Shown here: positions 1 to 64,000 of the stretch, in pieces
Layout: each line of letters begins with the position of its first letter
Numbering within the stretch: position 1 is the stretch's first letter
Assembly (NCBI RefSeq): GCF_021648825.1
Contig: NZ_JAKJHS010000001.1
Coordinates: 620,001-684,000, forward strand
Length of the DNA: 64,000 nucleotides
Source of the DNA: Rhizobium halophilum
GTDB lineage: Bacteria > Pseudomonadota > Alphaproteobacteria > Rhizobiales > Rhizobiaceae
Reading direction: 5' to 3'
Translations under genes and position numbers: made by a program
The notes under the pieces: generated by a model
Told to the model about the DNA's origin: nothing
Databases searched by the model: none
What the model saw: only the letters and a program-made list of their open reading frames with translations

Positions 1-46
1 CGGGACGTCGGGTCTTGATGAAGTCGAGAATACGAGCGGTGGTCAT
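1..46 (-). CDS. Probable PLP-dependent ornithine/lysine decarboxylase, N-terminus only
   Basis: Only the first 15 codons are inside the window (reads MTTARILDFIKTRRP on the minus strand); the rest lies to the left. This N-terminus matches my memory of rhizobial fold-III (alanine-racemase-type) ornithine decarboxylases, which make putrescine in the cytoplasm. The start at 46 is preceded by a good ribosome site, GAGGGA, seven bases upstream. A second in-frame ATG lies at 61 but would place the ribosome site inside the gene. The identification rests on 15 residues plus the very long leader upstream, so it is tentative. Confidence 0.5.
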   Translation of the reverse strand, partial: MTTARILDFIKTRRP

Positions 47-471
47 CTTGCAGTCCCTCATGATCGTGGCTCCGGCGAACCGGAGGACAAAGGGCGGGTG
101 AGAGTACGCATAGGCACCAGCCGGTGGAGACCCGGTACCGCAATACGCTCATACGCGCGTGGTTTAGATCAGCGCCCTGCCAAGAGCAAAGATCCGGCTT
201 TGTCTGCCATGGATTGGAGGGGGATAACCCAACCGCACTTCCGGCAATGATGGTGTGCCTCTTCAGTATTGCAGGCTGATGGAAAGCCTACAGAGACCAG
301 AAAGGCCCGCACCGTCGTTGCTTCAAGATGTCCTCGCATTTCCCGGTTGGCCGGAATAGCGACTGGAGGGGTTAGTTCCAGGTACCTTACCGATGACCTC
401 ACCTTAGAGACGGATCTCAATTCGAGGGTCGGCGGACACCCACAGGCACGTGCGACTTTGGGCAGCACGGG
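47..471 (-). ncRNA. Long 5' leader of the decarboxylase gene; candidate speF-type cis-regulatory RNA
   Basis: About 420 nt separate a plausible promoter (472-499) from the start codon, and no convincing gene occupies the space on either strand. The leader ends in a perfect six-pair hairpin with a UUCG tetraloop on the transcript (70-85) just before the ribosome site, and has a smaller CACC/GGTG hairpin at 115-126. Alphaproteobacterial ornithine decarboxylase genes are known to carry a conserved structured leader called the speF motif. I infer this is one from position, length and structure; I could not align it to the published consensus. Confidence 0.4.
70..85 (-). promoter_or_regulatory. 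UUCG-capped hairpin upstream of the decarboxylase ribosome site
   Basis: CTCCGG and CCGGAG flank a CGAA (UUCG on the minus transcript) tetraloop: six perfect G/C-rich pairs ending about 15 nt before the ribosome site. There is no following U-run, so it is unlikely to be a terminator. It is probably the last stem of the leader RNA. Confidence 0.6.
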
Positions 472-499
472 AGATAAGAATATTCGCCTTCACAATCAA
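472..499 (-). promoter_or_regulatory. Possible promoter for the decarboxylase leader
   Basis: On the minus strand a TTGATT hexamer (499-494) lies 16 bp upstream of TTATCT (477-472). This is an acceptable sigma-70 match and would start RNA near 465. It is a by-eye call only. Confidence 0.3.
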
Positions 500-590
500 G
501 AGATTTTTTAGCCCATCTCATAAATTTCACATTGCGCCGGAACAGGGGAACTCCCAACTAGGCGACGGGGCTTAGGAAGGGACGATAACT

Positions 591-1484
591 TTGGATACAT
601 TGACGCGCATGCGCGCCTTTATCGACGTGGTGGAGGCCGAAGGTTTCTCGGCTGCCGCACGTCGCACCGGCCGCTCCAAGGCCCTGCTTTCCAAGTATGT
701 CAAGGAACTGGAAGACGATCTGGGCGCCTTGCTGCTCAACCGCACGACCCGCCAGTTCTCAATGACGGAGGCCGGCCATACCTACTATCGCACCGCCGCC
801 GATATCCTGAAGGAGATCGACAATCTTTCCGACCTGGTCCGGGAGAACAATTCCGACCCCAAGGGTCGATTGAAGGTCTCGGTACCACGCACTTTCATGG
901 ACGCCGAGGTCGGTCAGTCACTTATCGACTTCGCCAAGGATCATCCCGACGTTTCGCTGGAAATCGTCGCCGAAGACCGCTTTGTCGACCTGATCGAGGA
1001 AAACTTCGATCTGGCCATCCGCATCACGAAGCTTGAGGATTCCGGCCTGATTGCCCGCAAGGTTTCTGATTTTCGCGTCTATGCCTGCGCATCCCCGGAT
1101 TTCGTCGCCCGTCATGGACCGATCGAGACGCCGCAGGATCTTTCACGCATCCCGTTCATCATCGACACCAACTCCCGCTGGCACAACAACGTCCGGTTTT
1201 CGAGCCCCGAGGGTACGACTATTTCCGTTTCCGTGAGCGGGCCCCTCGAGGTGAACAGTCCACAAGCCACGTTGCGCGCCGCCAAGGCCGGTTTGGGCGT
1301 CGCCATCATCCCCGACTTCATCGCCGGTCCGTCAATCCACTCGGGCGACCTCGTGACACTGCTGGACGACTTCATTGCCAAAGACCGAGGCATCTATGCC
1401 GTCTACCCGCACCGACGCTACCTCCCCGCCAAGGTCCGCAGCTTTGTGGATTATCTCGTGGTATGGTTCCGTCGACGGCATTGA
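591..1484 (+). CDS. LysR-family transcriptional regulator
   Basis: 297 residues, the normal LysR length. Residues 1-60 form the winged helix-turn-helix (SAAARRTGRSKALLSKYVKELE) and about 88-290 the periplasmic-binding-like effector domain. The start is TTG, chosen because AGGAAGGGA lies eight bases upstream and because the LysR helix-turn-helix needs this N-terminus; an ATG at 609 would clip it. The closest look is to the AaeR/DsdC-like group with an MDTLTRMRAF start. The DUF1007/NicO pair follows 74 bp downstream on the same strand, so it could be a target, but LysR genes usually control divergent neighbours and the leftward decarboxylase is also possible. The effector is unknown. Confidence 0.9.
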   Translation: MDTLTRMRAFIDVVEAEGFSAAARRTGRSKALLSKYVKELEDDLGALLLNRTTRQFSMTEAGHTYYRTAADILKEIDNLSDLVRENNSDPKGRLKVSVPRTFMDAEVGQSLIDFAKDHPDVSLEIVAEDRFVDLIEENFDLAIRITKLEDSGLIARKVSDFRVYACASPDFVARHGPIETPQDLSRIPFIIDTNSRWHNNVRFSSPEGTTISVSVSGPLEVNSPQATLRAAKAGLGVAIIPDFIAGPSIHSGDLVTLLDDFIAKDRGIYAVYPHRRYLPAKVRSFVDYLVVWFRRRH

Positions 1485-1558
1485 CGTGAAGCCGAAATTC
1501 CGACCCATTTTGCCAGCAGAACGCGCAGGATGAGTGCAATGAGAGCCGCGGCCACTAA

Positions 1559-2200
1559 ATGAAGCATGCCCTACCCCTGTTGACCGCCCTCGTGGCCCTG
1601 ACGCCGAGCCTTGCGCTTGCTCACCCGCACATCTTCGCCGAGGCGCGGCTGGAGGTCATCGCCGACGATGAGGGCAATGTTCAGGAGTTGCGAAATGTCT
1701 GGCGGTTCGACGAGATGTTTTCCTCCAGCGTCCTCCTTGATTTCGATACGAATACCGACCTGAAGCTGGACGAGAAGGAACTGGCCGAACTGGGAGAGGT
1801 CATGCGGGCGTCGCTTGCCGATTTCGACTATTTCACGACGCTCAGCGTGGATGGGAAGCCCGAGAATGTTCAGAAGCCGGATGCCATTCACGTTTCCTTC
1901 GATCAGAACCAGGTTATGATCTTCTTTGCGGTGAAGCCGGAGAAGACGCTGCCCCTGAAGGGCAAGCTGACCTTCGGGATCTATGACCCGTCGATGTACA
2001 CGGCGATAGACTTCCCGACGGACGAAGACCTGGTGGCGCAGGGCAAGACAGTCGCAGCCTGCAAGCGAGAGGTGGTGCGCCCGGACCCAGACCAGATCAT
2101 TGCCGAAAACAACGCAACCCTGACGGAGGCCTTTTTCAATGACCCGTCCGGCACGGACATGACGAAACTGTTTGCCACCCGCCTGGAGCTAACCTGCTGA
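1559..2200 (+). CDS. DUF1007 family periplasmic protein
   Basis: 213 residues with a cleavable signal peptide (about 1-21, ending ALA) followed at once by HPHIF, the N-terminal His-x-His typical of DUF1007. The mature domain is acidic and contains an EF-hand-like stretch (DTNTDLKLDEKEL, about 63-75). The family is of unknown mechanism but is almost always encoded next to NicO-type Ni/Co exporters, as here: the stop and the next start overlap as TGATG. A periplasmic metal-binding partner of the exporter is the natural inference; the free N-terminal HPH after cleavage could be a metal site. The ribosome site is weak. Confidence 0.85.
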   Translation: MKHALPLLTALVALTPSLALAHPHIFAEARLEVIADDEGNVQELRNVWRFDEMFSSSVLLDFDTNTDLKLDEKELAELGEVMRASLADFDYFTTLSVDGKPENVQKPDAIHVSFDQNQVMIFFAVKPEKTLPLKGKLTFGIYDPSMYTAIDFPTDEDLVAQGKTVAACKREVVRPDPDQIIAENNATLTEAFFNDPSGTDMTKLFATRLELTC

Positions 2201-3249
2201 TGCAGGCGAAAGTCGTCGCCTTCCTGGTCCTCGTGTTCGCCGTCGCATTCGCCGCGGCTGCCCATGCACAATCGCCGTTCGGCGTGGGCGCAGCGGAACC
2301 CGCCTTCGACGTCGGCGGCCCGCTCGGCAGCTTCTTTGCCTGGATCAACAGCCACCAGCAGGCTTTCTATCGGTCCTTGACGACCGCCTTGAAGGCGATG
2401 CGCGAGGATCCCTACGCCTTGTCCGGCCTGGTGGCGCTCTCCTTTGCATACGGCATCTTCCACGCTGCCGGACCCGGCCACGGCAAGGCTGTGATATCGT
2501 CTTACATGATCGCTAATGAGGTGGAGTTGCGGCGCGGCGTCGTCATCTCCTTCGTGTCCGCCCTGCTGCAGGGTGTGACGGCGATCCTGCTCGTCGGCAT
2601 GGCCTTCTACCTCCTGCGCGGCAGCGGCATCACGATGACGGCTGCAACCTGGGCAATGGAGGTGGCAAGCTTCGCGCTGATTGCCCTGTTCGGTGCGTGG
2701 CTCCTGGTGCGCAAGGTGATCTCACTTCGCGCGCACCCCAGCATCCTGTCCGCAGCCGCAGCACCCCTACCCTCACCTCGAACGCTGAGCGCTGCTTCAG
2801 CCGCACCCACTACTTCGCGATTTCAGGCCGTCGAGGTGACGGACCACGAGCATTCTGGCAGCGGCGACTATTGCGAGACCTGCGGTGTGAGCCATGCACC
2901 GGATCCCCGCCTTCTCGGCGGCAGCCGCTTCCGTGCGAAGGAAGGCTGGTCGGCAATCGTCGCGGTGGGCCTGCGCCCCTGCTCCGGCGCCATTCTGGTG
3001 ATGAGCTTCTCGCTGCTGAACGGCCTCTATCTCGGCGGCATGCTATCGGTGCTGGCGATGTCGCTCGGCACCGCCATCACGGTCTCGCTCCTGGCGATCC
3101 TCGCCGTCACCGCCAAGGACGTCGCCTTGCGTTTCGCCGGCCCCGGCACGACGACCGGCCGCCGTGTCACCTCGGCTTTCGAAATCGGCGGAGCATTGTT
3201 CATCCTGCTGATTGGCCTGTCCCTGCTGGGCGCCTCACTTCAAGCCTGA
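2200..3249 (+). CDS. NicO/RcnA-family nickel-cobalt efflux permease
   Basis: 349 residues with an N-terminal signal-like segment and about six further membrane helices. The family motif HAAGPGHGK sits at 88-96 and LRPCSG at 258-263. The central cytoplasmic loop (about 175-248), His-rich in RcnA, here carries DHEH (215-218), CETC (225-228) and a His at 232, a compact candidate metal site. The family exports Ni(II)/Co(II) across the inner membrane. It is translationally coupled to the DUF1007 gene (1-nt overlap) and convergent with the small gene downstream, four bases away. Metal specificity cannot be read from sequence. Confidence 0.85.
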   Translation: MQAKVVAFLVLVFAVAFAAAAHAQSPFGVGAAEPAFDVGGPLGSFFAWINSHQQAFYRSLTTALKAMREDPYALSGLVALSFAYGIFHAAGPGHGKAVISSYMIANEVELRRGVVISFVSALLQGVTAILLVGMAFYLLRGSGITMTAATWAMEVASFALIALFGAWLLVRKVISLRAHPSILSAAAAPLPSPRTLSAASAAPTTSRFQAVEVTDHEHSGSGDYCETCGVSHAPDPRLLGGSRFRAKEGWSAIVAVGLRPCSGAILVMSFSLLNGLYLGGMLSVLAMSLGTAITVSLLAILAVTAKDVALRFAGPGTTTGRRVTSAFEIGGALFILLIGLSLLGASLQA

Positions 3250-3253
3250 CGGA

Positions 3254-3472
3254 TCAGCGCTGGCCGTCGCGCTTGCGCTGGTGTCGCGCCCGCAGCCAGA
3301 AGATCAGGAAGAAGGACAGGACGGCCAGGACTGCGAACACAGCTGCGGCATAGGGCGAAAAGCGCTCCGCCAGCCACAGCATGATCGGTGGCATCACGAA
3401 GAACAGCGCGAGGAAACCGAGAAGGATGAGCCCTGCCGCCATGATCGGGCCTCGCCTGCTGTCACCGCTCAT
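3254..3472 (-). CDS. Small two-helix membrane protein
   Basis: 72 residues with two hydrophobic helices (about 11-33 and 38-60) and a basic C-terminus (RARHQRKRDGQR), so probably both termini are cytoplasmic. Its ATG overlaps the TGA of the upstream acetyltransferase gene (TCAT at 3469-3472), which supports real, coupled translation. I do not recognise a family and assign no function. Confidence 0.7.
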   Translation of the reverse strand: MSGDSRRGPIMAAGLILLGFLALFFVMPPIMLWLAERFSPYAAAVFAVLAVLSFFLIFWLRARHQRKRDGQR

Positions 3473-4164
3473 GCTGCTGCTCCCTGATTGATCTCTGCAC
3501 GGATATCCTCCAGCCGCCGGCGCTGCCGGCCCTGTTCGTCAAAATTCTCCGGCGCGAGCCAGGCCTCGAACGCCTGTTCCAGCACCGGCCATTCACCATC
3601 GATCATCGAGAACCATGCCGTATCGCGGTTGGCACCTTTGGAGATCATGTGCTGGCGAAAGACGCCTTCGAAGGTGAAGCCGTAGCGGACGGCAGACCGT
3701 TTGCTCGGCTCGTTCTCGTTGTGGCACTTCCACTCGTAGCGACGGTAGCCCAGGTCTTCGAAGACGTGCCGGGCCATGAGGTAGTGCACCTCGGTCGTCA
3801 GCGGCGAGCGCTGGATGTCGGGACCGTGGGCCACCGACCCCACCTCGACCACGCCATTCTTCGGGTCCGGCCGCATGTAGCTCGCCATCCCGACGATCTT
3901 GCCGCTCTCATTCTCGCGGAAGACGAGAGTCACCCAGCCGAAATCGCGTCCGGCGGCCTCGAGCCAGTCTCCGAACGGCCCGGCTTCGGAAAATGCGTCC
4001 TGAGGGAAATAGCGAAGCAGCTCATTGACCGCAGCCGCACCGCCGAGCGCCTGCCACAGCGGCTCCAGATGCTTGGCGCGGTCGTAAGGCTCCAGCGTCA
4101 CATAGCGCCCCGTCAGCGTGACAGGAGCAGGTGCCGGTACCTTGTAGTTCTTGAGATCGCGCAT
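3469..4164 (-). CDS. GNAT N-acetyltransferase, RimJ/RimL type
   Basis: 231 residues. The GNAT fold spans about 17-190, with GRYVTLEPYD at the start of the domain, the central strand around GKIVGMASYM, and the C-terminal segment YEWKCHNENEPSKRSAVRYGFTFEG that packs against acetyl-CoA in RimJ/RimL-like enzymes. The family acetylates protein N-termini, antibiotics or small amines; the substrate here is unknown. GAGG precedes the start by about eight bases. It forms a two-gene operon with the small membrane protein. Confidence 0.85.
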   Translation of the reverse strand: MRDLKNYKVPAPAPVTLTGRYVTLEPYDRAKHLEPLWQALGGAAAVNELLRYFPQDAFSEAGPFGDWLEAAGRDFGWVTLVFRENESGKIVGMASYMRPDPKNGVVEVGSVAHGPDIQRSPLTTEVHYLMARHVFEDLGYRRYEWKCHNENEPSKRSAVRYGFTFEGVFRQHMISKGANRDTAWFSMIDGEWPVLEQAFEAWLAPENFDEQGRQRRRLEDIRAEINQGAAA

Positions 4165-4234
4165 CGGTCAGCCTCTAGCAGTCGAGCCGAGGCTTAGGCC
4201 AGCCGCCCGGCAAAGGCAACTGGCCGTGTTCTCT

Positions 4235-4954
4235 TCACGCCTGCACTTTTGCCGCGGAGACCGTTGCGTCGATGTGGTCGATCAGGGCATCGGGGAGACC
4301 GAGGCGGCCGGCGAGCAGGTCGAGATAGCCCCGCTCCGCGCGCGTGTCCGGATCGATGGTGATGCGGGTGGCGGTATAAAGCTCGACCTTCTGCTCTTCC
4401 GTCCGCGCCGCGGCAACGAGATCGTCGATATCGACCGGATTGGCGAGCTCGTTGGCAATGAACGCCTCCGCTTCCGATCCGAGATCAACCGCATGCACCT
4501 TGTCCATGATGTTGGCGCGCTCGTTGGCGTCGATATGCCCATCCGCCTTGGCGGCGGCAATCATCGCGCGCACGAGCGTCAAAGCAAAATCGTTGCTGAG
4601 CGTCGGCGATGCGAGGTCGAAGCCCGAATTGCTGGGTGGCGGCAGGATCTCCGGCTCCTTCTGCGCCACCGTCTGCGGCGACTGGCCGGACTGGTAGTTC
4701 TTGTAGGCCATGTAGCCAAGACCTGCGATGGCGGCGATGCCACCGACCGTCGCGACGTTGCCGACGAGCTTGCGCCCTGTCTTCGTGCCGAGCAGGGCCG
4801 CCGCGATGCCTGCAGACTTCAGCGGGTTGTTCTTCGCCATATCGCCGAGCTGGCCAGCCTTGCCCAGCATTCCGCTGGAGCCAAGCATGCCTCCGGCCTT
4901 GCCGCCCATCTGCGGCCCGAGGAACTGGTCTAGAAGCTTCTTGGCGTCGAACAT
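4235..4954 (-). CDS. DUF533 / TerB-like membrane-associated protein (YebE type)
   Basis: 239 residues. A Gly/Lys-rich N-terminus (1-60) leads to one membrane helix (about 67-85, NVATVGGIAAIAGLGYMAY) and a C-terminal all-helical TerB-like domain (about 115-232) with the characteristic acidic AAKADGHIDANER. In E. coli YebE belongs to the envelope-stress regulon; the biochemical role is unknown. GGGAGAG lies just upstream of the ATG. It appears monocistronic. Confidence 0.8.
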   Translation of the reverse strand: MFDAKKLLDQFLGPQMGGKAGGMLGSSGMLGKAGQLGDMAKNNPLKSAGIAAALLGTKTGRKLVGNVATVGGIAAIAGLGYMAYKNYQSGQSPQTVAQKEPEILPPPSNSGFDLASPTLSNDFALTLVRAMIAAAKADGHIDANERANIMDKVHAVDLGSEAEAFIANELANPVDIDDLVAAARTEEQKVELYTATRITIDPDTRAERGYLDLLAGRLGLPDALIDHIDATVSAAKVQA

Positions 4955-5047
4955 CGTGCTCTCCCGTTGATGAAATCAAACCAGGAGATAGGAAGCCTGC
5001 GGCGGAATACAAAGGTTATCGGACGGCGCAGGCCGTTCACCAGGATG

Positions 5048-5686
5048 TCATCCCTTCAGCGCTGCCGCCTCGCGGGCAAGCTTGGTGATGCCGGCCCAAT
5101 CGCCTGCTGCCACCATCTCCTTCGGCGCCACCCAGGAGCCGCCGACGCACACGACGTTCGGCAGCGACAGGTAGTCCTTGGCGTTCTTCAGCGAAATGCC
5201 GCCGGTCGGGCAGAACAGCGTGCCGGCAAGCGGCGACGAGAGCGATTTGAGGTGGGCAGCACCGCCAGCCTGTTCCGCCGGGAAGAACTTGAGCACTTCA
5301 AGCCCTTCCTCGCGCAGCGCCATCACTTCGCTTGCCGTTGCAGCACCGGGAAGGAGCGGCACGCTCGAGTTCTTCGCAGCTTCCAGAATGCCGCGTGTCG
5401 CGCCGGGGCTGACGATGAAGGTGGATCCTGCTGCCACCGCCGCATCGAAGTCCTTTGCGCTGAGGATGGTGCCGGCACCGACATTGGCGCCTTCGACCTC
5501 GGCTGCCACTGCCTTCACCGCATCGAGGGCAGCGGGTGTGCGCATGGTGATCTCGATCGCCTTCAGGCCGCCTTCCACGAGCGCCCGCGCCAGCGGTACG
5601 GCAGACTTCGCGTCTTCCACAATCAGCACCGGCACCACCGGCTGCGCCCGAAGGATCGCGAGAAGGTTTTCAGTCTTGCCAGCCAT
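5048..5686 (-). CDS. eda: 2-dehydro-3-deoxyphosphogluconate (KDPG) aldolase
   Basis: 212 residues, the usual length. It cleaves KDPG to pyruvate and glyceraldehyde-3-phosphate, the last step of the Entner-Doudoroff pathway, the main hexose route in rhizobia. Visible active-site elements: Glu45 (EITMRT), Lys133 of KFFPAE, the Schiff-base lysine, and the phosphate-binding CPTGGI and VGGSW loops. The frame stays open 71 codons upstream, but the ATG at 5686 has GGGAGCG in place and matches the family N-terminus, so the longer form is rejected. It stands alone, divergent from the CYTH gene with a 151-bp promoter region between. Confidence 0.95.
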   Translation of the reverse strand: MAGKTENLLAILRAQPVVPVLIVEDAKSAVPLARALVEGGLKAIEITMRTPAALDAVKAVAAEVEGANVGAGTILSAKDFDAAVAAGSTFIVSPGATRGILEAAKNSSVPLLPGAATASEVMALREEGLEVLKFFPAEQAGGAAHLKSLSSPLAGTLFCPTGGISLKNAKDYLSLPNVVCVGGSWVAPKEMVAAGDWAGITKLAREAAALKG

Positions 5687-5837
5687 GGGACGCTCCCGTT
5701 TTTCAAACGATTGAAGTGATGTGGAAATAGCCCCCTCGCCTTGGATTGTCGAGGAAAAATGAAGCCTGTGGCATTCCGGAACCTTTGCGGGAGACTGCCG
5801 TTGCCGTAGGCTCTCGACAGGGACGGGTGGAATAATC

Positions 5838-6332
5838 ATGGCCAAGGAAATCGAACGGAAGTTTCTGGTGAAGGATGACGGCTGGCGACCCGAAGCCACG
5901 TCCTCTTCCGATTTCGTCCAGGCCTATATCGTCACAATGGACGATCGCTCGCTGCGTATCCGTATCATGGATGACGAGCGCGCGACCCTGACGCTGAAGA
6001 TCGGCCGCCAGTTGATCAGCCGCGACGAGTTTGAGTACTCCATCCCCGTCGCCGATGCCAAGGAGCTGGTGACCAGCGCCCTCGGCATCGTGCTGGAAAA
6101 GACCCGTCACGAGGTCGAGCACGAGGGCTTTACCTGGGAAGTGGATGTCTATGCCGGCACCTATGAGGGTCTGGTTGTGGCCGAGGTGGAGATGGAGGAC
6201 GAGGATCAGGATCCCCCTTTGCCGCCCTGGCTTGGAACGGAAGTGACGGGAGACCGGCGCTATTCCAACCAGGTGATGGCGACCGAAGATTTGAGCGCGG
6301 AGCTTTGTGATGGCGTTTCGCATCCGGCCTGA
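5838..6332 (+). CDS. CYTH-domain triphosphate-processing enzyme
   Basis: 164 residues, a single CYTH tunnel fold. The defining ExExK motif is EIERK at residues 4-8, followed by alternating charged strands (SLRIRIMD, LTLKIGR, FEYSIP, WEVDVYAG, VVAEVEMEDE) that line the tunnel. Members hydrolyse inorganic triphosphate or thiamine triphosphate, or cyclise ATP; single-domain bacterial proteins of this size are most often inorganic triphosphatases. Its 3' end overlaps the CHAD gene, recreating as two genes the CYTH-CHAD fusion seen in E. coli YgiF. Confidence 0.9.
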   Translation: MAKEIERKFLVKDDGWRPEATSSSDFVQAYIVTMDDRSLRIRIMDDERATLTLKIGRQLISRDEFEYSIPVADAKELVTSALGIVLEKTRHEVEHEGFTWEVDVYAGTYEGLVVAEVEMEDEDQDPPLPPWLGTEVTGDRRYSNQVMATEDLSAELCDGVSHPA

Positions 6333-7224
6333 CCGGCCGTTCACGCAAGAGTTTCGGTCCGTCGCCGAGCATCAGCTCCGGCAGGCCATACACTTTTTGG
6401 AAGACCAGCCGGAGGGACCGCACGAGGCGGTTCACGACGCGCGCAAGAAGTTCAAGCGGGTGCGTGCCCTGTACCGTCTGATCCAGTCGGACGCCAAGGA
6501 GTTCAGGGCGCGGGAGAACGCGCGCGTTCGTGATACGGCGAAGACGCTGTCTGTGGTGCGTGACGCGACGGCGTTGGTGGAGACGGTGGATTATCTCGCT
6601 GCCCAGGCTGGTTCCCCGGAAGAATCGGCGGCGCTGGAATTCGCGTCCAAGGCGCTGATCGAGCGGCGCGATCGCATCGCCCATGAGGAAAGCGATCTTC
6701 CTGCCAAGATGGCGGCTGCGGTGCAATCCTGCCATGAGGCGATCGGCGCCTTGCAGGAGCTCCACCTGGACGACAGCCCGCGCCGCACCGCCAGCCGTCT
6801 CGCCAAAGCGTGGCGCAAGCAGCTGTCGCGGGCGGCGGCGGACCTGGTCGTCTGCGGGGAAGGTGGCGATGCCGAGCATTTCCACGACCTGCGCAAGGTC
6901 GGCCAGACCTACTGGATGCACCTGGCGCTGCTCTCCGATCTCTGGTCCTCGGCGATGCGGGCCAAGCAGCGCGAGGCGAAGGCACTTGTGGACCTGCTTG
7001 GCCACGAGCACGATCTTTCAGTGCTGACGCAGGTCGTGAACGAAAATCCCGACCTCTTTGGCGACAGCGAGACGCTCGCTCGCGTCATCGGCGCGATCAT
7101 CACCCACCAGCAGGAGCTGCGACGGGAAGCGCTTGAGCAGGCGAAGCTCGTCTTTGCCGATGATGCAGACACCGAAGCGGCACGGATCGCACTGCTCTGG
7201 AAGGAAGCGGCTTCGCGCAAGTGA
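6310..7224 (+). CDS. CHAD-domain protein
   Basis: 304 residues, a helical CHAD domain with conserved histidines in the repeated pattern, for example HEAVHDARKKFKRVRALYRL near the N-terminus and HFHDLRKVGQ at about 195. CHAD domains bind polyphosphate. The ATG at 6310 is preferred over the adjacent GTG at 6307; GGAG lies about nine bases upstream, inside the CYTH gene, and the two genes overlap by 23 bp. Together they suggest inorganic polyphosphate/triphosphate metabolism. Confidence 0.88.
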   Translation: MAFRIRPDRPFTQEFRSVAEHQLRQAIHFLEDQPEGPHEAVHDARKKFKRVRALYRLIQSDAKEFRARENARVRDTAKTLSVVRDATALVETVDYLAAQAGSPEESAALEFASKALIERRDRIAHEESDLPAKMAAAVQSCHEAIGALQELHLDDSPRRTASRLAKAWRKQLSRAAADLVVCGEGGDAEHFHDLRKVGQTYWMHLALLSDLWSSAMRAKQREAKALVDLLGHEHDLSVLTQVVNENPDLFGDSETLARVIGAIITHQQELRREALEQAKLVFADDADTEAARIALLWKEAASRK

Positions 7225-7289
7225 GTATTGCACACACCAGCGACAGAAAGCGCGTTGCGCGGTATCGCGTCTGGTAGTATTTCCCCGCC

Positions 7290-8234
7290 ATGACCGAAAA
7301 CCCTGTACTTCAGACGCCGAACCAGTCCGGCTCCACTTGCGTGGCGGCGCTCTACCACTTCGCCAGCTTCCCGCGCTTTGCCGAGTTCCGCGAGCCGCTG
7401 CAGGCGCTCTGCGAGGCAAACGGCGTAAAGGGCACGCTGCTGCTTGCGCATGAAGGCATCAACGGCACGATCGCCGGTTCTGACGCGGGGATCGCTGCGG
7501 TGCTGGCGCATCTGCGGGCACAGCCGGAATTTGCGGCGCTGGAGCACAAGGAAAGCCGCGCATCCAAGATGCCGTTCCTGCGCATGAAGGTGCGGCTGAA
7601 GAAGGAAATCGTGACGATGGGTGTCGAGGACATCGACCCCAACAAGATCGTCGGCACCTATGTGGACCCGAAGGACTGGAACGCCCTGATCTCCGATCCG
7701 GAGACTATCGTCATCGACACCCGCAACGACTACGAGACGGCGATCGGCATCTTCAAGGGCGCGGTCGACCCGAAGACGAAGACCTTCCGTGAATTTCCTG
7801 ACTGGGTGAAGAACAACACCGGCCTGCACAATAAGCCGAAGATCGCCATGTATTGCACCGGCGGAATCCGCTGCGAGAAGGCGACCGCCTTCATGAAGGA
7901 GCAGGGCTTTGACGAGGTCTACCACCTCAAGGGCGGCATCCTAAAATACCTGGAGGAAGTGCCGGCGGAGGAGAGCCTCTGGGAGGGCGCCTGCTTCGTC
8001 TTCGACGAGCGCGTGTCGGTCGAGCACGGCCTGAAGGAAGGCAATCACAAGCTTTGCCACGCCTGCCGCAACCCGATCACCGCCGAAGAGGTCACCTCGC
8101 CCTACTATGAGGAAGGCGTTTCCTGCAGCCACTGTTACGACACGCGGACTGAAGCGGATCGCGATCGCTACCGCCAGCGCCAGCAGCAGATCGCACTGGC
8201 GAAGAAGCGTGGCCTAAAGCACATCGGCAGCTAA
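7290..8234 (+). CDS. trhO: tRNA uridine(34) hydroxylase (YceA-type rhodanese)
   Basis: 314 residues. An N-terminal acylphosphatase-like region (about 16-110, with [14 protein letters not shown]) precedes a rhodanese domain (about 125-235). The catalytic cysteine is C189 in [12 protein letters not shown], with the second conserved Cys at 195. The C-terminus has two CxxC-like pairs (CHAC, CSHC), as in the family. TrhO makes 5-hydroxyuridine at tRNA position 34 using oxygen and prephenate-independent chemistry. It is monocistronic, 65 bp after the CHAD gene. Confidence 0.93.
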
Positions 8235-8298
8235 TCAGAAGGATTTTGGAAGGCCCGCCTATTCTCGGAAGCATTTCGCCCTTTACCAACTTCCGCAT

Positions 8299-8317
8299 TT
8301 TGCGTAATTTACGCAAA
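8299..8317. promoter_or_regulatory. 19-bp perfect palindrome: probable antitoxin operator
   Basis: TTTGCGTAA-T-TTACGCAAA is a perfect inverted repeat ending 14 bp before the antitoxin ATG and just before its ribosome site (AGGAGG). Phd/MazE-type antitoxins autorepress by binding such palindromes at their own promoter, so this is the natural operator. Confidence 0.7.
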
Positions 8318-8331
8318 GAGCAGGAGGCCAT

Positions 8332-8586
8332 ATGGCACAGGCACGTCGCGTCACCGCAACCGAGTTTACCCGAAGCTTCGGGAAATATCGAGACGAAGCG
8401 CTGTCGGCAGAAGTCATCGAAGTCACCTCTCATGGCCGCGTGATCGGCGGGTATCTAGGTGCGAAGGAGCTTGCGCACTATCAACGTCTTAAGGAGAAGG
8501 AGCGCGAGGTCATCCGCATCGCTGACTTCGACGAGGAGATGCTGGCGGAGCTTGGATCTTCCGAATATGGCGTGATTGGCAAGTGA
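8332..8586 (+). CDS. Type II antitoxin, Phd/YefM-like
   Basis: 84 residues. The N-terminal half (VTATEFTRSFGKYRDEALSAEVIEVTSHGRVIGGYL) has the beta-hairpin and helix pattern of Phd/YefM DNA-binding dimers; the C-terminal half is charged and helical and would wrap the toxin. AGGAGG lies five bases from the ATG. The stop overlaps the GTG of the toxin (GTGA), and a 19-bp palindrome sits in the promoter. Together these make a typical autoregulated module. Confidence 0.8.
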   Translation: MAQARRVTATEFTRSFGKYRDEALSAEVIEVTSHGRVIGGYLGAKELAHYQRLKEKEREVIRIADFDEEMLAELGSSEYGVIGK

Positions 8587-9008
8587 ACCTTCCGGAGCCT
8601 GTTCCGGGTCTCGTGGTACGCTACAACTACCTCTGGTATGAGGACAGGCTGAAGGGTCTGTCCGAAGGAGAGAAGGACAGGCCCTGCGCGATCGTCATCG
8701 TGTCGAAAGGAACCGGCCGTGTTACCGTCGTCCCAATCACACACTCCTACCCGGAGCCTGGCGAGCATCACCTATCACTAGAGGTTCCACCCGAAGTCGC
8801 CAGACAAATCGGCCTTGACCTCGATGTCAACTACGTGAGGCTGAGCGAAGTGAACAGGTTCCGATGGCCGGGAGATCATCTACGACCGCTGCCAGGCGAT
8901 CCCGGCCGCGTTCACTACGGCATGGTACCAAGGGTGTTCTTTGAAGAGATCCGTAAGCGTATTGCCGACCTCGTCAGGCAGGAGCTTGTTCGGCAGACGG
9001 TTCGCTAG
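8583..9008 (+). CDS. Type II toxin, PemK/MazF-like
   Basis: 141 residues starting at GTG, four bases overlapping the antitoxin. The fold features of the CcdB/PemK barrel are visible: PVPGLVVRYNYLW at the start, then DRPCAIVIV and VTVVPITHSYP, the strand-loop that carries the substrate site in MazF, and VRLSEVNRFRW. MazF-like toxins are sequence-specific ribonucleases. The spacing and sequence are divergent enough that target specificity, or even the nuclease activity, cannot be assumed. Confidence 0.75.
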   Translation: MNLPEPVPGLVVRYNYLWYEDRLKGLSEGEKDRPCAIVIVSKGTGRVTVVPITHSYPEPGEHHLSLEVPPEVARQIGLDLDVNYVRLSEVNRFRWPGDHLRPLPGDPGRVHYGMVPRVFFEEIRKRIADLVRQELVRQTVR

Positions 9009-9050
9009 CAGACTTCGCGCCGGATCTTTGCGTTGCACTGCGGGTAACGC

Positions 9051-9072
9051 CTCTCCCTGCGGACAGGGAGAG
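9051..9072. terminator. Hairpin between convergent toxin and metQ genes
   Basis: CTCTCCCTG and CAGGGAGAG form nine perfect pairs around a CGGA loop, midway in the 77-bp gap between two convergent stops. Neither side has a clear T-run, so its efficiency as an intrinsic terminator is uncertain. Confidence 0.5.
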
Positions 9073-9085
9073 ACTGATCGTGACC

Positions 9086-9862
9086 TTACCAGCCGGTGAC
9101 GACGGCGCCCTTGAACTCTTCGTTGACGAAGGCCTTTACCTCGTCGTTCTGGTAGGATTCAACCAGCGTCTTCACCCACGGCGCGTCCTTGTCGGCGGAA
9201 CGCACGGCGATGACGTTGACGTAGGGAGCCTTCTCGCCTTCGATGGCGATCGAATCCGTCTTCGGGTTGAGACCGGCTTCGAGTGCATAGTTCGTGTTGA
9301 TGACGGCGGCGGCAACGTCATCGAGCGAGCGCGGCAGCTGTGCGGCATCGAGTTCGACGAACTGGATGTTCTTCGGGTTCTCGGTGACGTCAGCCGGACC
9401 GATCTTCAGGCCCTTTTCCGAATCGACCTTGATCAGTCCCTGGTCGGCGAGCACCAGCAATGCCCGGCCACCATTGGTGGGATCGTTGGGGATCGAGACC
9501 GTCGCGCCGTCTTCCAGTTCGTCGAGGCTCTTCACCTTCTTGGAATAGACGCCCATCGGGAAGTTGACGTTCTTGGCAACGCTGACGAGGTCGAAGCCAC
9601 GATCAGCAACCTGGTTGTCGAGATAGGGCTGGTGCTGGAACGAGTTGGCGTTCAGCTCACCATCGTTAAGCGCCTGATTCGGCACGACATAGTCGGAAAA
9701 CTCGAGGATCTCGATGTCGAGGCCCTTGGTCGCGGCAACTTCCTTGACCTTCTCCATGATCTGCGCGTGCGGACCGGGGGTGACGCCGACCTTGATGGTT
9801 TCGGCAGCCGCGGAACCTGCGGCGAAGGCGGCTATGGCAGCCGCCAGGATGAACTTCTTCAT
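9086..9862 (-). CDS. metQ: Methionine ABC transporter substrate-binding protein
   Basis: 258 residues, NlpA/MetQ family. The signal peptide (about 1-20) ends SAAAET and has no lipobox cysteine, so the protein is periplasmic rather than lipid-anchored, as is common in Rhizobiaceae. Family signatures include KVGVTPGPHAQIME, the YVVPNQAL and FQHQPYLD loops and VSIPNDPTNGGRAL. The ATG at 9862 has GGGAGAT upstream; an open extension of 24 codons is rejected. Last gene of metN-metI-metQ, 28 bp after metI. Confidence 0.93.
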   Translation of the reverse strand: MKKFILAAAIAAFAAGSAAAETIKVGVTPGPHAQIMEKVKEVAATKGLDIEILEFSDYVVPNQALNDGELNANSFQHQPYLDNQVADRGFDLVSVAKNVNFPMGVYSKKVKSLDELEDGATVSIPNDPTNGGRALLVLADQGLIKVDSEKGLKIGPADVTENPKNIQFVELDAAQLPRSLDDVAAAVINTNYALEAGLNPKTDSIAIEGEKAPYVNVIAVRSADKDAPWVKTLVESYQNDEVKAFVNEEFKGAVVTGW

Positions 9863-9890
9863 GGATATCTCCCTTTCAGATGTTGGTGTT

Positions 9891-10559
9891 TTAGTTCTTG
9901 CGGGTTTTCTTGTCGAAGCGGCGCGCCAGCGCATCGCCGCTGCTCTGGACGGCCTGCACCAGCACGATCAGCACGACGACGACGGCCAGCATCACCTCCG
10001 GCATGAAGCGCTGGTAGCCGTAGCGGATGCCGAGATCGCCCAGCCCGCCGCCGCCGACGGCACCGACCATGGCGGAATAGCCGACGAGGCTGACGAGCGT
10101 CAGGGTGAGCGCCAGCGTCAGGCCAGGCTTGGCCTCGGCGAGCAGCACCTTGAAGACGATCTGCAGCGGCGTCGCACCCATGGCCCGAGCAGCCTCGATC
10201 AGGCCCCTGTCGACCTCGCGGATGGCCGATTCCGCCAGCCGCGCGACGAAGGGAATGGTCGCGATCGTCAACGGCACGATCGCTGCAGCGGTTCCGATGG
10301 AGGTGCCCGTCACCAACCGCGTGAACGGGATGATGGCCACGACGAGGATGATGAAAGGCGTAGAGCGTGTTGCGTTGACGATGGCTCCGACGATCTTGTT
10401 GACGGTCGGCGCCGGAAAGAGTTCGCCGCGACCGCTGGTGGCAAGGAAGATCCCGATCGGCAGGCCGATCAGCGAGCCAATGACACCAGCGACGGCAACC
10501 ATATGCACCGTCTGCAGCAGTGCTTTCCAGAGCAGCAAAAAAAGCATGTCAGGCGCCAT
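9891..10559 (-). CDS. metI: Methionine ABC transporter permease
   Basis: 222 residues with five to six membrane helices and the permease EAA-like loop ([19 protein letters not shown]) that docks on MetN. The ATG at 10559 is chosen because GGAGGTG lies nine bases upstream; it overlaps the end of metN by 11 bp, indicating coupling. A TTG at 10565 and an ATG at 10547 are the alternatives. Confidence 0.93.
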
Positions 10560-11631
10560 AGCCAAGCACCTCCGTCGTTAATCCGGTATCGCGATAGAAG
10601 CGGGCAGCCCGCTCCAGGGTCTGCGGGTCGGCTGCATAGGAAACCACGAGCGAGCCGAAGGGTTCGCCGGCGATCTCGTCGATCGCGCCCGCAAGGATGT
10701 TCACGTCCGAGCCGATCTCGGCAACGAGGCGGGCTGTCAGGGGCTGAAAGGCCGTCTCGCCGAAGAAGACCAGGCGCACCAGCGCCCGATCCCCCGGTGC
10801 GGGCACCGGCTTCAGGTCCGAGCGGATCCATTCCGGCAGCTTGGCACCGATGGCCGCAGACAGCAGCGATTGCGTCGTTTCGTGCTGCGGGGCCGTGAAG
10901 ACGTCAAAGGTCCGGCCGTTCTCGACGATCCTGCCCTTGTCGATCACCGCCACCTGCGAGGCAATGGTCTTCACTACCTCCATCTCGTGGGTAATAAGGA
11001 GGACGGTCAGGCCAAGATCGCGGTTGATGTCCTTCAGAAGTTCGAGAATCGACTGCGTCGTTTCCGGATCAAGGGCCGATGTCGCCTCGTCGGAGAGCAG
11101 CAGCTTGGGCTCCGTGGCAAGCGCACGGGCGATGCCGATGCGTTGTTTCTGCCCCCCGGAGAGTTCAGCCGGATAGCGACCAGCCTTGTCGCCGAGGCCG
11201 ACCAGATCGATCAATGGACCGATGCGGTCGCGGATTGCCTTGCGATCCATCCCGGCGATCTCGAGCGGCAGTGCGATGTTGTCAAACGCGGTGCGCGACG
11301 ACAGGAGGTTGAAGTGCTGGAAGATCATGCCGACCTGGCGGCGGAGGTCCCGCAGACCGGACTCACCAAGCGTGCCAACGTGGATACCATCGACAACGAC
11401 CTGACCGGAACTTGCCTTCTCCAGACCGTTGACGAGCCGAATGAGCGTCGACTTGCCAGCGCCCGAGCGGCCGATGATCCCGGTGATTCCGCCGCGGACG
11501 ACCGTCAGGTCGACGCCGTCGAGCGCGGTGAAGGCTGGCTGGCCCTTGCTGCCGCCGAAGCGCTTGGTGACATTTTCGAAAGCCACCATGCTGTCGGCCG
11601 TGGAAGCACCTTGGGAGGCGGCATGGCTCAT
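10549..11631 (-). CDS. metN: Methionine ABC transporter ATP-binding protein with NIL domain
   Basis: 360 residues. ABC domain with Walker [10 protein letters not shown] (54-62), signature LSGGQKQR, Walker B LLLSDEAT and the H-loop ITHEM. The C-terminal NIL/ACT-like domain (about 275-350) is the part that in E. coli MetN binds methionine and inhibits transport when internal methionine is high. First gene of metNIQ. Its ribosome site GGAGG lies in the 3' arm of a six-pair hairpin (11637-11651), and a possible leader peptide precedes it, so translation may be controlled. Confidence 0.95.
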
Positions 11632-11636
11632 CGGGA

Positions 11637-11651
11637 GCCTCCGGAGGAGGC
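11637..11651 (-). promoter_or_regulatory. Hairpin sequestering the metN ribosome-binding site
   Basis: On the minus transcript GCCTCC pairs with GGAGGC across a three-base TCC loop. The 3' arm is the metN Shine-Dalgarno, six bases from the ATG at 11631. As drawn it would block initiation until opened by a ribosome, protein or alternative pairing. Confidence 0.6.
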
Positions 11652-11652
11652 G

Positions 11653-11667
11653 TCACAGGGACTGTGA
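11653..11667 (-). promoter_or_regulatory. Hairpin containing the leader-peptide stop codon
   Basis: TCACAG and CTGTGA pair across a three-base loop, and the TGA of the candidate leader peptide is the 3' end of this stem. It abuts the Shine-Dalgarno hairpin (one base between), so a ribosome finishing the peptide would disturb both. Confidence 0.5.
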
Positions 11668-11736
11668 GGGTGGTTCATGGACTTCTCTATTGGTGAATGC
11701 CGCCGCAGCGGCAAAGACGAGGGTGAACCGATGCAT
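11653..11736 (-). CDS. Candidate 27-residue leader peptide upstream of metN
   Basis: ATG at 11736 with GGAG three bases upstream (short spacing). It reads MHRFTLVFAAAAAF then TNREVHEPPSQSL and stops at 11653, 21 bp before metN. It has a run of five alanines and a Pro-Pro near the end, but no methionine run, so classical methionine-codon attenuation is unlikely. The position right before a Shine-Dalgarno hairpin is suggestive. It could also be chance: short open frames are common in this GC-rich DNA. Confidence 0.3.
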   Translation of the reverse strand: MHRFTLVFAAAAAFTNREVHEPPSQSL

Positions 11737-11925
11737 CAGCTCCGTATACACATTCGGACGGTTGAGCGTCCCTCTAGCATCTTTGCTTTCACCTTATCAA
11801 ATCCGTCGCGGGGATGCGCTTTCGGCCCCCACGCAAAGCTTATGGCACTACAGCACCGCGGGTGCCGAGGCTGAATTTTCCATCATTCGCTCGGTCAGGG
11901 AAAAATATCCCCATCTTGGATGGAT

Positions 11926-12669
11926 CTATGCTGCGGCGTCCAGCACCGGCGGCGAGAAAGCCTCGAACGCCGGACGACCTAGAAGATAGCCTTGCATCAA
12001 TGTGACCCCCATGTCCCGCAGCACCGACATTTCCGGAGCGGTTTCGATTCCCTCGCAGACAGCCGTTACCCCGAGATCCGCCAGCATCGCCAAGGTATGC
12101 TTCACTGCGACCCGCTTGGCGTGCTCCGTATCGATACCGCGGATCAGGTCCATGTCCAGCTTGACGATGTCGGGCTGGAACTTTGCGAGCAAGTTGAGGC
12201 CGGAATGACCCGCGCCAAAGTCGTCGATCGCGGTTCTGAAGCCCATCCCCTTGTAGGTCCGCAGGATGTTGAGCAGATGATTGGTGTCCACCTTCTCGCT
12301 TTCGGTGAACTCGAAGATGATGCGGTTCAGCGGAAAGGCCACGCGCGATGCGGTTGCCAGCGTCACCCGAATGCAGGCCCGCGGCTCGTAGACCGCATTG
12401 GGCATGAAGTTGATGGAGAGGCCGGCCTGCGAATCCTGTCTCAGGCTGGCCGCCAGCTCGATTGCCTTTTGGCGGCAGCGCTGGTCGAAGGCATAGCGGT
12501 TGGCATCAGTGACCGCGGAAAGAACGGTGCCCGCGCCTTCACCGTTGATTCCTCGAACGAGGGCTTCATAGGCGAATACCTCTCCGCTTCCCACGTCGAC
12601 GATCGGCTGGAAAGCCATGGAAAAAGGAAGTTCAAATCCCTCGCCGTCTCTGCAACCTGCACAGGTCAT
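11926..12669 (-). CDS. Stand-alone EAL-domain cyclic-di-GMP phosphodiesterase
   Basis: 247 residues, nearly all EAL domain. Catalytic elements are intact: EAL (35-37) followed by VRG, the Asn of SINFMP, FEFTES, DDFGAGHSGLN, VKLDMDLI and CEGIET. This predicts hydrolysis of c-di-GMP to pGpG in the cytoplasm. No sensor domain or membrane helix; the N-terminus has a CxxC (residues 3-6). The ATG at 12669 is preferred over an open extension of 69 codons that reads as low-complexity Arg/Ser. It follows the GH1 gene by 58 bp on the same strand and could be co-transcribed. Confidence 0.88.
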   Translation of the reverse strand: MTCAGCRDGEGFELPFSMAFQPIVDVGSGEVFAYEALVRGINGEGAGTVLSAVTDANRYAFDQRCRQKAIELAASLRQDSQAGLSINFMPNAVYEPRACIRVTLATASRVAFPLNRIIFEFTESEKVDTNHLLNILRTYKGMGFRTAIDDFGAGHSGLNLLAKFQPDIVKLDMDLIRGIDTEHAKRVAVKHTLAMLADLGVTAVCEGIETAPEMSVLRDMGVTLMQGYLLGRPAFEAFSPPVLDAAA

Positions 12670-12727
12670 TCCGTCAACCCCCGTTGAACAAGGCGTGCAG
12701 GCTACAGGAGACCGGTTAAAAGGTCGT

Positions 12728-14110
12728 CTATTTGAGCGGAGGTCGGTGGTTGCCGCGCGGAAACTCCGAGGCCAGTTCCCGATACCACTTGCCGCTTTTC
12801 TTGATGGTGCGCACCTGCGTCTCGTAATCGACGTGCACGAGGCCGAAGCGCATCTGGTAGCCCTTTGCCCATTCAAAGTTGTCCATCAGGCTCCAGGCGA
12901 AGTAGCCGCGGAGGGGAAAGCCGTCAGCGATCAGATCTGCGCATACCGAAAGGTGGTTGGCGTAGTAGTCAAGCCGGGGCTGGTCATCCACCTCGCCATC
13001 AGCGCCGACGCCCATGTTGTAGGCAGCGCCGTTCTCGGTGATGTACATCTCGGGGAGGTCGTAGCGGCGGTAGAGGTCTCCGACGAGCAGCTTCAGCGCC
13101 GGCGCATAGATCTCCCAACCGATGTCGGTCTTTTCGTCGCTTTTCGGAGGCGCGTCCTTCGTCCAGGGGAAGTCACCGCTTCGCGCCGCATCATCGGCCA
13201 CCCGCATTGGGGTGTAGTAGTTGAGGCCCCACCAATCGAGCTTGCCGCTGATCGTCGCGAGATCGCCCTCCTCGATCTTTGGCATGCGGTCCCCCAACGC
13301 TTCGAGAAGCGCCGGCGGGTATTCTCCCTTGAACACGGGACCGAAGAAGGCACCGTTGTGGAAATCGAAGGCTCGCTCGGCGGCGGATCTATCCTCAGCG
13401 CTTTCCGAGCCGGCAATGACGGAATGCGCGTTGAGCACCAGCCCGACGGGCACATTCGGGCTGACCTCGCGGATGGCTTCGACGCCGAGGCCATGGGCGA
13501 GGTTGGTGTAGTGCATGGCGTGAAGGGCTGCTTCCATGTTGCGCTCGCCCGGCGCGTGTTCGCCGTACAGATGGCTGAGCCAGACGGAGCACCAGGGCTC
13601 ATTGAACGTAGCGACGGCATCCAGCCGGTCGCCGAGCCGAGATATCACGACCTTGGCATAGCGCTGGAAGGCATAGGCCGTGGAGCGGGCCGTCCAGCCT
13701 CCATCGCCCATCAAGGCAAGCGGCAGGTCCCAGTGGTAGAGCGTCGCGAAGGTCTTGATGCCCCGCGCCTTGCAGCCGTCGACCAGCCGGTCGTAGAAAT
13801 CGAGGCCCTTCTCGTTCACCCGCCCGACCCCTTCGGGAATGATCCGCGGCCAGGCGATGGAGAAGCGATAGGCGGAGACGCCCATCGTCTTGATCAGGTC
13901 GAGATCCTCGTCCAGCCGATGATAATGGTCGCAGGCGACATCGCCGTTGTGACGGCCATAGACGCGGCCGGGCATGTTGGAGAAGGCGTCCCAGATGGAA
14001 GGCTTGCGGCCGTCCTCCTTCGTCGCTCCTTCGATCTGGAAGGAGGCGGTGGCAACGCCGAAGATGAAGTCGGCGGGAAAGCGGGCTGCAAGGGTCTTGG
14101 GATCAGTCAT
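12728..14110 (-). CDS. Family GH1 beta-glucosidase
   Basis: 460 residues, typical GH1 length, with the N-terminal FIFGVATASFQIEGA signature. The acid/base Glu171 is in TFNEPW and the nucleophile Glu359 in YITENG. No signal peptide, so it acts in the cytoplasm on imported beta-glucosides. The ATG at 14110 has GAGG six bases upstream; the TTG at 14128 does not. It lies just downstream of a sugar-oxidation/import operon on the same strand but beyond a strong hairpin, so it is probably transcribed separately. Confidence 0.93.
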   Translation of the reverse strand: MTDPKTLAARFPADFIFGVATASFQIEGATKEDGRKPSIWDAFSNMPGRVYGRHNGDVACDHYHRLDEDLDLIKTMGVSAYRFSIAWPRIIPEGVGRVNEKGLDFYDRLVDGCKARGIKTFATLYHWDLPLALMGDGGWTARSTAYAFQRYAKVVISRLGDRLDAVATFNEPWCSVWLSHLYGEHAPGERNMEAALHAMHYTNLAHGLGVEAIREVSPNVPVGLVLNAHSVIAGSESAEDRSAAERAFDFHNGAFFGPVFKGEYPPALLEALGDRMPKIEEGDLATISGKLDWWGLNYYTPMRVADDAARSGDFPWTKDAPPKSDEKTDIGWEIYAPALKLLVGDLYRRYDLPEMYITENGAAYNMGVGADGEVDDQPRLDYYANHLSVCADLIADGFPLRGYFAWSLMDNFEWAKGYQMRFGLVHVDYETQVRTIKKSGKWYRELASEFPRGNHRPPLK

Positions 14111-14188
14111 GGGAGCCTCGTCGCTCAACAGACACTGGGCTATTGGCGGCGGTTTAGTGAAGGCAGGCGCTGATGTATAGGCACAAAC

Positions 14189-14200
14189 TGCAACGTTGTA
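14189..14200. promoter_or_regulatory. Possible LacI-type operator upstream of GH1 gene
   Basis: TGCAACGTTGTA is an imperfect palindrome with the central CG typical of LacI/GalR operators. It sits in the 153-bp gap upstream of the beta-glucosidase gene. No second copy was seen, so support is weak. Confidence 0.25.
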
Positions 14201-14230
14201 GAAACTTCACGAAAGCGCTGCAGACACGGT

Positions 14231-14256
14231 AACGGGGGACGGTAACGTCCCCCGTT
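14231..14256 (-). terminator. Strong hairpin ending the sugar-oxidation operon
   Basis: AACGGGGGACG and CGTCCCCCGTT form 11 perfect pairs around a four-base loop, eight bases past the stop of the oxidoreductase gene on the minus strand. There is no U-run after it, so it may terminate poorly or mainly protect the 3' end. Confidence 0.6.
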
Positions 14257-14263
14257 GTGATTT

Positions 14264-15436
14264 CTACAGCTTCACCCAGGCGCCGTTCTTCTTCGAGGAG
14301 GCCACGCAGGCTTCCACGAAGGCGACGCCTTTCACGCCGTCGTCGACGGTCGGGTAGATAACGTCCTTGTCGACCTTTGCACCGTTCTTGGCGGCGTTGA
14401 TCGCACGCGCCGCCTCCGTGTAGATGGTCGCGAAGGCCTCGAGATAGCCTTCCGGGTGACCCGACGGGATACGGCTGACGCGGCCAGCCGCAGCACCGGC
14501 GCCAGCGCCATTGCGGGTGATCAAACGCTTCGGCTCACCGAAGGGCGTGAACCACAGGTAGTTCGGGTCCGCCTGCACCCATTCGATGCCACCCTTTGTG
14601 CCATAAACGCGGATCTTCAATCCGTTCTCATGGCCCGGCGCCACCTGGCTGCACCACAACATGCCCTTGGCACCGCCCTCGAAGCGCATCATGACATGGG
14701 CGTTGTCATCGAGCCGCCGACCTTCGACGAAGCTGTCGAGGTCGGCCGCAAGGCTTTCCAGCGTCAGACCGGTGATGAAGCAGGCAAGGTTGTAGGCATG
14801 GGTCCCGATATCGCCGGTCGAACCGCCGGCACCCGATTGCGCCGGATCCGTACGCCAGACCGCCTGCTTGGCGCCGGTCTGCTCGACCGCCTCCGTCAGC
14901 CAGTCCTGCGGATACTCCACCTGCACGATGCGCAACGTGCCGAGATCGCCGTTCTGGACCATCTCGCGTGCCTGCCGCACCATCGGATAGCCGGTGTAGT
15001 TGTGGGTCAGGATGAACAGAGCATCGCTTTCGTCCGCCACCTTCTTCAGCTTCTTGGCATCCGAAAGGTTCGACGTCAGGGGCTTGTCGCAAATGACATG
15101 GATGCCGCGGCGCAGGAACTCCTTGGCGGCCTCGTAGTGGACGTGGTTCGGTGTCACGATCGAGACCGCCTCGATGCCGTTCTTCAGCCGTGCCTCGCGG
15201 ATCGCCATCTCCTTGTAGGAGCCGTAGGTGCGAGCCGGATCGAGCCCGAGATCGCGGCCCGACTGCATCGCCTTTTCGGGAGTCGAGGAGAGCGCGCCGG
15301 CCACCAGCTCGAACTGGTCGTCGAGGCGCGCCGCCATGCGGTGGACGGCGCCGATGAAGGCCCCTGCTCCGCCGCCCACCATGCCGAGGCGAATGCGCGG
15401 CTCGCGCGCCTGTTCGTCCTTGCCTTCGATAGCCAT
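14264..15436 (-). CDS. Gfo/Idh/MocA-family sugar oxidoreductase
   Basis: 390 residues. The Rossmann fold starts at LGMVGGGAGAF (18-27). The catalytic lysine is in CDKP (117-118, a variant of the usual EKP), and the second motif GGSTGDIGTH carries Asp209 and His213. It uses NAD(P) to oxidise or epimerise a sugar or cyclitol. It follows the TIM-barrel gene by 12 bp in an operon with an RbsABC-like importer. Paired enzymes of this kind oxidise C3 of glycosides or anhydrosugars (levoglucosan pathway) or act on inositols; the substrate is not readable here. Confidence 0.9.
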   Translation of the reverse strand: MAIEGKDEQAREPRIRLGMVGGGAGAFIGAVHRMAARLDDQFELVAGALSSTPEKAMQSGRDLGLDPARTYGSYKEMAIREARLKNGIEAVSIVTPNHVHYEAAKEFLRRGIHVICDKPLTSNLSDAKKLKKVADESDALFILTHNYTGYPMVRQAREMVQNGDLGTLRIVQVEYPQDWLTEAVEQTGAKQAVWRTDPAQSGAGGSTGDIGTHAYNLACFITGLTLESLAADLDSFVEGRRLDDNAHVMMRFEGGAKGMLWCSQVAPGHENGLKIRVYGTKGGIEWVQADPNYLWFTPFGEPKRLITRNGAGAGAAAGRVSRIPSGHPEGYLEAFATIYTEAARAINAAKNGAKVDKDVIYPTVDDGVKGVAFVEACVASSKKNGAWVKL

Positions 15437-15448
15437 AGAGATTTCTCC

Positions 15449-16501
15449 TTACAGTCCCAACATCCGGCGATTGGCGGCTTCGTCCGTTCCGCCGGCGGCG
15501 AAATCGTCGAAGGCCTTTTCCGTCACATGGATAATATGGTGCCTGACGAACTCGGCGCCTTCACGCGCGCCGTCTTCGGAATTCTTCAGCGCGCATTCCC
15601 ACTCCACGACCGCCCAGCCGTCGAAGTCGTTGGCGGTGAGCTTGGAGAAAACAGCGCCGAAATCGACCTGACCATCGCCCAGCGAACGGAAGCGGCCGGC
15701 ACGCTGCACCCAGCCTTGATAACCGCCATAGACGCCTTGGCGACCGGTCGGATTGAACTCCGCGTCCTTGACGTGGAACATCTTGATCCGGTCCTTGTAG
15801 ATGTCGATGTTGTCCAGGTAGTCGAGGCACTGCAGCACGTAGTGCGACGGATCGTAGAGCATGTTGGCTCGGCTGTGGTTCTTCACCCGCTCCAGGAACA
15901 TCTCGAAGGTGACGCCGTCATGCAGGTCCTCGCCGGGATGGATCTCGTAGCAGACATCGACGCCGCAGCTATCTGCATGGTCGAGGATAGGCGTCCAGCG
16001 GCGCGCCAGTTCGTCGAAAGCGGTCTCAACGAGGCCAGCTGGACGCTGCGGCCAGGGGTAAATGTAGGGCCAGGCAAGCGCGCCGGAGAAGGTCGCATGC
16101 GCCTTGATGCCGAGGTTCTTGGACGCCGACAGCGCCATCTTCACCTGCTCGACGGCCCATTCCTGGCGCGCCTTCGGATTGCCGCGCACTTCCGGCGCCG
16201 CAAAACCGTCAAAGGCTTCGTCATAGGCCGGATGGACAGCGACAAGCTGACCCTGCAGGTGGGTGGAAAGCTCAGTGACCTCGATGCCGTTCTGGCGCGC
16301 GACGCCTGCGAACTCGTCGCAGTAGTCCTTGGATTCAGCAGCCTTTTTCAGATCGATCAGCTGTGCGGCCCAGGTCGGCACCTGTACGCCGATATAGCCC
16401 TTCTCCGCCGCCCATTTGGTGATCCCGTCCCAGGAGTTGAACGGCGCTTCGTCGCCCGCGAACTGGCCGAGAAAGATGGCCGGTCCCTTGATCGTCTTCA
16501 T
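15449..16501 (-). CDS. TIM-barrel sugar isomerase/epimerase (xylose isomerase-like)
   Basis: 350 residues, AP-endonuclease-2/xylose-isomerase-like barrel. The expected metal ligands are visible: Glu186 in CYEIHPGED, Asp217 in YDPSH, His243 in FHVKD, and Glu300/302 in VEWECA. The family includes sugar-phosphate epimerases, inosose dehydratases and the beta-eliminases that cleave 3-keto-glycosides. Start ATG at 16501; a 48-codon open extension is Arg/Ser-rich and rejected. Second-to-last gene of the operon, between the importer and the Gfo/Idh gene. Confidence 0.88.
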   Translation of the reverse strand: MKTIKGPAIFLGQFAGDEAPFNSWDGITKWAAEKGYIGVQVPTWAAQLIDLKKAAESKDYCDEFAGVARQNGIEVTELSTHLQGQLVAVHPAYDEAFDGFAAPEVRGNPKARQEWAVEQVKMALSASKNLGIKAHATFSGALAWPYIYPWPQRPAGLVETAFDELARRWTPILDHADSCGVDVCYEIHPGEDLHDGVTFEMFLERVKNHSRANMLYDPSHYVLQCLDYLDNIDIYKDRIKMFHVKDAEFNPTGRQGVYGGYQGWVQRAGRFRSLGDGQVDFGAVFSKLTANDFDGWAVVEWECALKNSEDGAREGAEFVRHHIIHVTEKAFDDFAAGGTDEAANRRMLGL

Positions 16502-16580
16502 GAGCTTGCTCCTTCGATGGTCTCTGTGTGTGGCGGACATGAAAAAGCGCGCGCGAGGGATCGCGCGCGCTCGTCGATGA

Positions 16581-17546
16581 TCAGAACGGGGAGTCGGGGA
16601 AGTAGAACTGCTCGGCGTTGTCCTTGGTGACGAGCGTCGCATCAAGGATGTACTCGCCGCTCACCGGAACCTGGTCATAAAGGCCATCTGCCGTCAGCTG
16701 CATAGCGGTAGCGATCATCGCCGGCGGATAGAGCACGTCGACCGGCACCATCTTGTCGCCGTCCATGACGCGCTTGACCATGTCCTTGGAACCGGCCCCG
16801 CCGACGACATACTGGATGTCCGTGCGGCCGGCCTGTTCGATCGCTTCCAGAACGCCGACGACCATGTCATCGTCCTGAGCCCAGATCACGTCGATCTCCG
16901 GGTACTTTGTCAGGTAGTCCTGCGTCACGCGGAACGCGTCGTCGCGGTTCCAGTTGCCGTACTGACGCTCCAGGATCTCGACATTGGAGCCTTCGATGCC
17001 CTGGTCAAAGCCGTCCTGGCGCTGCTGGTCGATCGGGATCGGAAGACCGCGAATGACGGCGACCTTCGCGTCAGGCGTTGTCTTGGCGATGTACTCGCCA
17101 GCGACACGGCCGAGGGCTGGGTTGTTGCCGGCAACATACAGGTCGCGCACGCCGTTATCGTTGTTGGACGGGGCCCGGTCGACGAGGGCAACGAAGGTGC
17201 CGGCGTCCTTGACCTGCTGGATGGCGTTGACGAGCGGATCTGGGTCGGTCGGCAGGATCACCAGCGCATCGATACCCTGAACGGCAAGGTCCTGCACGGC
17301 ATTCGCCTGCGTTGCCGGATCCGGCGACGTCTTGACGATGACGTTGAGGCCCGGGTGCTCTTCCATCAGGAGCTTGGCCACGCGCTCGGCGTGGTAGACG
17401 ACGCCAGCGGTCCAGCCGTGGTCGGCTGCCGGAATCGACACGCCGATGGTGACCTTCTTCTCTTCCTGTGCCCAGCCAAGGCTGGGACCGATGGCAACCG
17501 ACGCCGCAAGTGCTGCAACGGCAAGGCCGAATGTTCTTCTACGCAT
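16581..17546 (-). CDS. Sugar ABC transporter substrate-binding protein (RbsB type)
   Basis: 321 residues with a twin-arginine-like start MRRRTFGLAVAAL and cleavage near WAQEE (about 26). The mature part is a type-I periplasmic-binding fold with KVTIGVSIPAADHGWTAG, the hinge VIWAQDDDMVVGVLEA and ligand-loop VALVDRAPSNND. It delivers a sugar to the permease and ATPase encoded upstream. GGGAGAG precedes the ATG at 17546. Ligand unknown; not close by eye to the xylose-binding XylF. Confidence 0.9.
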   Translation of the reverse strand: MRRRTFGLAVAALAASVAIGPSLGWAQEEKKVTIGVSIPAADHGWTAGVVYHAERVAKLLMEEHPGLNVIVKTSPDPATQANAVQDLAVQGIDALVILPTDPDPLVNAIQQVKDAGTFVALVDRAPSNNDNGVRDLYVAGNNPALGRVAGEYIAKTTPDAKVAVIRGLPIPIDQQRQDGFDQGIEGSNVEILERQYGNWNRDDAFRVTQDYLTKYPEIDVIWAQDDDMVVGVLEAIEQAGRTDIQYVVGGAGSKDMVKRVMDGDKMVPVDVLYPPAMIATAMQLTADGLYDQVPVSGEYILDATLVTKDNAEQFYFPDSPF

Positions 17547-17612
17547 GTTTTTCTCTCCCAAGTTCGGGTCTTGTCGTCCGCCCGGGCGCGACCCTTGACG
17601 CCCGGGCGGTTC

Positions 17613-18611
17613 TCATGACCGTCGTGACAGCGAACGCTGCACGAGCATGGCGATGATGATGATGGCACCCTGGATGGCGCCGATAAGGTATTCGCTGACG
17701 AAGTTCGACAGGATCATGATGTTGCCGACGATCTCCAGGATGAAGGCGCCGCAGAGCGTACCCCAGATGCGCCCGACGCCACCGCGCAGGGCCGTTCCGC
17801 CGACGACCACGGCCGTGATCGCCTGCAGCTCCCACAGGATGCCAGTGGTGGCCGACGTCGACCCAAGGCGCGGCACGTAGAGCAGAACGGCAATGGCAAC
17901 GCAAAGCCCTTGAACCACATAGGCGATGGTGCGCACACGCTTGACCGAGATGCCAGAATAGCGGGCGACATCCTCGTTCGAGCCGACCGCAATCAGGTGA
18001 CGGCCGTAGCGCGTGCGGTAGAGCACGAAGGCGGCGATGGCGGCGGTGACGAAGATCACGATGATCGGCACCGGGACGCCCAGGACCTCGCCGAAGTAAA
18101 CGGGGCGGTAGAGCGATTGAAGCTCGCGGTCCCGCAGCGTGATCGCACCGCCCTGCGATAGCCAGGTGGTAAGACCGCGATAGATGCCCATGGTGCCGAG
18201 CGTGGCGATGAAAGGTTCGATCTGGCCAACCGTAGTGATGAGGCCATTGAACAGGCCGCAGGCGGCGCCGATCAACACCGCCACCACCATGCCGGTGATC
18301 AGCAGCAGCAGCGGATCAGCGATTACCCCGGAATTCAGGAACAGGATCATCAGGCTGGCCACGAAAGCGACCATGGCGCCGACGGACAGATCCAGCCCGC
18401 CCGACGAAATGACATAGGTTGCCCCAAGCGCAATGATGGCGATGAAGGCGCTGCGGGTGATGACGTTGGAGAGATTGGCGACGGAGATGAAATTATCGTT
18501 GGCGAGCGCACCCAGCACAAGCAGCAGGGCGAGCGCCACGAAGGGCGCCACCGCTCTCAGGTCCCAGTCGCGCGACGTTTTTGCTTTCGTTTCGGTTGCA
18601 GCAGTGCTCAT
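17613..18611 (-). CDS. Sugar ABC transporter permease (RbsC type)
   Basis: 332 residues with about nine to ten membrane helices and the RbsC-like signature SSGGLDLSVGAMVAF (about 69-83). A second conserved stretch, GGTALRGGVGRIWGTLCGAF, lies near 270. It forms the homodimeric membrane pore of a CUT2 importer. Starts 4 bp after the ATPase stop, so the two are coupled. Confidence 0.92.
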   Translation of the reverse strand: MSTAATETKAKTSRDWDLRAVAPFVALALLLVLGALANDNFISVANLSNVITRSAFIAIIALGATYVISSGGLDLSVGAMVAFVASLMILFLNSGVIADPLLLLITGMVVAVLIGAACGLFNGLITTVGQIEPFIATLGTMGIYRGLTTWLSQGGAITLRDRELQSLYRPVYFGEVLGVPVPIIVIFVTAAIAAFVLYRTRYGRHLIAVGSNEDVARYSGISVKRVRTIAYVVQGLCVAIAVLLYVPRLGSTSATTGILWELQAITAVVVGGTALRGGVGRIWGTLCGAFILEIVGNIMILSNFVSEYLIGAIQGAIIIIAMLVQRSLSRRS

Positions 18612-18615
18612 GGCT

Positions 18616-20157
18616 TCAGGCTGCCTCCCCGGTCTTCACGCCGGTGGCAAGCACCACGATTTCGTTCTCGTTCATGTGTTCCCCCGTGACTCCGCCGACA
18701 ATCTCGCCCGACCGCATGACAAGGATGCGGTCGCAGATGCCGATCAACTCCGGCATCTCGGATGAAACGACGATGATCGAGCGCCCCTCTTCCGCCAGCC
18801 GGGCGATAAACTTATAGATCTGTTCCTTAGTGCCGATATCGATGCCGCGCGTCGGTTCGTCGATGATGACGATCGAAGGATCGAGCAACATCATCTTGGC
18901 GATCAGCAGCTTCTGCTGGTTGCCACCCGACAGCTGGCCCGCCAGAAGATCCTTGCGCCCGGTGCGGATGTCGAATTCGGTGATGGCCTCGTTGAGCGCG
19001 GCATCCTCCTTTTTGCGATCGATCTGCCCGCCGCGCAGGAACTTGCCAATCGATGCAAGCGTCAGGTTCGTCGCAAGATCCTTGAGCAGCAGCAGGCCCT
19101 TGCCCTTGCGGTCTTCGGACAGATAAGCGATCCCGGCCTTCAGGCTCGCCTGTGCATCGGCAAAGGTGACGTCACTGCCGTTGTGGCGGACGGAGCCATG
19201 GCCGCGCCTCAGCCCCACTACGCCTTCCATCAATTCAGTGCGACCGGCGCCGACAAGACCGGCAAAGCCAAGGATCTCGCCTTTGCGCAGTTCGAAGCTC
19301 GCGTTGCGTGCATAGCCGGGAACGGTGAAGTCCTTGACCTCCAGCACCGTCTCCCGGGCCTGGCCGGTGGCATGGCGGTCCGGGTAAAGCTTGGTCACGT
19401 CGCGGCCCACCATCAGGCGCGCCATGTCCGCGGGCTCCAGTTCCGCGACGTTATGGCTGGCGACAACATGCCCGTCACGCAGCACGGTGACGCGGTCGGC
19501 GATCTCCTTCACCTCCGGCAGGCGGTGGGAAATGTAGAGCACGCCGACGCCCTTGGCGCGGATATCGGTGATGACCTTGAGCAGGGCGTCCGTCTCGAAC
19601 GGCGTGAGCGAGGCGGTCGGCTCGTCGAAGATGACGATCCGGTGGGGCACGAGCAGCACGCGGGCGATCTGCACCAGCTGGCGCTGCGCGATCGAGAGGC
19701 TGCGAACCACCGTCTTGGGATCGATATCGGCGCCAAGATCGTGAAGCGCATTGGCAGCACCTTCGTTCATGGCCTTGTCGTCGACGGAGATGCCCTTCGG
19801 CAGTTCGCGACCGAGGTAGATGTTCTGCGCGACGGTGAGGTCAGGAGCGAGCAAGATCTCCTGATGAACGAGGACGATGCCGCGATGCTCCGCGTCAACG
19901 GGACCGGAAAACTGCACCGGCTGCCCATCGATACGGATTTCGCCGCGCGTGGGAGCGTGGTTGCCGGCGAGGATCTTCATCAGCGTCGACTTGCCAGCGC
20001 CGTTCTCGCCAATGATGGCATGCACCTCGCCCGGCAGTACCGCCAGGCCGACATTGTGCAGGACCTCGACGGGACCAAAACTCTTCGAGAGGCCGCGGGC
20101 CTCAAGAACTGCAGCCGCCGCGTCGCCAGATGCTGTGTCGGAAGCAGTGCCAATCAT
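18616..20157 (-). CDS. Sugar ABC transporter ATP-binding protein, two ABC domains (RbsA type)
   Basis: 513 residues. The first ABC domain has Walker A GENGAGKST and a degenerate signature LSIAQRQ; the second has the degenerate Walker A GLVGAGRTE and an intact LSGGNQQK, the normal asymmetric CUT2 pattern. First gene of a five-gene operon (ATPase, permease, binding protein, TIM-barrel enzyme, oxidoreductase). Start ATG at 20157; a 40-codon extension upstream is rejected as non-family. A 17-bp element shared with the lacI promoter lies 120-140 bp upstream. Confidence 0.92.
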   Translation of the reverse strand: MIGTASDTASGDAAAAVLEARGLSKSFGPVEVLHNVGLAVLPGEVHAIIGENGAGKSTLMKILAGNHAPTRGEIRIDGQPVQFSGPVDAEHRGIVLVHQEILLAPDLTVAQNIYLGRELPKGISVDDKAMNEGAANALHDLGADIDPKTVVRSLSIAQRQLVQIARVLLVPHRIVIFDEPTASLTPFETDALLKVITDIRAKGVGVLYISHRLPEVKEIADRVTVLRDGHVVASHNVAELEPADMARLMVGRDVTKLYPDRHATGQARETVLEVKDFTVPGYARNASFELRKGEILGFAGLVGAGRTELMEGVVGLRRGHGSVRHNGSDVTFADAQASLKAGIAYLSEDRKGKGLLLLKDLATNLTLASIGKFLRGGQIDRKKEDAALNEAITEFDIRTGRKDLLAGQLSGGNQQKLLIAKMMLLDPSIVIIDEPTRGIDIGTKEQIYKFIARLAEEGRSIIVVSSEMPELIGICDRILVMRSGEIVGGVTGEHMNENEIVVLATGVKTGEAA

Positions 20158-20278
20158 CGACAACCACCTGTCGCCGAATCCAATGAAGCCGTTGAAGCCA
20201 TGCCTGCGCCAAGGACGCAGGTCTCCTTTACCTGTGATCGATGCACCTGAACTTCCTCCCGATTTCAGGCTAAACAAG

Positions 20279-20295
20279 TTTCTGAGGTACGTAAA
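20279..20295. promoter_or_regulatory. Putative LacI-family operator, copy 1
   Basis: TTTCTGAGGTACGTAAA matches 16 of 17 bases at 24360-24376, upstream of the lacI-family gene. The TACGTA core with central CG is typical of LacI operators. Position upstream of the ABC operon suggests co-regulation. The rest of the 331-bp gap (20158-20488) shows no gene. Confidence 0.6.
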
Positions 20296-20488
20296 GCAGC
20301 TTGCGTAGCGAAAAAGACCTCTTTGCAGTGGCCAGGCATCATTGCTGCTCAGGTTCTAGGAGCTAAACTCCTTGATCCTTTGCGGACGGCTGGTAGCACC
20401 GGAGGCAAGCCGACGGCTCGGCATAGCTCGACGATGGAAATCAAAACCAGGGCGCCTCTGCACCCCGGTTCCGGTCTGCAAAGCAACC

Positions 20489-21799
20489 TCAGACGTAGCG
20501 GTTGACCACGTTTTCCAGGTATTCCTGGCGTCCCGAGCGGGGCTCCGGATTGATGTTGTCGCGCTCGACGCGGGCGGTGATGTCCTCCAGCGTGTATTCG
20601 CCACGCAGCATCTTCTGCGCCTCGGCGCTGTCCCAGCCGGCATAACGTTCCGCAAGCGGCTTCGAAAGAGCCCCGTCCTCTATCATCTTCGCCGCAGCCT
20701 TCAGGCCACGGGCGCAGCAATCCATGCCGCCGATGTGGCCGTGCAGCAGGTCTTCCGGATCGAGCGACTGGCGGCGCAGCTTGGCGTCAAAGTTGGTGCC
20801 GCCCGTCGTGAAGCCACCGTTCTGCAGCACCTGGTAGTAGGCCAGCGCCATTTCCGGCACATTGTTGGGGAACTGGTCGGTATCCCAGCCGGACTGGTAA
20901 TCGTTGCGGTTCATGTCGATGGAGCCAAGGATGCCGAGCGCACCGGCAAGCGCCAATTCGTGCTCGAACGTGTGTCCGGCCAGGATCGCGTGGCCCTGCT
21001 CGATGTTCATCTTCACCTCGTTCTCGAGGCCGTACTTCTTCAGGAAGCCGTAGACCGTGCCGACATCATAGTCGTACTGGTGCTTCGTCGGCTCCTGCGG
21101 CTTCGGCTCCACCAGAATCGTGCCCTTGAAGCCGATCTTGTGCTTGTACTCGACGACCATGGTGAGCATGCGCGCCATCTGGTCGAGTTCGCGCGAGAGG
21201 TCGGTATTCAGCAGGGTCTCGTAGCCCTCGCGACCGCCCCAAAGAACGTAGTTTTCCCCGCCGAGCTTCATGGTTGCGTCCATGCAGGTCTTGATGGTGG
21301 CGGCCGAAAACGCAAACACGTCCGGATCGGGATTGGTCGATGCACCGGACATGAAGCGGCGGTGCGAGAACAGGTTCGCCGTGCCCCACAGCAGCTTGAC
21401 GCCCGTCTCCTGCTGCTTCTGCGCAAAATAATCGACGATCTCGTTCAGGTTCTTCGTGTTCTCGGCGAAGGAATTTCCCTCAGGCCGCACGTCCGCGTCA
21501 TGAAAGCAATAGTAGGGCGCGCCGATCAAGCTGAACATCTCGAAGGCCACATCCGCCTTGAGCTTGGCCTTACCCATGTCGTCCCCGTACCAGGGCCGGT
21601 CGAAGGTGCGTCCACCGAAGGGATCGCCGCCCTCCCAGGCAAATGTGTGCCAATAGGCGATTGCAAACCGCAGATGGTCCTCCATACGCTTCCCGGCCAC
21701 GATTTCATCCGGGTTGTAGTAGCGGAAGGCGAGCGGATTGGTGCTCTCCGGCCCTTCGTACTTGATCTTCTGGATGTCTCCGAAAAAGCCTGTGCTCAT
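20489..21799 (-). CDS. xylA: Xylose isomerase
   Basis: 436 residues, class II length. Interconverts D-xylose and D-xylulose. Active-site segments are present: [10 protein letters not shown] (catalytic His and Asp), [24 protein letters not shown] and SIDMNRND with the metal ligands. CCAGGAGGAACC supplies an excellent ribosome site for the ATG at 21799. Follows xylB by 31 bp in a lacI-xylB-xylA operon. Confidence 0.97.
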
Positions 21800-21830
21800 T
21801 GTGGTTCCTCCTGGAATGACGGATCTGATC

Positions 21831-23285
21831 TTAGTAGTTGATGGATTGAATTGCCGGGTAGGCTGCTCGGTAGCGGCCATAGGCAGTTTCGTAAGCCTGT
21901 GAGAGGGATGATACCGGTTCTATCGTCGCCTCCGTTTCAGGTGCCGTACATACGGAAACGGGATCCGCGCCGGTGGCGGCAATCAGCCCCAACCGCGCCG
22001 CACCGAAGGCCGCCCCAAAATCGCCATCAGCCGGAATATCCACAGGAACCCCAAGCGCCGTGGCTATGGAGGCAAGCCAATAACGCGAGCGCGAGCCGCC
22101 GCCGATGGCGGTGACGCGGGAGATCGAGGTGCCGGCGGATCTGAGAGCCTCCAGATTGTCGCGGATGGCGAAGGTGACGCCCTCCATCACCGCCTGCGTC
22201 AGTACAGCCCGGCTCGACTCGTGGCCGAGGCCGATAAAGGCGCCGCGGATCTGCGCGTCATTGTGCGGTGTCCGCTCGCCGGAAAGGTAGGGAAGGAAGG
22301 TGACGCCGGTTGGCGCCTTCAACTCCTCGCCGAGTTCGCCGGTCAGTTCGGCAGCGGATTTGCCGGTGACATGTGCATGCCAGTTCAGCGCATCGGTCGC
22401 CGACAGGATGACGCCCATCTGGTGCCAGGTGTTCGGCAGCGCATGGCAGAAGGCATGCACGGCGCTTTCCGGCTTCGGCAGATAGGAACCATTGGCGGCA
22501 AAGAGAACCCCAGAGGTGCCGAGCGAGACGAAGGCATGGCCTTCGGCGACGGTGCCCATGCCACAGGCGGAGGCTGCATTGTCGCCAGCACCGCCGGCAA
22601 CGACGACGCCGCCTCCCATGCCCCATTTGGACGACAACTCTTTGCGAAGCGCCCCGCCTTGTTCCGTGCCCTCCACGAGCGACGGCATCTGGCTCTCGGA
22701 GAGATCCGTTGCGGCCAGAAGCTCCGACGACCATTTCCGGGCTCCGGTATCAAGCCAGGAAGTACCGGCCGAGTCCGACATTTCGGAGATATGTTCGCCG
22801 GTCAGCCACAGACGCAGATAATCTTTTGGCAGCAGCACCTTGGCCACCTTGGCGAAGATCTCCGGTTCGTTGTTCTTGACCCAGACGAGCTTGGGGGCGG
22901 TGAAACCGGGGAAGACGATGTTGCCGGTGATGGCGCGAAAGCGCGGATCGGCATCGAGCTCTGCCGCCTCTTTGAACGAGCGGGTGTCGTTCCACAGGAT
23001 GCAGGGCCGCAGCGCCTTGTCCTCACCGTCGATGAGGGTTGCTCCGTGCATGTGGCCCGACAGCCCGATGCCCTTTACCGCCGCCATCTCCGTTGGAAAC
23101 CTCTGGCCGAGCGTCCCCACGGCCTCTTCCGTCGCCCTGATCCAGTGCGCCGGATCCTGCTCCGACCAGCCCGGACGGGAACGCGAGACATCGAGGGCAC
23201 CGCTGGCCGAACCGATGATCTGCTGATCGCCGTCGATTAGCATGGCCTTCACGCCTGAGGTTCCGAGGTCGAGACCGAGATACAT
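21831..23285 (-). CDS. xylB: Xylulokinase
   Basis: 484 residues, FGGY family. The N-terminal ATPase-fold start [15 protein letters not shown], the substrate loop SGHMHG (about 78-83), the catalytic-base region CILWNDTRS and the C-terminal GGGSRSRYW are typical of XylB. It phosphorylates D-xylulose to enter the pentose phosphate pathway; transaldolase is encoded further along in this window. It starts 20 bp after the lacI gene stop. Confidence 0.96.
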
Positions 23286-23305
23286 GGTAATCCTTCCTTC
23301 CGCCC

Positions 23306-24331
23306 TCAGGGCAGGTTGTCCTTCAAGAAGATATCGATACGGATACGCTCTTGGGCGGCCAGCACTGGCAGCCCATCCGCCTTGGCCTTCAAGACGCGGA
23401 TGGCGCTACGGACCTCGTGACCGGCATCCTGGTTGAGCACCGCGTCGATCGTACCATCGACGAGCGCCTCACGCGTAGAAGTAGTCAATTCATGGGCGAT
23501 CACGACCGGCCTTGTCTCCGCTGCCAAATCGCGTAGTGCACGGATGAGACCGCGGTTGCCGGCGCCGAGACTATAGATGCCGTTCAATCCGACATGACGG
23601 CGTAACGCCTCCCGTACCATCGCTTCCGCGACGCCCGCGTCGTCACGCGCTTCCATCACCGGCAGGATCGCCACCTGCGGAAAATCCTCCGACAGCACCG
23701 ACAAAAACCCCTCGAGGCGCTCTCGGTGGTCGCGCACCATCATCGACCCTGCCAGCACCCCCACCCGATCGTCCACCTTGCTGAGGAAGCGGCCCATGAG
23801 GTTTCCTGCCGTACGACCGGCGGCGATATTGTCGATACCAGCATAGTGATGGCGGCTAGAAGCGCCCAGGTCGGAAACAAGTGTCACGATGGCGATGCCA
23901 GCATCGGCAAGCCGTTCCACGCACGCGCGCACACGCGGCTCGTCTATGGCCACGAGCGCAACGCCATCCGGCTTATCCGCCATTACGGCCTCAAGCGCCG
24001 CTACCAGCGCGCCGGCGTCAAAGGCAGGAACTTCAATGATGTCCATGTGGGTTCGCTCAGCCGCCGAACGACCGATCGCCGCCTCCACCTCGCGCTTCAA
24101 GCCGATCATGAAGGAATTGTCGTTTACCGGAAGAACGAAAGAAAACCTGTAGGTACGCCCCTTGGCCAGATTGGCCGCGGCAAGATCGCGGACGTAGCCG
24201 AGGGAAGCGATGGCCTCCTCGACCTTCTGGCGCGTAATCCCACGCACACCCGCCCGACCGTTCAGCACGCGGTCCACCGTCGCGAGACTGACGCCCGCGT
24301 GACGCGCGATGTCGTGAACCGTCGGCTTCAT
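23306..24331 (-). CDS. LacI-family regulator of the xylBA region
   Basis: 341 residues: helix-turn-helix and hinge (TVHDIARHAGVSLATVDRVLNGRAGVRGITRQKVEEAIASLGY, discussed as residues 4-46) and a periplasmic-binding-like effector domain (about 62-340). The DRVLNGR recognition helix variant, in place of SRVLN, is typical of a rhizobial sugar-regulator subgroup. It heads the lacI-xylB-xylA operon. A 17-bp element just upstream of its start recurs at 20279-20295 before the ABC operon, suggesting autoregulation and control of both units. Effector unknown; xylose or a derivative is likely. Confidence 0.92.
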   Translation of the reverse strand: MKPTVHDIARHAGVSLATVDRVLNGRAGVRGITRQKVEEAIASLGYVRDLAAANLAKGRTYRFSFVLPVNDNSFMIGLKREVEAAIGRSAAERTHMDIIEVPAFDAGALVAALEAVMADKPDGVALVAIDEPRVRACVERLADAGIAIVTLVSDLGASSRHHYAGIDNIAAGRTAGNLMGRFLSKVDDRVGVLAGSMMVRDHRERLEGFLSVLSEDFPQVAILPVMEARDDAGVAEAMVREALRRHVGLNGIYSLGAGNRGLIRALRDLAAETRPVVIAHELTTSTREALVDGTIDAVLNQDAGHEVRSAIRVLKAKADGLPVLAAQERIRIDIFLKDNLP

Positions 24332-24359
24332 GAATCCTCCCCGGTTCGTGGTAGCGGAA

Positions 24360-24376
24360 TTTTTGAGGTACGTAAA
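24360..24376. promoter_or_regulatory. Putative LacI-family operator, copy 2
   Basis: TTTTTGAGGTACGTAAA lies 29-45 bp upstream of the lacI-family start codon and matches 20279-20295 at 16 of 17 positions. Autorepression is the simplest reading. Confidence 0.6.
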
Positions 24377-24407
24377 TCAAAAATAGTGATTGGTGGATAG
24401 GGGAGGT

Positions 24408-24425
24408 CTGCCGCGGCGGCGGCAG
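24408..24425 (-). terminator. Hairpin after the efflux operon
   Basis: CTGCCGC and GCGGCAG pair (seven bp, four-base loop) 25 bp past the stop of the emrB-like gene. No U-run follows, and the GC-rich setting makes chance possible. Confidence 0.35.
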
Positions 24426-24449
24426 CCACTTCGGAGCGTGGTTCTGGAC

Positions 24450-26024
24450 TTAGTGCCCGCCACCTGCACCTGCTTGCGCCGCAGGTTTTGCGATCAGCAG
24501 GACCAGCAGGATCAGGCTTGCGAAAAGCGCAGTCAGCGCCATGAACACATCGATGAAGGACAGGAGCCAAGACTGCTGGGTGACGATCCCCGACAGTTTC
24601 TGCAGCGCAACCGCGCTGCCATCCAACCCGAATCTTTCAAAGTTCGCTCCGACGCTGTCCAGCCAGTTCAACGCAGCGGGATTTGCGTAGCTCAACTGTT
24701 CCGAAAGCCGTGCGTAATGCTCGTCGGATCGTTGGGTCAGCATGGTGTTGATGATGGCCAATCCCACGGCACCGCCAAGATTTCGGGTGAGATTGAAGAG
24801 CCCCGAGGCATTGCGTATCCGCGCGGGCGGCAGAGTGCCGAGCGCGATGTTGTTGATCGGCACCATGCACAGCATCATCGAGCAGCCGCGGAGGACCTGC
24901 GGGATCAGCAACTCGTAGAAGTCCCAATCGCCCGTCAGCCCCGTCATCAGGTAGGTGCCCAAGGCAAAGCCAAAGAACCCGACCGCCATCATCAGCCGCG
25001 GGTCGAGGCGGTTGGAAAGCATGCCAGCGACGGGCGCGGTCAAGAACATGGCAAGGCCGGAGACGAACATCGTCTCGCCGATCATCAGCGAATCATAGCC
25101 ACGGATGCGCCCCAGGTAGAGCGGATACAAATAGGTCAGGCCGTAGAGCCCTATGCCCATGACAAAGGAGAACAGCGAGCCGAAGGCGAAGTTGCGGTTG
25201 GCGAATGCCCGCAAATCGACAACAGGGAAGTCGACCCGGAAGGCACGCCAGAAGAAGACGACGGCCCCGCCAATCATAACAAGCGAACCCATGAGGATAT
25301 GCTCGTCGTTGAACCAGTCCTTGTTGTTGCCTTCTTCAAGAACGTATTCGAGTGATCCCAGAAACAGCCCCATGGAAAGAAGTCCCCACCAGTCGAACTT
25401 CTTCCACAGGCTCATCTCCGGCTCGTCGAAATCAATCATGCTCCAGGCAACAGCCGTGACGAGGATCCCTGGAACGATGTTGACAAGGAAGAGCCAGTGC
25501 CAGGAGAAGGCGTGACTGAGGTAGCCGCCGACGGTCGGACCAATCGTCGGCGCCAGCGTCGCAACAAGTCCTATGATTGGCGAAACCACAGCACGCTTGG
25601 AGGGCGGGAAGATGGTGAAGGCCGCGGCGAAGACGGAAGGGATCATGCCGCCGCCGATGAAGCCCTGGATCGCCCTGTAGACGATCATCTGCTCGATATT
25701 GGTGGCGGTGGCGCAGAGCGCGCTCGCGATGGTGAAGCCCGCCGCGCAGATGCTGAACAGGACGCGCGTCGACAGGATCCGCGCGAGCGTGCCAGAAAGC
25801 GGGATCATGATCACCTCGGCAATCAGATACGATGTCTGAACCCACGCGACCTCATCCGACCCGGCCCCGAGGCCCGCCTGGATTTCGGCCAGCGAAGCGG
25901 ATACGATCTGGATGTCGAGGATCGACATGAACATGCCGAAGACCATCGCAAAGAATGCGACGAGTTTGCGCTTATCCATGGGTTGATCGGCGGGAAGCGT
26001 TCCCGCGACGGCCGCTGTCGCCAT
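24450..26024 (-). CDS. DHA2-family MFS multidrug exporter (EmrB type)
   Basis: 524 residues, 14 predicted membrane helices, with the DHA2 signature LDIQIVSASLAEIQ in helix 1 and IGPTVGGYLSHAFSWHWLFLVN (motif C region) at about 161-182. It exports drugs or hydrophobic compounds by proton antiport, with the HlyD-type partner encoded 26 bp upstream and an outer-membrane channel. Downstream of a TetR-controlled promoter. Ends in GAGGGH. Confidence 0.92.
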   Translation of the reverse strand: MATAAVAGTLPADQPMDKRKLVAFFAMVFGMFMSILDIQIVSASLAEIQAGLGAGSDEVAWVQTSYLIAEVIMIPLSGTLARILSTRVLFSICAAGFTIASALCATATNIEQMIVYRAIQGFIGGGMIPSVFAAAFTIFPPSKRAVVSPIIGLVATLAPTIGPTVGGYLSHAFSWHWLFLVNIVPGILVTAVAWSMIDFDEPEMSLWKKFDWWGLLSMGLFLGSLEYVLEEGNNKDWFNDEHILMGSLVMIGGAVVFFWRAFRVDFPVVDLRAFANRNFAFGSLFSFVMGIGLYGLTYLYPLYLGRIRGYDSLMIGETMFVSGLAMFLTAPVAGMLSNRLDPRLMMAVGFFGFALGTYLMTGLTGDWDFYELLIPQVLRGCSMMLCMVPINNIALGTLPPARIRNASGLFNLTRNLGGAVGLAIINTMLTQRSDEHYARLSEQLSYANPAALNWLDSVGANFERFGLDGSAVALQKLSGIVTQQSWLLSFIDVFMALTALFASLILLVLLIAKPAAQAGAGGGH

Positions 26025-26049
26025 GGCCGCTCTCCTTGAAAGGTCGTCG

Positions 26050-27237
26050 TCAGTTGACCTGGGCTACGGAATGATCGGAGGGTGCTGTCCGCGTATCCAC
26101 ATCGACCACAACACTGAGCCCCGCCCGCAGGTGGCCTTGCGCCAACACCTCCTGTGGAAGGGCGATGCGGACCGGAACCCGCTGCACGACCTTGGTGAAG
26201 TTGCCGGTGGCGTTTTCAGCCGGCAGCATGGAAAAGACCGACCCGGAAGCAGGCGCGATCGAAGTCACCGCCCCCTCGATATCGTGCTCCTCGAAGGCAT
26301 CGACATGGACGCGCACCTTGGAACCGAGCTCCAGTCCAGCGATCTGCGTTTCCTTGAAGTTTGCCTCGATATAGAGTTCGGTGAGCGGGACAAGAGCAGC
26401 GAGCCGCTTGCCGGCCGATACGAGATCGCCGGTCTGGACCGCAAGATTGCCGATCACGCCATCATAGGGTGCCCTCAGGATCGTGAAGTCGAGATCGCGT
26501 TGGGCCTGATCGCGCGCCAGTTCCTGGGACCGAATGCCGTTCAGGGCTTCGTCCCGTTGCGCCCGCAAGAGCCCGACATTGGCTTTCGCCGAAGCGACAC
26601 TGGCCTCTCCTGCCACGAGATTGGCGCGTGCCTGGTCGAGGGACACCCGCGCATTGTCTAGGTCCGCTGCCGTACCGATCGACTTCGACGCCAGCTCACC
26701 AGCCCGCCGCTCGTTGATCTCCGCACCGCGCAACGCAGCGTCCAGGGCACCGCGCTGCGCCTCTGCCTGTTTCAACGCCGCTTCAGCGCCAACGATCTGC
26801 GCGTCGATGCGCTTGACCGCCAGTTGCGCGCTTTCGATCGCGTTCGTGGCTCGTTCCAAGGCGATCTGGTAGTCTCGTCCATCAAGCGTAACGAGCGGAT
26901 CACCCGCCTTGACGTGCTGGTTTCCAACAATATTCACCTTTTCGACGTAGCCCGCGACTTTAGGCGAGATGATCGCTATGTCCGCTTCAATATACGCGTC
27001 GTCCGTCGAGATCAGAAAACGGCCATCCGTCCACCAGTCATAGCCGTACCACCCGGCTCCGGCGAGCATTGCCGCAATGATCACAGTAAGAACTGGACTG
27101 CGCCGCTTCTTCTTTTCCGGAGCCTCTACGTGTTCGGCTTGCGGCGATCCCAATTGAGCATCGTTCGTCTTGCCTTGATCGGCGTCGCCATCGTTGGTCA
27201 GGGCGCGCAGCGCGCCTGCAGGAGATGATCCAGTCAT
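26050..27237 (-). CDS. HlyD-family membrane fusion protein (EmrA type)
   Basis: 395 residues: cytoplasmic N-terminus rich in charge with KKKRR, one membrane helix (about 49-67), biotinyl-lipoyl half (STDDAYIEADIAIISPKVAGYV), a long helical hairpin (about 120-235) and the C-terminal barrel. It links the MFS pump to the outer membrane. The ATG at 27237 gives a normal length; the frame runs 25 codons further back through the operator region, which argues against the longer form. First gene of the emrAB-like operon, divergent from tetR. Confidence 0.9.
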   Translation of the reverse strand: MTGSSPAGALRALTNDGDADQGKTNDAQLGSPQAEHVEAPEKKKRRSPVLTVIIAAMLAGAGWYGYDWWTDGRFLISTDDAYIEADIAIISPKVAGYVEKVNIVGNQHVKAGDPLVTLDGRDYQIALERATNAIESAQLAVKRIDAQIVGAEAALKQAEAQRGALDAALRGAEINERRAGELASKSIGTAADLDNARVSLDQARANLVAGEASVASAKANVGLLRAQRDEALNGIRSQELARDQAQRDLDFTILRAPYDGVIGNLAVQTGDLVSAGKRLAALVPLTELYIEANFKETQIAGLELGSKVRVHVDAFEEHDIEGAVTSIAPASGSVFSMLPAENATGNFTKVVQRVPVRIALPQEVLAQGHLRAGLSVVVDVDTRTAPSDHSVAQVN

Positions 27238-27265
27238 GGGAGATACCACCGTCGCATGATAAATC

Positions 27266-27279
27266 GAACCGATCGGTTC
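27266..27279. promoter_or_regulatory. TetR operator, emrA-proximal
   Basis: GAACCGATCGGTTC is a perfect 14-bp palindrome in the divergent tetR/emrA promoter region. A related GAACC-N4-GGTTC site lies 47 bp further on. Two such sites between divergent tetR and efflux genes is the classic arrangement. Confidence 0.75.
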
Positions 27280-27286
27280 AGTTCGC

Positions 27287-27315
27287 TTGACATAGAGCGT
27301 GTCGCTGCGCATATC
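27287..27315 (+). promoter_or_regulatory. Promoter for tetR
   Basis: TTGACA (27287-27292) and CATATC (27310-27315) with 17 bp between. The -35 is perfect. The same bases read on the other strand form the emrA promoter. Confidence 0.55.
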
Positions 27316-27317
27316 AA
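27289..27317 (-). promoter_or_regulatory. Promoter for emrA, interlocked with the tetR promoter
   Basis: On the minus strand TTGATA (27317-27312) and TATGTC (27294-27289) with 17 bp between. Each promoter's -35 overlaps the other's -10, so only one polymerase can bind at a time. Confidence 0.5.
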
Positions 27318-27325
27318 GATCTAAT

Positions 27326-27341
27326 CGAACCGTCTGGTTCG
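27326..27341. promoter_or_regulatory. TetR operator, tetR-proximal
   Basis: CGAACC-GTCT-GGTTCG, six perfect pairs per arm, lies 15 bp before the tetR start and downstream of its -10, where bound repressor would block tetR transcription. Confidence 0.7.
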
Positions 27342-27356
27342 CAAAGTTAAGAAGAA

Positions 27357-28043
27357 ATGATGACCGAGGAAAAAACGGAGGATCTCTCCCTGCCCACCCC
27401 CCAGCAAGGTCGTTTCGCCGCGGGAGAAGACCCGGCGAAACGCGGGCAAATCATCGAAGGCGCAAAACGTGTCTTCATGAGGCTGGGCTTTGACGCCGCG
27501 AGCATGAACGACATCACCCGCGAGGCTGGCGTCTCGAAGGGCACGATCTACGTCTACTTCGAGAACAAGGAAGATCTGTTCAGCGCGATCATCGAACAGG
27601 AGCGCCAGCGCATCACGCTGATGCTGAAGGATATCCTCGCGGGCAGCGAAGAAGTGGAGGAAGGCCTCTATCGCTTCGGCATCGGCTTTGCGACGCATAT
27701 CACCTCGCCGCAAACGATCAACGCCATGCGTACCCTCATCGGCGTGACCACGCGGATGCCGAAGCTGTGCAGCCGCTTCTTTCATTCGCCTGCCAATGTC
27801 CGGACCGTTCTTGATGACTTCATCAAGCGCCACGTCGCCCTGGGCAACTTGAGCGTAGAGGATACCGATCTTGCCGCACGCCAGTTCATAGAGCTCGCCA
27901 GCGGCACCTTCTTCAAGTTCCGACTGTTCGGAGAACTGGACGACGTGCCTTCGCAAGACGAACTAAATCACGTGGTAAAGAGCGCTATCCGCGTCTTCAT
28001 GGCAGCGTATGGGGGCTCGAACGGCTCCGCGAGCACAATTTGA
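27357..28043 (+). CDS. TetR-family repressor of the emrAB-like operon
   Basis: 228 residues (or 227 from the second ATG). Helix-turn-helix at about 27-73 with the family pattern FDAASMNDITREAGVSKGTIYVYFENKEDLF. The C-terminal ligand domain includes a conserved FHSPANVRTVLDDFI stretch seen in AcrR-like regulators. It is divergent from the efflux genes, with two palindromes between. Inferred to repress both until a pump substrate binds. Confidence 0.92.
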   Translation: MMTEEKTEDLSLPTPQQGRFAAGEDPAKRGQIIEGAKRVFMRLGFDAASMNDITREAGVSKGTIYVYFENKEDLFSAIIEQERQRITLMLKDILAGSEEVEEGLYRFGIGFATHITSPQTINAMRTLIGVTTRMPKLCSRFFHSPANVRTVLDDFIKRHVALGNLSVEDTDLAARQFIELASGTFFKFRLFGELDDVPSQDELNHVVKSAIRVFMAAYGGSNGSASTI

Positions 28044-28140
28044 TGGTCATTGCGCACACTGCTGCTGCTGCTGCTCTTGCCTTTGTACCCTGACAGCTTA
28101 AATCGGATGGAAATTTCACGCCGATTTCGAGGGGCTTATC

Positions 28141-28896
28141 GTGCAAGATTTAATGGTGCTTATACAGGATCCGACGGCCTGGGTGGCGCTGGCGACGCTG
28201 GTTGTCATGGAGGTCGTGCTTGGTATCGACAACCTGATCTTCATCTCGATCCTCACCAACAAGCTGCCCCCGGAGAACCGTGAAAAGGCACGCAAGATCG
28301 GTATCGGGCTTGCGCTGGTGATGCGGCTAGGTCTTCTCGGCACGGTGGCCTGGATCGTGCAGTTGACCAATCCGCTCTTCGAGGCCTTTGGCCACCCGTT
28401 CTCCTGGAAGGACCTCATCCTCATCGCAGGTGGCCTCTTCCTGGTCTGGAAAGCGACGCGGGAGATCCACCATTCGGTAGATCCGGTGGATCACAAGGAG
28501 GACATGGTCGGCGGCGCAGCGGCCATTACCTTTGGCTCCGCCATCACGCAGATCCTTCTTCTCGACCTGGTGTTTTCGATCGACAGCATCATCACCGCCG
28601 TCGGCATGACGCCACATCTCCCGATCATGATCATCGCGGTTGTTGCTGCGGTCACAGTCATGCTGCTGGCAGCAACGCCGCTTGCCAACTTCATCGAGAA
28701 GAACCCGACGATCGTCATGCTGGCGCTGGGCTTCCTGCTGATGATCGGCACCACCCTGATCGCAGAAGGCATGGGTTTCCATGTCCCGAAGGGATACATC
28801 TACGCCGCCATGGCCTTCTCGGCGCTCGTGGAAGTTCTCAACATGTTTGCTCGCAATGCGCGACGAAAGAAGAAGCCGGAAACGGCCCTTCATTGA
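28141..28896 (+). CDS. TerC-family integral membrane protein
   Basis: 251 residues starting at GTG with GAGGGG eight bases upstream. Seven to eight membrane helices with the TerC hallmark acidic residues in helices: [15 protein letters not shown] (23-37) and [16 protein letters not shown] (about 139-154). TerC/Alx/MeeF proteins move manganese or calcium and are linked to tellurite resistance and metal loading of exported enzymes. A seven-pair stem (28100-28106 with 28121-28127) sits before the ribosome site; no yybP-ykoY element was recognisable. Confidence 0.9.
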
Positions 28897-28906
28897 GGAC
28901 CTTGAG

Positions 28907-28935
28907 GTGGCCCGGAAACGGGCCACTTTTATTTT
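28907..28935 (+). terminator. Intrinsic terminator after terC-family gene
   Basis: GTGGCCCG and CGGGCCAC form eight perfect pairs around a GAAA loop, followed by TTTTATTTT. This is the clearest rho-independent terminator in the window. Confidence 0.9.
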
Positions 28936-29031
28936 CCTGGTTCGGGATAGCTTCCCGGCACCACCGTGTTATGCATATCCTGCAGTGCGGCGCACGGATT
29001 GGCGATGCACTCCACCTTCTCTTGGGGCCAA

Positions 29032-30804
29032 ATGTCGACAGAACAGATCCTCGCCTTTACCGTCATCGGCGTGATGATGGCCGTCTTCATCTGGGATCGG
29101 TTCCGCTATGACATCGTTGCCTGCTGCGCGCTTGTGGCCGCCGTGGCGGTCGGTATTGTCCCGGTAGAGGAAGCCTTCTCCGGCTTTTCCGACGACATCG
29201 TGATCATAGTCGGCAGCGCTCTCGTCGTCAGCGCAGCCGTGGCACGTTCTGGCATCGTCGATATCGCCATCAAGAAGTTCTTCCCGAACCTGAACTCGGT
29301 GCGCGCTCAACTGGCGCTCCTGATGATCGTCGTCGCCGTCATGTCTGCCTTCATCAAGAACATAGGCGCCTTGGCCATAATGATGCCGGTTGCGTTCCAG
29401 TTCTCTCGGCGATCGGGCGTCTCTCCGTCCAAATACCTCATGCCGATGGCCTTCTCTGCGCTGCTCGGCGGCCTGATGACGCAGATCGGCACCTCGCCCA
29501 ACATCGTCGTCTCGCAGCTTCGTGCCGACCTTACCGGCACGCCTTTCACCATGTTCGATTTCACCCCGGTCGGCTTGATCCTGACCCTGGTCGGCGTGAC
29601 GTTCCTCATGTTCTTCCATTGGCTCGTGCCGTCCCGCACAAAACAGAACACCTCCATTGAGGACGCCGTCGAGATCGCCAACTACACGTCCGAGGCGACG
29701 GTTCCAGCCCAGTCCCCCATTGCAGGAAGCCCACTGAGTGAACTGTTGAAGCTGGGCGATGGCGAGGTTCTTGCGACTGCGGTCCTGCGCGGCACGACCC
29801 GCATGTCGCCGTTTCCGGATCTTTCGCTGCGCGAGTTCGACACGCTGATCCTCGAAGGCCGCTCGGCGGCGATCGACCGTGTGGTTTCCAGCGCCAAGCT
29901 CCAGTTGTCGGGCAAGCCGCTGAAGGGCAAGGGGCAGCAGCGCGACGATCTCGTCTCCATCGAAGCGATCATCTCGCGGGAATCGCCGCTCTCGGGCCTT
30001 TCAGCACGAGAACTCGCGCTCTCCTATACGCGCGGCGTCAATCTCCTGGCGGTCAGTCGGCGCGGGCAGCGCCTGAGCGAGCGCCTGCGGGACCTGACGC
30101 TGATGGCGGGTGATGTGATCGTGCTGCAGGGCAACCGCAATGCCTTGCCCGGGGTGATGCAGGATTTTGCCCTCCTGCCGCTGGCCCAGCGGGAAGTGAT
30201 GCTGGGCACGCAGCGCCGGGCCTTCATCCCGCTCGTCATCCTCGCGGCCGCGATGATTGCGACTGCCGTCGGTTGGGTTCCGGTCGCCGTCGCCTTCTTT
30301 GCCGCCGCCCTCGGCATGGCCGTCTTCCGGGCGATCCCCCTCACCGACGTCTATAAGGCAGTCGATGGCCCGATCCTCATCATGCTGGCTGCTCTCATCC
30401 CTGTCTCCGATACCTTGCGGACCTCCGGGGCAAGCGAGCTGATTGCCGACTGGCTAGGCGGAATTGCGAGCGGGCTTCCCGCCTATGCGGCCTTGGGAAT
30501 GATTCTGCTGACCGCCATGGCCGTGACGCCGTTCTTGAACAACGCAGCCACGGTTCTGGTGATGGGGCCGATTGCGGCCAGCTTCGCGACGGCATTGAGC
30601 TATCGGCCGGAAGCTTTTCTGATGGCCGTCGCGATCGGCGCCGGCTGCGACTTCCTCACCCCTGTAGGCCACCAGTGCAACACGCTGGTGCTGGGTCCGG
30701 GCGGCTACAAGTTCTCAGACTACCCGCGACTTGGCCTGCCGCTCTCCTTCATCATCGTCCTAGTCAGTGTGCCAACACTGCTCTGGATATGGCCGGTGTC
30801 GTAG
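29032..30804 (+). CDS. SLC13/DASS-family transporter with central TrkA-C domains
   Basis: 590 residues: membrane block (about 1-185), two RCK_C/TrkA-C-like cytoplasmic domains (about 215-375, with GEVLATAVLRGTTRM and SYTRGVNLLAVSRRGQRL), and a second membrane block (about 395-588). Two family-type loops are visible: IGTSPNIVVSQL and NNAATVLVMGP. The layout matches SLC13 proteins annotated as anion or sulfate permeases; the substrate is unknown. ATG at 29032 with GGGG upstream; 22 codons of open frame ahead are rejected. Confidence 0.87.
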   Translation: MSTEQILAFTVIGVMMAVFIWDRFRYDIVACCALVAAVAVGIVPVEEAFSGFSDDIVIIVGSALVVSAAVARSGIVDIAIKKFFPNLNSVRAQLALLMIVVAVMSAFIKNIGALAIMMPVAFQFSRRSGVSPSKYLMPMAFSALLGGLMTQIGTSPNIVVSQLRADLTGTPFTMFDFTPVGLILTLVGVTFLMFFHWLVPSRTKQNTSIEDAVEIANYTSEATVPAQSPIAGSPLSELLKLGDGEVLATAVLRGTTRMSPFPDLSLREFDTLILEGRSAAIDRVVSSAKLQLSGKPLKGKGQQRDDLVSIEAIISRESPLSGLSARELALSYTRGVNLLAVSRRGQRLSERLRDLTLMAGDVIVLQGNRNALPGVMQDFALLPLAQREVMLGTQRRAFIPLVILAAAMIATAVGWVPVAVAFFAAALGMAVFRAIPLTDVYKAVDGPILIMLAALIPVSDTLRTSGASELIADWLGGIASGLPAYAALGMILLTAMAVTPFLNNAATVLVMGPIAASFATALSYRPEAFLMAVAIGAGCDFLTPVGHQCNTLVLGPGGYKFSDYPRLGLPLSFIIVLVSVPTLLWIWPVS

Positions 30805-30915
30805 CCGGCGCTCTACCCCAAAGTCTTGACGCTCGACGCTGAATATGCGCTAAGGCCTGCGATCCCAAGACACGTAGGTCCCGCGCCGCTGCAGGCGCCA
30901 AATCGAGCATTATCC

Positions 30916-32370
30916 ATGAGCACTTCCGGCCCCCGCGTCCGCATCGCCCCCTCGCCGACCGGCGAGCCGCATGTCGGCACCGTCTACATCGCGCTGTTCA
31001 ACTACCTCTTCGCCAAGAAGATGGGCGGCGAGTTCATCCTGCGCATCGAGGACACCGATGCGACGCGCTCGACACCGGAATTCGAGCAGAAGGTGCTGGA
31101 TGCGCTGAAGTGGACCGGCCTCGCCTGGGCGGAAGGCCCGGACGTCGGCGGACCTTACGGCCCGTATCGCCAGTCCGACCGCAAGGCGATGTACCAGCCC
31201 TACGGCCAGGAACTTCTAGACAAGGGCCACGCCTTCCGCTGCTTCTGCACGCCTGAGCGCCTGGAGCAGATGCGCGAGGCGCAGCGTGCCGCCGGCAAGC
31301 CGCCGAAGTATGACGGGCACTGCCTCAACCTGAAGGCCGAGGAAGTGACGGCGCGGATGGAAGCCGGCGAAGCCTCCGTGATCCGCATGAAGATCCCGAC
31401 CGAAGGCTCCTGCGACTTCCACGACGGCGTCTATGGCGACGTTTCGATCCCGTGGGATTCAGTCGACATGCAGGTGCTGATCAAGGGCGACGGCATGCCG
31501 ACCTATCACATGGCAAACGTCATCGACGACCACCTGATGAAGATCACCCACGTGGCGCGCGGCGAGGAATGGCTCGCCTCGGTGCCGAAGCACATCCTGC
31601 TCTACCGGTATTTCGGCTGGCAGGAGCCGGTGTGGATGCACCTGTCGCTAATGCGCAACGCTGACAAGTCGAAGCTGTCGAAGCGCAAGAACCCGACCTC
31701 GATCTCCTACTACTCGGCGCTCGGCTACCTGCCGGAAGCGCTGATGAACTTCCTCGGCCTGTTCTTCATCCAGATCGCCGAGGGCGAAGAGCTGCTCAGC
31801 ATGGACGAGCTGGCGGAAAAGTTCGATCCGGACAACCTGTCCAAGGCCGGTGCGATTTTCGACATCCAGAAGCTCGACTGGCTGAACGGCCGCTGGATCC
31901 GCGAGAAGCTGACGCCGGAGGACTTCATCGCCCGGACGCTCGAATGGGCGTCGGAAAACGAGCGGCTGACGGAAGGCCTGAAGCTGTCGCAGAGCCGCAT
32001 CTCCAAGCTTGGCGAACTGCCGCAGCTGGCAGGCTTCCTGCTGGCCAACGACGTCGGGCTGGCGCCTGCTTCCTTCTCCGGCCTGAAGACGACCCCGGCG
32101 GAAACGCTGGAGATCATCAACACCGTTCAGGCTGACCTAGAGAAGCTCGTCGAGTGGAATGTCGAGGCAATCGACCAGGAACTGCGTGCGGTTGCCGACA
32201 AGCTCGGCAAGAAGCTGCGCGTCGTTACGCCGCCGCTCTTCGTTGCCATGTCCGGATCGTCGCGCTCGCTGCCGCTATTTGATTCAATGGCCTTGCTCGG
32301 CCGTTCGGTCGTACGCCAGCGCCTGAAGATCGCAGCTACGGTCGTGGCGTCCATGGTCGGCAGCGAATAA
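30916..32370 (+). CDS. gltX: Glutamyl-tRNA synthetase
   Basis: 484 residues, class I. HIGH-type motif in APSPTGEPHVGT (11-22), here PHVGT, and KMSKS-type motif KLSKRK. It charges tRNA-Glu and, in alphaproteobacteria lacking GlnRS, may also mischarge tRNA-Gln for GatCAB. Start ATG at 30916, chosen on family alignment; the frame is open 30 codons upstream. Nineteen bases separate it from lysS. Rhizobia usually carry two GltX paralogues; which one this is cannot be told from the window. Confidence 0.95.
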   Translation: MSTSGPRVRIAPSPTGEPHVGTVYIALFNYLFAKKMGGEFILRIEDTDATRSTPEFEQKVLDALKWTGLAWAEGPDVGGPYGPYRQSDRKAMYQPYGQELLDKGHAFRCFCTPERLEQMREAQRAAGKPPKYDGHCLNLKAEEVTARMEAGEASVIRMKIPTEGSCDFHDGVYGDVSIPWDSVDMQVLIKGDGMPTYHMANVIDDHLMKITHVARGEEWLASVPKHILLYRYFGWQEPVWMHLSLMRNADKSKLSKRKNPTSISYYSALGYLPEALMNFLGLFFIQIAEGEELLSMDELAEKFDPDNLSKAGAIFDIQKLDWLNGRWIREKLTPEDFIARTLEWASENERLTEGLKLSQSRISKLGELPQLAGFLLANDVGLAPASFSGLKTTPAETLEIINTVQADLEKLVEWNVEAIDQELRAVADKLGKKLRVVTPPLFVAMSGSSRSLPLFDSMALLGRSVVRQRLKIAATVVASMVGSE

Positions 32371-32389
32371 AGAAGAAGGGTCCCGCAGA

Positions 32390-33886
32390 ATGGCCGACAA
32401 ACAGAACGAAACCGCCCTCTCCTCCGACGCCACGGAAGTCCGGGCCCAGAAGCTGAAGCTCCTGCGCGAAAAGATCGGCGACGTCTATCCGGCGCATTTC
32501 CATCGGACGATGACGAATGCCGAGCTCGCCGAGAAGTACAAGAACCTCGAAGCGGACGTCGAGACGCAGGACGTGGTGACGGTTGCCGGCCGCGTCTACT
32601 CCTCGCGCAACTCCGGCATGTTTATCGACCTGCGCGACGCCTCAGGCAAGATCCAGATCTTCAGCCACAAGGACACGACGCCCGAAGAAGCCCGGGACAT
32701 GCTGCCGATGATCGATCTTGGTGACATTATCGGCGTCACAGGTGTCGTGCGCCGCACCAAGCGCGGCGAACTGACGATCAATGCGCAAGAAATCACGATG
32801 CTAACCAAGACGCTCCTGCCGATGCCGGAGAAGTATCACGGTCTTTCCGACATCGAGCTGCGCTACCGCAAGCGTCACCTCGACATCCTGACCAACGAGG
32901 AATCCAAGCTCCGCTTCCAGCAACGCTCGCGCATCGTGTCGGGCATCCGCCGCTTCATGGAAGATGACGGCTTCATGGAAGTCGAGACGCCGATGCTGCA
33001 GACCGTTTACGGCGGCGCTTCGGCTGATCCGTTCAAGACCCATCACAACACGCTGAAGATGGACATGTACCTGCGCATTGCGCCAGAACTGTTCCTCAAG
33101 CGCACGCTGGTCTCCGGCCTTTCGGACAAGGTCTTCGAGATCAATCGCAACTTCCGCAACGAAGGCGTTTCTACCCGGCACAATCCTGAATTCACGATGA
33201 TGGAGTGCTACTGGGCCTATGCCGATTACGAGGACATCATGGACCTCGTCGAGCGCCTGTTCGCGCGCCTGGCGATGACCATCCATGGCTCCACGGAGTT
33301 CAAGTACGGCGACACGGAGATCTCCTTCAAGGGCCCGTTCCGCCGCGTTCCCATGCCCGACGCCGTCAAGGAAGTCACCGGCATCGACTTCCTCGCGATC
33401 AAGACCGACGAAGAGGCGCGCGCCGCCGCCAAGGCCGCCGGTTTCGAGGTCGAGAAGGATTGGACCTGGGGGGAGTGTCTTGCCTTCATCTTCGAGGAAA
33501 AGGTCGAGGCGACGCTGATCCAGCCGTCCCACGTCACCCATTTCCCGAAGGATATTTCGCCCTTTGCCAAGGAAGTGCCAGGAGAGCCGCGCCTCGTTGA
33601 GCGCTTCGAGACCTATTGCAACACCTGGGAAATCGGCAACGCCTTCTCCGAATTGAACGATCCGGAAGAGCAGCGCGCCCGCATGGTCGAGCAGCTTGAA
33701 CAGGCGCATGCGCGTGGCGAGAAGGACAAGCAGCTCGACGAGGAATTCCTCGATGCGATCGACCAGGGTATGCCGCCCGCCGGCGGCCTCGGCATCGGTG
33801 TCGACCGCCTAATCATGCTGCTAACCGACGCGCCCTCCATCCGCGACGTGATCCTCTTCCCCGCCCGCCGCAACAAGGCGGACTGA
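32390..33886 (+). CDS. lysS: Lysyl-tRNA synthetase, class II
   Basis: 498 residues: N-terminal OB-fold anticodon domain (about 60-155, VTVAGRVYSSRNSGMFIDLRD) and class II core with motif 2 FEINRNFRNEGVSTRHNPEFT and motif 3 GLGIGVDRLIMLLTD. Forms a two-gene operon with gltX and ends before a hairpin terminator. The class II form, rather than the class I LysK of some alphaproteobacteria, is noteworthy but not rare. Confidence 0.95.
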   Translation: MADKQNETALSSDATEVRAQKLKLLREKIGDVYPAHFHRTMTNAELAEKYKNLEADVETQDVVTVAGRVYSSRNSGMFIDLRDASGKIQIFSHKDTTPEEARDMLPMIDLGDIIGVTGVVRRTKRGELTINAQEITMLTKTLLPMPEKYHGLSDIELRYRKRHLDILTNEESKLRFQQRSRIVSGIRRFMEDDGFMEVETPMLQTVYGGASADPFKTHHNTLKMDMYLRIAPELFLKRTLVSGLSDKVFEINRNFRNEGVSTRHNPEFTMMECYWAYADYEDIMDLVERLFARLAMTIHGSTEFKYGDTEISFKGPFRRVPMPDAVKEVTGIDFLAIKTDEEARAAAKAAGFEVEKDWTWGECLAFIFEEKVEATLIQPSHVTHFPKDISPFAKEVPGEPRLVERFETYCNTWEIGNAFSELNDPEEQRARMVEQLEQAHARGEKDKQLDEEFLDAIDQGMPPAGGLGIGVDRLIMLLTDAPSIRDVILFPARRNKAD

Positions 33887-33914
33887 GAAGAGCGACGGCG
33901 AAAGCCAGAAAATC

Positions 33915-33950
33915 AGATCCCGGATCTTGGACGAGGTCCGGGATCTATTT
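33915..33950. terminator. Terminator between convergent lysS and peptidase gene
   Basis: AGATCCCGGA and TCCGGGATCT, ten perfect pairs around a 12-base loop, then ATTTCT. It lies between two convergent stops (33886 and 33968) and could serve both. Confidence 0.7.
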
Positions 33951-33967
33951 CTCTGTAGCCGGCTTCA

Positions 33968-35344
33968 TCACTTGCCAACGCCGGGAGCACCCCTTTCTCC
34001 GATATCGAGGAAGAGACCCGTCATGATCCGCATGCCCTCTTCGGCAATCGAGAGCAGCGCATGTTCGTTCGGCCCATGCTGACCACATTCTGCATGGGCA
34101 TGCGGGATCCAGATCGTCGGCAGGCCGAGTATGTCGGTGAAGACGTCATTGGGCAGTGATCCTGCGAGATTGGGCAGGAGATGCGGCGACTTGCCTGTTG
34201 TTGCTTCGATCGATTGCTCCACGAAACGCACCCATGGATGATCAGGTGGAAAGCGTGTTGCCCTGAAGGGCTCGCCCTTCTGCAGGACATCGACCATCGA
34301 GAAGCCGGAGGCATCGAGATGGCGCCTCAGCGCCGGCAGGATCTCGTCCATTGCAGTGCCAACCACGAAACGTAGTTGGCAGGTCGCTCGCGCCGATCCC
34401 GAGATGGCGTTCTGCGGCGCGTCGATGTTGCCTGCCGAAATCGCGAGCACCGTCAGTGCATTCCAGCCAAAGGCCCTCTCTGAGGGGGTAAGCGTTGCTT
34501 CACCCCAATCCGGGTCATGCCGACGGGGTGGCAGGTCGCGAAGGGCGTCCCGAATGTCTGGTGTGAGGCTCGTTGGTCGCCATTCCGGCACCTGAAGTTG
34601 GCCGCGCCGGTCAACGATCGAGGCGATCGCGTGACTGAGCAGGATGACGGGATCGGCGAGCAAGCCGCCGAAATTACCCGAATGATGATCGTCCGGCCGC
34701 AAGTTCACGATGAGATCGAAGCTGAGCCCGCCGCGCGAGCCCATGAACATGGTTGGCACCTCGGGCGTGAGGCGTGGCCCGTCGGAGGCAATCAGGACAT
34801 CCGCCGAAAGCAGGTCCCGCTGAGCCTGGAAGAACTCTCGCAGTCCGTACGAGCCCGTCTCCTCGGCCATTTCGAGCACGATCTTGACGTTGAAGCCGAG
34901 ACTGCCATTGGCAGCGATCACCGTCTGGAGGGCTTTGATGTTGATGAGATGCTGGATCTTGTTGTCGGCTGTTCCGCGACCATAAAGCCGGTCACCCTCT
35001 TGGGTCAGTTGGAACGGATGCAGCCCCTCACGCCAGCGAGCCACCTCGCCGTTGCACACATCGCCGTGCCCGTAGATCAGGACGGTCGGCAAAACTGAGT
35101 CCTCGGTGCGCGAGCCGACAAGAAAGGGCGCACCGCCGGGCAACGGATTGTCGAAGATGCGGCAGTCAAAGCCGATGTCTTCGAGCATCGGCCGCATGTC
35201 CTGATCGAGATAAGCGATCAGGTCCTCCAGCCGTCCCTCTGACTGACTGACCGACGGGCGCGCGACGAGCCGCGCAAGGTCGGCAGCAAGTCCGCCGCCT
35301 GAAGCATAATCCGATGCGTGCTGAAGCAGACTTGTGCGTTCCAT
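33968..35344 (-). CDS. M20-family metallopeptidase/deacylase
   Basis: 458 residues, no signal peptide. Zinc-site elements are all visible: YGHGDV, GRGTADNK (bridging Asp), EMAEETGS (catalytic Glu pair), IASDGP and the C-terminal AECGQHGPNEH. The dimerisation lid domain is about 205-330. The CNDP/dipeptidase subgroup fits best. GGGGAAC precedes the ATG. It stands alone, with 192 bp of non-coding sequence before the next gene, so the substrate is not suggested by context. Confidence 0.88.
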   Translation of the reverse strand: MERTSLLQHASDYASGGGLAADLARLVARPSVSQSEGRLEDLIAYLDQDMRPMLEDIGFDCRIFDNPLPGGAPFLVGSRTEDSVLPTVLIYGHGDVCNGEVARWREGLHPFQLTQEGDRLYGRGTADNKIQHLINIKALQTVIAANGSLGFNVKIVLEMAEETGSYGLREFFQAQRDLLSADVLIASDGPRLTPEVPTMFMGSRGGLSFDLIVNLRPDDHHSGNFGGLLADPVILLSHAIASIVDRRGQLQVPEWRPTSLTPDIRDALRDLPPRRHDPDWGEATLTPSERAFGWNALTVLAISAGNIDAPQNAISGSARATCQLRFVVGTAMDEILPALRRHLDASGFSMVDVLQKGEPFRATRFPPDHPWVRFVEQSIEATTGKSPHLLPNLAGSLPNDVFTDILGLPTIWIPHAHAECGQHGPNEHALLSIAEEGMRIMTGLFLDIGERGAPGVGK

Positions 35345-35536
35345 ATGTTCCCCGGTGCGCGTCGAAGCTTTCGCGCAAGAAGACTACAGGATTCGCAGGC
35401 CTTGGCGAGTTAAGAACACGTCTTCCGCCGATTGTGGACCTTAGGTGCCCCCTACCGGTGTGTCCTTCCCCGCCGTATCTAGCAAAAGAAACCACGAACC
35501 AAATTATGAGCCGTTTCCACTTGCCGCTGCCAGCGA

Positions 35537-37003
35537 TCAATGCGTTTCCGCATGGGCCTCGGGCCTACGGCGGTGCTGCTCGGGATCGTCCTCTTCGGCA
35601 ACGGCGGGCGCGTGGGCTGGTTCTGCCTGGGCTGGCTCCGCATGAGCGGGCTTCGCATGGGCGGCTGCGACGCCATGGGCCTCTTCTGCCTTCGCTTCCT
35701 CGCCGCTACGGCTGGAGTCCGCGCTCGTTTCAGTGTCATCTTTCAGCTTCAGCGGCTGGGCGCGCATCTTGGCGAGCCAGGCGGCGCCATGATCATCGGC
35801 CTTCGTCTCGGCGGCCGGAGCAGGAGTGGCGTCCTCAGTTGCATGGGGCGGCCCGACGATATCGGGCTGCTCAGCCGCGTCAGCAGCATGTTCGGGCGCT
35901 TTGGATTCCTTAGCCTGGTGCTCGCTGGATCCGAGACCGACATAGCCCTTGACGGTATCAAGCCAGCCTTTGTCCGCCGGAGCTGCTTCTGCGGCATCGG
36001 CGGCCTTTTCCTGCGCCGCATGCGGCTCAGCCGAGGCATGTTGTGCCGGCTCTGCCGCTGCTCCGTGTGCAGGCTCCAAGGGTTCGTCCCCCGGCGGTTC
36101 GTGACCGGCGGATGCGGTGTCGCCGTGACCGTCGGCAGCCGGCTCGGCACCAAGCCCCACCATACCCATCAATGAAGCCAACATCCCAGGCTTTTCTTCA
36201 CCGCCGTGCTTGGCGACCGGGACCTCTTCGCCATGACCTTCGGCGGGCGTGCCGTGGCCGTCAGCCGCGGGTTCGCTTCCATGAGCGCCCCCGCCATGGG
36301 CATCACCGTGTGCCTTCTCTTCCCCGTCGCTGACAGTTTCTCCGTGACCTGATGGTGCATGATGGCCCTTCTCGGAACCATGACCCTTGTCTGCACCGTG
36401 GCCGCCCGAAGAACCGTGACCGTCTGCGCCTTCAACCACCGGCTCGAGGCAATCGGCAGTATCAGTCAATGCGGCCGACAGGTGCTCGGCATCTTCCTGC
36501 GGCAGATCGATCCGCAGGCCCCAGAACGCGCCGGTATCGTCCGGCATGCCGTCGACGTAATAGGCAGTCAGCGGCTGGACCGAAAGGCCCTCCGGTGCCT
36601 TGCTGACATCCGGCATATAGACCACCTGGGCACCGATCGCGCGACCGCGCATCTTCGCCCGATCCGTTGGCCCCGCCTTGTCGAGCACGGTCACCTGGAC
36701 AAGGTCCGAATGCTCCGCCTCCTGCACCTTGCGGGCAACGCGCAACGCAGTCTTCAGGCGTGCGACGCCATCGCCCGGCTCATTGGTGGTGACGTATTTG
36801 CGGATCCAGTAGCGGTCCGCCTTCTTGATCTTGATCGTTTCGAGGGTGGTGCATTCCAGGCCGTTGATGTCCGCGTAGGACGGGCCGAGCAGCTTGTCGG
36901 CGCCGATGTAGACTGCAGCCGCGCCGCTGCCGCCGCCGAGCACCGTCACACCGCCGATGATGAGGAGAAATGTCCGCGACAGCCGGATCTTGAAACCCTT
37001 CAC
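35537..37003 (-). CDS. His-rich, membrane-anchored protein divergent from sitABCD
   Basis: 488 residues. A short basic N-terminus and one membrane helix (about 10-35, TFLLIIGGVTVLGG) are followed by a compact domain (about 40-200, two cysteines) and a roughly 290-residue low-complexity tail rich in His, Ala, Gly and Glu. The tail holds about 28 histidines, many as GHG or AH repeats, and two similar short amphipathic segments ending GLG (MLASLMGMVGLG and WLDTVKGYVGLG). I recognise no family. GTG at 37003 is chosen because GGAG lies eight bases upstream; GTG at 37036 has none. Its position opposite a Mn/Zn importer suggests metal binding, but this is inference. Confidence 0.7.
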   Translation of the reverse strand: MKGFKIRLSRTFLLIIGGVTVLGGGSGAAAVYIGADKLLGPSYADINGLECTTLETIKIKKADRYWIRKYVTTNEPGDGVARLKTALRVARKVQEAEHSDLVQVTVLDKAGPTDRAKMRGRAIGAQVVYMPDVSKAPEGLSVQPLTAYYVDGMPDDTGAFWGLRIDLPQEDAEHLSAALTDTADCLEPVVEGADGHGSSGGHGADKGHGSEKGHHAPSGHGETVSDGEEKAHGDAHGGGAHGSEPAADGHGTPAEGHGEEVPVAKHGGEEKPGMLASLMGMVGLGAEPAADGHGDTASAGHEPPGDEPLEPAHGAAAEPAQHASAEPHAAQEKAADAAEAAPADKGWLDTVKGYVGLGSSEHQAKESKAPEHAADAAEQPDIVGPPHATEDATPAPAAETKADDHGAAWLAKMRAQPLKLKDDTETSADSSRSGEEAKAEEAHGVAAAHAKPAHAEPAQAEPAHAPAVAEEDDPEQHRRRPEAHAETH

Positions 37004-37115
37004 GCGCCGAACTCCGACATGCCAACCCCACTTCACGCAATACCGATGGAATTCGGAACGGAGCTTCCCTCAATCGTCTTTAGAAACATTTAAGAGAGCT
37101 TACTGCACCCATTTC

Positions 37116-37130
37116 TGCGAATGATTTGCA
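37116..37130. promoter_or_regulatory. Mur/Fur-like box, upstream
   Basis: TGCGAATGATTTGCA is a 15-bp palindrome with one mismatched pair, in the gap between the His-rich gene and sitA. The TGCAAAT/ATTTGCA halves resemble rhizobial Mur-responsive sites. Confidence 0.5.
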
Positions 37131-37136
37131 ATAGCG

Positions 37137-37164
37137 TTGACAGGCGTGAAACCGTCGCTAAGTT
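37137..37164 (+). promoter_or_regulatory. sit operon promoter
   Basis: TTGACA (37137-37142) and TAAGTT (37159-37164), 16 bp apart, lie between the two Mur-like boxes. The downstream box begins four bases past the -10, where a bound repressor would block transcription. Confidence 0.5.
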
Positions 37165-37167
37165 GGA

Positions 37168-37184
37168 TTGCAAATGAATTGCAA
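37168..37184. promoter_or_regulatory. Mur/Fur-like box over the sit transcription start
   Basis: TTGCAAATGAATTGCAA is a 17-bp palindrome with one mismatched pair. It resembles the manganese-responsive elements bound by the Fur homologue Mur at sitABCD in rhizobia. Confidence 0.6.
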
Positions 37185-37200
37185 GAAGGATCGTCACTCC

Positions 37201-38094
37201 GTGCCACGCCTCTCTAAGCTGATCATCATCGCCGGTGCACTTCTCTACGCTCTGCCCGCTGCCAGCTGGGCACAAGAGAAGCCAAAGGTCGTCACCACCT
37301 TCACGGTGATCGCCGACATGGCCCGCAATGTTGCAGGCGACGCCGCCGAGGTGGAGAGCATCACCAAGCCGGGCGCCGAGATCCACAACTACCAGCCCAC
37401 CCCCCGCGACCTATTGCGCGCCCGCGACGCTGACCTGGTGCTGCGCAACGGTCTGAACCTCGAGCTGTGGTTCGAGAAGTTCCTTGCCAATCTCGGCGAC
37501 GTGCCGAGCGTGACGGTTTCGGACGGCGTCGAGCCAGTGGCAATTGCGGGGGGCGCCTATGAGGGCAAGCCCAATCCTCATGCCTGGATGTCACCGGACA
37601 ACGCGATCATCTACGTTGACAACATTCGCAAGGGACTGACGGAGATCGATCCAGAGAATGCGGCCGTCTACGAAGCCAATGCCAAGGCCTATACCGACAA
37701 GATCCGTGCCGCAGTCGACCCCATCCGCGCAGAACTTGGTGCGCTGCCGGAAGAGAAGCGCTGGCTCGTGACGAGCGAGGGTGCCTTCTCCTATCTCGCT
37801 CGTGATTTCAGCCTCAAGGAGCTCTATCTCTGGCCCGTCAACGCCGACAGCCAGGGAACCCCGCAGCAGGTCCGCTCCGTCATCGACGCGATGAACGAGC
37901 ACGACATCGAGGTGATCTTCAGCGAAAGCACGGTCTCTCCCGACCCGGCCGAACAGGTGGCACGCGAAACCGGTGCGCGTTACGGCGGCATTCTTTTCGT
38001 CGACTCGCTGAGCGATGCCGACGGCCCGGTGCCGACATATCTTGACCTCTTGCGCGTCACCGCCAGCAGGATTGCCGAAGGTCTTGCCGGATGA
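37201..38094 (+). CDS. sitA: Manganese/zinc ABC transporter substrate-binding protein
   Basis: 297 residues, cluster A-I metal-binding protein. Signal peptide 1-24 (ending SWA). The four expected metal ligands are present: His62 (IHNYQPTP), His127 (NPHAWM), Glu193 (SEGAFSY) and Asp268 (FVDSLS). Two His, one Glu and one Asp is the manganese-type set, as opposed to the three-His zinc ZnuA set, and there is no His-rich loop. Start GTG at 37201 with AAGGA ten bases upstream; the ATG at 37174 lies inside the Mur-like box. Its stop overlaps sitB. Confidence 0.93.
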
Positions 38095-38981
38095 TCATGG
38101 GCAAGAAGCGGCCACAGGAAGGCGGTCTCGTCGTCGACGATATCACGGTGGCCTACCGAAGCGGATTGACGGCTCTGCGCCACGCGAGCTTCTCAGTCCC
38201 GCGGGGGACGATCACCGCACTCGTCGGCGTCAACGGCGCCGGCAAGTCGACACTCTTCAAGGCGATCATGGGTTTCGTCCCGCTTGCCGAAGGAACCGTG
38301 CAGATCCTGGGAATGCCGGCGCGCGAGGCACTGAAGAAGAATCTTGTCGCCTATGTTCCGCAGTCCGAGGAAGTGGACTGGAACTTCCCGGTCCTTGTCG
38401 AGGACGTGGTGATGATGGGCCGCTACGGCCACATGAACTTCCTACGCATTCCCTCCCGCCGCGACCACGACATGGTGACCGAGGCGCTGAAGCGGGTGAA
38501 CATGGAGGAGGTCCGCAAGCGGCAGATCGGCGAGCTTTCCGGCGGCCAGCGCAAGCGGGTGTTCCTGGCGCGCGCGCTGGCGCAGGAAGGCCAGGTCATC
38601 CTGCTCGACGAGCCCTTCACCGGGGTTGACGTGACCACCGAGGAACAGATCATCGCGCTTCTGCGCAGCCTGCGGGACGAAGGGCGGGTGATGCTGGTCT
38701 CGACCCATAATCTCGGCAGCGTACCGGACTTCTGCGACCGCACCGTCTTCGTCAAGGGGACCGTGCTCGCCCATGGCAGGACCGAAGACACCTTCAACGA
38801 ACAGAACCTGGAGATGGCCTTCGGCGGCGTGCTGCGCCATTTCATTCTGGGCGGGCCCGAGCTGCACGACGATGAAGACGCACGCCATGTCCGCGTTATC
38901 ACCGACGACGAGCGGCCTTACGTGACCTATGGCAACGGCGCACAGAAGAAGGAAACGGTCGGTGCTCCAGACGCTTCTTGA
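38091..38981 (+). CDS. sitB: Manganese/zinc ABC transporter ATP-binding protein
   Basis: 296 residues, single ABC domain: Walker [10 protein letters not shown] (46-54), signature LSGGQRKR, Walker [13 protein letters not shown] and H-loop VSTHNLG. ATGA overlap with sitA. The C-terminal extension beyond residue 235 ([26 protein letters not shown]) is acidic and His-containing and is typical of the rhizobial SitB. Confidence 0.94.
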
Positions 38982-39822
38982 GCCCTTCACCTACGACTAT
39001 ATGCTGAACGCGATCTGGGTGAGCGCGCTGGTCGGCGGCGTCTGCGGCTTCCTGTCAGCTTATCTGATGCTGAAGGGCTGGTCGCTGATCGGCGACGCGC
39101 TCTCCCATTCGATCGTGCCGGGCGTTGCCGGCGCCTATATGCTCGGTCTGCCCTTCGCCCTCGGCGCCTTCATCTCCGGCGGGCTTGCGGCCGGTGCAAT
39201 GCTGTTCCTCAATCAGCGCACCCGGCTGAAGGAGGACGCCATCATCGGGCTGATCTTCACCTCCTTCTTCGGTCTGGGGCTCTTCATGGTGTCTCTGTCG
39301 CCGACCTCGGTGAACATCCAGACCATCGTGCTCGGCAACATCCTCGCCATCACGCCGGAAGACACACTGCAGCTGGTTATCATCGGCGGCGTCAGCCTCG
39401 CCATCCTTGCCGCCAAGTGGAAGGATCTGATGGTCGCCTTCTTCGACGAGAACCACGCCCGGTCGATTGGGCTGAAGCCGGATCGCCTGAAGGTGCTGTT
39501 CTTCACGCTGCTTGCCGCGTCCACGGTTGCCGCACTGCAGACGGTCGGCGCCTTTCTGGTGATCGCCATGGTCGTGACGCCAGGTGCCACCGGCTATCTG
39601 CTGACGGACCGTTTCCAGCGGGTGATTCTGCTTGGTCTCGTTATCGGTGCCGGAACGAGCTTCGTCGGCGCCTATCTCAGCTATTACCTTGATGGCGCAA
39701 CCGGCGGCATCATCGTTGTGCTGCAGACACTGATCTTCCTGCTTGCCTTCGTCTTCGCGCCGAAGCACGGGATGTTGGCTTCCCGGCGGCGCCTGCGGCA
39801 GAACCTTGAGGAAACGGCATGA
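38962..39822 (+). CDS. sitC: Manganese/zinc ABC transporter permease
   Basis: 286 residues, about eight membrane helices, ABC-3 permease family. [22 protein letters not shown] matches the first conserved block. The GTG at 38962 is preferred (AAGGA eight bases upstream, matching the family N-terminus); the ATG at 38929 would give 297 residues. Overlaps sitB by 20 bp. Confidence 0.92.
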
Positions 39823-40670
39823 GCGGTTTTCTCGATTTCGTCGATCTCGCGACGTTCCCCTTCCAGATCGACTTCATGCAGCGCGCCTTCATCGTGACGC
39901 AGTTGATCGCGATCCCGATGGCGATCCTCTCCTGCTTCCTCGTGCTGAAGGGCTGGTCGCTGATGGGGGACGCGGTATCCCACGCGGTGTTTCCTGGCAT
40001 CGTGCTGGCCTATATCTTTTCGATCCCGCTGGCGATCGGTGCCTTCGCCGCTGGCATGTTCTGCGCCGTGGCGACCGGGTTTCTACAGGAAAACAGCCGG
40101 ATTAAGGAGGATACGGTGCTCGGCATCGTCTTTTCCGGCATGTTCGGCTTGGGGCTGGTGCTCTACGTCCAGGTGCAGAGCGACGTCCATCTCGACCACA
40201 TCCTGTTCGGAGACATGCTTGGCATCATGCCGCGCGACCTGATCGAGACGGGGTTGATCGCTCTCTTCGCGACCCTCTTCCTGGTCGTCCGGCGCAAGGA
40301 TCTGCTGGTACAGTCCTTCGACGAACAACACGCCAAGGCGATCGGCTTGCCGACGCGGTTGCTGCATTACGGCCTGCTGACGGTGCTGTCGCTGACGGTG
40401 GTGGGCGCGCTGAAGGCCGTCGGCATCATCCTGTCGGTGGCGATGGTGGTGGCGCCCGGCGCCATCGCCTTCCTTCTCACCCGCCGCTTCGGTCCAATGC
40501 TGCTGGTCGCCGTCGCCATCGCGGCGGGGAGCTCGCTCCTCGGCATCTACATCAGCTTCTTTCTCGACAGTGCGCCGGCGCCCACCATCGTGCTTCTGAT
40601 GACGGCGCTCTTCATCTTCGCATTCGTCAAGACGATGCTGGAAAACCGCGGGAAGCCGGCCGCAACGTGA
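39819..40670 (+). CDS. sitD: Manganese/zinc ABC transporter permease
   Basis: 283 residues, second ABC-3 permease, paralogous to SitC with the matching block FLVLKGWSLMGDAVSHAVFPG. ATGA overlap with sitC. The four sit genes form one translationally coupled operon that imports Mn(II), probably controlled by Mur boxes upstream of sitA. Confidence 0.93.
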   Translation: MSGFLDFVDLATFPFQIDFMQRAFIVTQLIAIPMAILSCFLVLKGWSLMGDAVSHAVFPGIVLAYIFSIPLAIGAFAAGMFCAVATGFLQENSRIKEDTVLGIVFSGMFGLGLVLYVQVQSDVHLDHILFGDMLGIMPRDLIETGLIALFATLFLVVRRKDLLVQSFDEQHAKAIGLPTRLLHYGLLTVLSLTVVGALKAVGIILSVAMVVAPGAIAFLLTRRFGPMLLVAVAIAAGSSLLGIYISFFLDSAPAPTIVLLMTALFIFAFVKTMLENRGKPAAT

Positions 40671-40680
40671 TCCCGAACAC

Positions 40681-40707
40681 GAAAACGGCCCGCCTGCGGG
40701 CGAGCCG
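40681..40707 (-). terminator. Intrinsic terminator of the tal gene
   Basis: On the minus strand GCCCG-CAGG-CGGGC (40701-40688), extended by outer ACGGC/GCCGT pairs, precedes TTTTCGTG. It sits 26-53 bp past the tal stop and about 10 bp past the convergent sitD stop. Confidence 0.7.
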
Positions 40708-40733
40708 TCCTGCATGTTGCCGAAGCTGAAGGT

Positions 40734-41693
40734 CTAGGCGGCAGCCAGTTCCTTCTTCACCATCTCGCGCAGCGCCACGAGGTCCTTGGCGAAGGAGCGG
40801 ATGCCTTCGGCAAGCTTCTCCGTCGCCATGGCATCTTCGTTCAGCATCCAGCGGAACTTCTTCTCGTCGATCGGCTGGAAGGCGTCTTCGGTGATGTTGT
40901 CTGGCGAGAGCTTGCGCTCCAGCGTGCCCTGATCCTTGTCAAGCTCGTCGAGCAGCGCCGGGCTGATCGTCAGGCGGTCGCAGCCGGCCAGCGCTTCGAT
41001 CTCGCCCGCGTTGCGGAAGGAGGCACCCATGACGATCGTATCGATTCCGTTTGCCTTGTAGTAGTTGTAGATCTGGCGCACCGAGACGACGCCCGGATCC
41101 GTCTCTGCCGTGTACTCCTGCCCGGTCGACTTCTTGTACCAGTCGAGGATGCGGCCGACGAAGGGCGAGATCAGGAAGACCTTTGCATCCGCGCAGGCAA
41201 TTGCCTGTGCCTTTGAGAAGAGCAGCGTCAGATTGCAATCGATGCCTTCTGTCTGCAGAACTTCCGCGGCCTTGATACCTTCCCAGGTGGAGGCCAGCTT
41301 GATCAGGATGCGCTCGCGATCGATGCCGCGCTCCTTGTAGGCTGCGATGATCCCGCGTGCCTTGGCGATCGAGGCTTCCGTGTCGAAGGAGAGATCGGCG
41401 TCGACTTCGGTCGAAACGCGGCCCGGAACGATGTTGGCGAGCGCTGCACCGACCGAGATCGCCAGACGATCCGCAACAGCCGCGATGACTGCATCCGACC
41501 CACCATTCTGCGTCTTGCCCCAGATGATCGCTTCCTTGACCGCATCAGCAAACATCGGTGTGCCGAGCGCTTTCAACACAATCGTCGGGTTGGTGGTGCA
41601 ATCCACCGGCTTCAAGCGAGTGACCGCTTCGATATCGCCGGTGTCGGCGACAACCGTGGTCATGGAACGGAGCTGTTCGAGTTTGGAGGTCAT
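40734..41693 (-). CDS. tal: Transaldolase
   Basis: 319 residues, subfamily 1. Schiff-base lysine in the IKLASTWEG block (about 131-139), with [10 protein letters not shown] (about 32-41) and the [10 protein letters not shown] signature. It transfers dihydroxyacetone units in the non-oxidative pentose phosphate pathway, linking the xylose and polyol operons to glycolytic intermediates. ATG at 41693; an 18-codon extension is rejected. Convergent with sitD and divergent from a SorC-type regulator. Confidence 0.95.
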
Positions 41694-41867
41694 CCCGGCA
41701 TTTCCCTTGAGAGAGTGGTGAGGCGAGTGTTCAACGTCCATCCGCAACGGGCGTTCAATGATGACCGACTATCACCAGCCGATCATGGCGAAGTCAAGAC
41801 ATTTGCGCATTTCAATCGACATAAGTATCATGGCGGACGATTGCATGGCGCACGCAACGAGATCCAA

Positions 41868-42875
41868 TTGGCAAAACTGAGACGCGAAACACATCCGAGC
41901 ATTTCCGAAGCATCCTCGCTCCGCCTGCGGGCGGCCTGGCTTTATTACAACCAGGGCCTGACGCAGAAGGATGTGGCGGAACGGCTGGGGATCAGCCGCT
42001 CGACGGTGATCCGCATGCTCGACGAGGCGATGAAGCGCTCGGAGGTACAGATCTGGATCAATGCCGGCGTGGACGACTGTCTGGCGCTCGCGACGCAACT
42101 GGAAGAGGCTTACGGGCTGGACGAGGCAATCGTGGTCCCCGAAACGCGCGACACGAGCGCGGAGGCCCTTGCCGGCGCTGTTGGGCTGGCGCTTGGCGAA
42201 TTCCTGTCGGAGGTCATCCAGGACAATATGACGATCGGCGTCGGCTGGGGGCGGACGATGACCGCTTCGCTTTCGAGCTTCCGCCCGCCACGCCGTCAGG
42301 GCTGCAAGGTGGTCTCGCTGCTGGGCGGCATCGTCGCCGTGCACCAAACCAACCCCATCGACTACACCTGGCGGCTGGCGAGCCAGTTCGGTGCAGAGTG
42401 CTACATGTTCCTGGCACCGCTGCTGGTGGATTCCGTCAAGACGAAGCGGGCGCTGATCGAGGAATGCGGGCTGAAGACCATCTATGAACTGGCCGAAACC
42501 ATGGATCTTGCCGTGGTCAGCTGCGGCGACATCGGCCCGCATTCCACATCGCTTTCGGAAGGATTCATCTCGAAGGCGGAACTGGAGGAATTAATCGCCG
42601 CCGGCTGCGTCTGCGACACGATGTTCAATTTCCTCGACGCCGAGGGCCGCTCGGTGCGTCATCCGATCAACGAGCGTGTCATGTCCGTCGACCTGGACAC
42701 GCTGAAGAAGGCAAAGCACATCGTGCTTTCCTCCGGCGGCGCCCACCGCGCCGTGGCGATCCGCGCCACCATCCGCCGGGTCGGCTGCAACACGCTGATC
42801 ACGGACGAGACGGCGGCGCGGGAATTGCTGCGGATGGCTGGGGGCCCGGCGGCTCAACCGGCTTCGTCGCCGTAG
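41868..42875 (+). CDS. SorC/DeoR-type sugar-binding transcriptional regulator
   Basis: 335 residues from the TTG at 41868. Helix-turn-helix at about 14-50 (RLRAAWLYYNQGLTQKDVAERLGISRSTVIRML), then the SorC sugar-phosphate-binding domain (about 65-325) with VGVGWGRTM and VSCGDIG. The start is uncertain: the frame is open to 41715, but those residues do not look like the family and GAGA precedes the TTG. It is divergent from tal with about 174 bp between, so tal could be a target; no operator could be defined. The 3' end overlaps the convergent ParE-like gene by 22 bp. Confidence 0.82.
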   Translation: MAKLRRETHPSISEASSLRLRAAWLYYNQGLTQKDVAERLGISRSTVIRMLDEAMKRSEVQIWINAGVDDCLALATQLEEAYGLDEAIVVPETRDTSAEALAGAVGLALGEFLSEVIQDNMTIGVGWGRTMTASLSSFRPPRRQGCKVVSLLGGIVAVHQTNPIDYTWRLASQFGAECYMFLAPLLVDSVKTKRALIEECGLKTIYELAETMDLAVVSCGDIGPHSTSLSEGFISKAELEELIAAGCVCDTMFNFLDAEGRSVRHPINERVMSVDLDTLKKAKHIVLSSGGAHRAVAIRATIRRVGCNTLITDETAARELLRMAGGPAAQPASSP

Positions 42876-43228
42876 TGCCGAGGCAGGTGTCTCTGCACCT
42901 CCATCGCATCGTGAAGAACGCGCCCAATGCCGATAATGGACAGCTCGCTGCACCGATAGAGTATGAAATGGCGCGGCACCCGGACCCTTCCTGTCTCGTC
43001 CCGGCTTCGCTCTCTGCTGTTGCGCAGATGAAAGCTTCGGACGCCTCGTCCAAGCTCTTCTCGGGCTACTGATCCATTCCGTAAGGGATCTTCGGCAATA
43101 TCCCGAAGGGCGGCAACGATCAGACGCTCGTAACGCGATCGAGCCTCTGCCCCGAAGTCCTCGCTGGACTTGATGAGGATCTGGACGATGTCATTCTGCG
43201 CGGCAGCAGAAAGCCGGATGACCCACAT
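42854..43228 (-). CDS. ParE/RelE-superfamily toxin
   Basis: 124 residues, somewhat longer than the usual ~100. The ParE pattern is visible: VIRLSAAAQNDIVQILIKSSEDFGAEA, PLRNGSVAREELGRGVRSFHLR, and FILYRCSELSIIGIGRVLHDAMEVQRHL. ParE toxins poison gyrase; RelE relatives cut mRNA. Its ATG overlaps the antitoxin stop by one base (TGATG), and its 3' end overlaps the SorC gene on the other strand by 22 bp. Confidence 0.82.
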   Translation of the reverse strand: MWVIRLSAAAQNDIVQILIKSSEDFGAEARSRYERLIVAALRDIAEDPLRNGSVAREELGRGVRSFHLRNSRERSRDETGRVRVPRHFILYRCSELSIIGIGRVLHDAMEVQRHLPRHYGDEAG

Positions 43229-43524
43229 CAGCCGGAGGTACGCCTATCGGACGAGCCTTCTGCCGCCGTCCCCAAGTTCGCGAAAAGCTCTTCGAGCTCA
43301 TCTGCGCGAAGCTCGACATAGCGACCGGAATCGATGTCGGAAAAGCCTGCCGTCGCGGCTTGCTTTAGTGCGTGCAGCTTTGCGGCCTCGAGTTCTTCGC
43401 GCCGCTCGACCAAGCGAAGTCCTTCTCGCAAGACCTCACTAGCATTCTGATAACGCCCTTCGTTGATCAGGCGATCAATCATCTGCTGGTGATGATCTGT
43501 CAGTACGACGTTGCGAGTTGGCAT
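43228..43524 (-). CDS. ParD-like antitoxin
   Basis: 98 residues. Ribbon-helix-helix N-terminus (VVLTDHHQQMIDRLINEGRYQNASEVLREGLRLVE, about 6-40), then an acidic helical tail (about 45-85) that would bind the toxin. Antitoxin precedes toxin, the usual ParDE order, and they are translationally coupled. It likely represses its own promoter, upstream near 43525-43590. Confidence 0.85.
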   Translation of the reverse strand: MPTRNVVLTDHHQQMIDRLINEGRYQNASEVLREGLRLVERREELEAAKLHALKQAATAGFSDIDSGRYVELRADELEELFANLGTAAEGSSDRRTSG

Positions 43525-43591
43525 GGCAGCACCTGTCAGAGAATCAGCCCGTACAACCTATCACTGTTGGCAATATATGCCAATTCTTTCG

Positions 43592-44470
43592 CTAAGCCCC
43601 CGACTCCCACCCCAGCATCGCCCGCTTGCGCGTCAGTCCCCAATGGTAACCCGTCAGTGCGCCGCTCTTTCCGAGCGCCCGGTGACAGGGGACAACGAAG
43701 GAGATAGGGTTGCGACCGATGGCGGCGCCGACGGCGCGGCTGGCGCTTGGCTGACCGATCTCGCGGGCGACGTCGGAGTAAGTCACTGCCTTGCCGAACG
43801 GGATCTTCAACAGGCTCTGCCAGACCCGCACCTGGAAGTCCGAGCCGATTAGCACGACCTTCAGCGGCTGATCAGATGACCATTGAGCCCGATCGAAGAT
43901 ACGGCGGACATAAGGTGCGGTCGCCTCAAGATCCTCGACATAGGCGGCATTCGGCCAGCGGCAGGTCATGTCGTCGAGAGAGGCACGCTCGCCGCCGAGA
44001 TCGGCAAAGGCCAGACCGGCGAGCCCTCGATCGGTCGCCATGACAAGCGCGATCCCGAAGGGTGACGGATGGAAGCCGTAGCGGATGGTGAGCCCGCCGC
44101 CGCGCGCCTTCCATTCGCCGGGAGACATCGCCTCATGCGTCACGAACAGATCGTGCAACCGCCCCGGACCCGACAGGCCGACCTCATAGGAGGTCTCGAG
44201 CAATGGCAGGCCTTCCTTGCCGAGAAGTCGCTTTGCATGATCGATGGTGACCGCCTGCAGGAACGCCTTGGGCGACAGGCCCGCCCAGCGGGTGAAGACC
44301 TTCTGCAGCTGTGTCGGCGACTGGCCGAGTTCTGCTGCGATACTGTCTAGTGAGGGCTGCGCCCGGTAGTCGAGCGTGATCAGCTCGATCACCTTGCGCA
44401 CGATCTCGTAGTCGTCGCCTTCCGGCGTCACATCGAGTGCAGGTTCTGCGATCTGGGCAAGTGCGTTCAT
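43592..44470 (-). CDS. Ada-like AraC-HTH and methylated-DNA cysteine methyltransferase
   Basis: 292 residues: AraC-type helix-turn-helix (about 40-115), then an O6-alkylguanine transferase domain (about 130-290) with the acceptor Cys262 in VVPCHRALG. It lacks the N-terminal zinc/methyl-phosphotriester Cys domain of E. coli Ada, so it repairs O6-methylguanine but cannot sense phosphotriesters by the Ada mechanism. ATG at 44470; 61 open codons upstream are low-complexity and rejected. Confidence 0.9.
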   Translation of the reverse strand: MNALAQIAEPALDVTPEGDDYEIVRKVIELITLDYRAQPSLDSIAAELGQSPTQLQKVFTRWAGLSPKAFLQAVTIDHAKRLLGKEGLPLLETSYEVGLSGPGRLHDLFVTHEAMSPGEWKARGGGLTIRYGFHPSPFGIALVMATDRGLAGLAFADLGGERASLDDMTCRWPNAAYVEDLEATAPYVRRIFDRAQWSSDQPLKVVLIGSDFQVRVWQSLLKIPFGKAVTYSDVAREIGQPSASRAVGAAIGRNPISFVVPCHRALGKSGALTGYHWGLTRKRAMLGWESGA

Positions 44471-44537
44471 CGCTTCTCTCCTTTGCCCGACAAGATGATA
44501 CGCAAGCGCCGGCCGCGCCACCCGTTTCTTGCGATGA

Positions 44538-45020
44538 TCAAAGCCGTTGCGTGACGGTTGCCAGCGCGCCGCGGAAAGCCTTGGCGAAGCTTTCCCGATC
44601 CTCCGGGTTGAGGAAGGAGCCGATCTCCGTCCAGCGCCCCTCCCCCGTAACATACATGGAAGTGATACCGAACTCGTCGTGCCGGTTGACGCCGAAACGG
44701 GCCCAGAATGGGTTGAAGCGATGCTCCACTATCTTCCCCGCAGGAGAGAACTTGCGGATCGAGAGCTTGGTGCGTGTCACTGTCACTTCCTCGCGCGCGC
44801 GACCCGACCGGTAGCTCACCTTGAATGCGACATACAGGGCCAGGAAGTCGAGGCCGAGGAACAGCCCGATCGGCCAAGCGCCGGTAACAAGAAAGAAGAC
44901 GCCGTAGATGAGGCTGATGCCGCCCGTCAGGACGAGCAGGACGTGGAACCCCTTCCTGCCAAGCGATCGATAGGGCATCAATTCCGCGGCGAAAACGGGT
45001 TGATCATCGGTTGTCTGCAC
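44538..45020 (-). CDS. DUF2244 integral membrane protein
   Basis: 160 residues with two membrane helices (about 29-70) and a soluble C-terminal part containing SYRSGRAREEVTVT and RFNPFWARFGV, typical of DUF2244. Function unknown; in alphaproteobacteria it is often beside nth, as here (divergent, 36 bp from the nth start). GTG at 45020 with AAGG is preferred over TTG at 45047. Confidence 0.8.
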   Translation of the reverse strand: MQTTDDQPVFAAELMPYRSLGRKGFHVLLVLTGGISLIYGVFFLVTGAWPIGLFLGLDFLALYVAFKVSYRSGRAREEVTVTRTKLSIRKFSPAGKIVEHRFNPFWARFGVNRHDEFGITSMYVTGEGRWTEIGSFLNPEDRESFAKAFRGALATVTQRL

Positions 45021-45056
45021 GTTGCCTTCCCTCGCGTGCGCTGGCAATAGAAAGAT

Positions 45057-45863
45057 ATGGCCATTCCGAAAACCAAGTCCAGCACGACGTCTTCACAAAA
45101 GTCCGATCCAGTCCGCAGCTCTGCCCGCAGGCACATCCGCAGCCGGTACACAAAAGCGGAAATGGAGGAGATCTTCCGCCGCTTTTCCGTCCAGCGGCCG
45201 GAGCCGAGGGGGGAGCTGGAGCACACCAATCCCTTCACCCTCGTTGTTGCCGTGGCGCTTTCCGCACAGGCGACCGATGCCGGTGTGAACAAGGCGACGC
45301 GTGCGCTGTTCAAGATCGCCGACACGCCGGAGAAGATGCTGGCGCTCGGGGAGGAAGGGGTTACCCAATACATCAAGACGATCGGGCTCTACCGCAACAA
45401 GGCAAAGAACGTCATCGCCCTGTCGCAGAAGCTGATCTCCGATTTCGGCGGCGAGGTTCCGAAGACGCGAGAGGAACTGGTGACGCTGCCGGGTGTGGGG
45501 CGCAAGACCGCCAACGTGGTGATGTCCATGGCCTTCGGCATACCAACGCTTGCCGTCGACACCCACGTCTTCCGCATCGGCAACCGCCTTCTGATGGCGC
45601 CAGGCAAGACACCGGACGAGGTGGAGGAGCGGTTTCTGAAGGTTATTCCCAAGCCCTACCTCTTCCATGCGCATCACTGGCTGATCCTGCACGGCCGCTA
45701 CACCTGTAAGGCGCGCAAGCCTGAATGCGAGCACTGCGTCATCGCCGACCTGTGCAAGTCGCCGGAGAAGACCTGCGACATCCCGGCCCCGCTGGTGGAA
45801 CTGCCACCCCAGCGGATCGGCGAGGTGGTCGAACAGCTTTCCGGCGTTTCAGCGCTCGAATGA
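45057..45863 (+). CDS. nth: Endonuclease III
   Basis: 268 residues. HhH-GPD fold with catalytic Lys150 ([10 protein letters not shown]) and Asp168 (VDTHV), and the 4Fe-4S cluster loop Cys217-x6-Cys224-x2-Cys227-x5-Cys233. It removes oxidised pyrimidines and cuts abasic sites in base-excision repair. The N-terminal 30 residues are a basic, Ser-rich tail. Its last 15 bp overlap the 3' end of recQ, convergent. Confidence 0.96.
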
Positions 45864-47708
45864 GCGGATGACCTCAAGGAAATCGTCGCCGTAGCGCTCA
45901 AGCTTCGACTGCCCGACGCCGGAGATGCCGAGCAGTGCGTCGCGGCTCGTCGGGCGGCTGGTGGCGAAGGCCACGAGCGTGGTGTCGGGAAAGACCACGT
46001 AAGGCGGAACCTCCAGGGAATTCGCAATCTCCAGCCGCGTCCGTCGCAGTGCCTCGAAAAGCTCCGCGTCCGCCCCCTCCAATGCAGAGCGACTTGCGCC
46101 GGCAGAGGAAGACGCCCCTCTTGATGACTTGCTCGCCTTGGGCCGATCCTTGCGGAAGCGAACCTCCCGCTCGCGCCGGAACACCGAGCGCGCATCCGGC
46201 CCGAGCTTCAGGGCACCAAAAGCTTCATTGTCGATGCTGACGAGGCCCGCTGCCAGCAGCTGGCGATAAACGGACTGCCACGTTTTCGGCGGATGCTCCT
46301 TGCCCGCGCCGAAGACCGGCATGTCGACATGGCCAAAACGAATGGTCTTTTCGTTTTCGTTGCCGGTCAGCACGTCGATCAGGTGGCCGGTGCCGAACCG
46401 CTCGCCGGTGCGATAGATCGCGGCGAGCGCCTTGATCGCCGCTTCCGTTCCATCCCACGTCTCCACCGGCTTCAGACAAGTGTCGCAATTGCCGCAGTTA
46501 CCGGGATGCGCCTCGCCAAAATGCGAGAGAATCGCCTGGCGCCGACAGCCGGCGGTTTCGCAGATACCGAGCAGCACATTCAGCTTGGCACGCTCGACGC
46601 GCTTCACCTCCTCGCTCGACTGGCCACCATCGATCATTCGCCCGCGCTGGATGACGTCGGTCATCCCATAGGCCATCCAGACTTCCGACGGCAGGCCGTC
46701 GCGCCCCGCCCGCCCCGTCTCCTGGTAGTAGGCCTCGACGGAACCCGGGAGGTCGAGGTGAGCGACATAGCGGACGTTGGGTTTGTCGATGCCCATGCCG
46801 AACGCCACGGTGGCGACGAGGCAGAGATCCTCTTCCTTCAGGAAAGCATCCTGGTTTGCATCGCGGGCCGCGCGATCCATGCCGGCATGATAGGCAAGCG
46901 CTCGGATGCCTTGAGCATCCAGCCAGTCCGCAGTTTCCTCCACCTTAGCGCGCGACAGGCAATAGACGATGCCGCTCGATCCCTTGTGACGGGAGAGAAA
47001 CCGCAGCAGCTGCTGGCGCGGCTGGTCACGCTCGACGATCTCGTAGGCGATGTTGGGACGATCGAAGGAGGTGGTGAACACCTCCGCCGAATGGAGCGCC
47101 AGCCGATCGATGATGTCGTCGCGGGTGTGCGGATCGGCCGTCGCCGTCAGCGCCATGCGCGGCACGTCGGGATAAAGCTCCGCCAGCCGGCCGAGCTCCC
47201 GGTATTCAGGGCGGAAGTCGTGGCCCCATTGGCTGACGCAGTGGGCCTCATCGATCGCGAACAACGCGATCTTTGCCCCGCCGATCAGCTCCCGGAAGCC
47301 CGGTGTAACGATGCGCTCCGGCGTTACATAGAGAAGGTCAAGCGTGCCCTGCCGAAGCGACTGACGAACCTCGGCAAACTCTTCCGTCGACAGCGACGAG
47401 TTGAGCGCCGCCGCCTGCACGCCGAGCTGCTTCAAGGCCTCCACCTGGTCGCGCATCAGCGCAATCAGGGGCGAAACGACGATACCGACGCCGTCGCGGC
47501 AAAGTGCCGGGATCTGATAGCAGAGTGACTTGCCAGCCCCCGTCGGGAAGAGGACAACAGCGTCGCCACCGGCAACGACGCGCTCAACCACCGCCGCCTG
47601 TTTGCCGCGGAAGCCGTCATAGCCATACACCTGCTTCAGGACCGCTCGCGGATCCTTCGGCTGCTCACCATTGAACAGGGCTGCGGTGGTGTTCGTGGAT
47701 AAGGGCAT
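45849..47708 (-). CDS. recQ: ATP-dependent DNA helicase RecQ
   Basis: 619 residues: helicase lobes with Walker A PTGAGKS (55-61), DEAH box ([20 protein letters not shown]), motif [12 protein letters not shown], the zinc-binding RecQ-C region ([18 protein letters not shown]), winged helix, and an HRDC domain (about 535-615). Unwinds 3'-5' in recombinational repair. Between the winged helix and HRDC is a basic/serine linker. Overlaps nth by 15 bp. Confidence 0.96.
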
Positions 47709-47806
47709 GCTTCGCTTTCATGGGAGGGAGGTTTTCTCATCCATACCCCATCCTGGGCCGTTGCGGGAGCCGCAGCGCCCGGCGTCAACAGATCATCGAC
47801 CCACGG

Positions 47807-48538
47807 CTACCGCGCCTTCACCGCATCGAGGCGAAAGCCGGGATCGCGCCGAGAAATCAGCTTGTGCAGATGCACCATCAGCCCTGCGGCGAAGAGCGGC
47901 GTCAGCAGGTTGACGATCGGGATCGCCAGGAAGCCCGCGATCAGCAGGCCTGCGAGAAAGACCGTAGAGCGATGCTTGAAGCGGAAAGCGCGCGCCTCCG
48001 GCGGCGGGCGGAAGCGCATGGCGGCGAATTCGAAGAATTCTCGCCCGAGGAGATAGCCATTCACCAGGAAGAAGGCGACGAGGTTGATGCCGGGAATGAA
48101 GAGGAGCAGCAGCGCAACGATGTTACCGACGATAACGACGCCGAGAAACTGGAGGGAGCCGATGATGGCCTGGCCGAGCGGCATCGCCTTGCCCGGCGTC
48201 TCGGTCGGATAATCGCGCTTTTCAACCACTTCGGCGACATCGTCGAGGAACAATCCAGCGATCAGCGCGGTGATGGGCGCGATCAGCAGCGCAAGCGCCA
48301 GTGCCAGCCCCACGCCCGCCAGGATCGCCGTAAGAAAGGTCAACCATCCCGCCCAGTCCGGCACATCCGGCAGATAGATGGCAAACCAGGGCCAGACGAC
48401 CGCGACGAAGGTCTGGCGCAGCGCCAGCCACAGACCGACGAGTACGAGGATCGTCAGGCCCAAAACCTTCCAGAACACGGCCCGCGTTTCAGCGGCGAAA
48501 AGGTTGAGAAGCGAAAGTCGTGCGGCTTCGATGATCAT
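47807..48538 (-). CDS. EI24/CysZ-like membrane protein
   Basis: 243 residues with about five membrane helices, including LTFLTAILAGVGLALALALLIAPITAL and FLGVVIVGNIVALLLLFIPGINLVAFFLVNGYLLGREFFE, the hallmark of the EI24 domain (E. coli CysZ is a sulfate transporter of this family). Rhizobial members are uncharacterised; a sulfate role is not implied by the neighbours. ATG at 48538; the 27-codon open extension is rejected. Confidence 0.82.
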   Translation of the reverse strand: MIIEAARLSLLNLFAAETRAVFWKVLGLTILVLVGLWLALRQTFVAVVWPWFAIYLPDVPDWAGWLTFLTAILAGVGLALALALLIAPITALIAGLFLDDVAEVVEKRDYPTETPGKAMPLGQAIIGSLQFLGVVIVGNIVALLLLFIPGINLVAFFLVNGYLLGREFFEFAAMRFRPPPEARAFRFKHRSTVFLAGLLIAGFLAIPIVNLLTPLFAAGLMVHLHKLISRRDPGFRLDAVKAR

Positions 48539-48593
48539 AGGCGTCTCCTGTGGGCGGGCAGGATGTAGGGGCGGGAACCCACTGGAACAAGCG

Positions 48594-50174
48594 CTAGCAG
48601 ATCGCCTGCAGCTCTGCACGATGGCGGATCATCGCCAGGAAGCGGCGATAGTCCCGCTCATAGAGCTTCGCGGCCTCGGCATCGGCCTGCCGCTCCCGGC
48701 CATGCGCCGCCATTCCCTCGCCGGCAGCAGCAACGCTGTCGTAGAGCCCGCCGGCGGCCGCGGCCGTCATCGCCGTGCCGAGCAGCACGGCGTCTTCCGT
48801 TTCAGGAATCACCACGGTGCAGCCGGTCACGTCGGCATAGAGTTCGACGAGCAGTGGATTGTGCACATGCCCACCGGTCAGGTGCAGCGTCTCGAATCTG
48901 TAGCCGTAGCCGCTCATGGTTTCCAGAATATGCCGGATGCCGAGCGCAATGGCGACGCAGGTGCGCCAGTAAAGGTGGCAGAGACCATCGAAGGAGGTAT
49001 CGAGCGTCAGGCCGCTGACAACGCCCGTGGCATGCGGATCGGCAAGTGGCGAGCGGTTGCCGTGAAAATCCGGCAGGATGAGCAGGTCGGACGCCGGGTT
49101 CGGGCCATGCTGCGCCCGCAACTCCTGAACACGCTTGATGACACGTGCGAGGAGGTCGGCGGAGGGTTCACCGCCCGCCGCATGCATGCGGACGATGTAA
49201 TCGAGAAGCGCACCCGTCGCGGACTGACCTCCTTCGACGAGCCAGTGTCCCGGAAGAACGGCCTCATAATAAGGTCCCCAGAGGCTGCGGCCAGGCTTTG
49301 CCTCCGACGAAAAGGAGACAATGCAGCTGGAGGTGCCGCCGATTAGCGCGACGGAGCGCTCCAGAGACGTGCCCTCGCCGGCGCCGGCCAGAACGCCGAA
49401 GGCACCGGCATAGGCATCGATGAGCCCGGCGGACACCCGGCACTCGGTATCCAGGCCGAGGTCACGCGCCGCCTCGGTCGAAAGCATCCCGATGCTGTCG
49501 CCGGCGTTGATTGTGCCGGCAGGCAAGCTTGCCCGCTCCAGCAGGTCTTCGAGCCCTGCCTGTGCCAGATAATCCGGCTGCCAGCCCGGCGTCTCATGCG
49601 CCAGATAATTCCATTTGGCGGTTACAGTGCAGCGGGAGCGGGCGGACGAGCCGGTGGCCTTCCACGTCATGAAATCCGCAAGATCAAAGAAGTAGCCGGC
49701 GCGCGCCCATGTCTGCGGCAGGTGGCGCTTCAGCCACATCAGCTTCGGCATCTCCATTTCCGGAGAGAGCGAGCCACCGGAGAAGTCCAGTACAGGATGT
49801 CCGTGCGCCGAAAGCTCCCCGGCCTCGGCAATCGCACGATGGTCCAGCCACACCACCGTATCGAACCGATCTTCACCGGTGGTCGACACGGTCAGCTGCC
49901 GCCCTTCCCGGTCGCGTGCAACCAACGAACAGGTGGCGTCGAAGCCGATGGCAGCCACCTGCTCCGCCGCAATCCTTGCATCCGAGAGCGCCTGACGAAC
50001 GGCCTCGCAGGCGGATCGCCAGATGTCTTCCGAGTCATGCTCCGCATGATTTGCAGCGGGCCTCTGCATCATGATCGGGTGCTTGGCGCGCGCAAGAAGT
50101 CGACCGCTGCGGTCAAACACGCCGGCGCGGGCGCTGGCCGTGCCGATATCGACCGCAACGACGTGATCTCGCAT
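48594..50174 (-). CDS. FGGY-family carbohydrate kinase of the polyol operon
   Basis: 526 residues, longer than xylulokinase (~490) and in the ribulokinase-like FGGY size range. HVVAVDIGTASARAGVFD (4-21), CSLVARD, VVWLDHRAIAEA, the C-terminal LHLTGGHVHNPLL. It may phosphorylate a ketose made by MtlK (for example D-ribulose, D-xylulose or fructose). Last gene of the operon, 55 bp after the HAD gene. A 52-codon upstream extension is rejected; ATG at 50174. Confidence 0.87.
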   Translation of the reverse strand: MRDHVVAVDIGTASARAGVFDRSGRLLARAKHPIMMQRPAANHAEHDSEDIWRSACEAVRQALSDARIAAEQVAAIGFDATCSLVARDREGRQLTVSTTGEDRFDTVVWLDHRAIAEAGELSAHGHPVLDFSGGSLSPEMEMPKLMWLKRHLPQTWARAGYFFDLADFMTWKATGSSARSRCTVTAKWNYLAHETPGWQPDYLAQAGLEDLLERASLPAGTINAGDSIGMLSTEAARDLGLDTECRVSAGLIDAYAGAFGVLAGAGEGTSLERSVALIGGTSSCIVSFSSEAKPGRSLWGPYYEAVLPGHWLVEGGQSATGALLDYIVRMHAAGGEPSADLLARVIKRVQELRAQHGPNPASDLLILPDFHGNRSPLADPHATGVVSGLTLDTSFDGLCHLYWRTCVAIALGIRHILETMSGYGYRFETLHLTGGHVHNPLLVELYADVTGCTVVIPETEDAVLLGTAMTAAAAGGLYDSVAAAGEGMAAHGRERQADAEAAKLYERDYRRFLAMIRHRAELQAIC

Positions 50175-50229
50175 CAGGACGTGTTTCCCCTGCCCGACCG
50201 GGTGCCCTTGTGACCGCTCCTGCCGGCCA

Positions 50230-50928
50230 TTAAATGGCGTGATGGGCGCGGCGCCCCTTGGGCCCCTCTCTGTGTTTGCGGACAAGGTGGAGCAATTCCG
50301 GCATGGCGTCAAATACGACGTCCGGCGCAAGCGCCGTCACGCGCTCGCTGTACCCAGGGGCTGCGGCATGGGATCCGCCGACAAAGGCGAACACCGCCAT
50401 GCCGGCCCGCTGCGCCGCCTCGATGCCGGCAGGGCTGTCCTCGATCACGATACAGGCGGAAGGATCGGCGCTCATCGAACTGGCCGCATGCAGGAAAAGG
50501 TCCGGTGCCGGCTTGCCCTGTGCCACCATGGAGGCGCTGAAGATGTGCGGCTCGAACCGCTGCAGGAGCCCCGTCAGCGAAAGCGAAAGCCGGATGCGCT
50601 CGGGCTGGCTGGAGGATGCCACGCATTTTTCGCAGTCAAGGGCGTCCAGCACATCGGCGATACCCGCCACGGGCTGCAGCTCACGGCGAAAGCGTGCGTA
50701 AAGATGATGGCGAAGATCCTCGAGGAAGGCCGCATCGATGCTGTGGTCGAAATCGTCGTGCAGGATCTGCGCCACCGTCGAAAGGCTTCGGCCGAGGAAC
50801 CGTTCATAAGCCTCATCCTCGCTGATGACGACGCCGCGGCGGCTGAGTGCCTCCACCAGGACCTGAACCGATAGAGGCTCGCTGTCGACCAGCACCCCGT
50901 CGCAATCAAAAATCACCAGCGGCCGCAT
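50230..50928 (-). CDS. HAD-superfamily hydrolase (beta-phosphoglucomutase-like)
   Basis: 232 residues. DxD motif FDCDGVLVDS with Asp8 and Asp10, motif II SSSQPERIRL, Lys motif GKPAPDLFL and motif IV CIVIEDSPAGIEAA. Subfamily IA with a four-helix cap, so a phosphatase or phosphomutase on small sugar phosphates. In the S. meliloti smo cluster, as I recall it, a HAD gene also lies between mtlK and the kinase gene. Start ATG at 50928 with GGTGGAAG upstream. 22 bp after mtlK. Confidence 0.88.
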   Translation of the reverse strand: MRPLVIFDCDGVLVDSEPLSVQVLVEALSRRGVVISEDEAYERFLGRSLSTVAQILHDDFDHSIDAAFLEDLRHHLYARFRRELQPVAGIADVLDALDCEKCVASSSQPERIRLSLSLTGLLQRFEPHIFSASMVAQGKPAPDLFLHAASSMSADPSACIVIEDSPAGIEAAQRAGMAVFAFVGGSHAAAPGYSERVTALAPDVVFDAMPELLHLVRKHREGPKGRRAHHAI

Positions 50929-50950
50929 CGCTTCCACCACCCTCACCCAG

Positions 50951-52432
50951 TCATTTGACCAGAGCATCCTCGAGATAGAGCTCTACCGTCCTTGCCGTCC
51001 CCTCGGCCCAGAGCGTCTTCAGCGCATGCGAGAACCGCTGGCGGAAGAGTTCCGATCCGGCAACCTCGCCGAAGATCTCATCGAAGACAAGGAAGGCATC
51101 CGGGTTGTCCCGTGCTTCCTTCGCCGCTGCATGAAGCTTGTCGGCGCTCGTATCGTTGAAGACGATCTGCTTGCCGCTGTCGCTGGTGCCTTCGAAATAG
51201 CGGCACCAGAGCGCCGAGACGAGTGAAAGCCCGATGATGTCCTTGCCTTCGCGCAGCCGGTCCGCCGTGGACGGTAGGATAAACTTCGGCTGCCGGTTGG
51301 AGCCGTCCTGCGCCAGGCGCGGGATGGTGTCGCCGATCTTCGGGTTGGAGAAGCGGCGCTCGATCAAATCGTAGTATTCGTTGAGATCCGTATCCGGCAC
51401 CGGCGGGACGATCGGGATGATCTCTTCCTTCTCAAGCTTCTCCAGGAAGGCGCGGATCAGCGGATGCTCCATCGCCTCATGAACGAAGTGGATGTCGAGG
51501 AGCGCTGCCGGATAGGCGATCGCTGCATGTCCGCCGTTGAGAATACGGATCTTCATGTGCTCGTAGGGCGCGACATCCGGCACGAACTGGACGCCGACTT
51601 CTTCGAGCGGCGGCCGGCCGGCCGGAAAATTGTCCTCCATCACCCACTGCTTGAATTCCTCGCAGAAGACGGGCCAGTTGTCCTCGATCGCAAAGGTGTC
51701 GCGGAGGAAATCGATCTCCCGCTCACCGGTCGCCGGCGTAATGCGATCGACCATGGAGTTGGGGAAAGCAACGTTCTCCGCGATCCACTCTGCGAAGGCG
51801 GGGTCGGACAGAGCGGCGAGACCCACCACCGCATTCTCGGTCACCTCTCCGTTGCCGGGGATGTTGTCGCAGGACATGATGGTGAAGGGAGCGATTCCAG
51901 CTGCCTTGCGCCGCTTGAGCCCGGCCACGATAAGGCCGAAGACGGTCTTGGGCTGGTTCGGGTTCTGGCCGTCGTGGAAGATTGCGGGATGGCCGGGATT
52001 GAAGTCGCCGGAGGCATCGATGAAATAGCCGCCCTCGGTGATCGTCATCGACACGATCCGGATCCGCGGATCGGCAAGCGTGGCGATGATCGTTTCCGTC
52101 TCGCCGGGCGCGATGATGTCGATCATCGGCGCGGTGACGCGTGCCGCGGTCCGGTTGTTGTCCTGCTCGACAACCGTCGTCAGGAAATCCTGCTCCGCAA
52201 GCTTTTCCCGCATGGTCGCATCAGACGGCATGACGCCGGCACCGATGATCGCCCAGTCCAGGCCGTGCCCCTTGCTAAACAGGTCGTCCAGGTAGACGGC
52301 CTGGTGCGCGCGGTGGAAGTTGCCGACGCCGAAATGCAGGATGCCGGGCGTCAGCATGATCGGATCATAGGCAGGCACGGCCGCAGTATGCGCAATTTCG
52401 CCAAGCACGGCGGCGGAAAGTTTGACGGTCAT
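50951..52432 (-). CDS. mtlK: Mannitol 2-dehydrogenase
   Basis: 493 residues, polyol-specific long-chain dehydrogenase family, the standard length. N-terminal NAD-binding GILHFGVGNFHRAHQAVYLDDL and the catalytic lysine region HMKIRILNGGHAAIAY. It oxidises D-mannitol to D-fructose and, in related enzymes, D-arabitol and D-sorbitol. ATG at 52432 with GGAG upstream. It follows smoK directly (19 bp), with no smoS between. Confidence 0.95.
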   Translation of the reverse strand: MTVKLSAAVLGEIAHTAAVPAYDPIMLTPGILHFGVGNFHRAHQAVYLDDLFSKGHGLDWAIIGAGVMPSDATMREKLAEQDFLTTVVEQDNNRTAARVTAPMIDIIAPGETETIIATLADPRIRIVSMTITEGGYFIDASGDFNPGHPAIFHDGQNPNQPKTVFGLIVAGLKRRKAAGIAPFTIMSCDNIPGNGEVTENAVVGLAALSDPAFAEWIAENVAFPNSMVDRITPATGEREIDFLRDTFAIEDNWPVFCEEFKQWVMEDNFPAGRPPLEEVGVQFVPDVAPYEHMKIRILNGGHAAIAYPAALLDIHFVHEAMEHPLIRAFLEKLEKEEIIPIVPPVPDTDLNEYYDLIERRFSNPKIGDTIPRLAQDGSNRQPKFILPSTADRLREGKDIIGLSLVSALWCRYFEGTSDSGKQIVFNDTSADKLHAAAKEARDNPDAFLVFDEIFGEVAGSELFRQRFSHALKTLWAEGTARTVELYLEDALVK

Positions 52433-52451
52433 AGGACACTCCACGCCGGCG

Positions 52452-53450
<999 letters not shown>

Positions 53451-53461
53451 CGTCGTCTTCC

Positions 53462-54286
53462 TTACTTAACCGCGCCGAAGGTCAGGCCGCGAACGAGTTG
53501 TTTCTGGCTGAACCAGCCCATGATGAGGATCGGCGCGATCGCCATGGTCGACGCTGCCGAGAGCTTCGCCCAGAACAGCCCTTGGGGGCTGGAGAAAGAG
53601 GCGATGAAGGCCGTCAGCGGCGCTGCGGTCGCGGTCGTCAGCCGGATCGTCCAGAAGCTCTCGTTCCAGGCTAGGATGATGTTCAGGAGGAGGGTCGACG
53701 CAATGCCCGGCACCGCCATCGGCGTCAGGACGTAGACGATCTCCTGCCAGAGCCCTGCACCATCCATGCGTGCCGCTTCCAGGATCTCGCCCGGAATTTC
53801 GCGGAAATAGGTGTAGAGCATCCAGATCACAATCGGCAGGTTGATCAGCGTCAGCATGATCGTGAGGCCGATGCGCGTGTCGAGAAGGCCGAAGTCCCGG
53901 AACATCAGGTAGATGGGAACGAGCACGGCGACAGCCGGCATCATCTTGGTCGACAGCATCCACATCAGCACGTCCTTAGTCCGCTTCGTCGGCGAGAATG
54001 CCATGGCCCAGGCCGAGGGGATGCCGATGATCAGCGCCAGGATCGTGGAGCCGACCGACAGAATGACGGAGTTGGTGAAGGGCTTGATGTAGTCCCGCTG
54101 GGTCTGCACCGTGACGTAATTGTCAAGCGTGAACGAGGGGATCAGGTTAAAGCCTGCGATCGCCTCCGGCTCCGTCTTGAGGCTGGTGACAACGGTGTAG
54201 AGGATGGGGAAGAAGATCAGCAGCGCAACGGCCCAGGCGGCGACGGTGGCGATGACCTTGTGACGGGTGGTGACGGAGCGTGCCAT
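53462..54286 (-). CDS. smoG: Polyol ABC transporter permease
   Basis: 274 residues, six membrane helices, MalG-type. The EAA loop is [24 protein letters not shown] (about 160-183), which contacts SmoK. Ten bp after smoF. Confidence 0.94.
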
Positions 54287-54296
54287 GGTCGTCCCC

Positions 54297-55169
54297 CTAT
54301 CGATCCAAGTTCTTGCCGACGGCGCGCATCAGGAAGATCGCGACGATATTCGCAAGGATGATGGCGATGATCCCGCCTGCGGAGGCCCCGCCGACGTCGT
54401 AGCCGAGTAGTGCCGTCCGGTAGATGAGGAACACCAGGTTGGTGGACGCGTAGCCCGGGCCGCCATTGGTGGTGACGAGGATTTCCGCATAGACGCCGAG
54501 CAGGAAGATCGTCTGGATCAGGACGACGACGGTCATCGCCCGCGCCAGGTGCGGCAGCGTCAGATAAATGAAGCGGTTGAGGACGTTGGCACCGTCCATC
54601 TCGGCTGCTTCCTTCTGCTCGCTGTCGAGCGACTGAAGGGCGGTCAGCAGGATGAGCGTCGCGAACGGCAGCCACTGCCAGGCGACAATGATAATGATCG
54701 CGAGCAGCGGGTACTGAGCGAACCAGTCGATCGGCTGCAAGCCGAACAGCCGACTGATATCGGCAAGCACACCATAGCTCGGGTGCATGATCATGTTCTT
54801 CCACACCAGCGCGGCGACCGGCGGCATGACGAAGAATGGCGAGATAACCAGGATCCGCACGATCCCTTGTCCAAAGATCGGCTGGTCGATCAGAAGCGCG
54901 ATCAACGTCCCGCCGACCACTGTGATCAGCAAGACCCCGCCGACAATCAACAATGTGTTCCAGATCGACTGGAAGAAGGCCGGATCGGTGTAGAAGAAGC
55001 GATAATTGAACAGGCCGGCAAAGCTGACGTTTGCGGGATTGAGGAGGTTGTAGTTCTGGAATGAGAACCACAGCGTCATCGAAAGCGGCACGATCATCCA
55101 GACCAGCAACAGAATGACCGACGGCGCCATCATCAGGCGGGCCAGGCCCCTCGTGTTCTGTGTTGCCAT
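54297..55169 (-). CDS. smoF: Polyol ABC transporter permease
   Basis: 290 residues, six to seven membrane helices, MalF-type without the large periplasmic domain. EAA loop KEAAEMDGANVLNRFIYLTLPHL (about 182-204). It follows smoE after a terminator-like hairpin, which may lower its expression relative to the binding protein. Confidence 0.94.
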   Translation of the reverse strand: MATQNTRGLARLMMAPSVILLLVWMIVPLSMTLWFSFQNYNLLNPANVSFAGLFNYRFFYTDPAFFQSIWNTLLIVGGVLLITVVGGTLIALLIDQPIFGQGIVRILVISPFFVMPPVAALVWKNMIMHPSYGVLADISRLFGLQPIDWFAQYPLLAIIIIVAWQWLPFATLILLTALQSLDSEQKEAAEMDGANVLNRFIYLTLPHLARAMTVVVLIQTIFLLGVYAEILVTTNGGPGYASTNLVFLIYRTALLGYDVGGASAGGIIAIILANIVAIFLMRAVGKNLDR

Positions 55170-55258
55170 GTCGACGCCCTCCTCCGTTTGCCGCGCATCT
55201 CGTCAAGCATGAGACACGCACACAGCGAGCTTATCTAAAAAAGTTGAGGCAGAGGTGG

Positions 55259-55289
55259 AAAAGGCCGCCCAGCCCGAAGGCCGGGCGGC
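55259..55289 (-). terminator. Intercistronic hairpin after smoE
   Basis: On the minus strand an 11-pair stem (one G-U) with a UUCG loop, GCCGCCCGGCC/GGCTGGGCGGC, then CTTTTCC. It is inside the operon, between smoE and smoF, so it is likely a partial terminator or 3'-end stabiliser that gives high binding-protein expression. Confidence 0.75.
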
Positions 55290-55305
55290 AATTGCTCGGG
55301 AGGAG

Positions 55306-56619
55306 CTACTTGATGTAACCGGCGCGCGTCATTTCGCGAACCGTAGCCGACTGCGCCTGCGAGAGTGCGTCGTCAACCGAGGACTGGCCTGCTACGACTG
55401 CAGAGAACAGCTGACCAACATTGGTGCCGATCGCCTGGAACTCTGGGATCGCGACGAACTGGCCGCCCGTGTAAGGCACCGGCTCCACCGTCGGCTTGGT
55501 GATGTCGGCAGCCTGCATGGCAGCGAGCGTCTGCTCGGCGAACGGAGCCGCTTCCTTGTACTGCTCGTTCTCATAGAGCGAGGTGCGCGTGCCCGGAGGA
55601 ACGTTGGCCCAGCCTTCCTTGGAAGCAACGAGCTCTGCATAGTCTTCGCTGGTCGCCCAGGCGATGAACTTCTTCGCCGCATCGACCTTCTGCGAGCTTG
55701 CAGGGATGGCTAGGTTCCACGACCACAGCCAGTTGCCGTGATTGTCGACGCCTTCCTTGGAAGGGAAGATTGCGTAGCCGACCTTATCCGCAACGGTGGA
55801 ATCTTCCGGGTTGGACACGAAGGAAGCAGCGACGGTGGCATCGATCCACATGCCGCACTTGCCCTGCTGGAAGAGCGTCAGGTTTTCGTTGAAACCGTTG
55901 GAGGAAGCACCGGCCGGACCGGCATCCTTCATCAGGTCGACGTAGAACTGCAGCGCTTCCTTCCACTCCGGCTGATCGAACTGCGGCTGCCAGTTTTCAT
56001 CAAACCAGCGCCCCCCGAAGGAGTTGGTCAGCGCCGTGATGAAGGCCATGTTCTCGCCCCAGCCGGCCTTGCCGCGCAGGCAGATGCCGTTGATGTCCTG
56101 CGAGCGGTCGGTGATCTTGCGGGCAGCTTCGCCAATGAATTCCCAGGTGGGGTTTTCCGGCATTTCGAGGCCGGCCTTCTCGAACAGGTCCTTGCGGTAC
56201 ATGATCATCGCCGACTCGCCGTAGAACGGCGCGGCATAGAGCTTGCCGTCGACGGTCAGACCGCCGCGGATGGACGGCAGCAGATCGTCAACATTGTAGT
56301 CTTCACCGAGATCGGCGAGTTCCGTCAGCCAGCCTTGCTTGGCCCAGATCGGAACTTCGTAGTTGCCGATCGTCATGATGTCGTACTGACCGCCGGACGT
56401 CGCGATGTCCGTCGTGACGCGCTCACGCAGAACGTTTTCTTCGAGCGTCACCCATTCGAGCTGGATGTCAGGGTTCTTAGAGGTGAAGTCCTCCGTCAGA
56501 CCCTGCATGCGGATCATATCGCCGTTGTTGACGGTTGCGATGGTGAGGGTTTCGGCCGAAGCCACACCGGAAAAGGCGAGCGCCGAGCACGCGCCCAGCA
56601 GGATTGTCTTGAAAGTCAT
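55306..56619 (-). CDS. smoE: Polyol (sorbitol/mannitol) ABC transporter substrate-binding protein
   Basis: 437 residues, MalE-type. Signal peptide about 1-23 (ending VASA), then ETLTIATVNNGDMIRMQ. The SmoE/MtlE signature region FYGESAMIMYRKDLFEKAG is present. First gene of the smo operon, 143 bp from the divergently placed (same-strand, upstream) regulator gene. ATG at 56619. Confidence 0.94.
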   Translation of the reverse strand: MTFKTILLGACSALAFSGVASAETLTIATVNNGDMIRMQGLTEDFTSKNPDIQLEWVTLEENVLRERVTTDIATSGGQYDIMTIGNYEVPIWAKQGWLTELADLGEDYNVDDLLPSIRGGLTVDGKLYAAPFYGESAMIMYRKDLFEKAGLEMPENPTWEFIGEAARKITDRSQDINGICLRGKAGWGENMAFITALTNSFGGRWFDENWQPQFDQPEWKEALQFYVDLMKDAGPAGASSNGFNENLTLFQQGKCGMWIDATVAASFVSNPEDSTVADKVGYAIFPSKEGVDNHGNWLWSWNLAIPASSQKVDAAKKFIAWATSEDYAELVASKEGWANVPPGTRTSLYENEQYKEAAPFAEQTLAAMQAADITKPTVEPVPYTGGQFVAIPEFQAIGTNVGQLFSAVVAGQSSVDDALSQAQSATVREMTRAGYIK

Positions 56620-56661
56620 AATCTTCCTCCCGAAGATGGAAACGAGCATTCGCTTTGCCCA

Positions 56662-56668
56662 TGAGCAA
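56662..56668. promoter_or_regulatory. TGAGCAA element overlapping the smoE promoter
   Basis: TGAGCAA (TTGCTCA on the minus strand) abuts the -10 of the smoE promoter. Two more copies lie at 56759-56765 and 56778-56784. It is a candidate SorC-type regulator half-site. Confidence 0.4.
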
Positions 56669-56696
56669 TTACCCACCTTCACCTAGCGCAAGTCAA
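56668..56696 (-). promoter_or_regulatory. smoE promoter
   Basis: TTGACT (56696-56691) and GGTAAT (56673-56668) on the minus strand, 17 bp apart, about 50 bp upstream of the smoE start. Confidence 0.45.
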
Positions 56697-56758
56697 CGCA
56701 TAATCATCGCTGCGGCGCAGCGAAAAGCGCTATCCCATTGAACACATGAAGTAAATTT

Positions 56759-56784
56759 TTGCTCAGTTGCGCAGCAATTGCTCA
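56759..56784. promoter_or_regulatory. Paired TTGCTCA direct repeats at the 3' end of the smo regulator gene
   Basis: TTGCTCA at 56759-56765 and 56778-56784, 19 bp apart (about two helical turns), on the same face. They cover the final codons and stop of the regulator gene and lie upstream of the smoE promoter: candidate operator pair for the regulator. Confidence 0.45.
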
Positions 56785-57716
56785 GCGGTGGCTTCGTCGG
56801 TAATCAAGCCGTTGATGAGGTGGCCGCTCAACGCAGCTGCAATGGCGGGAAGTTTCTTCTTTCCCTGAGCAATCCCAATCACACAGGACGTGTCGCAGGA
56901 AGGGATTGGCACGCTGGCGACGCGGTCGTTGATCCAGTCGGTCAGAAGCTTGCCGTCGTGGTCGAACATCCAGCCGCAGATTTCGCCTGCTGCACCGGCG
57001 TCAACGAGCTTTGCCATCTCATCCCGCGCCAAGAAGCCATCGACGCAGAGCGGGCCGTCGGGGCCAAGTTCACCAATGCCGACGAATGTCACGTCGGCCT
57101 GGGCGCCAATCGCAAGCGTGGAGCGGACGAGCGCCTGTTCGTGCAACGTATCCCGCTCCTCGGCCGAAGAGCAGAGCACCGGCAGCGGCATGGGAAAGTG
57201 CCGGGACTTGATGGCGTCCGCCATGGAGAAAATGACGTTGTAATAGGCCGCCGACCCGTCCGGGCCGATGTTTCCAGTCAGAGATACGATGCGATGCTGC
57301 GGGCATTCCATCGGCGGGAGCTGGTCTACCGCCGCTTTCAGCGTGCGCCCGGTCCCGACGGCAAGGATGATCGGCTCCTGTCGCCTCAGCCAGCGCTCAA
57401 TCTCGGCAGCGCCGGCCTCGGCAATACCGACGGTCGTGGACGCGGCGCCGGGATCGCTCGGAACGACCTCGACCTGGCGCAAACCGTACTTGCTGCGCAG
57501 CGCCTCCCCCAGTTCGAGACAGGCAGCGATGGGATGGTCGAGCCGGACCTTGATCAGTCGCTCGGCGACCGCCAGCGATACCAGCCGCTGGGCCGACTGG
57601 CGTGAAATACCCATCGCGGTCGCGATCTCGTCCTGCGTCCGCCCGGCCACGTAATACATCCAGCCTGCGCGCGCCGCATCGTCCAGCCGCCCTTGAGCAT
57701 CCGACCGTTTTGCCAT
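56763..57716 (-). CDS. smoC: SorC-family regulator of the smo operon
   Basis: 317 residues: helix-turn-helix (about 13-50, AGRTQDEIATAMGISRQSAQRLVSLA) and SorC sugar-binding domain (about 60-315, VGTGRTLKAAVDQL, SLTGNIGPDGSA, GIGELGPDGPL). ATG at 57716 with GGAGGAG upstream. It precedes smoE on the same strand, matching the smoC-smoE order recalled from S. meliloti and Rhodobacter sphaeroides. Inferred to sense a polyol or its phosphate. Confidence 0.88.
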   Translation of the reverse strand: MAKRSDAQGRLDDAARAGWMYYVAGRTQDEIATAMGISRQSAQRLVSLAVAERLIKVRLDHPIAACLELGEALRSKYGLRQVEVVPSDPGAASTTVGIAEAGAAEIERWLRRQEPIILAVGTGRTLKAAVDQLPPMECPQHRIVSLTGNIGPDGSAAYYNVIFSMADAIKSRHFPMPLPVLCSSAEERDTLHEQALVRSTLAIGAQADVTFVGIGELGPDGPLCVDGFLARDEMAKLVDAGAAGEICGWMFDHDGKLLTDWINDRVASVPIPSCDTSCVIGIAQGKKKLPAIAAALSGHLINGLITDEATAEQLLRN

Positions 57717-57802
57717 CAAAGCACTCCTCCCGGCGCCGTTGCTGCCATGCTTCGCGACCGCCTGTCAAACGGACGCTGCAGCAGCGGATCCCGCAACGGA
57801 GA

Positions 57803-59650
57803 TCAGGCGACCTGCACCAGATGGCCCGGCGAAATCTCGCGGTACTCCCTTAGGGGCGGCACATAGCCCACCGGGCGAATGGGGCTCTTGATCTCGTCAA
57901 TGGCCATGTTGCGCTTGATGCCGCGGCGCGAAGGATCCGGGATCGGCACCGCGGCCATCAGCTTGCGGGTATAAGGATGCTGCGGATTGTCGAAGACGGC
58001 CGCACGCGGACCGATCTCCACGATCTCCCCGAGATACATCACCGCCACCCGGTGACTGACCCGCTCCACCACCGCCATGTCGTGGCTGATGAAGAGGTAG
58101 GCGAGCTTGAGGCTCTGCTGCAGGTCGAGCAGCAGGTTGCAGACCTGCGCCTTGATCGAGACGTCCAGCGCCGAGACCGCCTCATCCGCCACGATCACCT
58201 TCGGATCAAGCATCAGGGCGCGCGCAATGGCGATACGCTGTCTCTGGCCGCCGGAGAACTCGTGCGGGAAGCGCCGCATCATGTCGGGTGAAAGCCCCAC
58301 CTTCTGCAGGAGGTCCGCCGCCTTCGCGCGCGCCTGCGCCTTCGTCCCCAGCCGGTGCTCGATATAGGGCTCCATCACCGCCGAACCGATGCTCATCCGC
58401 GGGTTGAGGCTGGCGAACGGATCCTGGAACACCATCTGGATCGACCGGCGCATGGAGCGCAGTGTCGTCTTGTCGAGCTGCATAACGTTATAGCCGTCGA
58501 TCGTCACTTCGCCGCTGGTGGGCGTTATCAAGCGGGTCACTGATCGACCTGTCGTCGACTTGCCGCACCCCGACTCGCCGACCAGAGCCAGGGTCTCGCC
58601 CTCGTGCACCTGGAAGGACACCTTCTCCACTGCATGAACGGCACCCGTCTTGCGGCCAAACAGGCCGGAATGGATGTCGAAGCGCGTCGTCAGGTCCCGG
58701 ACGTCCAGGATCGGCGTCTTCGTCTTCGCCACCGTATCCGCGACGTCCTCAAGCTCGAATTGCTCGCCGGTGCCGATGTCGATGCTGGGAAACCGTAGCG
58801 GCAGCTCACGGCTTCCCATCGAACCCAGCCGCGGTACCGCAGACAGCAGCGCGCGCGTATAAGGATGCTGGCCGCGGTGGAAGATCTGCTCCGTCGGCCC
58901 CGTTTCCACCGCCTCGCCGCGATACATCACGATCGTCCGGTCGGCGACTTCGGCAACGACGCCCATGTCGTGGGTGATGAAGAGGACCGACATCCCCTCC
59001 TCGTCCTGCAGCGTCTTGATAAGATCGAGGATCTCGCCCTGGATCGTTACGTCAAGTGCGGTCGTTGGCTCGTCGGCGATCAGAAGCTTCGGCTTCGAGG
59101 CCAGCGCCATCGCGATCATCACCCGCTGGCGCATGCCGCCGGAGAACTGGTGCGGAAATTCGTCGTAGCGGTTGGGCGCGTTCGGGATGCGGACCTTCTC
59201 CAGAAGCCGGATGACCTCTGCCCGCGCCTCCGCCCGGGAAATGTCCCGATGCACCGTCAACGCCTCGGCAATCTGCTTGCCGATCGGGAAGATCGGGTTA
59301 AGCGATGTCATCGGCTCCTGGAAGATCATCGAGATCTCGTTACCACGCACCTGCCGCATCTGCTCGTCCGGCAAGGTCAAAAGCTCGCGCCCCCCCAGCT
59401 TGACGCTGCCTTCGATGCGGCTCGCGTTCTTGGGCAGGAGGCGCATGATCGAAAGCGACGTGACGCTCTTACCCGATCCCGATTCGCCGACGATGGCGAC
59501 TGTCTCCTTTGGCGCGATGTCGAAAGAGATCCCTTTTACCACCGACCGCCATTGGTCTTCGACCTTGAACGACGTCGTCAGGTTGCGGACGGACAGAACC
59601 GGCTCCGTCAGGCCAAACACACCCTCGACCGCAGACTGCGCAAGCGACAT
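57803..59650 (-). CDS. Dipeptide/oligopeptide ABC transporter, fused two-domain ATPase (DppD-DppF type)
   Basis: 615 residues: two complete ABC modules. The first (about 10-300) has [16 protein letters not shown] and [12 protein letters not shown]; the second (about 320-600) has [16 protein letters not shown] and [12 protein letters not shown], each followed by the oligo-peptide C-terminal extension ([13 protein letters not shown]). Fused DppDF-like proteins are common in rhizobia. AAGGAG upstream of the ATG. It is in an operon with an M20 amidohydrolase and divergent from the binding protein and permease. Confidence 0.9.
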
Positions 59651-59678
59651 GGGCTTCTCCTTTTCCAGGACGAGGATG

Positions 59679-60842
59679 TCAGGCGGCAAGAGCCGTTTCG
59701 GCGAGCGTCACCCAATAGCTGATGCCATAGGGCAGCGCCTCATCGTTGAAATCGTAGGCCGGGTTGTGGAGGTTTGCGGTGTCGCCGTTGCCGATGAAGA
59801 TGAAGGCGCCGGGGCGGCGCTCCAGCATATAGGAGAAATCCTCCGCCCCCATGTGTGGCGCCATGCCGAGATCCACGGCGTTGGCGCCACCAACCTTTCC
59901 GGCCACTCCGGCGGCAAAGTCGGTTTCGGCATCGTGGTTGAACGTCACCGGATAGCCGCGGCGGTAGACGATCTCGGCAGACGCGCCGTGTGCGAGCGCG
60001 GTGGCCTGCACCACTTCCTTAAGACGCTTCTCAGCAAAATCGCGTGTTTCCGGCAAAAGCGTCCGCACCGTACCGCCGAGCTTTACCGTGTCGGGGATGA
60101 CGTTGTTTGCCTCCCCGCCGTGGATGGAGGCGACCGTGACGACGAGGGAATGAAGCGGGTCCGTCTGCCGCGAGACGATCGATTGCAAGGCGACGACAAC
60201 ATGCGACGCCGTCAGCACCGGATCGATGGAATTATGGGGCTGTGCTGCATGGCTGCCGCGACCGTTGATGGTGATTTCGAACGTGTCGGCCGCTGCCATC
60301 ACCGAGCCCTTGCGGATCGCGAACTGGCCGAGCGGAAGCCCCGGCGAGTTGTGCATGCCGTAGACCTGGCTGATCGAATATTTGTCGAGGAAGCCATCCT
60401 CCACCATGGCAAGCGCCCCTGCGCCACCCTCTTCCGCCGGCTGAAAGATGACGGCGACCGAACCTTTAAAGTTGCGGGTTTCGGCGAGATACTGAGCGGC
60501 GCCAAGAAGCATGGCCGTGTGGCCGTCATGGCCGCAGGAATGCGCCTTGCCCGGCGTCTTGGAGGCCCATGGCTTGCCGCTCGTTTCCAGGATCGGCAGC
60601 GCATCCATGTCGGCGCGAAAGCCGACGACGGGTCCATCGCCCTGCCGCCCCTTGATGATGGCCACGACACCGGTGCGGCCGATGCCCGTCTCGACCGTGT
60701 CGCACCCGAACGAACGAAGCTTGTCTGCGACAAAGGAGGCCGTTTCGTGCACGTCGTAGAGGATCTCGGGACGTTCATGGAGGTGGCGCCTCCATCCCGC
60801 GACCTGTTCCTGCATTTCGGCGGCACGGTTTAGCACTGGCAT
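59679..60842 (-). CDS. M20-family amidohydrolase (hippurate hydrolase/aminoacylase type)
   Basis: 387 residues. The M20D signatures are complete: FRADMDALPI (metal Asp), HSCGHDGHTAML, FQPAEEGGAGA (catalytic Glu-Glu), and MGAEDFSYMLE near the C-terminus. It cleaves N-acyl or N-carbamoyl amino acids, or small amides, in the cytoplasm. Co-operonic with the fused peptide-type ATPase 28 bp away, so an N-acylated peptide or amino acid may be the imported substrate. Start ATG with GAGGTG upstream. Confidence 0.92.
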   Translation of the reverse strand: MPVLNRAAEMQEQVAGWRRHLHERPEILYDVHETASFVADKLRSFGCDTVETGIGRTGVVAIIKGRQGDGPVVGFRADMDALPILETSGKPWASKTPGKAHSCGHDGHTAMLLGAAQYLAETRNFKGSVAVIFQPAEEGGAGALAMVEDGFLDKYSISQVYGMHNSPGLPLGQFAIRKGSVMAAADTFEITINGRGSHAAQPHNSIDPVLTASHVVVALQSIVSRQTDPLHSLVVTVASIHGGEANNVIPDTVKLGGTVRTLLPETRDFAEKRLKEVVQATALAHGASAEIVYRRGYPVTFNHDAETDFAAGVAGKVGGANAVDLGMAPHMGAEDFSYMLERRPGAFIFIGNGDTANLHNPAYDFNDEALPYGISYWVTLAETALAA

Positions 60843-60935
60843 GCGATCACCTCATTTTCTTGTAGTCGTTCCCACTCTTTTGTGGTGGGATACTGTGCAG
60901 CCCGAGCGCGACTTGGCAAGCTTCAATTTTCGCGC

Positions 60936-60964
60936 TTGAACGAAAAATAGGCCTATGCTTAGAT
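60936..60964 (+). promoter_or_regulatory. Possible promoter for the peptide-binding protein gene
   Basis: TTGAAC (60936-60941), 17 bp, TTAGAT (60959-60964). The spacer holds a perfect 10-bp palindrome ATAGGCCTAT (60947-60956), a good operator position. The 322-bp gap also contains the inverted repeat at 61054-61089. Confidence 0.4.
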
Positions 60965-61053
60965 GGCCCAAAATTTGATCAGGCACAACTGGGAGTGCCT
61001 TGTCAGTGGTGTGCTCATCAGCTTCGCATAAAGGAGGATCGACAGAGAATCTT

Positions 61054-61089
61054 CTGCGAAAACAGCAAGTTAAAAAATGCGTTTCGCAG
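61054..61089. repeat. Eight-base inverted repeat in the 5' leader
   Basis: CTGCGAAA (61054-61061) and TTTCGCAG (61082-61089), 20 bases apart, between the promoter and the binding-protein start. It may be an operator pair or an RNA stem. Confidence 0.35.
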
Positions 61090-61164
61090 CGAAAGGAACA
61101 TGCCGGATAAACAGATGGCAAAGGTCCATTACAACCCTAACAAGAACTATAAGGGGACAGCAGC

Positions 61165-62874
61165 ATGAAGAAGTTGAAGATCCTGCTTGCAGGAGCGGCC
61201 GCTATCGTGGCGGTTTCAAGCTCTCTCGCACATGCCGAACGCGGCGCTGACGGGGAGCTCAAGATCCTGTTCTGGCAGGCAGTGTCCACCATGAACCCCT
61301 TCCTGTCGGCAGGCACGAAGGAAGTCTATGCCTCGTCCATGGTAATCGAGCCGCTGGCGCGTTACGACGAAAAGGGAGAACTGGTTCCCTGGCTGGCAAC
61401 CGAGATCCCCACGATCGAGAACGGCGGCTTTGCAGAAGACATGCTCAGCATGACCTGGAAGCTCAAGCCGGACCTGAAGTGGTCGGACGGCACCGACTTC
61501 ACCGCCGATGATGTCGTCTTCACCTGGAAATACTGCACGGCGCCAGATGGCGGTTGCGCCCAGCGGGCCCAGTATGAAGGAGTGAAGAATGTCGAAGCGG
61601 TCGATCCCCACACGGTCAAGGTGACCTTCGAAGATCCGAAGCCTTATCCCTACAGCGCCTTTGTCGGCGCCCAGTCACCCATCATTCAGGCAGCGCAGTT
61701 CAAGGATTGCCTTGGAACCAAAGCCCCAGGCTGCACGGATGCGAACTTCAAGCCCGTCGGCACCGGCCCCTTTGTCGTCAAGGACTTCAAGCCGAACGAC
61801 GTCATCACGTTCGAAGCTAATCCCAATTATCGCGAAGCTGACAAACCCGCCTTCGCCTCCGTTACCCTCAAGGGTGGCGGCGACGCCGCATCGGCCGCGC
61901 GCGCCGTGCTCGAGACCGGCGAGTACGATTATGCCTGGAATGCCCAGGTGGAGCCCGAAGTGCTGGAAACCATGCTCGCTGCTGGGAAGGGACGGCTTGA
62001 AATCTCCTTCGGCACCCAGGTCGAGCGTATCAACCTGAACTTCACGAACCCAGACCCGTCACTCGGCGACAAACGCTCCACGGTAGAAGCCGGCCCTCAC
62101 CCGTCGCTCAGCGATCCGGCCGTCCGTCGCGCACTTTCGCTTGCCATCGATCGCGACATCATTATCGAGGCCGGTTACGGTCAGTCCGGCAAGCCGACCT
62201 GCAACATTGTTCCCGCCCCTGAGAACGTCGCCTCTACCAAGAACGACGAATGGTGCCTGAAGCAGGACATCGAAGCTGCCAACAAGCTGCTCGACGAAGC
62301 TGGCTGGATGCCCGGTCCTGACGGCATTCGCCAGAAGGATGGCGTTCGGCTTTCCTACCTGTTCCAGACATCAACCAATTCAGTTCGACAGGCGACCCAG
62401 GAACTGGTGAAGGCGATGTGGGCCGAGATCGGCGTCGACGCGGAGTTGCGCAATGCCAGCGCATCCGTCTTCTTCGGTGGCGATCCGGCGAGCCCCGACA
62501 CCTTTCAGAAGTTCTATGCCGACGTCGAAATGTACACCAACAACTTCGACGGCACGGACCCGGAGAAATATCTGGCGGAGTGGCTGTGCGACAAGATGCC
62601 GAGCCCGGCCAACGGCTGGCAGGGCCAGAACATCCCGCGCTACTGCAACCCGGATTACGACAAGCTGGTTGGCGAACTCTCCAAGACCGCCGATCTTGAA
62701 AAGCGCGCGGAGCTTTCAAAACAGCTCAACGACATGCTGACGGAAGAAGGTGCTCACATCCCGCTCGTCCATCGCGGCGACCAGTCGTCCTTTGCCCTCT
62801 CTCTCGACGGCATCAAGATGAACTCGTGGGATTCGCAGGTCTGGAACATCGCGGACTGGCACCGCAAGAAGTGA
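61165..62874 (+). CDS. Peptide/nickel-type ABC transporter substrate-binding protein (family 5)
   Basis: 569 residues. Signal peptide about 1-24 (ending AHA), then the SBP_bac_5 domain with WQAVSTMNPF, WKLKPDLKWSDGTDFTADDVVFTWKY and VRRALSLAIDRD. Periplasmic; binds a peptide-like or other amide solute. Start ATG with GGGGAC upstream. First gene of a unit continued by the permease gene. Confidence 0.92.
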   Translation: MKKLKILLAGAAAIVAVSSSLAHAERGADGELKILFWQAVSTMNPFLSAGTKEVYASSMVIEPLARYDEKGELVPWLATEIPTIENGGFAEDMLSMTWKLKPDLKWSDGTDFTADDVVFTWKYCTAPDGGCAQRAQYEGVKNVEAVDPHTVKVTFEDPKPYPYSAFVGAQSPIIQAAQFKDCLGTKAPGCTDANFKPVGTGPFVVKDFKPNDVITFEANPNYREADKPAFASVTLKGGGDAASAARAVLETGEYDYAWNAQVEPEVLETMLAAGKGRLEISFGTQVERINLNFTNPDPSLGDKRSTVEAGPHPSLSDPAVRRALSLAIDRDIIIEAGYGQSGKPTCNIVPAPENVASTKNDEWCLKQDIEAANKLLDEAGWMPGPDGIRQKDGVRLSYLFQTSTNSVRQATQELVKAMWAEIGVDAELRNASASVFFGGDPASPDTFQKFYADVEMYTNNFDGTDPEKYLAEWLCDKMPSPANGWQGQNIPRYCNPDYDKLVGELSKTADLEKRAELSKQLNDMLTEEGAHIPLVHRGDQSSFALSLDGIKMNSWDSQVWNIADWHRKK

Positions 62875-62880
62875 GGTGAC

Positions 62881-62909
62881 TGCCGAGCCCGGGTGATCCG
62901 GGTTCGGCA
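62881..62909 (+). terminator. Intercistronic hairpin after the binding-protein gene
   Basis: TGCCGAGCCCGG and CCGGGTTCGGCA pair over 12 bases (one G-U) around a five-base loop, followed by TCTCTTCG. As after smoE, it lies between binding protein and permease genes and probably sets their expression ratio. Confidence 0.65.
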
Positions 62910-63022
62910 TCTCTTCGCCGCCCTGGCACATCGCCCGACACTTTGGCGATGGTCGTAGTTTCAGACACCTGCAGCACCCAAGACCGGAAAGCCTCTGCGG
63001 CGCTGCAGTCCGGGGAATTCCG

Positions 63023-64000
63023 ATGTTCACATACACTTTGCGGCGATTGCTGTTTGCAATCCCGACGCTGCTGGTGATCAGCTTCGTCATCTTCGCGCTG
63101 CTGGATCTTGCGCCAAGCGATCCGACCGGGGACCTTCCTCTGACCATTCCGCCGGAAGTTCGCGAGCAGATCCGCGCGTCGCTCGGCCTCGACCAGCCAT
63201 TCCTCATCCGCTATCTGAAGTGGCTGCAGCAGTTCTTCATCAACGAGCCGCTCAACATCTTGGAGAGCCTGACCGGCTGGCAGTTCGGCGATGGTGAACG
63301 CATGCGCGTCCTGTCTTGGGCAACCCGCAGCCCGGTGGTTGATCTGATCGTCCAGCGCCTGCCCCAGACCCTCTGGGTCGTCGGTCTCGCCTACATCTTC
63401 GGCATCCTGATCGCCATACCGATTGGCGTCATCTCCGCCTATAAGCAGTACTCGATCTTTGACCAGATCGGCACCTTCGTCTCCATGGTCGGCTACTCCG
63501 TCCCGACCTTCTTCACCGGCGTTCTGCTGATCGTGATCTTCTCCTCCTACCTGCAGTGGTTTCCATCGGTCTACGACACCAATCTGAGGGTCACAGATTT
63601 CCAGAGTTTCATCGCGCAGGTAAGGCAAATGGCCCTGCCCGTCGCGGTTCTGGCGCTTTATAACGCGTCCCAAATCGCCCGCTTCGTACGCGCCTCCATG
63701 CTGGACAATCTGCACCAGGACTATGTCCGCACCGCCCGCGCGAAGGGTGTCAAGGAAAAGGCGGTCCTGCTCGTCCACGTGCTGCGCAACAGCCTGATCC
63801 CGGTGGTCACGGTGATCGCGCTCGGCGTGCCGACCATCTTCTCAGGTGCGATCATCACCGAGCAGATCTTCCGGGTAAACGGCCTCGGCCAACTTCTGAT
63901 AACCGCCATCCAGGGCGCAGATATTCCGCTCGTTCAGACGCTGACCTTCATCTTCGCCGTGCTGATCGTCCTCTTCAACCTGATTGCCGATGTTCTTTAC
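63023..64000 (+). CDS. DppB-type ABC transporter permease, 3' truncated by window end
   Basis: 326 codons are present with no stop before the edge. Starts MFTYTLRRLLFAIPTLLVISFVIF, the typical first helix of DppB/OppB, and contains the EAA-like loop DYVRTARAKGVKEKAVLLVHVLRN (about 233-256). A long periplasmic insert (about 50-125) is usual for this rhizobial group. GGGGAA precedes the ATG. A second permease gene (DppC) is expected just beyond the window. Confidence 0.92.
   Translation, partial: MFTYTLRRLLFAIPTLLVISFVIFALLDLAPSDPTGDLPLTIPPEVREQIRASLGLDQPFLIRYLKWLQQFFINEPLNILESLTGWQFGDGERMRVLSWATRSPVVDLIVQRLPQTLWVVGLAYIFGILIAIPIGVISAYKQYSIFDQIGTFVSMVGYSVPTFFTGVLLIVIFSSYLQWFPSVYDTNLRVTDFQSFIAQVRQMALPVAVLALYNASQIARFVRASMLDNLHQDYVRTARAKGVKEKAVLLVHVLRNSLIPVVTVIALGVPTIFSGAIITEQIFRVNGLGQLLITAIQGADIPLVQTLTFIFAVLIVLFNLIADVLY

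Follow-up and report, generated by a model that had tools for sequence, protein, structure and literature searches.

A gene next to the manganese importer operon sitABCD in Rhizobium halophilum encodes a real, uncharacterised and lineage-wide protein with a peculiar, His-rich tail. We propose that it is an exported envelope protein whose disordered docking tail would serve as a flexible tether, and that the gene belongs to the lysS locus, with the manganese importer a separable neighbour, a joint reading to which we give a probability of about 0.45. In the tail, which otherwise varies freely, a C-terminal His and short hydrophobic motifs are conserved, an unusual combination. All coordinates are those of the window, the whole 64,000-nucleotide stretch of DNA analysed here.

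The protein and its compact domain

35537..37003 (−): gene of the His-tailed membrane protein; open reading frame with a GTG start, 488 aa, stop included
36899..37003 (−): K/R-rich N-terminal start and hydrophobic segment, residues 1–35, assigned by reading the sequence
36449..36886 (−): compact DUF4875-like domain, residues 40–185, with C51 and C185; from alignment, structure model and fold search
35540..36448 (−): Ala/Glu/Gly/His/Pro-rich tail, residues 186–488, with 28 His, His being the last residue; predicted disordered

An upstream in-frame GTG at 37036 is also listed for the 488-aa reading frame, and we place the start at 37003 because the onset of the conserved part and an overlapping mini-ORF (described below) favour it. 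The initial annotation had described one membrane helix followed by a tail of roughly 290 residues with about 28 His, and both features were borne out: a single hydrophobic segment, read from the sequence at approximately residues 10–35, follows the K/R-rich start and could be either a retained anchor or a cleaved signal peptide, and the tail comprises 303 residues with 28 His (9.2%), including 7 GHG and 5 AHG. By comparison, His accounts for 474 of the 18,258 residues (2.6%) in the other long open reading frames picked in the window (48 in all; binomial P = 1 × 10−8 for the excess in the tail), the His-richest 300-residue stretch of which holds 21 His. The tail also carries 59 Asp/Glu, and residues 40–185 contain 2 His. 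C51 and C185, the only Cys of the protein, occupy invariant columns in a 64-sequence alignment, and the pair would fit a possible extracytoplasmic disulfide.

The absence of a recognisable family for residues 40–200, also reported in the initial annotation, stood at the level of sequence families, with no match in NCBIfam and no Pfam family near significance (best E value 0.6; DUF4875 unmatched), but not at the level of fold, which places the domain near DUF4875, a domain of unknown function. Modelling with AlphaFold2 (64 sequences), as the initial annotation had suggested, gave a confident structure for residues 41–180 (mostly pLDDT >90), for which the best solved match was 4lg3_C (Z = 12.7 over 124 residues, 2.9 Å, 11% identity), followed by an entry with Z = 7.0. 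The compact domain thus shares the fold of 4lg3, which is Desulfovibrio piger DESPIG_00776 and whose entry title reads ‘DUF487 family’, presumably meaning DUF4875 (PF16175). The DUF4875 model weakly matched 9 of 41 relatives at E values up to 1 (best 5.4 × 10−5), and two members above its cut-off (L211 and L212) likewise start, judged by eye, with a hydrophobic stretch, although they lack the long tail. At the curated Pfam cut-off of 25 bits, neither the window protein nor its own genome gave a match; in DUF4875 searches, 2 of 240 genomes of the class and 3 of 299 genomes of the phylum matched, none of the latter above the cut-off, and the sole Rhizobiaceae genome listed in the phylum-wide search scored 20.7 bits, below the curated 25. 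An hhalign comparison of the compact domain with a two-sequence DUF4875 profile was not significant (probability 1.3%), an hmmsearch of the homologue domain profile against PDB sequences did not recover 4lg3, a PHROGs search gave no match and no paper found in the open literature names DUF4875. Because the window protein matches no family and the profile comparison with the two members failed, we call the compact domain DUF4875-like rather than a DUF4875 member. Fold matches to cation-transporter C-terminal domains (Z ≤4.8) were too weak for metal binding to be read from them.

The gene is present in all 57 genomes searched of the genus and in 66 of the 247 sampled genomes of the family Rhizobiaceae (26 of 109 genera), and in a sample of the order the domain profile matched 3 of 249 genomes, each a member of that same family. 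For comparative analyses, we collected 148 loci, comprising 60 from genomes, 8 from plasmid records and 80 named loci (80 kept of 184 confirmed), with some genomes represented twice; removal of 17 (identical domains, incomplete ends or no second Cys) left 131 distinct complete homologues. The closest named record among the kept loci was from Pseudorhizobium tarimense (96% over the domain).

Conservation and variation of the tail

36152..36187 (−): hydrophobic motif 1, residues 273–284, GMLASLMGMVGL, from the tail motif pattern
35933..35968 (−): hydrophobic motif 2, residues 346–357, GWLDTVKGYVGL, from the tail motif pattern
35756..35788 (−): motif 3, residues 406–416, GAAWLAKMRAQ, from tail motif and structure prediction

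Structure prediction left the tail mostly at pLDDT <50, consistent with predicted disorder. Among the 131 homologues, tails range from 10 to 390 aa (median 231; 39 of the 131 below 100 aa) and from 0 to 40 His (at most one in 16), and none contains Cys. The number of His is therefore not conserved, a check that the initial annotation had called for, whereas the terminal one is largely kept: His is the last residue in 99 of the 131 homologues, including 28 of the 39 short tails, encoded by CAC in 52 and CAT in 47, while His occurs at each of positions −2 to −5 in 1–3 of 131 and at position −6 in 24. Of the 92 tails of at least 100 aa, 83 contain a hydrophobic motif of 12 residues resembling GWLDTVKGYVGL or GFLSSITGMIFG (twice in 53), as scored with a pattern fitted to those same tails (56 of 92 in its first version, 83 of 92 once widened); in 200 rounds of shuffling, the widened pattern appeared in a mean of 1.3 (maximum 6) of the 92 tails. 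The motif is present even in tails with 0 and 3 His (L112 and L113) and was not found by the pattern in 9 of the 92. A third motif, WLxKxR, occurs in 54 of the 92 long tails, and a short helix is predicted, at low confidence, at residues 405–414 of the window copy. The 32 homologues that do not end in His include an SLR/TLR group, His-poor distant relatives and plasmid copies, and the terminal His changes at least 15 times on the LysRS tree (120 rows). In five loci (L083, L185, L186, L189 and L206), the C terminus is of an LPKGISLR type with an SLR or TLR end, the named members of this group being Agrobacterium vitis and Allorhizobium. Although the motif and terminal-His tallies are raw counts over homologues, relatedness ignored, parts of the tail (the terminal His with both codons, and the hydrophobic motifs) look selected.

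Ten records were found in a plasmid collection: five paralogues on plasmids of 85–211 kb that also carry metal genes (from Rhizobium sp. Khangiran2, WL3 and X9, Pseudorhizobium flavum YW14 and Agrobacterium pusense SX41) and five copies on replicons of 3.5–4.6 Mb, including that of Sinorhizobium meliloti Ak57, which adjoins lysS. The plasmid paralogues show 34–40% identity over all or part of the domain, but their tails are of 12–15 residues with at most one His (measured in three, L122–L124). In four of the five records, an Nramp-family or ‘divalent metal cation transporter’ gene lies 0.3–1.6 kb from the paralogue; the fifth has no divalent-metal transporter annotated. The paralogues (L122–L126) are short-tailed or fragmentary and sit in heavy-metal islands of plasmids. 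Genes for a divalent-metal transporter, PCu(A)C, a P-type ATPase, an L,D-transpeptidase and a cell-wall hydrolase, together with lspA and lnt, occur around them in varying combinations; envelope-building genes here accompany metal genes. The plasmid-borne and S. meliloti relatives are annotated merely as hypothetical.

The alternative that survives best, although we think it unlikely, is that the tail acts as a general periplasmic metal buffer or pH-responsive element independent of SitABCD, in the manner of SilE or the His-rich loops of PA4063. A His-rich stretch predicted to be disordered, as in periplasmic metal-binding proteins, is what the window protein has, its 28 His being accompanied by 59 Asp/Glu; the lack of Cys in all 131 tails, the conserved C-terminal His and the paralogues in heavy-metal islands are consistent with such a role, but a range of 0–40 His, with 16 of 131 tails holding at most one, and hydrophobic motifs that persist in the His-less and 3-His tails argue against it. 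As described in the passages available, ZrgA of Vibrio cholerae and PA4063 of Pseudomonas aeruginosa are periplasmic zinc proteins (PMC9820375 and PMC8561739), similar to the window protein in being (here by inference) extracytoplasmic, in having a His-rich flexible stretch and, in this lineage, in adjoining metal uptake genes; the window protein differs in having no conserved transporter neighbour and no metal-type box where sit is absent, and the likeness is one of description, common descent not being supported. SilE, also compared by its description in the passages available, is a disordered periplasmic silver-binding protein (PMC5008109) and resembles the tail as a disordered chain rich in potential metal ligands, whereas the window tail is preceded by a folded domain and a membrane segment. 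His-rich regions in the passages available of PMC12183173 are those of binding proteins. On the present data, the tail of the window protein may or may not bind metal.

The lysS locus and the upstream region

32390..33886 (+): LysRS gene, a near-constant convergent neighbour across the family
37168..40670 (+): sitABCD, the divergent neighbour here; SitA present in 71 of 131 distinct homologous loci
37115–37131 (−): Mur-type box 1, TTGCAAATCATTCGCAG, found by matrix; goes with sit across relatives
37168–37184 (−): Mur-type box 2, TTGCAATTCATTTGCAA, found by matrix; goes with sit across relatives
37078..37093 (−): element conserved in the promoter region, TTAAATGTTTCTAAAG, approximately 90 bases upstream; conserved form TTAAAGCTTCCTCAAG
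37000..37020 (−): six-codon mini-ORF with its stop, a TGA that overlaps the GTG start; window copy read by eye

The most constant neighbour of the gene is lysS. For 121 of the 131 distinct homologues the fetched stretch includes LysRS, which in 120 is convergent and no more than 5.6 kb away; the ten others include three plasmid copies (L122–L124) and at least two shortened stretches (L119 and L175). All 66 gene-bearing genomes of the family sample fall among the 71 of 247 with LysRS at E ≤1 × 10−150, the remaining five having LysRS but not the gene (G093, G100, G136, G215 and G275). With this LysRS in only 71 of the 247 genomes, the rest of the family presumably uses another lysyl-tRNA synthetase, and the gene and LysRS may co-occur simply through common descent of a single locus.

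The importer, encoded here by a divergent operon in which SitA is a ZnuA-family binding protein and SitB matches a Mn/Fe ABC ATPase model, is a far less regular companion. The initial annotation had suggested that the protein might be a donor to, or negative partner of, this importer, a role that was not supported: no SitA lies beside the gene in 60 of the 131 distinct loci, and among the 66 gene-bearing genomes SitA is beside the gene in 24, is encoded but was not seen beside it in 22 (on another contig or far away in 18, with no place listed in G102, G170, G194 and G257) and is absent at E ≤1 × 10−90 in 20. For three of the four without a listed place (G102, G170 and G257), the fetched 18-kb stretch contained no SitA; the place and locus of G194 were unseen. 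At the same threshold, SitA was about equally frequent in genomes with the gene (46 of 66) and without it (116 of 181). Neither the conserved neighbourhood nor the co-occurrence expected of a SitABCD accessory protein was thus observed.

Adjacency to sit requires at least 17 changes on a LysRS tree of 120 loci, and the SitA sequences of 70 adjacent loci form one side of a branch (SH-aLRT 98) relative to 20 SitA from elsewhere (L219–L238; 15 drawn from the 22 genomes that bear the gene but have SitA elsewhere, plus 5 from genomes without the gene, picked by hand), both trees being quick ones built without a mixture model, with the root not known. The simplest history would be that the sit operon joined the locus once and was then repeatedly lost while the gene stayed, although transfer may be an alternative. 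Two sit types seem to replace each other in the Rhizobiaceae, the adjacent SitA being a clade of their own. No metal gene appeared to take the place of sit in the sit-less loci, where the upstream reading frames vary, though individual loci may still have one. Judged from their translations, the closest frames resemble, depending on the locus, a methyltransferase, a LysR regulator, a nucleoside hydrolase, an EamA-type transporter, a chemoreceptor, an ABC exporter or transaldolase, and several of the listed frames are probably spurious.

As the initial annotation had noted, divergent sitABCD faces the gene across a region with metal-type boxes, of which we found two (TTGCAAATCATTCGCAG and TTGCAATTCATTTGCAA), taken by us to be of the Mur/MRS type. 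Because box 2 extends over the initial codons of the longest sitA frame, the true sitA start probably lies further in, for example at GTG 37201. Of the 71 sit-adjacent loci, 66 have a Mur-type box ahead of the gene, a count that leans towards these loci as the matrix was built from them, and none of the 60 sit-less loci has one (22 of 80 and 0 of 68, respectively, with a first, cruder pattern), leaving the gene without a box of its own where sit is absent; the boxes appear to go with the importer and not with the His-tailed gene.

A different upstream element follows the gene itself. In 121 of the 131 loci (70 of 71 with sit and 51 of 60 without), the 230 bases preceding the gene contain the form TTAANNNTTNNNNAA, at positions −80 to −105 in 117 of the 121, relative to 16 of 1,310 random stretches of the same loci. 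The commonest form in the genus, TTAAANNTTCYTCAA, matched 61 times across 57 genomes; 51 of these sites lie directly upstream of the gene (51 genomes) and 10 elsewhere, as compared with 13 for the control with the pattern reversed. The window site TTAAATGTTTCTAAAG deviates from it and is the only match of a looser pattern in its own genome (reversed control, 4). The element is thus near single-copy per genome and tied to the His-tailed gene. The motif of CtrA, TTAA-N7-TTAA, fits half of this TTAA..TT....AA element. Two other candidate regulators were rejected on the motifs given in the passages available: CenR of S. meliloti (AGTCAC-N6-GTGACT; PMC9561847) and ChvI, neither of whose motifs fits (N-GCC-N8-GCC in S. 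meliloti and TTGC-N3-GCAA in Caulobacter; PMC9731502); the BvrR motif is given there as a figure only (PMC9491525). Downstream of the element, a mini-ORF whose TGA overlaps the start codon is present in 100 of the 131 loci (six codons in 96), with a ribosome-binding-like motif before it in 56 of the 100 and inside it in 89. The window copy contains GGAG, which could serve the main gene, and the overlap suggests translational coupling.

That the tail captures periplasmic Mn (or Zn or Fe) and either delivers it to SitA or keeps it back from SitA seems improbable to us in view of the full set of loci. The divergent arrangement in 71 of 131 loci with intervening boxes in most, the terminal His and the transporters near four plasmid paralogues would be expected of such a partner, as would the His-richer tails of sit-adjacent loci when relatedness is ignored (median 7.3% (68 tails) versus 4.7% (51), P = 1 × 10−5). 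Across 10 independent pairs, however, the trend was absent or opposite and not significant (His ≥10 agreed with sit in an average of 0.3 pairs and opposed it in 3.5); six sit-adjacent homologues hold 0–3 His (L072, L073, L086, L088, L101 and L120), the measured plasmid tails are all but His-free, and the gene persists in genomes without SitA and in loci without a box. Because the gene tracks lysS, the boxes track sit and the number of His does not follow sit in independent pairs, a dedicated partnership with SitABCD is argued against; the first description of the protein was accurate, and its proposed tie to the importer draws mostly on how the genes are arranged in one lineage. Among the matches listed in the open literature, no title reported a His-rich protein with sitABCD in rhizobia, and no paper joining Mur, sitABCD, MRS, Agrobacterium and manganese was found there.

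A candidate envelope tether

From the computed features (the domain model, predicted disorder, motifs, terminal His, and linkage and promoter patterns), we infer export and topology, docking and a tether function. The protein would be exported and probably anchored in the inner membrane of the Rhizobiaceae envelope, with the DUF4875-like domain outside the membrane and the long, disordered, acidic and His-rich tail extending away from it. The tail may then act as a flexible tether, in which one or two of the 12-residue hydrophobic motifs and the C-terminal His would dock on a partner (another envelope protein, the cell wall or a membrane), leaving the intervening linkers free to vary in length and in number of His; these His may be pH-responsive or loose ligands of divalent metal and would not be the conserved core. 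The gene would be read from its own promoter element. The family can do without a long tether, as our pattern does not find the motif in 9 of the 92 long tails and 39 of the 131 tails are shorter than 100 aa, and the 32 of 131 homologues without a terminal His count against tethering. The view that the His reflect compositional drift in a functionless Ala/Gly/Pro/Glu linker, with the folded domain alone mattering, accommodates the wide spread in tail length and His number and the common short tails, but is doubtful given the hydrophobic motifs and the terminal His retained with both codons even in 28 of 39 short tails (relatedness ignored in both). More speculatively, and with little expectation that all of it holds, the tether reading could be extended to a new kind of envelope tether, in which an inner-membrane DUF4875-like domain casts a periplasmic line with the hydrophobic motifs and C-terminal His as hooks, metal or pH switches the hook, and the promoter element and coupled six-codon mini-ORF tune the dose.

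Together, these results caution that function should not be read from one shared divergent region, as the metal-type boxes here track the importer. In addition, a deletion and truncation study of this envelope protein candidate of the Rhizobiaceae would find specific handles in its private promoter element, its conserved C-terminal His and its hydrophobic motifs.
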